From Treponema sp. (lineage in GTDB: Bacteria > Spirochaetota > Spirochaetia > Treponematales > Treponemataceae), in assembly GCA_016283615.1 (NCBI GenBank), contig JAEENG010000128.1, forward strand, positions 1 to 38,526: a stretch of 38,526 nt of DNA, read 5' to 3'. Below the pieces are notes generated by a model. The model was not told where the DNA came from, searched no databases, and saw only the letters and a program-made list of their open reading frames with translations. Below, piece after piece: positions 1 through 38,526 of this stretch (within the stretch, counting starts at the first letter, position 1; every line of letters starts with the position of its first letter). A program made the translations under genes and the position numbers.

Positions 1-1397
1 ACATCCTTTGCCCTGTAGATTTTTGTGGCAAGCTGGCGCACCTTGTCCGCAAGGGAAAGGTGGGAAGCATACAAATAATTGAATTTTGCCGGTGTGGATT
101 CTATGGTATCAACTACTGTCCGGGCAAGGGCAGTCATTCCTTCACCACCCTTTTCCCAGCCTTCGCAGACAACAGCCTTACAGCCTTTAAGTTCGCACAG
201 CTTATAGAGAAGATCAATTTCTTCTTTTGTGTCCGTCACAAATTTGTTGATTGCTACAACCGACGGAACTCCAAACTTGGAAATATTTTCGATATGAACT
301 GCAAGGTTTTCAAAGCCGCGCTCAAGGGCTGCGATACTTGGTGTAGACAAATCTGCCTTTGCCATTCCGCCGTGCATTTTGAGGGCACGGACAGTGGCTA
401 CGATTACAACAACGTCAGGTGAGATTCCTGCGACACGGCATTTGATGTCCATAAATTTTTCTGCACCCAGGTCTGCCGCAAAACCCGCTTCTGTAACAAC
501 ATAGTCGCCGCAGGCAAGGGCGCACATTGTAGCATTGATTGAATTAGTTCCCTGGGCGATGTTGGCAAAGGGACCGCCATGAACAAATACAGGATTTTTT
601 TCCAGTGTCTGAACAAGGTTCGGGCGGATTGCGTCTTTTAAAAGTGCGGCTACGGCACCGGTGCATTTTAATTCACAAAACTTAACGGGACGCTTGTCAA
701 AAGTCTGTCCGATTGTAATTGAATCAATACGCTTTTTTAAGTCAGAAATTGAAGTTGAAAGGCAGACTATGGCCATAAGTTCAGAGGCAACAGCGATGGT
801 AAAATGATCTTCCCGGGGAACACCGTCAAGACGTCCGCCAAGACCGATTGTTATGTTACGCAGGGCGCGGTCGTTAAGGTCAACACAGCGCTTCCAGGTA
901 ATGGTTCTTGAATCGATTCGGAGAAGGTTTCCCTGCTGGATATGGTTATCGATTAAAGCCGAAATAAGATTGTTTGCAATGGAAATCGCGTGAATATCCC
1001 CTGTAAAGTGAAGGTTAATGTCTTCCATGGGAACAATCTGTGCATAACCGCCGCCGCAGGCACCGCCCTTAACGCCAAAACACGGTCCGAGACTTGGTTC
1101 GCGAAGTGCAATTACAGCTTTTTTGCCGATTTTATTAAGACCGTCCCCAAGACCGATAGAAACAGTAGACTTACCTTCTCCGGCCGGAGTTGGAGTTACC
1201 GCAGTAGTCAGAATCAGCTTTCCGCGCTTACGCGGGTCAGAAGCCTTAGCCTGCAGAGAGCGCAGACTCTTCATGGTAAGCTTGGCTTTATACGAGCCGT
1301 ACAAATCAAGATCCTCTTCCTGCAAACCGATTTTCTTTGCAACTTCGAGAATCTTCTCCATCTTGTTATTCTGAGCGATTTCGATATCTGTAAACAC
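1..1397 (-). CDS. fhs: Formate--tetrahydrofolate ligase (3' end runs off the window)
   Basis: Not in the ORF track because it is open at the window edge. Minus-strand translation from a GTG at 1397 reads [39 protein letters not shown]...[27 protein letters not shown]...[40 protein letters not shown], diagnostic of FTHFS. A GGGGGA SD lies just upstream. Confidence 0.95.
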
Positions 1398-1475
1398 GGC
1401 GTCCCCCTGTAAGTATCAGACTATTTTACCCGATTTTTGCCTGTCTGCAAAGGTGGGAGAACGCCGCTTTACACA

Positions 1476-4400
1476 TTAGTACCACTTATAACAGGCAGTT
1501 GTACCGTCAGCCCAGTGAATAAAACTGGTTTTATGCTTATATGTTACATAAGTGTAACTTGGTGAATATTCATAGCCTACAGGAACACCCACATTTGCAG
1601 CTGTAACTTTATTTTCTACAAGGTTAGCCTCATATCCATACAGGCTCCATTTAGTAAGATTTTCTCCAAAATCCGTATTACTGTAATATGTGTGCATGAA
1701 TACTGCATTATCACTTTTTACAAGAATTTTTGAATCAGTTGCTTTTAAGACTTCCTTTAATGTACAGACATTTTTAGGTCCGCACCAGTAGTAAACGGGA
1801 CCTGCATATTGCATTCTTCTATTAAAGCCCACAGCATTATCGTCTGAATACAATTTTAAAAAGTGATCTTTCAAAGTAGCAGCAAACGTCGGTGAAGATG
1901 AATTATTAATTACCTTTGTTACAGGCAGGTTTTGCCCATTATTGCCGGGAGTTGAACCCCACTTATAACTGTGAGTGTCGTAAAGGGAGGCTGAAGACGC
2001 CATAACCGGGTCAACATAAAGATATCCAAAACTTAAACAGTAGGATTTGACGGTAACCTTATTATTGGCATAATCAACAGCAAAATCTGCCGGGAAATCA
2101 TTAATATCAAAGAAACTGGTATATGGTTTATCGCCATATACTTTATAATTTCCCTTTCCATCATACAAAACCAGATAAGCGACCGATGCATTATTATCAT
2201 ATAAAAATGATTTTGGTACAACGACAGCTCTATAGTAGGTATTATCTTTCTGGTTTGAGGAATTATAATAATCAGAAAAATCAAAGTCTTCATACGGCAG
2301 CTGCAGTATTTCTTCGTCTGATTTTAAAACAACAGGGTTTTCAGAGCTGTCATAATACATCCTGAAATATCCTGTAACAGAGTCAGGGTCAGAATCATCT
2401 ACTATGGAATTTTTATAAAGATATCCCAGCTGTGTTTTATATTTATTCGGATAATAATTGGTCTGAGCCGACGACTCTAATGCTGGAGGTACAGTATCGT
2501 CTGCTGTCTGATAATCAAATTGGAGATGATCAGTAAAGGTTCCATCAGTATCTTGAATTAAGTAGGCTGACTGTAAATACTCCGCCTCCAGTATATAAAC
2601 CTTTTGTACAGCATCAACTATCCCGCTTGTAATAGAGTATGGTAATGTAAAGAAATAAGTCTTTTGATTCTGAAGCATTTCCTTTGTTATTACATAATAA
2701 TTATCTGATGTATTCTTTTTATTTGAGATTAATAAGGGGGCAACACTTTCTGCAGTGTCATTAAATGTTATGGTAGCGGTATATGAAGCTGCATTAATTA
2801 CATTAATTTTCTCGTATGACCAGTCTTCAACAACATTACAATCTTCTTCTGTTTCAGTGTAAATTTGAAGAGTAAAATCTTTCTTATAGCTATTAGTATC
2901 AAGCAGGGTGTATATGTCATTATTGTTTTTATTCTCGTGATTTTCATATTGATGATACAAATAAGCATAAAAACGGGAGTCAAGTGTATACGTGGTACTG
3001 GATGCATTTAAAAACCATCCTCTATAATCACCTGAAATTTCTCTGTCCCATACCTTTGTATCAGTATCTGCTTCATGCACAGTCAGATAAGGTGCGTAAT
3101 CTGTGTCCGAAAGGGATTTAAATACCGGAATATACCATATAACAATATAATTATCGAAAGTCATTTCTTTCAGCATAAACTCAATTTCTGCTGCCCCTGG
3201 AATGTAACAGTATTTTTCCAGGATATTTCCAACTCCATCCTGCAGGGTAACTTTTATATAAGTTGTCTGCGATAAATCGAGGGTATCCGGTAATATATGG
3301 TTATAAAACCCAGTAACACTGGAAGGACCACCGGCAAGAGAAAAGTCTTTTTCCAAATCAGCAGAATAGACAGAAGGATCAACACTTATGTCCGATGCCG
3401 ATATTGTAACGCCTTCATTATAAGAACCTTCGCTGCTGCCCCACTGGATTTTCCATTCAAGTGAGTCTTCATCCGTACTGAAATCTTCAGTTCCAGTTTT
3501 ATACCAGTAATCTTTTCTATCGTCTTTTAATGACTTTTGATTAAACCAGATTTTTCTGACTGGTTCTGTATTTGTGTCATCTAAAGTGCGTTCATTAAAA
3601 ATGAATAATGACTGCCCGATAAATCCTGTATCCATAATTACATAATATGTAAACACAGCAGAATTATTTTCATTATCCAGAACATAAAAATCCAGCTGTA
3701 CAAGACCATCACTGCTTAAACATTCATAATCTGCATCCAGATAATAAGTGGTTCCATCTTTTACAACTGCATCAGAAAGCATTCGTTTTGTACACACTGC
3801 AACAGGAGAATAATATACAGAAAAATCACTTCCAGCAGCAGCATATCTGGTAATCTGGGTCTCTGTTACCCTTACTTCCTTTACGCCGGAAATTGTGTCG
3901 GTTGCAGTTAAATCAAGATGCAATTTACGGCTGACATGATTGGCAGTAATGAGTTCGTCCGTCATATTGCCAGGAGTAAGATCCTGAGATAGCACTTTAT
4001 TATCAAACTGAGCAGTTAAAGTATGACTGACAACATTTGGAGGGAGAAGGTCGGTCCGCCGGGTTGCATTCAATCTGTATTTATAGATAAAAGTGTCGAT
4101 ACAATCAACATCTGAAGTGCTTTTAATGCTTCCTGCTTCATAAGCGGTTCCGGATTCGGTTTCTGTAAATATGCAGTTTATATACAGGCCAAGTTCAAGA
4201 ATATCAATTGAATTCCTGTCAAGCAGATAATCTGAGATTTCCAGAACAAGGGTTCTTCCATCATCAGAAAGGGTTGGTACACTGTAAAATTTATTCAGAT
4301 TTTCAAAAGTTTTTTCATTTTGAATCAAAAGATTTTTTAATATGAGATTATTACCATCGTAATACCCGTATATTCTGTTTTCTTTATCACGCAAAACTTT

Positions 4401-5689
4401 TTCTTCCGGGCAGTTTACAGGAATTTCTGAATCTGTGAATCTGAAAGAATCAATATGCACAGGTTCACTGAAATTAATTGTAACCGGAGTATCACACAGA
4501 GTTCCGCCCAGTGTATACTGAGGAGATACATCTGTAACAAAAGGATGCAATCTGCCTGCAGGTAAAACAGTTATAACTTTAGCACTGACACCTGTAACTG
4601 ATTTTAAAGTAAGCTGAACTTTACGGTTCTTTAAAAGTTCTTCCGCAGTTTTGTCATCAGGGGCAATTACTTCAAGAATTTTTGATTCACCATCCAGGAT
4701 GAAATTTCCATTTTTTGTAAGTACAGTTCCATCTGAATTTTTAAAAGTCCAGTTATCAAAGGAACAGTGTTCATTTAATGTAAAGTTTATAATTTTTGAC
4801 TCATATTCATACAGCTGGAATTCGCCGCTTACATCACAATTTCCGTTTTCAGGATTATTAGGGACCCTGACAGTCACAAAGTTTTTTGTTGTATTATTAA
4901 TCTCAAAACTGAATGTTTTATCTTCTGACATTTCAACTTTTGTAATTCCGCTGAGATAATAAAACTCTTTTGGTACCGTAACCTTTATTTCCATTGAACC
5001 ACCAGTAAGTTCGAAGGGATTGGAATCCTTAGCATTAAAAGTTATGCTGGTTTTGTCAGAATTAATCAGAGGTTCCTCGTAATGATCCCTTACATTAACT
5101 CCGGCACCGTTAACAATTTTTATTTTATTGAGGGCGGCATAGAGTTCGGACTGAGGATAATTTTCTGCGGAAGGCTCGCCTTCCATTGAAAGCGGTTTAT
5201 TGAAATTAATTACAATGGAAGTGTTTTTAGGCTTTAAACCGCCTGTACCGTCCGGGCTTACTGTTGGAAAAGGACGTTCAACACAGTATGGTTCTATGAT
5301 TATTTTTTGTGCCAGGCATTTTTTAATTGTGGCGGTGGTTTCAAAAGCGGATGTATCATCAAAACTAACGGAACTTTCGGGAGTTGCGCGCCAGTACATA
5401 AATTTGTAGCCTGACTGAGGTTCAAACTTAAGCGCGATTTTATCAGTTTCTTTGTAAGTTTTATCATAAAGGTTTGCGGCAGGAACAAGAGTTTTTACCG
5501 CCGATGCATTTGCACTGATTTCAACCTCAGCATATACACTCTCGTTATATGCAAGCATTTCCTCCAGTTCTTTTTTCTGAAGTTCTCCATTCAGAAAGTT
5601 GTCGCAGGATACGAGCAGAACTGCACAGGCAGCAAATAAAAGGGCCTTTAGGGTTTTACCCCCCCCACAAATGACAAGTATTTAATCAT
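1476..5689 (-). CDS. Very large surface lipoprotein with InlB-like repeat segments and Ig-like (SbsA/Big_5-type) segments; out of frame at a G8 tract in this sequence (putatively phase-OFF)
   Basis: ORF 1476..5558 (1360 aa) begins after the lipobox. The reading frame extends upstream as ...KTLKALLFAACAVLLVSC|DNFLNGELQKKELEEMLAYNES with no start codon. An ATG at 5689, with upstream AGCGAGG, is one base out of register across the G8 run at 5659-5666. With 9 G the N-terminus would be MIKYLSFVGGGKTLKALLFAACAVLLVSC. Confidence 0.8.
5659..5666 (-). repeat. Homopolymeric G8 tract (C8 on the + strand) inside a signal-peptide coding region; putative phase-variation switch (OFF)
   Basis: Plus strand reads gggttttaCCCCCCCCacaaatgac. 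From ATG 5689 the frame gives MIKYLSFVGGVKP then TAA; the ORF body is in another frame. Confidence 0.8.
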
Positions 5690-5799
5690 GACAAAGCCTC
5701 GCTTAAAACAATTTTAATCTAATTTTAATACACAATTATTATATTGTCATGTTTAAACAAGGCTGTTGAGAAAATTGTAAATGTTTTGTTATCGTCTTT

Positions 5800-7239
5800 T
5801 TACAGTACCCAGGTTTCCAGAAAGTCTGCGATTCCGTCCTCGTTGTTTGTGGCGCGGGTTACAAAGCGGGCAACTTCCTTCAAGTGCTCCTGGCCGTTTT
5901 TCATGGCAACTCCGTATTCAACCATGGTGAGCATGGACTCATCATTAAAGCTGTCGCCAAATGCCATTGTCTTTATGCGCTGAACTCCAAGTTTGTCTGC
6001 AAGCCACAAAACTGCCTGGCCCTTTCCGCAGTTGTGCGGCATTACTTCCAGAAAGAAGGGCTTACTTGTAAAAACATCTGCCCTGCCCTGCAGTTTTGCC
6101 TTTAATTCTGGGAGGAATTCTGCTACTTCTTCTTCCGGAGCCGGAACGAGAATCTTAGGGTGGCCCTTTTCCATAAATTCATCAAAATCAGGAACTACCT
6201 TAAAATTCAGGCCGCATAAAATGCTGTCCTTTCTTGTCCACTCTGTGTCACGGTCTGCGTAAATTGTGTCCGCGTCGCAAACATGACATCCCATTCCGCG
6301 CGCGTCTGCTTCCTTATGAACCAGGCGCAGAATTCCTGAACCAAGTTTCTGTTCGTAAACCGGCTGTCGTGTGTGCAAATCCAGAATGCTTGCGCCGTTG
6401 ATTCCTATCAGGTAACGGCCGTACTGGCTGCCTGCAATATCAAGCTGTCTTACAAACGGCAGAATCGCGTTTTCGGCACGGCCCGAGCAGAGAACAATGT
6501 AAATTCCTTTTTTAGTACAGTCCTGAATCGCTTTTATGGTGCGCGGACTTATTTTGAGGTTTGAATTTAACAATGTGTCGTCCAGGTCAAATGCTATGAG
6601 GCCGATATCAAGTTTTGAATCCGGAAGTTTTGCAGAAAAAATCTGTTCCTTGTCGATTTTTTTTGACCGGCAGGAAACACTGATTCCATCACCAAAAGGA
6701 TAAAACTCCGTGTAAAATTCAACGTTGTTTTTTAAGAAATCAACATATTTTTTGATTTTGCGCACCAGTTTGATCGTGCTGTAGTTGTGCGTAAGGCTCT
6801 GGTCTTCTACCATTCCGTGGAACGAAAGATTGTCAGAAATGATTACACCGCGTTCGCTCAAATTATCCTTGAATTTTTCAAAACAACGGATGTACTGGGC
6901 TTTTGGGCCGTCTATAAAAATCAAATCGAATTTCTGGTCTGTCTGAAACTTGAGCGCATCCTGATTGATTGCGGTAATTTTATCTTCAAGTCCGTTGTCG
7001 CTGATGTTCTGGCGGGCTTTGATGTAGCGGTCAAGATCAAGTTCAAGAGTAACTACTTTTACGTCGTCAGTAGCTTTTGCAAAACGAATAGACGAGTAGC
7101 CGATTGCAGTTCCTATTTCCAGAACCGAGTGAACATCGTGAGTTTTTATGTAATTGCAGATAAAATCGATTCCACCGTCCTGCATAATCGGAACCTGGTG
7201 GCTTTTTGCATATTGTTTGATGTCAGAAATTTGATTCAT
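5800..7239 (-). CDS. Fusion protein: N-terminal SAM-dependent O-methyltransferase (TrmR/YrrM-like) plus C-terminal Cof-type HAD-superfamily phosphatase
   Basis: N-terminal half: VLEIGTAIGYSSIRFAK...VVTLELD...FDLIFIDGPKAQY...GVIISDN. C-terminal half: IGLIAFDLDDTLLNSNLKISPRTIKAIQ...VLCSGRA...KGQAVLWLADKLGV...MAFGDSFNDESMLTMVEYGVAMKNG. Confidence 0.9.
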   Translation of the reverse strand: MNQISDIKQYAKSHQVPIMQDGGIDFICNYIKTHDVHSVLEIGTAIGYSSIRFAKATDDVKVVTLELDLDRYIKARQNISDNGLEDKITAINQDALKFQTDQKFDLIFIDGPKAQYIRCFEKFKDNLSERGVIISDNLSFHGMVEDQSLTHNYSTIKLVRKIKKYVDFLKNNVEFYTEFYPFGDGISVSCRSKKIDKEQIFSAKLPDSKLDIGLIAFDLDDTLLNSNLKISPRTIKAIQDCTKKGIYIVLCSGRAENAILPFVRQLDIAGSQYGRYLIGINGASILDLHTRQPVYEQKLGSGILRLVHKEADARGMGCHVCDADTIYADRDTEWTRKDSILCGLNFKVVPDFDEFMEKGHPKILVPAPEEEVAEFLPELKAKLQGRADVFTSKPFFLEVMPHNCGKGQAVLWLADKLGVQRIKTMAFGDSFNDESMLTMVEYGVAMKNGQEHLKEVARFVTRATNNEDGIADFLETWVL

Positions 7240-7251
7240 TCTTTTATTATA

Positions 7252-7878
7252 TCAAAATACCTTTATAAGCAAAAGTTGGCCCTCTCCGACAGTCACTGTC
7301 GAAGTCTTTCCCTTTAGCACGCGGTTACTTATTGCGTACTGGTAGGAAGGCACGATTGCGGCATTATCAAGCGGGTACTCTGCGTTTTTTATCGTCACAT
7401 TTTTTGCAGGTCCATTGATGCACATCAGCGAAAAATATGAAAAACTGTCCGGGATGGATTCAACAGAGGAACCTGCGATTTTTATAATTGAATAGTCATC
7501 GACTGCAAAGGCATTTTTTTTATTCTCAAACAAATACAAAAGCACGGACAAATTGCACATTGTGTGGTCAAGTCTCCCGCCCGTAACGCCCACCAGAACA
7601 AAGTCGGTAAAACCGCGTTCAAGGGCAGTTTTTGCGGCAAAAAACACATCGGTGTCGTCTTTGTGTGTCGGAAGCTTTATGAGTTCAACTCCGGCCGGAG
7701 CGTTCTGCAAATTGAATGAATCAAAATCGCCTGTCACCAGATCCGCTTCAAAACCCAGAGAATCTTTGTGGTTGAGTCCGCCGTCACAGTAAATAAAAAA
7801 ATCGTCTTTTCTGAGATAGGATTTGACTCGACCGTAGTCCCGGATCCGGGCTCCGCCAACAATGACACAACGCTTCAT
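7252..7878 (-). CDS. thiN: Thiamine pyrophosphokinase
   Basis: MKRCVIVGGARI...DFFIYCDGGLNH...GFEADLVTGDFDSF...KDDTDVFFAAKTALERGFTDFVLVGVTGGRLDHTMCNLSVL: TPK motifs. Confidence 0.9.
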   Translation of the reverse strand: MKRCVIVGGARIRDYGRVKSYLRKDDFFIYCDGGLNHKDSLGFEADLVTGDFDSFNLQNAPAGVELIKLPTHKDDTDVFFAAKTALERGFTDFVLVGVTGGRLDHTMCNLSVLLYLFENKKNAFAVDDYSIIKIAGSSVESIPDSFSYFSLMCINGPAKNVTIKNAEYPLDNAAIVPSYQYAISNRVLKGKTSTVTVGEGQLLLIKVF

Positions 7879-7914
7879 AAGTTTATTATCGCGTTTGAAG
7901 GGCTTGAATTCAAG

Positions 7915-7942
7915 TTGTAGAATTTTTTAACTCTGTTATAAT
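7915..7942 (+). promoter_or_regulatory. Putative sigma-70 promoter of the rfu operon (TTGTAG-16-TATAAT)
   Basis: TTGTAG at 7915-7920 and TATAAT at 7937-7942 with a 16-bp spacer, 22 bp before the ATG at 7964. Confidence 0.55.
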
Positions 7943-7963
7943 TATAGGAAGAAGGTAATCATT

Positions 7964-8953
7964 ATGTTCAATAAATATATCAAAATCATTTGTTCAGTTT
8001 TTATCTGTATTTTTAGTTTTTCGTGCTCACGCACAGGCGGACAGCGCATCGCAGTATATGTTCCGGGAATTATAGCGGACAGCCCAACTTACGCCGACGT
8101 TGTAAAAGGCGTTCAGAAAGCGGTCAACGAGTGGAATATGGACAACTCCGATCCGGTTCAGCTTACAGTAGTTGAAGCAGGCACAACCCAGTCGCAGTGG
8201 CAGCCGGGAATCACTGCCCTTGCTGCAAGCGGAAAATACGATGTAATCATTTCCTCCAACCCTTCAATGCCTGAACTTTGCAAGCCGGTTGCAAAGAACT
8301 TTCCAAACCAGAAATTTATTCTCCTTGATGCCTTCTGCGAAGACAATGACCAGATAAGCACCGTAAACTACAACCAGAAATACCAGAGTTATTTAAGCGG
8401 TTACATGGCAGGCCTTTCAACAAAAAACAACAAGGTCGGTCTTATCGCCGCCCAGGAATATCCGGTAATGAACGAAATTCTCTACCCATACTTTGAAAAG
8501 GGCGCCAAAAAGGCAAATCCGTGGTGCCGCACATTTTTCAGGGTTATCGGAAACTGGTACGACGCTTCAAAAGGCGCAGAACTTGCACGCTCTCTCGCTG
8601 ACGCGGGCGTGGATGTAATTCTTCCGATCTGCGGTGGAGCAAGCCAGGGCGTTATCGTAACTGCCCGCGAACGAAACCTTAAACTCGTATGGTTTGACGA
8701 AGACGCTTTTGACAAGGCTCCGATGACAATAATCAGCTGCACAAAAATTGTTCACGATAAGGCTGCTTACGAGTCTACTTTTGAATTTTTAAAGGGCGAA
8801 ACTCAGTGGGGTTCCGTAAAAACAATCGGAACACTCTCAGACGGATATCTTGAATTTGTAACTGACAACGAAAACTACATCAGGGCCAACTCAGAAGAAG
8901 TACGCGCAAAGATTGAACAGGTAAAGACAGAGCTCAAAAATTCCGAAATTTAA
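7964..8953 (+). CDS. rfuA: BMP/PnrA-family substrate-binding lipoprotein, RfuA-like (riboflavin uptake)
   Basis: Lipoprotein signal MFNKYIKIICSVFICIFSFSC; BMP-family body (IAVYVPGIIADSPTYADVVKGVQKA...DVILPICGGASQGVI...). First gene of a substrate-binding / ATPase / two-permease operon typical of treponemal rfuABCD. Confidence 0.75.
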   Translation: MFNKYIKIICSVFICIFSFSCSRTGGQRIAVYVPGIIADSPTYADVVKGVQKAVNEWNMDNSDPVQLTVVEAGTTQSQWQPGITALAASGKYDVIISSNPSMPELCKPVAKNFPNQKFILLDAFCEDNDQISTVNYNQKYQSYLSGYMAGLSTKNNKVGLIAAQEYPVMNEILYPYFEKGAKKANPWCRTFFRVIGNWYDASKGAELARSLADAGVDVILPICGGASQGVIVTARERNLKLVWFDEDAFDKAPMTIISCTKIVHDKAAYESTFEFLKGETQWGSVKTIGTLSDGYLEFVTDNENYIRANSEEVRAKIEQVKTELKNSEI

Positions 8954-8960
8954 TACGGAA

Positions 8961-10313
8961 ATGGACATTAAACTTAAAAACATAAGTAAATCGTTTGGAG
9001 CCAAAGAAGTCTTAAAAAACATCTCCGTTACCTTTGAAAGCGGCAAAATCAACGCCATTCTCGGAGAAAACGGAGCCGGAAAAACCACTCTTGCAAACAT
9101 AATTGAACAGTATCCTGGTGTCGCAAAAATAGACCAGACTCCCCTTCTGGCAAATGAACTCACAATTCTCCAGAATATTTACCTGTGCAATAACAGCCGT
9201 CTCTCAAAACGCCAGATAAAGGCAAAAATCTCCGAGCTCTGCGCAAAATGGTGTCCTGATTTAAATCTCAAAAAGCGCATTTACAACTGCGGAGCCGACG
9301 AGCGTTTTTTTGCAGCCCTTTTGTCAAAACTCGTTTACGACCCGCAGATTTTAATTCTTGATGAACCTGCAAGCCGTCTGGACTGGCAGGAAAAACGCAC
9401 TCTCTACGCAAACCTCCGCCCTCTTGCCGACAGGGGCCTGAATATCATAATTATCACCCACTCCATGAGCGAAGCAGAACTTTACACCGACACAATCACC
9501 GTCCTCGAGCGCGGAAGAATCGCAGAACGCTACGAAAACAGCCGCGATTTTGAACGCAACCGCTTTGCTTTTCTTGCAAACGAAGAAAATACAAATTCAA
9601 CAAATCCGCTTTTAAGCGCGCCAAGAACGCGCAGCGCAGATTATCTGGTCCAGTACGAGCACTTAAAATCAAGCCCGCTGAATGAACCAAAAATAATCGA
9701 CGCAAGCTTTGCCCTTGAACGCGGAAAAGTTACTTTGATTCAGGGCTCGAGCGACGACGGGCTTTTAACCCTTGAGCGGCTGCTGACGGGAATGAGTAAT
9801 AATTCAATCCACGGAAAAATCACTTTCAGACGGGGAAGGCACCTTGTACACAAAAACCTTTTCTGGTGCGGGGCCTCGCCCAAAAAAATCAGAAACAGTC
9901 TCGGAAAAAACTCCGTTGCACTCGTGTCATCAGACAAACTTTACCTTTCTTCAAACCCGAACCTGACCGTATGCCAGATGCTTTGCATTCATCAGAAAAA
10001 AGATGACGACGGTTTTGCGTATTCAATCATAAACAGGGCGCGTGTCAACACAGGCAGCCAGGAATTGACCGACACTTTGAGCGGCGGAATGCTCCAGAAA
10101 CTTATCCTCGAGAGGGAACTTTCACTCAATCCAAAACTTATAATTTTGAGCGAACCTCTGCAGGGGCTGGACCAGGCATCTGCCCAGGCCTTTTGCCGGA
10201 GACTGCGTTCACTTTCGTACGGCGGAAAGACAGTCCTCGTTTTGAGTTCCACAGAGTTTCCGACTGTCTACACTGATAAAATTTACATTTTGCAAAAAGG
10301 AGTTTTAAGTTGA
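8961..10313 (+). CDS. rfuB: ABC transporter ATP-binding protein with two NBDs, RfuB-like
   Basis: Walker A GENGAGKTTL, Walker B LILDEPASRLD; second NBD with LSGGMLQKLILEREL and LIILSEPLQGLD. Overlaps the downstream permease start by 4 nt. Confidence 0.8.
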   Translation: MDIKLKNISKSFGAKEVLKNISVTFESGKINAILGENGAGKTTLANIIEQYPGVAKIDQTPLLANELTILQNIYLCNNSRLSKRQIKAKISELCAKWCPDLNLKKRIYNCGADERFFAALLSKLVYDPQILILDEPASRLDWQEKRTLYANLRPLADRGLNIIIITHSMSEAELYTDTITVLERGRIAERYENSRDFERNRFAFLANEENTNSTNPLLSAPRTRSADYLVQYEHLKSSPLNEPKIIDASFALERGKVTLIQGSSDDGLLTLERLLTGMSNNSIHGKITFRRGRHLVHKNLFWCGASPKKIRNSLGKNSVALVSSDKLYLSSNPNLTVCQMLCIHQKKDDDGFAYSIINRARVNTGSQELTDTLSGGMLQKLILERELSLNPKLIILSEPLQGLDQASAQAFCRRLRSLSYGGKTVLVLSSTEFPTVYTDKIYILQKGVLS

Positions 10314-11185
10314 ACCTCTACTTTTTTGGCAACATGTTGAATTATGCTTCTCTTTTGATGATTGCCTCTTCCGGAGCAGCCTTTGCCCTCAAAAACGGCC
10401 AGGTAAATCTCGGCGGCGAAGGTCAGATTTATCTCGGAGGCTTTACAGGCGCAATTTTTATAAACTTTCTTGTACGCACAACTCTTATGCCGGCCTGGGC
10501 AGTTATTACCGCTGCAATGCTTGGAGCGGTTTTGTGCGGCGTCCTTTTTAATTTTCTCTGCGCACTGTTAAAACTCCACAAGGGCGCCGATGAACTTTTA
10601 ACAACATTTCTGCTCAGTTCTGCGCTGATTCCGCTGATTGACGGGGCTATCGCAGGCCCGCTGCGCACAAAGGAAGGTAATCTTCTGTGCACAGAATTTA
10701 TTCCCGGAAACATGCATTTGTGGAATCTTTTACCGCCATCAAGCCTTAATATAAGCGCTTTTTTTGCCGTTGCAATCTGCATTTTCTCGGCACTTATTCT
10801 TACAAAAACTTATTTTGGAAAAAAAATCTATCTGTACGGTATTGCCCCGGACTTTACAGTTTACAGCGGCTACTCAAAATTCAGCAGGGTGAGCATTCCG
10901 TTATGCCTTTGCGGAGCACTCCACAGTCTTGCGGGCTTTTTTGCCGTCACAGGAACTTATTACACCTGTCACTCAGGCTTTTACGCAGGAGCCGGCTGGA
11001 ACGCATTGAGCATCGCACTTTTGTCAAAATCAAATCCTGTCGTGATAATTTTTGTTTCGCTTTTTTACAGTCTGATTTTTACTTTTGCACAAAACTTGAC
11101 TTTACAGAATACGTTCGGCTTTGATCTGCCGTCGCTTTTCCAGGGAGTGATTTTCTTACTGATTGCATTGAGGAAGGTAAAATGA
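10310..11185 (+). CDS. rfuC: ABC transporter permease, RfuC-like
   Basis: Hydrophobic permease with LGGEGQIYLGGFTGAI and LHKGADELLTTFLLS motifs of the BMP-associated permease family; 4-nt overlaps on both sides. Confidence 0.75.
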   Translation: MNLYFFGNMLNYASLLMIASSGAAFALKNGQVNLGGEGQIYLGGFTGAIFINFLVRTTLMPAWAVITAAMLGAVLCGVLFNFLCALLKLHKGADELLTTFLLSSALIPLIDGAIAGPLRTKEGNLLCTEFIPGNMHLWNLLPPSSLNISAFFAVAICIFSALILTKTYFGKKIYLYGIAPDFTVYSGYSKFSRVSIPLCLCGALHSLAGFFAVTGTYYTCHSGFYAGAGWNALSIALLSKSNPVVIIFVSLFYSLIFTFAQNLTLQNTFGFDLPSLFQGVIFLLIALRKVK

Positions 11186-12018
11186 GTTTTTCAGTTGAAT
11201 TAATATTATCGTTTCTGATATTTTCTGCGCCTCTTTTACTTGCTTCAATCGGAGCCCTGATCAGCGAAAGAAGCGGTCACTCAGCCCTCTTTATGGAAGG
11301 AATTATCAATGCAGGCGCCTTTGCATGTTTTGCCTTTACCCACGCAGCTTCTTCAAGAATCGCAGGCGCCGTTCTTGCGCTTATTTTTGTGACAGTTTTA
11401 TTCAGGATTATTTTCAGGGCAGTTTTGTCTTCAAATTCAAACGAATTTATCGTTTACCTCGCATTGAATCTTTTATCCGGCGCCCTCATAAGTTTATTCA
11501 GTTTTTTGATATTCAAAAGCCGTGGAGTTTTACAACAGACCTGCGAAACTCAGAATATATTTTTAATCCGCCTCGTGACCGCCGCCGCTTCCTATTCAAT
11601 AAGTGCAGTTCTCGTCGCATTTTTACATGCAACAAACACCGGTCTAAAGCTTAGAATCACCGGAACGGACAAGGCCCTTCTTAAAATACAGAAAGTTGAC
11701 ACCAGCCGCCTTGAACTTATGGCTTTGACCATCGCCGCATTCTGCGGATGTGCGTGCGGCTGTGTTTTGACAAACCGTCTGCAGGCCTTTGTCCCAAACA
11801 TTGCAAGCGGAACAGGATGGCTTGCACTTGCCGCAGTATTTTTGGGCAAAAAAAACACGGCCCTTACAATCGCAGCCGTGTTCATTTTTAGTATCGCGCA
11901 GTTTGCAGCGACAAATATTCAGAACTTTACAACCTTTCAGGCAGTTCCTTCAAGTTTACTTCTGGCACTGCCCTATTTAATCGCTTTGTTCTGTATCAGT
12001 ATACGCTCAAAATCTTAG
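11182..12018 (+). CDS. rfuD: ABC transporter permease, RfuD-like
   Basis: Hydrophobic; ISERSGHSALFMEGIINAGAFACF motif of the paired permease; last gene of the operon. Confidence 0.75.
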   Translation: MSFSVELILSFLIFSAPLLLASIGALISERSGHSALFMEGIINAGAFACFAFTHAASSRIAGAVLALIFVTVLFRIIFRAVLSSNSNEFIVYLALNLLSGALISLFSFLIFKSRGVLQQTCETQNIFLIRLVTAAASYSISAVLVAFLHATNTGLKLRITGTDKALLKIQKVDTSRLELMALTIAAFCGCACGCVLTNRLQAFVPNIASGTGWLALAAVFLGKKNTALTIAAVFIFSIAQFAATNIQNFTTFQAVPSSLLLALPYLIALFCISIRSKS

Positions 12019-13626
12019 AAAGCTTTTCTTTACCGATAATCTTCATAAAGTTTGCAAGGCGCGGGCCCTGGTCTTTATTGATAATCGCATGATAAAGGGC
12101 TGTAAAGAGCGATTTTGCGTCCAGACCAAGTTCAGTTGCAATGTCGTACATAGCCTGCTGGCAGTCACGGTCAGTTGCAAAAGTTCCAATCTTTGGTACA
12201 ACTTCGTCTCTTACGCGTTTTACAGCTGTAAGCATGTCGCCTGTAATATCATCTGACTTGCTGCCGTCATTGCGGATTGTAAAGCACATATCAGGAGCGC
12301 AGTCCGGAGCACTTTCTGTAATCCAGTACCATGCGCATGCACAGCGGCGGCGGAGTGTTTCTTCCTGTTCTGGTTTTACGTCACCAAGAGAAGCGATTAC
12401 TGCATCAACATCTCCTGAGTAAGTCTGGAGAAGAGTTGTCAAAAGACGGAATGGAACCTGGTAAGGCATTACTTTTGGCATGCCGTCAATCTGGCTCAAT
12501 TCGTAGAGGCGCTTTTCGCGGAGCAGAAGCTGTTCACGTTTTGCTGGATCCTTTTCTTTTGGTTCTTCAACTCCCCAAACGAGGCGTTCTGTTCTGTCGT
12601 ATGCTTCGTACAATGTCAAAACATCCAGGTCGAACGAAATTGAGAATTCATGATCAACTTTGTTTGAAGCAAAAATATAGCGGAGAACTTCGCCCTGATA
12701 AACTTCGAGAGCATCTACGAGAGAGATAACCTTTCCTTTTGAAGAAGACATCTTTCCAGGAACTCCCTTGAGTTTTACAAAGTCATACTTCATTGTTACA
12801 GGAGCGTCCCAGCCGTAAAGCTGTTTAGAAACGAGTTTTGCTGTATCGTATGAACCGCCCGGAGAAATATGGTCTTTTCCGCCAGGTTCAAAGCAAACCT
12901 TTTCTTCGTTCCATCTCATCGGCCAGTCTACACGCCATCCGAGTTTGAATTCTTTTGAAGTGCGGAGGTCACCCTTTTCTACGTGGCCGCAGGCATTACA
13001 TTTGTATGTAATTCCGTATTCGCCGTCATATTCGAGGATTTCTGTTTCGTCTTTGTTACATTTGCAGCAGAATGCGGCAACAGGCCAGTAAACGTCGCTG
13101 TCCTTCATTTTGTGTTCATCATCGCGGTATTCGTTGAGGCACTTTTTGATAACATCGCGTTTCTGCATTGCGATTTTCATGCCTTCTGTGTAGCGGTTTG
13201 CGCGGTAGCGGCTTGCCTGATACAAAAATTCAGGATGAATACCAACGCGCGGAAGCTGGTTTTCGATATCTTTTTCGTGGTGACGGGCATAGTTTTCGTC
13301 ACGGTCAAAGGTATCCGGAACCATAGTAATCGGATAGCGCAGGTATTTTTCGAGAACTTCAGGTTTTGGCATGTTTGCAGGAACCTTACGGAATACATCG
13401 TAGTCGTCCCATGAGTAAATAAAGCGTACATTCTTGCCGCGGTCGCGAAGTGCACGAACAACTAAATCTACGGTGATAATTTCGCGGAAGTTACCGATAT
13501 GAACTGTTCCCGACGGAGTAATACCAGAAGCACAAGTGTAAGAATCTCTGTCTCCCTTGGCTTTAATAATGCGTTCTGCCTGCTGGTCAGCCCAGTGGCA
13601 AAGTTCTTTTTCGTTTCTTTGTGACA
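11996..13626 (-). CDS. lysS: Lysyl-tRNA synthetase, class I
   Basis: ASGITPSGTVHIGNFREIITVDLVVRAL (HIGN) and KMSSSKG motifs, zinc-ribbon CCKCNKDE..CNACG. Start placed at MSQRNEKELCHWAD (13626) rather than the ORF-track start 13753, which would overlap the neighbour. Confidence 0.95.
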
Positions 13627-13679
13627 TAGTTCTCTGATTATATTGAAAAAAGACTGTTTGTACAATAAAGGGCCGGATT

Positions 13680-14750
13680 CTATTCAAAAACCGGGTAGCA
13701 CTCAAAGCCCGCTGTGCGGAGCTCGTCGCCCATTGTGCCCTTTGAATTTTCATCCACGGCTACAATGTAGTAAGTTGTGCCGCTCGGTCTGACTTCGCTG
13801 GTGATGGTGGCTGTAAAACCTTTGTCCTTGAGACGGTCTACGAGGCCCTGTGCGTTTGACTTGTCTTTAAAAAGTCCGAGCTGCTGGCGTACGACTTTTT
13901 CCTGCTTTTCGGCTGTTTTTTCAGGGGCGGTCTTTTTAGTTGAATCCGTCTTGTCTGAAGAAGTTTTGTCCGAAGCCGCCTTGTCTTTTGTTGAATTTTC
14001 TTTTTTTTCTACGACAGTGCCTGTAAGTTCAACATCCGGTGTTGATGTGGAAGAGCGTGGAACAAAATACCAGAATGGCGCCGGCAGAGTCTGTGCCTGA
14101 CCTTTAACGATTGCAGCTTCCGGCGATTTTGGGTATTCATTTTTAAGCCTGTCTGAATAGGACTTTTCGCCTGTGATGTGCCACAAAGTAAGCAAAACCT
14201 GCGGGCAGACCGGCTTCATAGATTCAAGGGTTGAATAAGTTTTGAGCATGGCAACGGATTCTGTCGTGTCGCTGATTTTTGTTGAACGGCACAAGACGCA
14301 CCACTGCTCGTACAGTTTTACGTATGCAATAATCTGATTGTTTTTTGAGGAGCGCACCGGAGAATTCAAATAAGTCTGGGCAGAGTTATAATCTCCAAAA
14401 CTTAAGGCGCATCTTACTGCGTCGATTACAAGCTGTTCGCTCGTTTTTTTTGGCATTCCTTCTGCATCACCTGCAGCGATTGCCGCAGCACTTGCGTACG
14501 AGTTAAGCGCATCCTGATACAAGCCCTTCTGCTCCTGGACGCTTCCTAAAAATGCCCATGCGCTTCTTTTGTCGGAAGCAGCCGTCAAAGAAGGAATCTG
14601 CTTTTTTAAGTACTGGATACTCTGATCAATCGTGTCTTTTTTTGCGCTTTCCTTAGCAAGCGAAAGTGCGGTTTGTGCGGTCTGTGCAGTCTGTGCGCTC
14701 AACGCAGATGCAATAAAAAGTGAACAGAGCAGGGATGCGAGTTTTTTCAT
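13680..14750 (-). CDS. Secreted tetratricopeptide-like / SPOR-domain protein
   Basis: Signal peptide MKKLASLLCSLFIASALSAQ; helical repeat region; K/T/S/E-rich linker; C-terminal SPOR-like QLGLFKDKSNAQGLVDRLKDKGFTATITSEVRPSGTTYYIVAV. Confidence 0.75.
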   Translation of the reverse strand: MKKLASLLCSLFIASALSAQTAQTAQTALSLAKESAKKDTIDQSIQYLKKQIPSLTAASDKRSAWAFLGSVQEQKGLYQDALNSYASAAAIAAGDAEGMPKKTSEQLVIDAVRCALSFGDYNSAQTYLNSPVRSSKNNQIIAYVKLYEQWCVLCRSTKISDTTESVAMLKTYSTLESMKPVCPQVLLTLWHITGEKSYSDRLKNEYPKSPEAAIVKGQAQTLPAPFWYFVPRSSTSTPDVELTGTVVEKKENSTKDKAASDKTSSDKTDSTKKTAPEKTAEKQEKVVRQQLGLFKDKSNAQGLVDRLKDKGFTATITSEVRPSGTTYYIVAVDENSKGTMGDELRTAGFECYPVFE

Positions 14751-15217
14751 CAGTTTGACGAGCCTCCGTCAACCTTTGGAACATCATTTGGAGAAGTTTT
14801 TTCTTCTTTTTTAGCGGCATCTTTTGCCTTCTGCTTCTGTGCTTTCTGTTCTTTCTGTGCTTTTTGAGTTTCCTTTTCGGCCTTTTTTGCCGCATGCTCG
14901 GCGAGAGTTTTTTCTTTCTGAGCGGCCTTTTCTTTTGCACGCTCTTCTTTCTGAGCCTTCCTTAATTCAAGCTGTTTTTGCTTTTCGGCGGCCTGTTCAA
15001 TTTCTTCTTTTGACATTCTCTTTTTGATGAATGTAAAAGGAGTCATTACGAGCACACCTGCAAAGAAAGAAATCAGGACTGTCAAAAAGGCAGGAATTTT
15101 GTGCAGTGTTACAAATACAAAGTTGATGTCGCAGCGATACGCGTCGCCGAGATTGAATCCACAAAAAATTGTAACAAGAACAAGCAGAATAATAATTCCA
15201 ATAAGTTTAAATGGCAT
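14750..15217 (-). CDS. LapA-like two-helix membrane protein with K/E/A/Q-rich cytoplasmic tail
   Basis: Two hydrophobic segments then a long charged low-complexity tail (KAQKEERAKEKAAQKEKTLAEHAAKKAEKETQKAQKEQKAQ). Confidence 0.55.
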   Translation of the reverse strand: MPFKLIGIIILLVLVTIFCGFNLGDAYRCDINFVFVTLHKIPAFLTVLISFFAGVLVMTPFTFIKKRMSKEEIEQAAEKQKQLELRKAQKEERAKEKAAQKEKTLAEHAAKKAEKETQKAQKEQKAQKQKAKDAAKKEEKTSPNDVPKVDGGSSN

Positions 15218-15256
15218 ATATCCCCCTTTCGCTTCTTACTTAACTCGCTGGGCAGT

Positions 15257-16663
15257 TTATTCTACCATTATACCTTTAAATGTGTTGCCGCTCAATGATT
15301 CGAGGCGGACTGTTACGAAGGTGCCGATTAATTTTTTGTCGGCTTTAAAGGCTACGCGTTCGTTCTGTTCTGTTTTGCCTAAAAGTTCTGTTTCGTCGTC
15401 GCGACTTACAATGTCGGCTAAAACTTCAATTGTTTTTCCGAGGCGGCTCTTCATCACCTGGCCGGTATGTTTAAGCTGAAGGTCAATCACTTTCTGCAGG
15501 CGCGCTTTCTTTACTTCAACCGGAATCTGATCCGGATACTTTGCGGCAGGAGTTCCTTCGCGCGGATTGTAATAATACATGAAGGCACTTTCAAACTTTA
15601 TTTCTTCCATGAACGAAAGAATATCTTCAAACTGCTCTTCTGTTTCTCCCGGAAAGCCCACCATTAAGTCTGTTATAAGTTCAACATCAGGAATTGCCTT
15701 ACGGAGTTTTTTTACAAGTTCAATAAATTCTTCGCGCGTATTTTTGCGGTTCATGCGGCGGAGAATTTCAGAATTTCCGTGCTGGGCCGCAATGTGAAAG
15801 CCGTGGCATACATGTTTGTCGTGAGCAATCATTTCGATTAATTCATCAGAAAAATCATTCGGGTTTGATGACTCAAAACGAATCCACTTTATGGAAGATG
15901 AAGTTTCATCAAGGTGGCGGCTGATTTTTTTAAGAAGCTTAGGAAAGTTTAATTCCCCGCCCTCTGCAGTTTCATCCTTACAGCGGTAGGCATTTACGTT
16001 TTGTCCCAGAAGGGTAATTTCCTTTACACCGCGTCCTGAAAGATAGTCAATTTCTGCCAGAATCTGCTCTGCCGGGCGGCTCACTTCCCTTCCGCGCACA
16101 TAAGGAACGATACAGTAAGTACAGAAATTATTGCAGCCGTGCATGATCGGAACAAAGGTTGAAAAAGCTTCCTGCTCATAGCTGATTTTAGGGAAGGTAT
16201 ATTCACTTTCTTCTTTAATGTCAAAAGGTTTGTCGTGATTTTCTATGGCAGTAATAATGTCGCCAAACTTGTATTTACCGAAAGTTCCTACGACAAAATC
16301 AATAACCGGATAATCTTTTTTTACGCTGTCCAGAAGACGCTCTGCCATACAGCCCATCAAAACAACATAAAAAGGAACAACGCCGTGTTCTTCAACATAT
16401 TTTACGGCAGGCTGCATTTCTTCAAAACGGGTTTTTGCGCCGGGCTCTTTGTGGCGGATTTTTTTTACGCCTGAATAATAGCCCAGACGTCCGAAAATAC
16501 GGTTTTCAGCAGAGCCCCGGACAGAACACGTATTGATTATTACAACGTCAGCAAGCTCCGGCTTTTCGGCCTTAGACCAGCCGCGGCTGATAAAGAGATT
16601 TTCCACTGCAGCAGATTCTGCAATATTCATTTCGCAGCCGTAAGTTTCAAAAAAATATGTCAC
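15257..16663 (-). CDS. miaB: tRNA-2-methylthio-N6-dimethylallyladenosine synthase
   Basis: MTYFFETYGCEMNIAESAAVE...VIINTCSVRGSAENR...GCNNFCTYCIVPYVRGREVSRP...ITLLGQNVNAY...DLMVGFPGETEEQF. Confidence 0.95.
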   Translation of the reverse strand: MTYFFETYGCEMNIAESAAVENLFISRGWSKAEKPELADVVIINTCSVRGSAENRIFGRLGYYSGVKKIRHKEPGAKTRFEEMQPAVKYVEEHGVVPFYVVLMGCMAERLLDSVKKDYPVIDFVVGTFGKYKFGDIITAIENHDKPFDIKEESEYTFPKISYEQEAFSTFVPIMHGCNNFCTYCIVPYVRGREVSRPAEQILAEIDYLSGRGVKEITLLGQNVNAYRCKDETAEGGELNFPKLLKKISRHLDETSSSIKWIRFESSNPNDFSDELIEMIAHDKHVCHGFHIAAQHGNSEILRRMNRKNTREEFIELVKKLRKAIPDVELITDLMVGFPGETEEQFEDILSFMEEIKFESAFMYYYNPREGTPAAKYPDQIPVEVKKARLQKVIDLQLKHTGQVMKSRLGKTIEVLADIVSRDDETELLGKTEQNERVAFKADKKLIGTFVTVRLESLSGNTFKGIMVE

Positions 16664-16748
16664 GATGACTCCTGAAAATTAAACTCAGGGAAGTCTAGCA
16701 GAAACAGGGGATTTTTTCTATACATACAGGTAAGAAGCGGTTCTGTTT

Positions 16749-17048
16749 TCAGATGGCCCGCTGGTACTTAGTTACATCAAGTGGTTCAAGCACTGTCTTC
16801 AATGATGCAGAAACAGATTCATTATCTGTATTTTTATATTCAATTTTTACGTGAAAGTTTGATTTGAGTCCTGTGATGAATTCGTCCGCCCACGATGGTG
16901 CAAGAACTTTTACTTTTGCAAAATCAAGAGAAATAATATCATTGTCTTTTAAATCCCTAAAAAGATATGCTGAGGCCCCAAGAAAAGCCTCTCGACCTGC
17001 AGGTCTCGACATAAGCATCTCTCCAAAAGTTGACATATCTACTGTCAT
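16749..17048 (-). CDS. STAS-like domain protein (DUF4325-type)
   Basis: GREAFLGASAYLFRDLKDNDIISLDFAKVKVLAPSWADEFITGL matches the DUF4325 pattern; start abuts the stop of the upstream ATPase-like gene. Confidence 0.65.
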   Translation of the reverse strand: MTVDMSTFGEMLMSRPAGREAFLGASAYLFRDLKDNDIISLDFAKVKVLAPSWADEFITGLKSNFHVKIEYKNTDNESVSASLKTVLEPLDVTKYQRAI

Positions 17049-17603
17049 TTAATTCTCCTTACAGGATAAAATACAAAAGCATCCTTTATGATTATAATCT
17101 GATTGAATAAAAGTATACCCATTTCCATCGGCAGCGCATACAGCATTTCCGGACTGGAAATAAAAATCCCATTTATTTTCAACTACAGAAGAAATAACAA
17201 ATTTTAGACCATTACCACGCATTTCAGGAGCCCGACCAGAAACGGCCTGTGTAAATGCAATTTGAATTGCCTGCATGTCATTCTGAATGTTTTTTACAAC
17301 CCGTGAAAGCGTGTCTTTTAATCCCGCGCCAAAATCACACATAAAAATATGCTGTGGTGCAGAATCGAAATCGCAAAACACCCCTTTCGGAACATCAATC
17401 GGAAAGGAAAAATTATGGTCAAATGTGTTAGCACCAATTTCGCCAACTACGGCACCAAGAAGCCAGTTTTCAGAATGAGCAGTATATGAAGAAAGTCTTG
17501 CATCAAAAACATCTCTGGTTCGTGATATTGAGTCAACATATTGACCATCTTTTATACGAGAAATCTTTTCAATAAAAGACTGAACTATATTTTCAGAAAT
17601 CAA
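17049..17603 (-). CDS. GHKL/HATPase-like ATP-binding protein
   Basis: GEIGANTFDHN (N-box-like), FMCDFGAGLKD (D-x-G-x-G-like), MRGNGLKFV (G2-like); co-directional and contiguous with the DUF4325 gene. Confidence 0.6.
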   Translation of the reverse strand: MISENIVQSFIEKISRIKDGQYVDSISRTRDVFDARLSSYTAHSENWLLGAVVGEIGANTFDHNFSFPIDVPKGVFCDFDSAPQHIFMCDFGAGLKDTLSRVVKNIQNDMQAIQIAFTQAVSGRAPEMRGNGLKFVISSVVENKWDFYFQSGNAVCAADGNGYTFIQSDYNHKGCFCILSCKEN

Positions 17604-17647
17604 TTAAAACACCTGAAAAGCATGATACCATACACTTTCCGAAAAAT

Positions 17648-20600
17648 CTACTTCTGCTTCACCTCACTCATTACGCTTGTGCCGTCGGCAAAGTGGAAGA
17701 TAGTCACGTATGAGTAGCCGGATGGAATCTCGCTGACTGGGGCTGTGTAGGTGGCGGTTGAAGTATTGTCCAGCCAGACGCTGTTGATGAGCTTTAAGCC
17801 ATACTCGCGGCCTTTTGTTTCCCAGATGGCTTTGATGTAGGTTTCATCATCAACGGCTGGGTCTATGGCTTTGGCTTCTGCAAGTTTTACGTCCAGGTCG
17901 CCCAGCATATCTGTTGGGAATGTCATGGTGTGGGCAAAACATGGTGCATCGTAATAAACCTGATATGCACCACCGAGTCCTGGAATTACAGATTTGCTTT
18001 TGCAGCAGGCGGCTTTTTCTGAAGCGGATTTGAGTTCGTAGGCAGGACACATAAAAGTATAGCAAGAATTAAAATGTGGAGCATTTATTATTCCTATCAT
18101 TTTTTCATATATTGTATAGATTTGAAAAAATGATGTGTTTTCTCCCGCAGAATATGAAAACTCCAGAGGCTCATCTTTATCACGTTGAGTTCTTCCCATT
18201 AATTTTTGCCATTTATTATCTGAAAGTTCATTAATATGAGTCATTTCCCACCAGTCTGAAAAGTCATTCCTCTCTATTTCTATTTTTTTAATTTTTTCAA
18301 CATAAAGTTTAGAATCATTCATATAGACTTTAGGGGAACCTGGAACTGTAATGTTGGATACAGAATAAGAAGTTATTCCTTCATTTCCGTAATTATCCTT
18401 AAGATGAAATACAATATCATAATCACCTTCAACAAAGTTATCATAATTTAAACAAATTTGCGTTGCAGATTCTTCATCATAAGAGGCTTTTTGAGGAATC
18501 AATCCAATTAGAGAACTTTTATCATATTTTATTGTAGCTTTAATACTACTTTTTCTAATCATATAATAATCGAACTCATTTAATCCTAATGTATTTTTAA
18601 CTATTCCAGCATCTCCGCCATCAGTCGGAAAAAATTTATATTCGGAGGAAGAACCAATTTTATAGGCTGAAAATAACCATGCATTATTCGGTGCGGAAAC
18701 ATATTTGTAATCGTTAACCCAATGAACATCAAAATATGGTGCTATATTGTCGTAAGTAGCATTGATAGTTCCATAGTCATAGTCATAGTCATCACTTTTA
18801 AATACTTGTGAAGTATTATTGTTTTTTGCAAAAAGCGTTACTGTATATGAATTTCCACTTGGAACAGTAAAATCAAAATCTGCATAATTAGAATCACCAT
18901 AACATACTCCATAAGTAAAACCTGGTGTCTTTGTGAAATTGTCTGACACATGAACAGTATGTGTTCCTGCATTTTTTTGTTTTGAGGCATCTTCAACTGT
19001 AAATGAAATTGTTTCTGGAAACGATGGTTCGTTTGTTTCATTCTCGACATCCGTTACAAGCTGCTTACCATCATTATCATAAGAAATATACAGTGTATAA
19101 GGTTTTTCTGGCATTGCCGAATAGTAATAAACATTACTTGTAATTTTTGTAAACGGTAAAATATAAAGTTTGTAAATACCGGCAGGACAAAATGTCGTAT
19201 CAAAAAATGAATAAAATGATAACCTAAAACCATATGAATCCGCATTTTCTCTAATTCTATATTCTGAAACTGCTGAATTTGTATTTTCCTGAAATGTATA
19301 CAAGACAATATATCCATCTGATTTATTAACATAATCAAAGCTATAATAATAATCAGTAAATATACCTTCTCCAGCATGAACAGCCATTGATTGTTTTTTT
19401 CGTGAAACTATACAGGATTGAGCAGGTAGATTAATATTTAGTGTCTTCACATTTCCAACTTCATCAAAAATTGACAGTTTTACAAAGCAATATTTATCTG
19501 CCTGTCGGTCGAATGAAAACAGTCTATCTTCAGAACCTGTTACTGAATTTGTGATGCTGTTTTGCGAATAGCCCCAACTAAACCTATATTTACATAAACT
19601 TTTTTTGCCTTCATAAAATGTTTCTCCGGAAAAGTTATTATTTCTAAAATCAAATTCTTCTGTAATAATGCCATTATCATCGGAAGTTCTGTTATTAATA
19701 AAATTATCATAAATCGAAAAATAAAGACCGTAGCTTGCCGTCGAATTTTTCTCAGCATCCTTAGAAGTTGGATTTCCATTTCTTAAAGGTAAATTGGGTT
19801 TTGATGCTTCACTATCGTTGAGTGTTGTGTCCTTAATCACATACCAGGTTCGCGTTGCTTTACTTCCAGCGTAATCTTCGAAAACAAAATCCAGTTGAAC
19901 AACTCCATCGAATAGAGACTGCAATTCATATACCTGTTTAGTAAACATGGCTGCCGTATAAGGCTCACTAGCTTTACAAGCCTGACTTGTTACAGTTGCA
20001 TCAACAGTTCTGATAAGTGTCTCCTGAATTGTAAGCTGCTTGTATCCAGAGCCCTCGTCTGAGACTGTGGCATCAAAATAAATCTTCGCGCCTACATGAT
20101 TAAGAGGGTAGGTTTTTGCAGTAAAATTTGTAAAGGCAAGTGTAGAAAGTTCTGTGTATGTGTCGTTCTCCACAGCAGTATATTCATCAGAACTGTTCTT
20201 TTGAATATCAAAACCGCGTTTGTACATTTTCATTGTAACTGTCGGAGCGATAGTTTCCATATTATGATTAATTCTGTACACCCATGAGGCATCGGCTTCT
20301 TTGAGTCTGTTGCCGTCTGTGTCGCTCACTTTTGAAATATCAAATACTATGCGGATGTTTCTTAAGTCGCTGTCATTTTTTACCAGGGCATCGCGGATGG
20401 TGTTCTTTGGTTTTAAGGTCAAAGTTTTTCCGTCAGCTGACCAGGAAGGAGCGTTGAAGTATTCTTCGTAATGTTCGTATTCATTTGAAGGATTTACAAT
20501 CTGAATTGTTCCCTTCATTCCCTGCGCATCGGCTTCTGAATACAGGTTAAAGGTGTCGGTTTTCATTGCTTTATTAAATATAATTACAACCGGGGTATCG

Positions 20601-22405
20601 CAGTCCTTTCCGCCTGATTCGTAGGCCGGGGTAAAGCTTGAAACGGCAGGAAGGAGTACTGCATCTGCACGAACCTTGACGTCTGAAAGCGCTTCATAAA
20701 CAATCAGCTTAGTACTAAGAGCATCCGGATCAAGAATTTTGATTTTTGAAGCAGGTACATCATCCCCTGCACCTGTTTTTACTGTCCATCTCCTGAATTC
20801 CCAGCCGTCTGCGGGAACAAAAGAAACTGCAACTTCCTGCCCTTCTGAATATTCATGAAGCCCGGCTGCAGGAGTAATTGTACCGGAATCAGTTTCCATT
20901 TCAAAAACAACGGAAGCCTTATGTGTGGTTGTAGAATCGATTCTGTAATCAAAAGCAAAACCGTTTCCACCCCAGGTTACTTTTGTTCCGTCATCGAGCT
21001 TATAATAAAAGTCTGCCGGAATCGTAACTGTTACTGTTTTAGTCTGTCCCTCAGTTACATCGAGCATATTCGATTTATTTGCCGTAAAAGAAACAGTTTT
21101 TCCGCTGATTTCAGGCGCATTAAAGCATGTACGGACAGGAGTTCCACCCACTGTTATTGAAAGGTTTGCCAGCTGGGCACGATCTTCTGCATCAGCAGGA
21201 AGGTTCTGATCAAACGTAAGTTGAATTGAAGAATTTTTGCTTACAGTTTCATTTCCGGCTGTTTTAGGTTCGTAACCGTTTTCTGCAAGACGAAGGCGAC
21301 GGGCACACACGGCTCTAATCTGAGTCGGATTATCTTCCGTTGTTTTTTCAAGGACGACGGCCGTTGTATTTATGCTTTCCGGATTATCAATATAAATAAC
21401 TGAAGAATCATAATCCCATTTTATAAACTGCCAGTCAGTATTTTCCGTAAAGGCAAGAGTGATTTTCTGTCCAAGTGAATAATCCTTTGTGCCGGCAAGA
21501 TAAACGGAACCTTCCGAAGAATTGCCTGACAGGTTGACCGTTGCTTTTTCATCAGTTGCTTCCGTAATCAGATAATTCCAGCTTTTTGAATAATTCATTT
21601 TAATGTTATCTGAATCTGAAATTTCTTTTGAAATGGTTACTTTAATGGTTTTATATACTTCACCTGAATTAAACTGAATCGGTTTTGTTTTATCTACAGG
21701 AATTGTAAGAAGCCTTCCGTTTACCTGCGGCCTGGAAAAATGCTCAGCAATTGAAAAATCATCTGCGTTTGTAATAGAAATATTTTTTAAAAATGTCTGG
21801 TTTCCTGAAACATAGGCCCAGATTTTTCCATCATCATCAGTCTTTGCGGCTGCCCCCTGAGGAAGCTCTTCCGGCTGGAAGATAAAATTTTCTTCTGATA
21901 ATTCTTTTGTAAAAGTAACAGAAATTGAACGGTCCCGGGCTACACCATTCGGTTCGTAACGCGGACTTGGTTCTCCGGAAACTGCAATTCTCTGGGAACA
22001 GACAGGCAGAATACGGACATTTGCTATGGGTCTTGCAAATTTTACAGTGGTTTTTGGAGAAGATGCATCTTCAAATAAAACACCTTCAATTTCCTCAGAC
22101 AAATTGTCTGCGCTTACCGCAGCCCATTTTATAAAACTGTAAGAGTAGTTTTCCGTAAAGCTTACTTCAAAAAAATATCCGAGTTTACAGTCATAGTTAC
22201 CGAACGGAACAGTTGAACCGGTTCCTTCTTCCGGGGTTACAAGCACGCTGAGAGATTCAGCCTTTTCCCATTCAATTTCTTTCTCAACAGACTTTTTAAA
22301 AACCGCCCCGTCAAGAAAGTTTTCACAGGCAGTAAATACTATACAAACTAATACCCCCCCCATCATTAAAAAACGGAGAAGTGCAGAATTCAAACTTTTT
22401 TTCAT
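17648..22405 (-). CDS. Very large surface lipoprotein with InlB-like and Ig-like (SbsA/Big_5-type) segments; in frame across its G8 tract (putatively phase-ON)
   Basis: MKKSLNSALLRFLMMGGVLVCIVFTAC|ENFLDGAVFKK: lipoprotein signal with lipobox FTAC. Repeated segments such as VTPEEGTGSTVPFGNYDCKLGYFFEVSFTENYSYSFIKWAA and PSPRYEPNGVARDRSISVTFTKELSEENF. Confidence 0.85.
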   Translation of the reverse strand: MKKSLNSALLRFLMMGGVLVCIVFTACENFLDGAVFKKSVEKEIEWEKAESLSVLVTPEEGTGSTVPFGNYDCKLGYFFEVSFTENYSYSFIKWAAVSADNLSEEIEGVLFEDASSPKTTVKFARPIANVRILPVCSQRIAVSGEPSPRYEPNGVARDRSISVTFTKELSEENFIFQPEELPQGAAAKTDDDGKIWAYVSGNQTFLKNISITNADDFSIAEHFSRPQVNGRLLTIPVDKTKPIQFNSGEVYKTIKVTISKEISDSDNIKMNYSKSWNYLITEATDEKATVNLSGNSSEGSVYLAGTKDYSLGQKITLAFTENTDWQFIKWDYDSSVIYIDNPESINTTAVVLEKTTEDNPTQIRAVCARRLRLAENGYEPKTAGNETVSKNSSIQLTFDQNLPADAEDRAQLANLSITVGGTPVRTCFNAPEISGKTVSFTANKSNMLDVTEGQTKTVTVTIPADFYYKLDDGTKVTWGGNGFAFDYRIDSTTTHKASVVFEMETDSGTITPAAGLHEYSEGQEVAVSFVPADGWEFRRWTVKTGAGDDVPASKIKILDPDALSTKLIVYEALSDVKVRADAVLLPAVSSFTPAYESGGKDCDTPVVIIFNKAMKTDTFNLYSEADAQGMKGTIQIVNPSNEYEHYEEYFNAPSWSADGKTLTLKPKNTIRDALVKNDSDLRNIRIVFDISKVSDTDGNRLKEADASWVYRINHNMETIAPTVTMKMYKRGFDIQKNSSDEYTAVENDTYTELSTLAFTNFTAKTYPLNHVGAKIYFDATVSDEGSGYKQLTIQETLIRTVDATVTSQACKASEPYTAAMFTKQVYELQSLFDGVVQLDFVFEDYAGSKATRTWYVIKDTTLNDSEASKPNLPLRNGNPTSKDAEKNSTASYGLYFSIYDNFINNRTSDDNGIITEEFDFRNNNFSGETFYEGKKSLCKYRFSWGYSQNSITNSVTGSEDRLFSFDRQADKYCFVKLSIFDEVGNVKTLNINLPAQSCIVSRKKQSMAVHAGEGIFTDYYYSFDYVNKSDGYIVLYTFQENTNSAVSEYRIRENADSYGFRLSFYSFFDTTFCPAGIYKLYILPFTKITSNVYYYSAMPEKPYTLYISYDNDGKQLVTDVENETNEPSFPETISFTVEDASKQKNAGTHTVHVSDNFTKTPGFTYGVCYGDSNYADFDFTVPSGNSYTVTLFAKNNNTSQVFKSDDYDYDYGTINATYDNIAPYFDVHWVNDYKYVSAPNNAWLFSAYKIGSSSEYKFFPTDGGDAGIVKNTLGLNEFDYYMIRKSSIKATIKYDKSSLIGLIPQKASYDEESATQICLNYDNFVEGDYDIVFHLKDNYGNEGITSYSVSNITVPGSPKVYMNDSKLYVEKIKKIEIERNDFSDWWEMTHINELSDNKWQKLMGRTQRDKDEPLEFSYSAGENTSFFQIYTIYEKMIGIINAPHFNSCYTFMCPAYELKSASEKAACCKSKSVIPGLGGAYQVYYDAPCFAHTMTFPTDMLGDLDVKLAEAKAIDPAVDDETYIKAIWETKGREYGLKLINSVWLDNTSTATYTAPVSEIPSGYSYVTIFHFADGTSVMSEVKQK
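22354..22361 (-). repeat. Homopolymeric G8 tract inside a signal-peptide coding region; putative phase-variation switch (ON)
   Basis: Plus strand reads actaataCCCCCCCCatcattaaa; coding read ...TTA ATG ATG GGG GGG GTA TTA GTT... is in frame. Confidence 0.8.
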
Positions 22406-22413
22406 AAAAAAAC

Positions 22414-22495
22414 TCCCGGATTGTAATAAAACGGATATGGAATGTCTGTTAAAGCCATGTCCATTTACAGACTATTTTAACACAGGAATCCGGGA
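22414..22495 (-). promoter_or_regulatory. 5' leader inverted repeat covering the Shine-Dalgarno of the large lipoprotein
   Basis: TCCCGGATT (22414-22422) and AATCCGGGA (22487-22495) are exact 9-bp reverse complements. In the mRNA the proximal arm AAUCCGGGA(G) contains the SD upstream of AUG 22405. An inner imperfect stem GTCTGT-TAAA/ATTTA-CAGAC lies between them. Confidence 0.55.
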
Positions 22496-22526
22496 TTGTC
22501 ACAATTAGACCTTTCCCTTTCAGAGT

Positions 22527-23429
22527 CTAAAATAAATCCAGCATGGAGTCCAGGTAAATTGATTCCCGCACTTCAAGCTGCCGTTCTGGCTTTGTCATGT
22601 AGTACAAAAGAAACTCCAGCACCACCGCACTTCCAAGTCCGCGGCCTTCAATCTTAAAGTTCGTAAATCCCATCGGAAGGTATGTTTCAAGAATATGGTG
22701 AATGCCGATAAATGCCCGGTTTTTCATTGCAAGCGAAAACCTGTAGCCGCCCGCTGCATCCGCTGAAGCACACTTGTGGTCGGAAACTTCTTCCCCAAGG
22801 TTTTTACGGCTTACGTTTTCATAGCACTTCTTTCGGTTTTTACAGCCAAAATCGCAGCATTCGTTACAAAGGAATTCAGTCTTATCTTTCTGCTTTTGTG
22901 TAAGTTTTCCAAGGCGCCCGAACTCCTTGTTCAATCGAAAGTCAGGAACCACGAACTTAAAATCCGTCCGGTTCAGTTCCGCTTCAAAATCAGAAAAATC
23001 CGTGAGCACCTTTGTCGTAGAAGAAACAAGATAAAGTTCGGGATAATTTTTTTTAAGATATTCCGCCAGTAAATCCGAGTGAACAATCACGCCGTTCCGC
23101 TCATTACAAAACATCCTGCATAGTTCATTGCACTTTTTATCCGCAAGATGCTCTGTTTTTAAAAGTGAATTACTGAACGTAAGCCTGCAGGAAATTCCGT
23201 ATTCGTTCATCAGGTCAAGAACATCAGACGCATCCGATTCACCAAAACCAGCCCTTCCCCCGCCCCAGAGGCAGTCCGCCGGAGCCCCGTAAACAGAGCC
23301 GATATCGCACCAGTCATAAAACCAGTCCCGGTGCTCACGCCACAGGGGAAGAAAAGCCCTGTACAGTTCATAAAACTCAAAGAGACCAGGCAGATGATAA
23401 TATGCAGTGCGGGGAGATTGATTTTTCAT
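22527..23429 (-). CDS. Peptidase U32-like / TIM-barrel-type conserved hypothetical protein, Cys-rich
   Basis: VSSTTKVL, FKFVVPDFRLNKEF, CNECCDFGCKNRKKCYE, GFTNFKIEGRGL (NFKIEGR reminiscent of U32 proteins). Confidence 0.45.
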   Translation of the reverse strand: MKNQSPRTAYYHLPGLFEFYELYRAFLPLWREHRDWFYDWCDIGSVYGAPADCLWGGGRAGFGESDASDVLDLMNEYGISCRLTFSNSLLKTEHLADKKCNELCRMFCNERNGVIVHSDLLAEYLKKNYPELYLVSSTTKVLTDFSDFEAELNRTDFKFVVPDFRLNKEFGRLGKLTQKQKDKTEFLCNECCDFGCKNRKKCYENVSRKNLGEEVSDHKCASADAAGGYRFSLAMKNRAFIGIHHILETYLPMGFTNFKIEGRGLGSAVVLEFLLYYMTKPERQLEVRESIYLDSMLDLF

Positions 23430-23448
23430 AAACGTGAACTATCTGCAG

Positions 23449-23658
23449 TTATTTATTCTGACTTTTAAAATCTTCTGCGGCTGCAGCCGGGCCATCCCAC
23501 CAGAGTTTTGTTGAATCATCATAAAGCATTTTTGCAGTACTGGATTCCATAAAATCCAGGAGAACTTTTTCTTCTGGCTGCTTTGTTTCATTTGCCAGCT
23601 GTTCCACTGCCATCATTGCAGTCAAATCCATTGCAAGTAAAGTTTTTTCATTCGGCAT
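23449..23658 (-). CDS. Small hypothetical protein, third gene of a DUF3791/DUF3990 cassette
   Basis: 69 aa, starts 3 nt after the stop of the DUF3990 gene. Confidence 0.55.
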   Translation of the reverse strand: MPNEKTLLAMDLTAMMAVEQLANETKQPEEKVLLDFMESSTAKMLYDDSTKLWWDGPAAAAEDFKSQNK

Positions 23659-23661
23659 AAA

Positions 23662-24228
23662 CTACTCCAGAGTTACTTTTTCACTTTTTAAATACTCAAG
23701 TGTGGAGAGTGCCTTTTCAGTTCTAAAACAGAACTGGTCTTGCAGACGTTCGGGCAGCAATAAACTTATACACATTTTATCAGCCTGGTCACTTCCCATT
23801 TGACCGTATAGATTTCCCATGTATGCAATAATCGTAGCGTTTGTATCATCATTTGCAATTTTTCCGGAAATCACATCATAATACTTCATTGAATTCTTTA
23901 TATCGGTAAAAATATTTTCTTTTCTGTGAGCAACAATACAATGAAGCCAGTCCACATCAGCAGTTTCAAAAATGAAACCGTTAAGACTATCTGCTCCTGA
24001 TACTTTGTAAAATGAAATATTTGCGTACTTTTCAGTATAAGGAATAAGACCTTTTGCTTTTGCCTTAGTTGCAGAAATCTTTGCAAAAGACTTTGCCTGC
24101 TCTTTTGAAGTTGTCAGATAAAACCCACGGCCAAAATCCTTATACATTGCGCATTTTTGTAAATCTGGATTTTCTACAACACAATAGCTTCCGTGATACA
24201 GAATCATTCCGTCTTCTAACTTTTTCAT
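23662..24228 (-). CDS. DUF3990-type protein (ADP-ribosyltransferase-like fold family)
   Basis: MILYHGSYCVVENPDLQKCAMYKDFGRGFYLTTSKEQAKSFA...DWLHCIVAHRKENI...YDVISGKIANDDTNATIIAYM. Confidence 0.7.
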   Translation of the reverse strand: MKKLEDGMILYHGSYCVVENPDLQKCAMYKDFGRGFYLTTSKEQAKSFAKISATKAKAKGLIPYTEKYANISFYKVSGADSLNGFIFETADVDWLHCIVAHRKENIFTDIKNSMKYYDVISGKIANDDTNATIIAYMGNLYGQMGSDQADKMCISLLLPERLQDQFCFRTEKALSTLEYLKSEKVTLE

Positions 24229-24443
24229 ACAGCAGCTCCTTTGGATTGCAGATAGGCTTTTACTTCGTCAAAAACAGCTTCATCACCTTCAACATGAAAA
24301 ATACCAAATCCCTCGCGGATAAAAGTAAGCACATTATATTTACCAAAAATTTCTGCCGCCTGTTTCAAAGAAATTGCGTTTCTTTCGGCCATCATGCGTA
24401 AAATCCGTATCTGCATAAACAAAATCTGCTGACTTTCGTTCAT
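24225..24443 (-). CDS. DUF3791-type small protein
   Basis: MNESQQILFMQIRILRMMAERNAISLKQAAEIFGKYNVLTFIREGFGIFHVEGDEAVFDEVKAYL; ATGA overlap with the DUF3990 gene. Confidence 0.7.
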   Translation of the reverse strand: MNESQQILFMQIRILRMMAERNAISLKQAAEIFGKYNVLTFIREGFGIFHVEGDEAVFDEVKAYLQSKGAAV

Positions 24444-24476
24444 AGTTTGTTCCTTACGGCCATTGTATCATAATTT

Positions 24477-24632
24477 TTATCGTTTTGGTATTAATTTGAA
24501 CGAGTGCATCATCTGCTGCCTGGTTTCCGGCTTCCAGTCCAGAACTGTATATTCGTGAGGAGCCGTGACATAAGTTTTGGCATATTGCCAGCGGACACTT
24601 TCTATGTATTCTTCTGCGTCTTCTAAGGTCAT
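24477..24632 (-). CDS. Small protein (51 aa), translationally coupled to the YunG-like gene; possibly a shortened family member
   Basis: Not in the ORF track (51 aa). Translation: MTLEDAEEYIESVRWQYAKTYVTAPHEYTVLDWKPETRQQMMHSFKLIPKR. Starts within the TAATG junction with the upstream stop. Confidence 0.5.
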   Translation of the reverse strand: MTLEDAEEYIESVRWQYAKTYVTAPHEYTVLDWKPETRQQMMHSFKLIPKR

Positions 24633-25087
24633 TACGTTCTCCCAAGCCTCTTCATAACATGAGCCTTCAAATGCTCGTATCTAAGCCGTTTTTCTTCTTT
24701 TTTCCAGTGAACTTCGCGGAACTGCTCGGGATTATTCTCATAGCAGAGTTTTTCATCCCCGAACTGCTCGCTTGTAAGGTCAAAAATGCACTCGCTGCCA
24801 TCAGAAAGTTGAACCACATTATAGCAGTGAAAGTTTCCTCCTTCCCGGGGAATTCCATACACTTTCCCGCCAAAAATATCCTGAGCAAGAAAAGCCGTAA
24901 TCGAGCACTGTCCCAGAGTCTTATTTTCCAGGCTCCATTTTTCTCTCATCCGAGGAGCGCAGGTTTCGGCACACCAGATTTCGCTCAGAATGTCATAAAG
25001 CTGCCGTGGATTTTCTATCTTTTTATAAGTTGAATCCACCGGCTTACACTCAGCCGTCTGCCAGCCGTAGAAGTTGTATGTTTTCAT
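24632..25087 (-). CDS. YunG-like protein
   Basis: GQCSITAFLAQDIFGGKVYGIPREGGNFHCYNVVQLSDGSECIFDLTSEQFG resembles the YunG family; overlaps the ATPase stop by 4 nt. Confidence 0.55.
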   Translation of the reverse strand: MKTYNFYGWQTAECKPVDSTYKKIENPRQLYDILSEIWCAETCAPRMREKWSLENKTLGQCSITAFLAQDIFGGKVYGIPREGGNFHCYNVVQLSDGSECIFDLTSEQFGDEKLCYENNPEQFREVHWKKEEKRLRYEHLKAHVMKRLGRT

Positions 25088-26325
25088 GATTCAGCACCTC
25101 CAAAAAACTCTACCGCAGGAACAACATCTACAATCATCCCGCCGTACGAAATCTTATCCTTCTGATTGAATGTCACAATCAAAGGCTTTACCCCAGGGAA
25201 TTTCTTGCAGGTCTCCACAAGCCCCTTAACTTCCCGCTCCTTGTTTTCGCGGGTAAGCTCATAGCAGACCTGTACTGCGTTTTCAGGCACAGAGTCTTTT
25301 CCGTATAGAAAATCGCATTCAAAAGAAGCTTCAGAATAATACCAGATGTTTTTTGTGCGGCGGCGGAGTTCTATAAAGACGGCGTTTTCCAGCATCCGGC
25401 CCATATCCGGATTTATTGAAAGCGTGACATTTTGAATCATTCCCGTGTCGATGCAGTAGACTTTCTTCGGGTTAACGGTCTGAGCCTTTGCTGAATAATT
25501 GAACTTCGGCACAAAAAAGAAAAGATAGCACTGTTCAAAAAAAGAAAGATACTCAAGAATTGTGGCCGTGGTCTTTAAGCCAAGCTGAGCCGAAAGTCTA
25601 GAGCCTGTCACAAGATTACCGCAGTTTGAAGCAAGATAGGACGCAAGCAGCTTTATGGAGCGCACATCTTTTATCCCGTAGCGGACCACAACATCCCGCA
25701 TCAAAATATCCTCAAAAAGCCTCTTTAAAATTTCCGGCCGGTTGTAAATCAGATATTCAGGAAAGCCGCCAAACTTCAGAAAGTCAGAAAAAGATTCGGC
25801 AGTTTGTTCACATTTTTTAAGCAGACAGAATTCTTCAAAACTGAAAGGAAAAAGTTCATAGTCCAGATGGCGTCCGGTAAGCCGGCTTCCAAGTTCTGAA
25901 CTCAAAAGGCTTGCATTCGAACCTGTAACCGTGACTAAATTATTTTTCCGAAGCTGGGCATTTACAAAAACTTCCCAGCCTTCCACTACCTGAATTTCAT
26001 CAAAATAAACAGACTTTGAGCCGTCATTTTCCTTTTGGAAACGATCGATTGCTTCTTCAAGCAGGGGAAAATCCTCCGCAGAAAAACCATACAGGGCAGG
26101 ATCATCAAAATTCAGATAGAATGAATTTTTGCCGTCCTTCAAAAAATCCTGATTAACCAGAGTGCTCTTTCCTGAGCGGCGGATTCCCGTTATGATGCGG
26201 GCAAATTCCGGCAGGGCGGGAGCAATGTCTGCAGAAGTACGAGGCACTGAATAGCTGTATTCAACTTCTTCTATTTCCTTCGCTTGACGAGCTGAAGTGT
26301 TCAAGATTAATTCTATATCTATCAT
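25084..26325 (-). CDS. AAA-family ATPase (AAA_14 / DUF4143-type)
   Basis: RIITGIRRSGKSTLVNQ (Walker A), KSVYFDEIQVVEGWE, VTGSNASLLSSELGSRLTGRHLDYELFPFSFEEF, C-terminal YYSEASFECDFLY. Confidence 0.85.
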   Translation of the reverse strand: MIDIELILNTSARQAKEIEEVEYSYSVPRTSADIAPALPEFARIITGIRRSGKSTLVNQDFLKDGKNSFYLNFDDPALYGFSAEDFPLLEEAIDRFQKENDGSKSVYFDEIQVVEGWEVFVNAQLRKNNLVTVTGSNASLLSSELGSRLTGRHLDYELFPFSFEEFCLLKKCEQTAESFSDFLKFGGFPEYLIYNRPEILKRLFEDILMRDVVVRYGIKDVRSIKLLASYLASNCGNLVTGSRLSAQLGLKTTATILEYLSFFEQCYLFFFVPKFNYSAKAQTVNPKKVYCIDTGMIQNVTLSINPDMGRMLENAVFIELRRRTKNIWYYSEASFECDFLYGKDSVPENAVQVCYELTRENKEREVKGLVETCKKFPGVKPLIVTFNQKDKISYGGMIVDVVPAVEFFGGAES

Positions 26326-26341
26326 GGATTTATTATAGTTT

Positions 26342-26434
26342 ATACTGCCACTAAAAGCAAGTTTATAGTATCACTAAAAACATTCTTTTAGTATCACTAA
26401 ACACTAACTTTTAATGTCACTAAAAACTCATCAC
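26342..26434 (-). repeat. Array of short dyads, 23-bp period (consensus TTTTAGTATCACTAAAA), upstream of the AAA ATPase gene
   Basis: CACTAAA occurrences at 26349, 26372, 26395 and 26418, spaced exactly 23 bp; units contain TTTTAGT-ATC-ACTAAA-type inverted repeats. Confidence 0.7.
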
Positions 26435-26545
26435 AGGAAGACTCAGAGCTGAACACATACTTAAAATCCTTTCCAATTTCCCTGATTACAAGGGGTGTCT
26501 CTTTATTCCAGTCTTCCGTTTCATCGGGCCGTCAAAACGACACGG

Positions 26546-27400
26546 TTAGTTTTCTGCCGAATACTCAGCGCAGGCGTAGGCGTTATGAAAATGAATTGAT
26601 TCTTCTGTTTCGGCTTCTACTGTAAACCAGGTGAATTCCATTTTTTTGAGCCCCAGGTATACTTCGCGCACTACGTCTTCTACAAAGCGCGGGTTGTCGT
26701 AGGCGTGTTCGGTTACAAACTTTTCGTCCTGTCTTTTGAGGACTGTGTACAACGGGGTCGAAGCGCACTCTTCTATCATTTGAATCACATCTTCTATCCA
26801 GAAAAATTTTGAATACAAAAGCTTTACTTTTACAAAGCCGCGCTGGTTATGTGCGCCGTATTCACTGATTGCCTTTGAACACGGACATAGTGTTGCAACC
26901 GGCACCTTGATCGAGATAAAAAAGCGGGCGTTGCGGGCGGCGTCTGAGCCCGCAGAGGGGGTAGCGGCCGACGAAGTGGACGCGCAGGGGGAGGCTTCCC
27001 CCTCATTACGGATTGAATTAACTTCGCCTTCGTAGCTGCATGTATATTCCATGAGGCCTGTGCTCTCAGACACCGGGGCCTTTTTTTCCATAAAATACGG
27101 AAAAGTGATGCGGCCAAAGGCGCGTTCTGCGTCAAGTTTTGTACGGATTTCTTCGAGCATGTCGAGGAAGCTGTTCATGGAAATATCTGTGTGATACTTG
27201 TGGAAGACCTCAATAAAGCGGCTCATGTGGGTTCCCTTGTAATTGTGCGGGAGATTAACAAAAAGATTTACTGAGGCTGTTGTATTCTGGACCTTTTTAT
27301 TTTTATCCAGTACCTGGACCGGGTATTTAACGTTTTTAACGCCGACCTTCTGAAGCGGAACTTCACGATGGTCGACGCTGTTTTGAATATCAATCATCAC
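26546..27400 (-). CDS. folE2: GTP cyclohydrolase FolE2 (type IB) with an internal low-complexity insertion
   Basis: DIQNSVDHREVPLQKVGVKNVKYPV...FFISIKVPVATLCPCSKAISEYGAHNQRGFVKVKL...FVEDVVREVYLGLKKM. Confidence 0.92.
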   Translation of the reverse strand: MMIDIQNSVDHREVPLQKVGVKNVKYPVQVLDKNKKVQNTTASVNLFVNLPHNYKGTHMSRFIEVFHKYHTDISMNSFLDMLEEIRTKLDAERAFGRITFPYFMEKKAPVSESTGLMEYTCSYEGEVNSIRNEGEASPCASTSSAATPSAGSDAARNARFFISIKVPVATLCPCSKAISEYGAHNQRGFVKVKLLYSKFFWIEDVIQMIEECASTPLYTVLKRQDEKFVTEHAYDNPRFVEDVVREVYLGLKKMEFTWFTVEAETEESIHFHNAYACAEYSAEN

Positions 27401-27418
27401 GCAAATAATAGCGTATTT

Positions 27419-28351
27419 TTAGTCTTGAAACAATGGTGTAGAAAGATATCTGTCGCCTGTGTCCGGAAGAAGTGCAACAATTGTCTTTCCTTCATTTTCC
27501 GGAAGTTTTGCAAGTCCGATTGCGGCGTGCAAAGCAGCCCCGGAAGAAATTCCTACGAGAACGCCTTCTTTTTTACCTGCGAGTTTTCCTGCAGCGTATG
27601 CTTCTTCGTTTGCGACCGGGATAATCTTGTCATAAACCTTTGTGTCGAGTACGTCAGGAATAAAGCCTGCTCCGATTCCCTGAAGACCGTGCGGGCCTGC
27701 GGCCTGTCCGGAAAGTACTGCAGAAGTTTTTGGTTCAACTGCGACAATCTGAACTTCCGGCTTCTGTTTTTTGAGGTACTGGCCAACGCCTGTAATTGTA
27801 CCGCCTGTTCCAACTCCTGCAACAAAGATATCAACTTTACCGTCTGTGTCTTCCCAGATTTCCGGACCGGTTGTAAGAAGATGTGCTTTTGGATTTGACG
27901 GGTTTATAAACTGTCCAGGAATAAAGCTATTAGGGATTGTTTTTGAAAGTTCATCTGCCTTGGCGATGGCGCCCTTCATGCCTTTTGCGCCTTCTGTCAA
28001 AACGAGTTCTGCGCCATAAGCCTTCATCAGCTGGCGGCGTTCAACAGACATTGTGTCCGGCATAACGATGATTACACGGTAACCTCGTCCGGCTGCAACA
28101 GAAGCAAGACCGATTCCAGTATTGCCCGATGTAGGTTCGATAATAACCGAATCCTTATTCAATTTGCCTGCTTTTTCTGCGTCATCAAGCATCTGTCTTG
28201 CAACGCGGTCTTTTACTGAACCTGCCGGATTAAAATATTCGAGTTTTGCAACAAGTTTTGCCTTGAGACCAAGTTCTTTTTCAATATTTTTAAATTCAAT
28301 CAAAGGTGTGTGACCTACAAGCTGGTCAACTGCGGTATAAATTTTTGACAT
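27419..28351 (-). CDS. cysK: Cysteine synthase A
   Basis: DQLVGHTPLIEF...LEYFNPAGSVKDRVARQML...IIEPTSGNTGIGLASVAAGRGY...VGTGGTITGVGQYL...GISSGAALHAAIGLA. Confidence 0.95.
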   Translation of the reverse strand: MSKIYTAVDQLVGHTPLIEFKNIEKELGLKAKLVAKLEYFNPAGSVKDRVARQMLDDAEKAGKLNKDSVIIEPTSGNTGIGLASVAAGRGYRVIIVMPDTMSVERRQLMKAYGAELVLTEGAKGMKGAIAKADELSKTIPNSFIPGQFINPSNPKAHLLTTGPEIWEDTDGKVDIFVAGVGTGGTITGVGQYLKKQKPEVQIVAVEPKTSAVLSGQAAGPHGLQGIGAGFIPDVLDTKVYDKIIPVANEEAYAAGKLAGKKEGVLVGISSGAALHAAIGLAKLPENEGKTIVALLPDTGDRYLSTPLFQD

Positions 28352-28409
28352 AGTTCCTCCTGTGATAATCCGCGTTTGCGGCGGTGCCTTCTCTTCTGGC
28401 TATAATTTA

Positions 28410-28447
28410 TTTATACAGCGAATTACCTACTATGTCAATAGGGTAAT
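28410..28447 (-). promoter_or_regulatory. cysK promoter (TTGACA-17-TATAAA) overlapped by inverted repeat ATTACC-N14-GGTAAT
   Basis: -35 at 28433-28438, -10 at 28410-28415, 17-bp spacer; IR arms at 28422-28427 and 28442-28447. Confidence 0.65.
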
Positions 28448-28452
28448 AGGAT

Positions 28453-30297
28453 TTATACCGTAAATCCTTTAATCATGTCTACAAGGGAATTAACTGCGTC
28501 GTTATTCTTTATATTTGAATCAATTACAGACTTTGCAGTGCTCTTCATTTCTGCCATTGAGAAAGAAACGTTTGCAGAAAGTTCGCGGGCATGATGTGTC
28601 ATCTGATTAAAGTCCTTGATACGGTCAAAGAGTTTTGAACTTTCGCCGAGCATTTTCTGTGAAGCGCCTGTCAAGGATTCTGTTGTTGAATTCAACATGT
28701 GCATGGTTTCGAGGATGCTTCTTGCGGCAGCCTGTTCTTCGCTCATTCCGCTGTAGATTTCTTTCATCAGTCCGTCCATTTCTGAAATGCGCTCTCCTAC
28801 AATCTGGAACGACTGGGCAGAAACGGCAGAAGACTCGCCGATTTCGGCAATTGAACTTGTTACGTTGCTCAAAAGTTTTTTGATTTCGCCGGACTGTTTT
28901 GCAGAAGTTTCTGCAAGTTTACGGATTTCGTCGGCAACTACGGCAAAACCTGCACCGGCTTCGCCCGCGTGAGCCGCTTCGATTGCGGCGTTCATTGCGA
29001 GGAGGTTTGTCTGCGAAGCAATCTGTGCAATTGCCTGGTTTGCAAGGTTAAGGCTTGCACTCTGTTCAGAAATACGGGCAACCTGTTCGGTTACGAGGGC
29101 CTGTTTTGCCTTACCGTTTTCTGACTCTGCAACAAGTTTGTCGTATTCACCGGAGATTTTTTCTACGGTGTTGTTTACGGAGTTGATATTGGAAGAAATC
29201 TGTTCGATTGATGTTGACGACTGCTGAATTGCACCGCCCTGATCGTGGATTTTCTGTTCAATAGTTTTCAATTCATTTTCTACAACATCTACGCCTGCAC
29301 TGATTGAACCGATTACATTTGTCTGCTCTGTTGAACTTGTATCGATGTCGTTTACCTTCTGCACTGCACGGTCCAGCTGTTCAATGTGGGCGTTCATGCT
29401 CTCCCCAAGAACTGCACAGGCCTGTGTAAGGAAGCCGCTCTGTTCCTGAAGGTTCTTTACAAGTTCGCCCATGCTTCCGATAACCTTGTTACAGCTGCGG
29501 GCAAGAGTTTTGATTTCTGTACCGCCTGTTTCCGGAATACGCTGTGTCAGATCGGCTGTTCCGTTTGAAATCTGCTCCATCTGCTCTGAAATGTTTTTAA
29601 CTGAACCGAATATTTTTGTCGTAAAGATAAAGACGAGCAGAATTCCAAAACCGATGAAAAGCGTTCCGAACAGTGCAAGTTTAAAAATCTGTCCGCGAAG
29701 AACCTTCATCAAATCGTTTACGCCAAAGTCACATCCAACGACAGCAACTACTTCTCCCCGGGAATTTTTGATTCCCTCATAAGTTGAAATCATCCAGCCC
29801 CAGCCTTCCTGCTTTTCAAAACGGGTGTTGATGCGGCTGCCGTTTTCAAAGGCCTGATAAATCTCCATGCCCCAGGAAGACAAATCTTCTTCTGCGCCAA
29901 GTTCAGAGAAATTATCGCTGTCATCCGGCTCTGCACTGCCGTCAATGATGTAGTGATAAGTGCCGTCCCTGTAGCGGGCCATTGTGTAAAGATAAGCCGC
30001 CCCGCAGCGTTTTTTTAAGTCCAGCATCCAGGTGCGGGTTTCTTCGTAATACGGGTTTTCTGCAGTCATATCGCCTTTCAAAAAGCCTTCAAATTCGTCC
30101 CCGTCGATGTACTCGATTACGTTGGCTACGACAGGGTTACCCTGAGACGCTGCAAACATAACGGCAACGTTCTGAACGGTTCTTGTAGAAACTAAAATAA
30201 GAATTACAAAGGAAACAAAAATAAACAGGGCAAAGAATGCTATGAAGGCAGTTTTGAGCGATTTGAACATATAATCTCCATGAATTTTTATCAGCAA
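28453..30297 (-). CDS. Methyl-accepting chemotaxis protein (start may be at MFKSLKTAF, about 30270)
   Basis: N-terminal TM plus extracytoplasmic sensor, HAMP-like region, signalling hairpin [38 protein letters not shown]. Confidence 0.95.
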
Positions 30298-30390
30298 ATT
30301 CCGGATATAATTATATCACATTAACGCCCCGAAAAAGTCATTTTTTTTCAGGAATTTTTTGTTGTCACATCTTCTTTTATAACTTTTTAA

Positions 30391-30424
30391 TTGTAAACTT
30401 AAATTACAATTTTTAAGTTTACAA
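30391..30424 (+). promoter_or_regulatory. BirA-type biotin operator upstream of bioY
   Basis: TTGTAAACTTAAA-TTACAATT-TTTAAGTTTACAA: perfect 13-bp arms; matches TTGTAAAC(C)-N16-(G)GTTTACAA apart from one symmetric substitution per half-site. Confidence 0.85.
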
Positions 30425-30455
30425 TTTGAATTAAATCTGCTATATTCCACTTATC

Positions 30456-31061
30456 ATGAATAGAAACCTTTTAAAAACCACTTTTACAGCCCTGTTTGCA
30501 GCAATTATCTGCATCGGCTGCTTTATGAAAATTCCGGTAGGAGTTATTCCGATTGTTCTGCAGAATATGTTGTGCATCTTAAGTGCTGTCGTTCTCGGCG
30601 GCATTTACGGAGCATCTCCTACCCTTCTTTTTGTCATTGCGGGAGCCATCGGGCTTCCTGTTTTTTCAGGCGGTTCTGGCGGACTTGCAGCTCTTTTTGG
30701 ACCAACAGGCGGATTTATCATCGGCTACTTTCTCGGAGCTGTTACCGCAGGACTTATTGCTGGAAAGCCCTCTGTCTCAGAAAAAAAACTCAGTAAAAAA
30801 ACGGTAATCCGTGTCTGCATTGCTTTTATTGCAGGAACGATAATTCTCTACATTCCTGGAATTATCAGATTTGCAATGTGGGCAGCAGGAGCAGGCAAAG
30901 TGCCGCAGGATAAAACTGCATTTGCATACACAATGGGCGCGGCAGTGCTTCCTTTTTTGCCGGGAGATGTAATCAAAATGTTGATTATGATTCCACTTTC
31001 CCTTAAACTCAGACCTGTTGTTGCACAATATCTTCATTCAACAGATAAAAACACAGACTAA
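30456..31061 (+). CDS. bioY: Biotin ECF transporter S component
   Basis: BioY-like hydrophobic protein (IPVGVIPIVLQNMLCILSAVVLGGIYG...GAIGLPVFSGGSGGLAALFGPTGGFIIGYFLGA) behind a BirA operator. Confidence 0.93.
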   Translation: MNRNLLKTTFTALFAAIICIGCFMKIPVGVIPIVLQNMLCILSAVVLGGIYGASPTLLFVIAGAIGLPVFSGGSGGLAALFGPTGGFIIGYFLGAVTAGLIAGKPSVSEKKLSKKTVIRVCIAFIAGTIILYIPGIIRFAMWAAGAGKVPQDKTAFAYTMGAAVLPFLPGDVIKMLIMIPLSLKLRPVVAQYLHSTDKNTD

Positions 31062-31073
31062 AAGCACAAAGTT

Positions 31074-31796
31074 ATGAATTCAATACAGGTCAAAAACCTT
31101 TCCAAGTCTTTTGAAGGCTTTGACAGCACAAAAAACGCACTCCTCGATGTCAGCCTCACTATTAACGAGGGTGAGTGCGTTGTTATCAGCGGCGAAAACG
31201 GCTCCGGAAAAACGGTCCTAACTTCCATAATTGCAGGGCTCGAAAAGGCCGACAGCGGAACCGTTACAGGCTTTGGCAGGGTTGGACTTGTTTTTCAGGA
31301 AGCAGAAACCCAAATTCTTGGGGAGACTGTCCTGGAAGATGTTGAGTTTGGCCCAAAAAACTTAGGCTTTTCTCCCGACAAGTTGAATCAGTCGGTTCAG
31401 GACGCACTTTCTTTTACAGGTCTTCTGGACAAAAAAAATGAAGCAACACACTTTCTGTCAGGCGGGCAGAAAAGACGCCTTGCAATTGCGTGCATGCTTG
31501 CAATGCAGACTCCGGTCATAATTCTTGATGAACCGTACGCAAACCTTGATTACGGCGGAGTAAAACAGGTTAATTCACTTATTGAATCCTTAAAGGCCCA
31601 CAATAAAACTGTAATCATCGTAACCCACGAACTTGAAAAATGCCTGGGCCTGGCCGACCACTTTATCGTGCTTTTCCAGGGAAAAAAAGTTTTTGACGGA
31701 ACTCCATCCGAGGGCTTAAAGCAGAATCTTTCCGCCTGGAACATCCGTAATCCCCTCGCACGCTACGACAATTTGAACGACTTAATCTGGAAGTAA
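31074..31796 (+). CDS. bioM: Biotin ECF transporter ATPase
   Basis: SGENGSGKTVLTSIIAGL, LSGGQKRRLAIACMLAMQTPVIILDEPYANLD; next to bioY. Confidence 0.9.
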   Translation: MNSIQVKNLSKSFEGFDSTKNALLDVSLTINEGECVVISGENGSGKTVLTSIIAGLEKADSGTVTGFGRVGLVFQEAETQILGETVLEDVEFGPKNLGFSPDKLNQSVQDALSFTGLLDKKNEATHFLSGGQKRRLAIACMLAMQTPVIILDEPYANLDYGGVKQVNSLIESLKAHNKTVIIVTHELEKCLGLADHFIVLFQGKKVFDGTPSEGLKQNLSAWNIRNPLARYDNLNDLIWK

Positions 31797-31800
31797 AAAG

Positions 31801-32466
31801 ATGAAGAACATGACCGCGTTCAGCTACATGAGCGGAACGTCTTTTCTGCATAAAATGAATCCCCTCATCAAACTTTTTCTCGTTCCGCTCTTAAGCATAC
31901 TTGTAATTGTGCTGGACTGGAAAATTCTTACGGGTCTTGTTGCAGTTCAATTTAGTACCGCGCTTCTGGCAAAGTTTCCGGTAAAAAAAATATGTGCAGA
32001 CTTAAAGCCTGTTTTGTTTTTTGCGCTGATTCTGTATGTTCTTTTTTTTATGAATATTGGAATCAATGTTATTGCAGGGCAGAAAGATCAGGTTCAATTA
32101 TTAAAAAAGCAGTCACTTGATACGACAGTTATGATTTTACGGCTTGCAAGCATGATTTTGACCGCAAGCCTTTTATTCAACACCACCACACAGATTGAAT
32201 TAAGGCGCGCAATGGAAAAAATTGAATGTGCAGTCAGAAAAGTCCTGCCCGTAGATAAAAAGCCAAAGTTCAGTCACATTATTGCGCTGTTTTTGTGCAT
32301 GATTCCCCTCGTCTTTAAAATCTGGGAACAGACAAAGTGCGCCTGGTATGCACGGGGCGGCAAAAAATCCTTTAAGATGTACAACGCCCTCTTTCCGGTT
32401 TTGTTTTCTGTCGGCTTAAAAAAGGCCTACAACACAGCCCGCGCACTGACAATACGCGGGGAATAA
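31801..32466 (+). CDS. bioN: Biotin ECF transporter transmembrane (T) component
   Basis: Hydrophobic CbiQ-like protein with YARGGKKS motif; third gene of the cluster. Confidence 0.88.
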   Translation: MKNMTAFSYMSGTSFLHKMNPLIKLFLVPLLSILVIVLDWKILTGLVAVQFSTALLAKFPVKKICADLKPVLFFALILYVLFFMNIGINVIAGQKDQVQLLKKQSLDTTVMILRLASMILTASLLFNTTTQIELRRAMEKIECAVRKVLPVDKKPKFSHIIALFLCMIPLVFKIWEQTKCAWYARGGKKSFKMYNALFPVLFSVGLKKAYNTARALTIRGE

Positions 32467-32497
32467 GGATAATTTGTGCATCCTGAAAAAAGAAAAA

Positions 32498-32530
32498 CCG
32501 GGCATGACCAGTTTTGAACGGTCAGCCCGG
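32498..32530. terminator. Strong hairpin, likely terminator between convergent bioN and relE-like genes
   Basis: CCGGGC-a-TGACC-agttttgaac-GGTCA-GCCCGG, preceded by A-rich aaaaaagaaaaa (U-tract for minus-strand transcripts). Confidence 0.7.
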
Positions 32531-32539
32531 CTTGTATTA

Positions 32540-32797
32540 TTAATCATAGACTTCGCTTCTGTGTCCTATGCGAAGAAGTGTTATTATCAGCTTGTCATCT
32601 ATTATCTCACATATAAGACGCCAGTCTCCGACGCGGTAACGCCACAAGCCGGCAAGATTACTCGAAAGTCCTTTTCCTCGTGAACGGGGATCTTCCAGCT
32701 CTTCAAGTTCATGTACATATTTTACAATCTGCCTGCGAACACTTCCGTCAACTTTTTTTAAGGTTTTTAATGCTGTTTCTGAAAATATTACTTTCAT
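32540..32797 (-). CDS. RelE/ParE-family toxin
   Basis: MKVIFSETALKTLKKVDGSVRRQIVKYVHELE...LAGLWRYRVGDWRLICEIIDDKLIITLLRIGHRSEVYD: canonical RelE. Confidence 0.92.
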   Translation of the reverse strand: MKVIFSETALKTLKKVDGSVRRQIVKYVHELEELEDPRSRGKGLSSNLAGLWRYRVGDWRLICEIIDDKLIITLLRIGHRSEVYD

Positions 32798-33027
32798 AAT
32801 CCAAGTTCAGATTCTACTTCGGCAAGTGTGTATGTTTTTTCTTTTCCGCTTCTGATATTCTTAACAACTTCTTCTGCCAGAAAAATATCTTCAAGATCAT
32901 CAAGGTATTCATCAAGAAGATAATTATAATAAAATGATGCAGGACGTTTGGTCATTTTTGCCAGGCGTTCTACTCTGATTTTAGTCTGAGGATTCGATCT
33001 GAAATTAATTACTGCTGAATTAGTCAT
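32794..33027 (-). CDS. RelB/DUF6290-like antitoxin
   Basis: Ribbon-helix-helix-like AVINFRSNPQTKIRVERLAKMTKRPASFYYNYLLDEYLDDLEDIFLAEEV; 4-nt overlap with the toxin. Confidence 0.85.
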   Translation of the reverse strand: MTNSAVINFRSNPQTKIRVERLAKMTKRPASFYYNYLLDEYLDDLEDIFLAEEVVKNIRSGKEKTYTLAEVESELGL

Positions 33028-33040
33028 ATACGCCTCCTTG

Positions 33041-33059
33041 TGTAATACATTGTATTACA
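33041..33059. promoter_or_regulatory. Palindromic operator of the RelBE-like cassette
   Basis: TGTAATACA-T-TGTATTACA: perfect 9-bp arms, about 14 bp upstream of the antitoxin start. Confidence 0.75.
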
Positions 33060-33112
33060 TTCATTTTCTATCGTCAAGGCTTCTCTTAAACATCTGTAGT
33101 TAGCGCCCCGCG

Positions 33113-33532
33113 CTAAAATTCCTGGCCGACCTCTTTCATTTTGTTTGCGGCTGAGTCGGCGTCTATCAGATAAATCTGAACGATGTCAAAGAAAGGAAAA
33201 TCTTCGTACGATAGAACATAGCTTACATCATCGGCGCCGTTGGAAAGAGAAATTCCGATCAGGCTGCCCTTTTTAACCGAAGTCCGGTTTGAACAGGTGT
33301 CGTTCTTTCCCTTGAGGTGAAGAAAGCCGAGGTTTTCCTTGATTATGTCCTTGCCGTCTTTATTCTGTAAAAGGTAAACATTGCAGTCAAAGTTGCTGTA
33401 TTTTGTCTGATTAATAACCTGAATCTGATTGTAACTGCGCTCCGGTCCCTGAACCTTGAATTTTAAATTCTCTGAAAAACCCGCGCACAGGCAAATTAAA
33501 CCAAGTAAAAATCCGCAAATTGTCTTTTTCAT
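33113..33532 (-). CDS. Small secreted hypothetical protein
   Basis: Signal peptide MKKTICGFLLGLICLCAGFSEN; no clear family. Confidence 0.55.
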   Translation of the reverse strand: MKKTICGFLLGLICLCAGFSENLKFKVQGPERSYNQIQVINQTKYSNFDCNVYLLQNKDGKDIIKENLGFLHLKGKNDTCSNRTSVKKGSLIGISLSNGADDVSYVLSYEDFPFFDIVQIYLIDADSAANKMKEVGQEF

Positions 33533-33614
33533 ATTTCTGTCCTTAATAAAAAGAGAGTATTAATTCAATAATAACACAACTCTGCGTTCAACCCTATCAA
33601 AAAATCAAAAAATT

Positions 33615-34292
33615 TCAGTTTTCCCAGACAAAGAGGTCGGCGCAGTTTCTCTCCCCGCCGGAAACCTCGATTGCCTGCCCTGTACAAAATGTGTTTGTGA
33701 CCGTCAGAAAATAGCACCACTCAGCGGCCTCATCAACTGAGCACCATTTTTTGAGCGGAGTCACGTCCATGATTTTGTTCCAGAGCTTAGGGTTTTTCAT
33801 TACCGGTTCGTTGAGTTCAGTACTTACACCGCCAAAACAGATTGCATTGGAAGTCGCCTTAAAATCATTTGCAAGTCGAATCGCAACGTTTTTCATAAAG
33901 CCAATCAGTCCTGCCTTACTTGCAGCGTAAGAAGCAAATTCATTTCCGGTCAGGGCAGACGCCGACGAATTGAACAGAACTGATTTTATACTTGGATTAA
34001 ATGCATACTTGTTGGTCACATTCATGCTTCCGATTAAGTTGACATTTATGTCCTTTAAGCACACTTCATTTGTTGCGCTCTGAACGCCCGCGTTATTGAT
34101 GATTATTTCCATTGCAGGCAGCTCAGGAAGTGCTTTTGCGTCAGAAATGTCGCATTCAATATGAGTATAATCCGGATGTTCAATCGATGCCTTTTGAATA
34201 TCAAGGCCCCAGACTTTATGCTTTTGATTCAGGAATTTAAGGGCACAGGCTTTTCCGATGCCACTGGATGTTCCGGTAATTAAAATGTTCAT
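33615..34292 (-). CDS. SDR-family oxidoreductase
   Basis: MNILITGTSSGIGKACALKFL, NNAGVQ, YAASKAGLIGF, FCTGQAIEVSGG. Confidence 0.9.
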   Translation of the reverse strand: MNILITGTSSGIGKACALKFLNQKHKVWGLDIQKASIEHPDYTHIECDISDAKALPELPAMEIIINNAGVQSATNEVCLKDINVNLIGSMNVTNKYAFNPSIKSVLFNSSASALTGNEFASYAASKAGLIGFMKNVAIRLANDFKATSNAICFGGVSTELNEPVMKNPKLWNKIMDVTPLKKWCSVDEAAEWCYFLTVTNTFCTGQAIEVSGGERNCADLFVWEN

Positions 34293-35092
34293 TCGCGCCC
34301 TGTTGAATTCAATTTGTCCTGATAGTCAAAATATGCACTTCCGACATTTTCTTTTTCCCACTGGCAGACTACCCTGTAGCCAAAACCTGAGAAGAAGACT
34401 TCGCCCAAAAGTTCGCAGACGGCTCCGATACAGGAGCACACCAGAACCTGGGTCCATGTCCAGCCAAAGAAAAACTTTGAAACTACGGTTGCAAAAATCA
34501 TGTTGTCCACAAACTGCGCTATGATTGTAGAAACGTATGAGCGCAGGGCAAACACACCAAAATTATTTTTCTTAAAGATTGAACCGATGGCGCTGTTCAA
34601 AACGGCATTTACGACAGAAGACATGATAAACGCAAGTGCTGAGCCTAGAACGACGTACCACGCTCCGCCAAAGGTTGAATTGAGAGCATCGTTAACGCTC
34701 TGATTTTCGGTTGTGTAGAATTCACCCCAGTTGCCCGGAGCCTTTGTCAAAGCCCAGAACGAAAGGCAGACGCAGAGGTTGATGAAAAGTGCGAGAAGAG
34801 AAATCTTAACGCTTGCCTTTGGTCCCCAGCGCTTACAAATTACGTCCATGCACAAAAACATAATCCAGCTGAATGCAAAGCCGCAGTCGAGCGCAACAAA
34901 TTTGTAGTTGATGAGTTCTTTGTTTGCCATAAGATTTGCGCAAACAACCGACAGTACAAAAACTGTAACTGTTAAAGAAGGAATACTTCTAAGAAGGATT
35001 TTGTAATCAGCAAAGAATCCGCTGATTGTGGAAGAAATTTTTGAAAGGCTTTTTGCCATAGATAAAATGGTGATCCGTGTCACCGCCTCCAT
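34289..35092 (-). CDS. VUT-family (YhhQ-like, COG1738) queuosine-precursor transporter
   Basis: Multi-TM; VVCANLMANKELI, ALDCGFAFSWIMFLCMDVICKRWGPKASVKIS; 4-nt overlap with the SDR gene. Confidence 0.8.
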   Translation of the reverse strand: MEAVTRITILSMAKSLSKISSTISGFFADYKILLRSIPSLTVTVFVLSVVCANLMANKELINYKFVALDCGFAFSWIMFLCMDVICKRWGPKASVKISLLALFINLCVCLSFWALTKAPGNWGEFYTTENQSVNDALNSTFGGAWYVVLGSALAFIMSSVVNAVLNSAIGSIFKKNNFGVFALRSYVSTIIAQFVDNMIFATVVSKFFFGWTWTQVLVCSCIGAVCELLGEVFFSGFGYRVVCQWEKENVGSAYFDYQDKLNSTGRE

Positions 35093-35111
35093 AAGAATTT
35101 TAATTTATAAC

Positions 35112-35145
35112 GCGCAGGAGAATTATGAGGTCTCATAAACTGCGC
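35112..35145 (-). promoter_or_regulatory. Nested hairpin in the 5' leader of the VUT transporter
   Basis: Plus strand GCGCAG-gagaatt-ATGAGgtCTCAT-aaa-CTGCGC. Confidence 0.4.
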
Positions 35146-35230
35146 AGTGTCAGGTTAAAACTTTTTACCACTTTTGCCAAGTATTTAATACTTTCACAAG
35201 TGTTTGCAAAACGTAGGTATATGTCAAGTT

Positions 35231-35375
35231 TTGAGTTTTTCACATATCAGTAAGTCCAAGTCTGCCGTAAGCGAGGTTACGGCACAAACTCGCCTGAGCT
35301 TTGCTCACCGCGAGGTTTGTTGACGTGCTCTCGCTGAGAGGCAGATTTGATTTATAGATAATTTGAAAAACTCAA
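35231..35375. repeat. Cloverleaf-like intergenic element: terminal inverted repeats enclosing three hairpins
   Basis: TTGAGTTTTTC/GAAAAACTCAA (11/11); inner CAAGTCTGCC/GGCAGATTTG (9/10); hairpins GCCGTAA/TTACGGC, ACAAACTCGC..TGAGCtttGCTCA..GCGAGGTTTGT, CTCTC/GAGAG. Confidence 0.7.
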
Positions 35376-35386
35376 CATTTAAGCAT

Positions 35387-36262
35387 TTATTTTACGGTGT
35401 TTTCCGCAGCTTCCAATGTGTTATACATCAGCATTGCGATTGTCATTGGGCCGACGCCGCCCGGAACCGGTGTGATGAACGAAGCTTTTTCCTTGATTTC
35501 GTCAAAGTCACAGTCGCCGATCAAGCGGAAGCCGCTCTTTTTGCTTGCGTCAGGAATGCGGTTTACGCCGACATCGATTACAACAGCGCCGTCTTTTACC
35601 ATGTCAGCAGTTACTGTGTGTGGATGACCGCTGGCTGCAACGATGATGTCTGCCTGGCGTGTGATTTCTGCCATGTTTTTTGTTCCTGTGTGGCAGATAG
35701 TTACAGTACAGTTTGTTTCTTTGCGGCAGAGGAGGATTGAAACAGGTTTTCCGACAATGTTTGAACGGCCGATTACAACGGCGTGCTTTCCGCTTGTTTC
35801 AACGCCCATGCGTTCAAGGAGAACAATGATTCCGTGCGGTGTACACGGAAGGAATGCTTTTTTGCCGATTACGAGGTTTCCGACATTTACCGGGTGGAAT
35901 CCGTCAACGTCCTTGTCCGGGCTGATTGCCATAATGACCTTGTCTTCGTTGATGTGCTTTGGAAGAGGAAGCTGAACAAGAATTCCGTGAACGCTGTCGT
36001 CCTTATTCAATTTGTCGATTAAAGCGAGCAGTTCTTCTTCTGAAGTTGATTCCGGAAGTTCTTCGCTGCGGTCAAGCATGCCGGCTTCGGCAAGGGCCTT
36101 TCTTTTTCCTGTAACATAAGAAACACTGGCAGGATTCTGGCCTACAAGAATTACAGCAAGACAAGGTGTAATTCCCTTTGCTTTTAATGCAGCTACTTTT
36201 TCTGCAACACCTGCGCGAACATCAAGCGCAATCTGCTTTCCGTCAATAATTTGAGCACTCAT
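35387..36262 (-). CDS. folD: Bifunctional methylenetetrahydrofolate dehydrogenase/cyclohydrolase
   Basis: [27 protein letters not shown]...[12 protein letters not shown]...[13 protein letters not shown]...[17 protein letters not shown]...[14 protein letters not shown]. Confidence 0.95.
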
Positions 36263-36464
36263 CTGTATACCTCATAATTTTAATATTCTGCCCGTGTAAC
36301 CTTCAGGCAAACTAACTTGTTGTTTAGATAAAGCCCTTCCCACTGCAGTGTGGTGGAAGTGCCGTTTATATTGAATTTATACCCTCAAAAAGGTAAAATC
36401 ATGATTCAATATACTACATTGTTTTAATAATAATGAGAATCTCTAAAAAACAAAAGAGGAATCA

Positions 36465-37070
36465 ATGAAAAAGTCCCTTGCTCTCGTCTGCGCATTGTTA
36501 ACTTTGGGCGCAGCAGCTTTCTGTCAGGAAGAACCGGAAGAAAATGACGACAAATTTGCAGTAAACTATACATTGAATGAACCGGGCGACCAGTACATCA
36601 ACATCGGTCTTATGGTTACATTCCCGATGAACTTTGGAGGAAGCTTTCCTTTATTCCGTTCGGGCCAGATGCAGACAGGCGGTGCTGGAACTCTGGGTTA
36701 CCACCGTTTTTTGACATCATGGTTTGATCTTGGAATCGATGTAACATTCGGTTACAACCCTACACTCGGCGAAAACATTTTTACTTACGTTCCATTTGTT
36801 TTGAGCGCAACATTCCAGCCGAATTTCAAACGTTTTGAATTCCCGCTCACAATGGGAGTCGGCGTTGCTTCAGAAAGTTATCTTAACCGCACATACTTCC
36901 CTGGCCTCGTGCTTAAGCCGCAGGCAGGTGTATTCTACAGGGCAACTCCAAGCTGGTCTTTTGGAGTACGCTACGACTTTATGTACATGCCGCAATGGTA
37001 TGATGACCCGAGCAAAAACGATTACGGTCTGTTCTCTTCAGCAATGATTTCAGCCCGATACCACTTCTAG
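36465..37070 (+). CDS. Outer-membrane beta-barrel protein (treponemal OmpW-like type)
   Basis: Signal peptide MKKSLALVCALLTLGAAAFCQ; alternating beta-strand pattern; C-terminal aromatic (SARYHF). Confidence 0.65.
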   Translation: MKKSLALVCALLTLGAAAFCQEEPEENDDKFAVNYTLNEPGDQYINIGLMVTFPMNFGGSFPLFRSGQMQTGGAGTLGYHRFLTSWFDLGIDVTFGYNPTLGENIFTYVPFVLSATFQPNFKRFEFPLTMGVGVASESYLNRTYFPGLVLKPQAGVFYRATPSWSFGVRYDFMYMPQWYDDPSKNDYGLFSSAMISARYHF

Positions 37071-37081
37071 GATATACACAG

Positions 37082-38218
37082 ATGAAAAAGTATTTGAATT
37101 CAATAACTAAAATCGCAGTGCTTGCCTGTGCAGCACTTTTCTGCTCATGCAGCGGAGTAATTTTTGACACAATCCGTACGGAAGTAAAACTCACGGACGC
37201 CCAGGTTTCCGGAGACGTTTTCTGTATCACACGCCATTCAGGCACTGACGGCAGTGAATACCTTTACACAAGTCTCGGAACAATCAAACGAAAGGACGTA
37301 AAAGAAAATTCATCTGTCACAGGATTATACGGCGGCCAGTGGAAGTCTGTAAACAAACCCTCAGGACTTATCACAGGAATCATAAGCGCAAGCGACTCAT
37401 ACCTTTACCTTACAAGCCTTAAAATTGAAACAGTTGAAGACGACGGCGAAAACGAACCGAAGTCATATTCAATTTATTACAGCGACGACGACGGTAAAAC
37501 CTGGAATACTGTAAAACTCGAAGACGGAACAGATATTTCAACCCTCACATATACAGGTTCAATCACAAAAGTATTTGGAACAAACTCTCCAAAAGCCGCA
37601 AACCGCGCCGCATTCTTAAACTATGCAGGTCTTGTTTACAGACTCCAGGCAGGTAAAGCAACAGTGATTACTGAAGATTCAACTTATGTAAACCTGGGAA
37701 CAAGCAGCCAGTCAGTTGCACTTCTGGACGGCGTTTACTACTTCAGCGACAATTATTCCATGACAAGCAATGAAACAAGTTCAACAGACGCAACCTGCAT
37801 TTACACCGGAAGCAGCGATTCAATCAAATATCTTTACACAGGAAGCAGCGACTGGGTTTCTGTAGATCCTGATCTTGGAACAATTTACTCACTTTCCTAT
37901 GCACAGGACAAAATCCTCGTGGGAACATCAGAAGGAATCAAAAACGTCATCCTGGACGCAACAACAACAGACGCAAGCCTCAGATACTACATTCCGTCGA
38001 ATTCAACAGGCACATTCTCGTCAAACGCAGCCTCTGCCCTTTCTTCATACTATCAGGTATGGCAGACACTGGTTCTTGATCCGTCATTAGCGCTTGAAGA
38101 ATCTGACCTGTACGCAAGCATGGACTTTGAAGACTCATCATCAAACACATCTGCAACCTTCCAGAACGTGGGCATGTGGGCGTTCTACCCTGGCCGTGCC
38201 AGCTGGAACCGAGAATAA
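37082..38218 (+). CDS. Lipoprotein of unknown function
   Basis: MKKYLNSITKIAVLACAALFCSC lipobox; repeated Y/T/S-rich beta segments (YTGSSDSIKYLYTGSSDWVSV). Confidence 0.75.
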   Translation: MKKYLNSITKIAVLACAALFCSCSGVIFDTIRTEVKLTDAQVSGDVFCITRHSGTDGSEYLYTSLGTIKRKDVKENSSVTGLYGGQWKSVNKPSGLITGIISASDSYLYLTSLKIETVEDDGENEPKSYSIYYSDDDGKTWNTVKLEDGTDISTLTYTGSITKVFGTNSPKAANRAAFLNYAGLVYRLQAGKATVITEDSTYVNLGTSSQSVALLDGVYYFSDNYSMTSNETSSTDATCIYTGSSDSIKYLYTGSSDWVSVDPDLGTIYSLSYAQDKILVGTSEGIKNVILDATTTDASLRYYIPSNSTGTFSSNAASALSSYYQVWQTLVLDPSLALEESDLYASMDFEDSSSNTSATFQNVGMWAFYPGRASWNRE

Positions 38219-38526
38219 TGCCAGATCTGTTTGACACTGCACATCGAAAAGAACCTCTCGCTTCCAGGATGCGCCCCCGCAACCTTGATGAATACATCGG
38301 TCAGGACCACATTGTGGGAAAGGGCCGTCTTCTGCGCCGCGCTATCAGTGCAGACCAGTTAACTTCCGTCATTTTTTACGGTCCGCCGGGCTCGGGAAAA
38401 ACAACCCTTGCCCGCGTTATCGCAAATCACACTTCTTCAAATTTCATTACATTAAACGCAGTCCTGACAGGCGTTCAGGATATCAGAAACGCCATCAAAA
38501 ACGCCGACGAGTATTACAAGCTTTAT
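38218..38526 (+). CDS. rarA: AAA ATPase RarA/MgsA-like replication-associated recombination protein (truncated by window end)
   Basis: MPDLFDTAHRKEPLASRMRPRNLDEYIGQDHIVGKGRLLRRAISADQLTSVIFYGPPGSGKTTLARVIANHTSSNFITLNAVLTGVQDIRNAI; TAATG overlap with the preceding gene. Confidence 0.88.
   Translation, partial: MPDLFDTAHRKEPLASRMRPRNLDEYIGQDHIVGKGRLLRRAISADQLTSVIFYGPPGSGKTTLARVIANHTSSNFITLNAVLTGVQDIRNAIKNADEYYKLY

Follow-up and report, generated by a model that had tools for sequence, protein, structure and literature searches.

A 145-bp stretch at positions 35231–35375 of the window, by which we mean the whole 38,526-nucleotide stretch of Treponema sp. DNA that was analysed, is one copy of a repeat family that is restricted to the genus and carries no protein gene. 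The family is probably a non-autonomous, MITE-like transposon family whose RNA or single-strand fold is under selection, with the rod made by this fold acting at the 3' ends of genes. It has the marks of a MITE: dispersed non-coding copies, terminal inverted repeats (TIRs, degenerate in the window copy), a target duplication (in one sub-clade only) and empty sites in relatives. The element lies between a VUT transporter gene and folD, as an earlier note on this DNA had placed it and as domain matches bear out (PF02592; PF02882/PF00763). Its parts and neighbours are listed below; the plus strand of the element was set by the orientation of the conserved tip.

34289–35092, minus strand: VUT vitamin-uptake transporter gene (PF02592)
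35223–35384, plus strand: element shared with the copies in the same genome, whose consensus matches 35223–35380 at 92%
35231–35241, plus strand: left TIR, TTGAGTTTTTC, a degenerate form of the family TIR TCGAGTTTT
35258–35266, plus strand: 5' arm of stem P1, paired with 35340–35348; both-side changes at 9/9 pairs among copies
35267–35269, plus strand: asymmetric internal loop, 5' side, GTA (GGA or GTA in the family)
35270–35276, plus strand: 5' arm of stem P2, paired with 35329–35335
35276–35278, plus strand: symmetric inner loop, GTT, facing GCT at 35327–35329 in the window copy
35278–35281, plus strand: 5' arm of stem P3, paired with 35324–35327
35285–35319, plus strand: cap, made of stem P4 and the tip hairpin TGAGC-TTT-GCTCA (35295–35307)
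35329–35335, plus strand: 3' arm of P2
35336–35339, plus strand: asymmetric internal loop, 3' side, GAGA (mostly GRRA in the family)
35340–35348, plus strand: 3' arm of P1
35365–35375, minus strand: right TIR, GAAAAACTCAA
35367–35384, minus strand: TIR-like 18-mer with 2 mismatches
35387–36262, minus strand: folD (PF02882/PF00763); the element begins 11 bp past its stop codon

Elsewhere in the window, at 32540–33027 on the minus strand, a gene for a ParE-type toxin (PF05016) is overlapped by a 77-aa ORF, which has no Pfam match and is presumably the antitoxin.

The earlier note had described this stretch as a cloverleaf, with perfect 11-bp terminal inverted repeats enclosing a second stem and three successive hairpins. 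The repeats are found exactly at 35231–35241 and 35365–35375, and the second stem is real (P1, 35258–35266 paired with 35340–35348); the cloverleaf does not hold: a row of three hairpins is neither the best nor the conserved fold, and of the three only the middle one survives. The minimum-energy structure of 35231–35375 is instead a single bulged rod at −69.0 kcal/mol, compared to −57.0 kcal/mol when the first side hairpin is forced; this hairpin also keeps only 83% of its pairs, mostly through one-sided changes. The folding energy of this stretch of the window (−70.2 kcal/mol) is far below that of shuffled sequences (−35.5 ± 3.6 kcal/mol; z = −9.7), and none of 200 shuffles did as well. Rfam, tRNA included, gave no family above the gathering threshold, and a search at a loose threshold likewise assigned it to no family; the earlier remark that no tRNA signature is present therefore stands.

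The element is far from unique. BLAST against its own genome returns six complete copies (about 86% identity) along with a half copy that is truncated at the tip, and a covariance model added a seventh copy on contig 152. Across the genus, 9 of 146 genomes contain the tip motif and none contains its reversed control, and a covariance model built from 47 cores has matches in 79 of 200 genomes, the weakest of which are only putative. Many of the weaker matches (30–60 bits) are relatives that carry other caps, and some low-scoring ones are the same hairpin read on the reverse strand. When 298 genomes of the phylum were scanned, the only match beyond the genus was a weak one, in a sister genus, that retains the GTA/GAGA loop. 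The window copy has no match in collections of plasmids and phages. An origin from plasmids or phages was rejected, with a complete unit from the sub-clade described below unmatched in both collections and another core unmatched in plasmids.

Counting from its base, the rod consists of P1, an asymmetric GKA/GRRA internal loop, P2, a GTT/GTT loop (G.U, U.U, U.G), P3 and the cap. The window copy forms every one of the 34 pairs in the family model. In most copies GTT faces GTT in the symmetric loop, with a middle mismatch between G.U and U.G, and the outer G.T and T.G pairs are invariant in 86 of 86 distinct copies. In other sub-families, unrelated caps stand in place of the window-type cap; the 5' side of the asymmetric loop is kept in these sub-families, which retain mainly the two loops and their setting. 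This indicates that the conserved unit is the base module and not the cap.

Pairing in the rod has been maintained through extensive sequence change. Among 47 aligned cores, 98.4% of pair cells hold standard pairs (85.5% when shuffled), 21 of the 34 pairs have changed on both sides (12.2 when shuffled), and the covariation score is 0.387 compared to 0.135 for shuffled alignments; when the partners are slid by 1–3 columns, pairing falls to about 40%. Because these shuffle and slide controls leave sequence relatedness in, we regard a test at orthologous sites as stronger. About two dozen groups of copies occupy one and the same intergenic site in at least two species, and from these sites we took 20 aligned pairs of copies, three of which come from one group of three. 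These pairs differ at 65 stem pairs, of which 47 have changed on both sides and remain paired, 9 have changed on one side and remain paired, and 9 are broken. Given its several copies in the home genome and the full compensation of 47 of the 65 altered pairs, the element is clearly not a single-copy sequence devoid of compensatory change, and the earlier proposal of a structured, RNA-like fold is supported by these changes.

One strand is favoured: G.T outnumbers A.C at the variable pairs (30 versus 11), and the plus strand is the more stable in 97% of copies, by a mean of 5.3 kcal/mol. The core is in the opposite orientation in sister species, or belongs to another sub-type, at three shared sites; recurrent replacement or inversion therefore occurs.

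The mismatched positions covary as well. In columns that are unpaired in the model, the pairs with the highest mutual information are facing positions, and the mismatches that covary are C.U with U.C, A.G with G.A or A-U, and G.G with U.A, the last linking a base of the asymmetric loop to the base that faces it. Strand inversion as the cause of these swaps was rejected, as it predicts A.G for C.U and this exchange was not seen.

These observations bear on whether the rod might be functionless and kept by replication template-switching alone, that is, by the self-correction of a hairpin. Where the arms of a long palindrome correct each other, the outcome could look like compensatory change, though conserved mismatches should then be erased. 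With the A/T tracts set aside, a copy's left arm is complementary to its right arm (score 6.4); arms taken from different copies score little better than shuffled sequence (−0.1 and −0.7), and this agreement within but not between copies is what such a process would yield; the matching stretch spans roughly 25–70 nt in the strongest cases. At one locus (L068), moreover, empty sites lack the right arm, which looks like the end of the neighbouring gene on the left in inverted form. Against this explanation, the GTT/GTT and GKA/GRRA loops stay mismatched while adjacent pairs change in concert, the mismatches covary with each other, and there is a strand bias of G.T over A.C. We consider it quite improbable that template-switching accounts for the rod by itself. 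The copy-specific arms would nevertheless be explained by such correction between arms, or by template switching, in the course of replication; most simply, one arm of a copy would serve to correct the other, or would be duplicated as an inverted copy, as the DNA is replicated. Part of the arm-to-arm match is a drifting TIR.

The clearest signs of mobility come from one sub-clade (genomes G144, G167 and G132), in which there are complete units of 234–277 bp (234–237 and 273–277) and one of 559 bp. These complete units end in the TIR GGTYRAATGTCGAGTTTT; this motif, with up to 2 mismatches, has 45 matches in one complete genome and 0 in the reversed control. At 8 of 19 sites the unit is flanked by an exact target duplication of 5 bp, compared to 1.1 with reshuffled flanks (p = 5e-5; not all of the 19 are independent, as a few are orthologous sites in different genomes), and we conclude from this that the sub-clade units transpose. 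Duplications of 3, 4, 6, 7 or 8 bp show no notable excess. The duplicated sequences are TA-rich (TATTA, TACTA, TATAT, TAATA, TTATA and similar). In the window's own clade, no convincing target duplication was found at the copies; the flanking duplications that the earlier note proposed to look for were demonstrated in the sub-clade only, and the window's clade is represented by older, degenerate copies.

Empty sites point the same way. At seven loci (L068, L071, L072, L075, L082, L087 and L098), sister genomes have either nothing or a simple terminator in place of the element, and near-identical units are dispersed at unrelated loci. No empty site was obtained for the window copy itself because gene order beside folD is not conserved. 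The multiple copies, the empty sites in relatives and the duplications in the sub-clade uphold the earlier idea of a dispersed MITE/REP-like element. We also rejected the idea that P1 is a terminator native to the host whose loop received the element: no match to P1 is seen in the simple terminators of empty sites.

The rod's location behind genes, its maintenance in place across species and the T-tracts on both sides in relatives would also be expected of a host family of structured RNAs or terminators that had spread by ordinary duplication and recombination rather than by transposition, in which case the TIRs would be a mere outer stem. Such a family does not fit the defined ends and 5-bp target duplications seen in one sub-clade, the empty sites, or the near-identical units at unrelated loci, and we judge it unlikely.

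The same duplications speak to the type of transposition. The element could be a single-strand hairpin of the REP/REPIN or IS200-like kind, with the plus-strand rod as the substrate of a Y1 transposase, and one strand does give a better, conserved fold, with conserved unpaired motifs and 3' locations like those of REPs. The REP/IS200 (Y1) mechanism, however, makes no 5-bp direct target duplication, and such duplications are present here; the TIRs are long, and the rod measures 95–120 nt with exchangeable caps, as opposed to the 20–30 nt of a REP hairpin. We find this origin very doubtful. Scarcely credible is a site for site-specific recombination by a tyrosine recombinase, such as an integron attC: attC sites are alike in having an imperfect hairpin with a conserved base and a variable cap, but the outer ends of our element lack the RYYYAAC/GTTRRRY pair (sequences inspected by eye), and single copies are dispersed between ordinary genes, with 5-bp target duplications and no cassette arrays. 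The earlier suggestions of a dispersed element and a structured fold are supported; a tyrosine recombinase or REP-type transposase site is not, since the duplications oppose REP/IS200-type movement and the attC layout is absent.

Movement by the Tn3 family would leave a 5-bp, TA-rich target duplication. A Tn3-derived miniature element (TIME) was rejected, however: the Tn3 transposase (PF01526) was found in 0 of 26 genomes, and the ends do not start with GGGG. TIMEs are similar in being miniature and non-autonomous (PMC4133298). Derivation from the IS1202 family, represented in T. denticola by ISTde1, was likewise set aside, as the target duplication of ISTde1 is 17 bp (PMC10132070) and that of the Treponema element 5 bp. 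A search of four genomes with TIR pairs and end sequences recovered only units of about 230–560 bp and no autonomous partner, and the ORFs of three gene stretches that we checked comprised housekeeping genes, with no transposase.

Copies are found on the 3' side of genes: 40 lie between convergent genes, 42 between tandem genes and only 5 between divergent genes (convergent versus divergent, p = 4e-8), and the median distance from stop codon to core is 35 bp. In tandem settings there is no preferred orientation (17 same, 25 opposite). Of 83 copies from clades other than the window's, 66 carry a run of five or more T on each of the two strands (control windows, 10.7% each), and these 66 show the hallmark of an intrinsic terminator, a GC stem followed by a T-tract. 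Such A/T tracts on both sides of the stem look like the layout of a bidirectional intrinsic terminator, with a predicted stop signal. In the window's clade T-tracts are mostly absent, and the window copy lacks one; it would therefore be at most a 3'-end stabilising or processing hairpin, and its position suggests a putative role of this kind.

Under the MITE-like reading, a transposase supplied in trans would recognise the ends of the element and move the unit, and copies would be retained only where they are harmless or useful, which is to say behind genes. The rod would act in nascent RNA as a 3'-end structure, and in most relatives, where it is flanked by an A-tract and a T-tract, it might work as a two-way intrinsic terminator. 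More tentatively, the base of the rod (P1, the GKA/GRRA loop, P2 and the GTT/GTT loop) could possibly be an RNA or single-strand DNA module that is recognised by a protein and fitted with exchangeable caps, which would make this a mobile family of structured terminators that need the fold, not the sequence, both for spread and for their job at gene ends.

The open-access papers that were searched contain no account of such an element for Treponema. By likeness, ERIC is close: this intergenic repeat unit is a 127-bp enterobacterial palindrome, and by description both are near palindromes of about 130–150 bp with a conserved central hairpin, intergenic and 3' of genes. In contrast, ERIC duplicates TA where our element duplicates 5 bp, and most Treponema relatives have T-tracts on both sides. 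Correia elements, like ERIC, are alike in size, palindromy and location. We know of no sequence that Correia/NEMIS, RUP/BOX or ERIC has in common with the Treponema element. Bidirectional intrinsic terminators share the A-run before the stem, the T-run after it and the location between convergent genes; here, however, a structured interior of about 95 nt is conserved between loci and species, and the window's clade mostly lacks T-tracts. Prokaryotic MITEs, as reviewed in PMC10969869 and PMC2229807, are also small, intergenic and multicopy, with TIRs, a target duplication and no protein gene; the Treponema element differs from them in its conserved non-canonical internal loops and exchangeable caps. 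Correia/NEMIS and the pneumococcal RUP/BOX (see PMC3049150) are mobile hairpins that become part of transcripts and are able to change RNA ends; they have other ends, another target duplication and different hosts.

The distinctive trait of the family is a strongly selected non-canonical rod with exchangeable caps. For the majority of bacterial miniature elements, only the sequence is known. The present one is mobile and sits where transcripts are expected to end, and at individual loci its fold has been preserved across species, down to single pairs and mismatches, even as the cap is exchanged. The family offers a tractable case for studying how hairpins of parasitic origin turn into host transcription terminators, as well as the concerted evolution of long palindromes, and the element is also a repeat marker for an under-studied bacterial group.

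Several copies have features of their own. The 559-bp unit (L264; G144 contig 1, 1402950–1403830) shares its ends with the 234/275-bp elements; its fold, at −224 kcal/mol, has several additional hairpins, and it may be a larger, more complete member of the family. At one orthologous site (L276 in G167, L278 in G132), the 276-bp and 237-bp forms differ by the exchange of an internal hairpin module of about 40 bp and have identical target duplications. Six cores (L064, L070, L077, L104, L076 and L110) contain second-level short hairpins of the type GAGCACnnnCGTTnTCGTGCTC, and another insert, CTTAGCACTATTGTGCG, is common to L101 and L104. A site that holds the family element in G108 (L066) is occupied in G149 (L244) and G179 (L245) by a different large hairpin element (GGCGCGAGGGAGTAAAACGGCTTACGGGGACATTCG...). 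Finally, the motif TTCTATG recurs about 60 bp upstream of the core in many copies from G075, G108, G114 and G149 and in some of them is fused straight to one truncated half of the element; this motif may be where another repeat ends, or the genuine left end.
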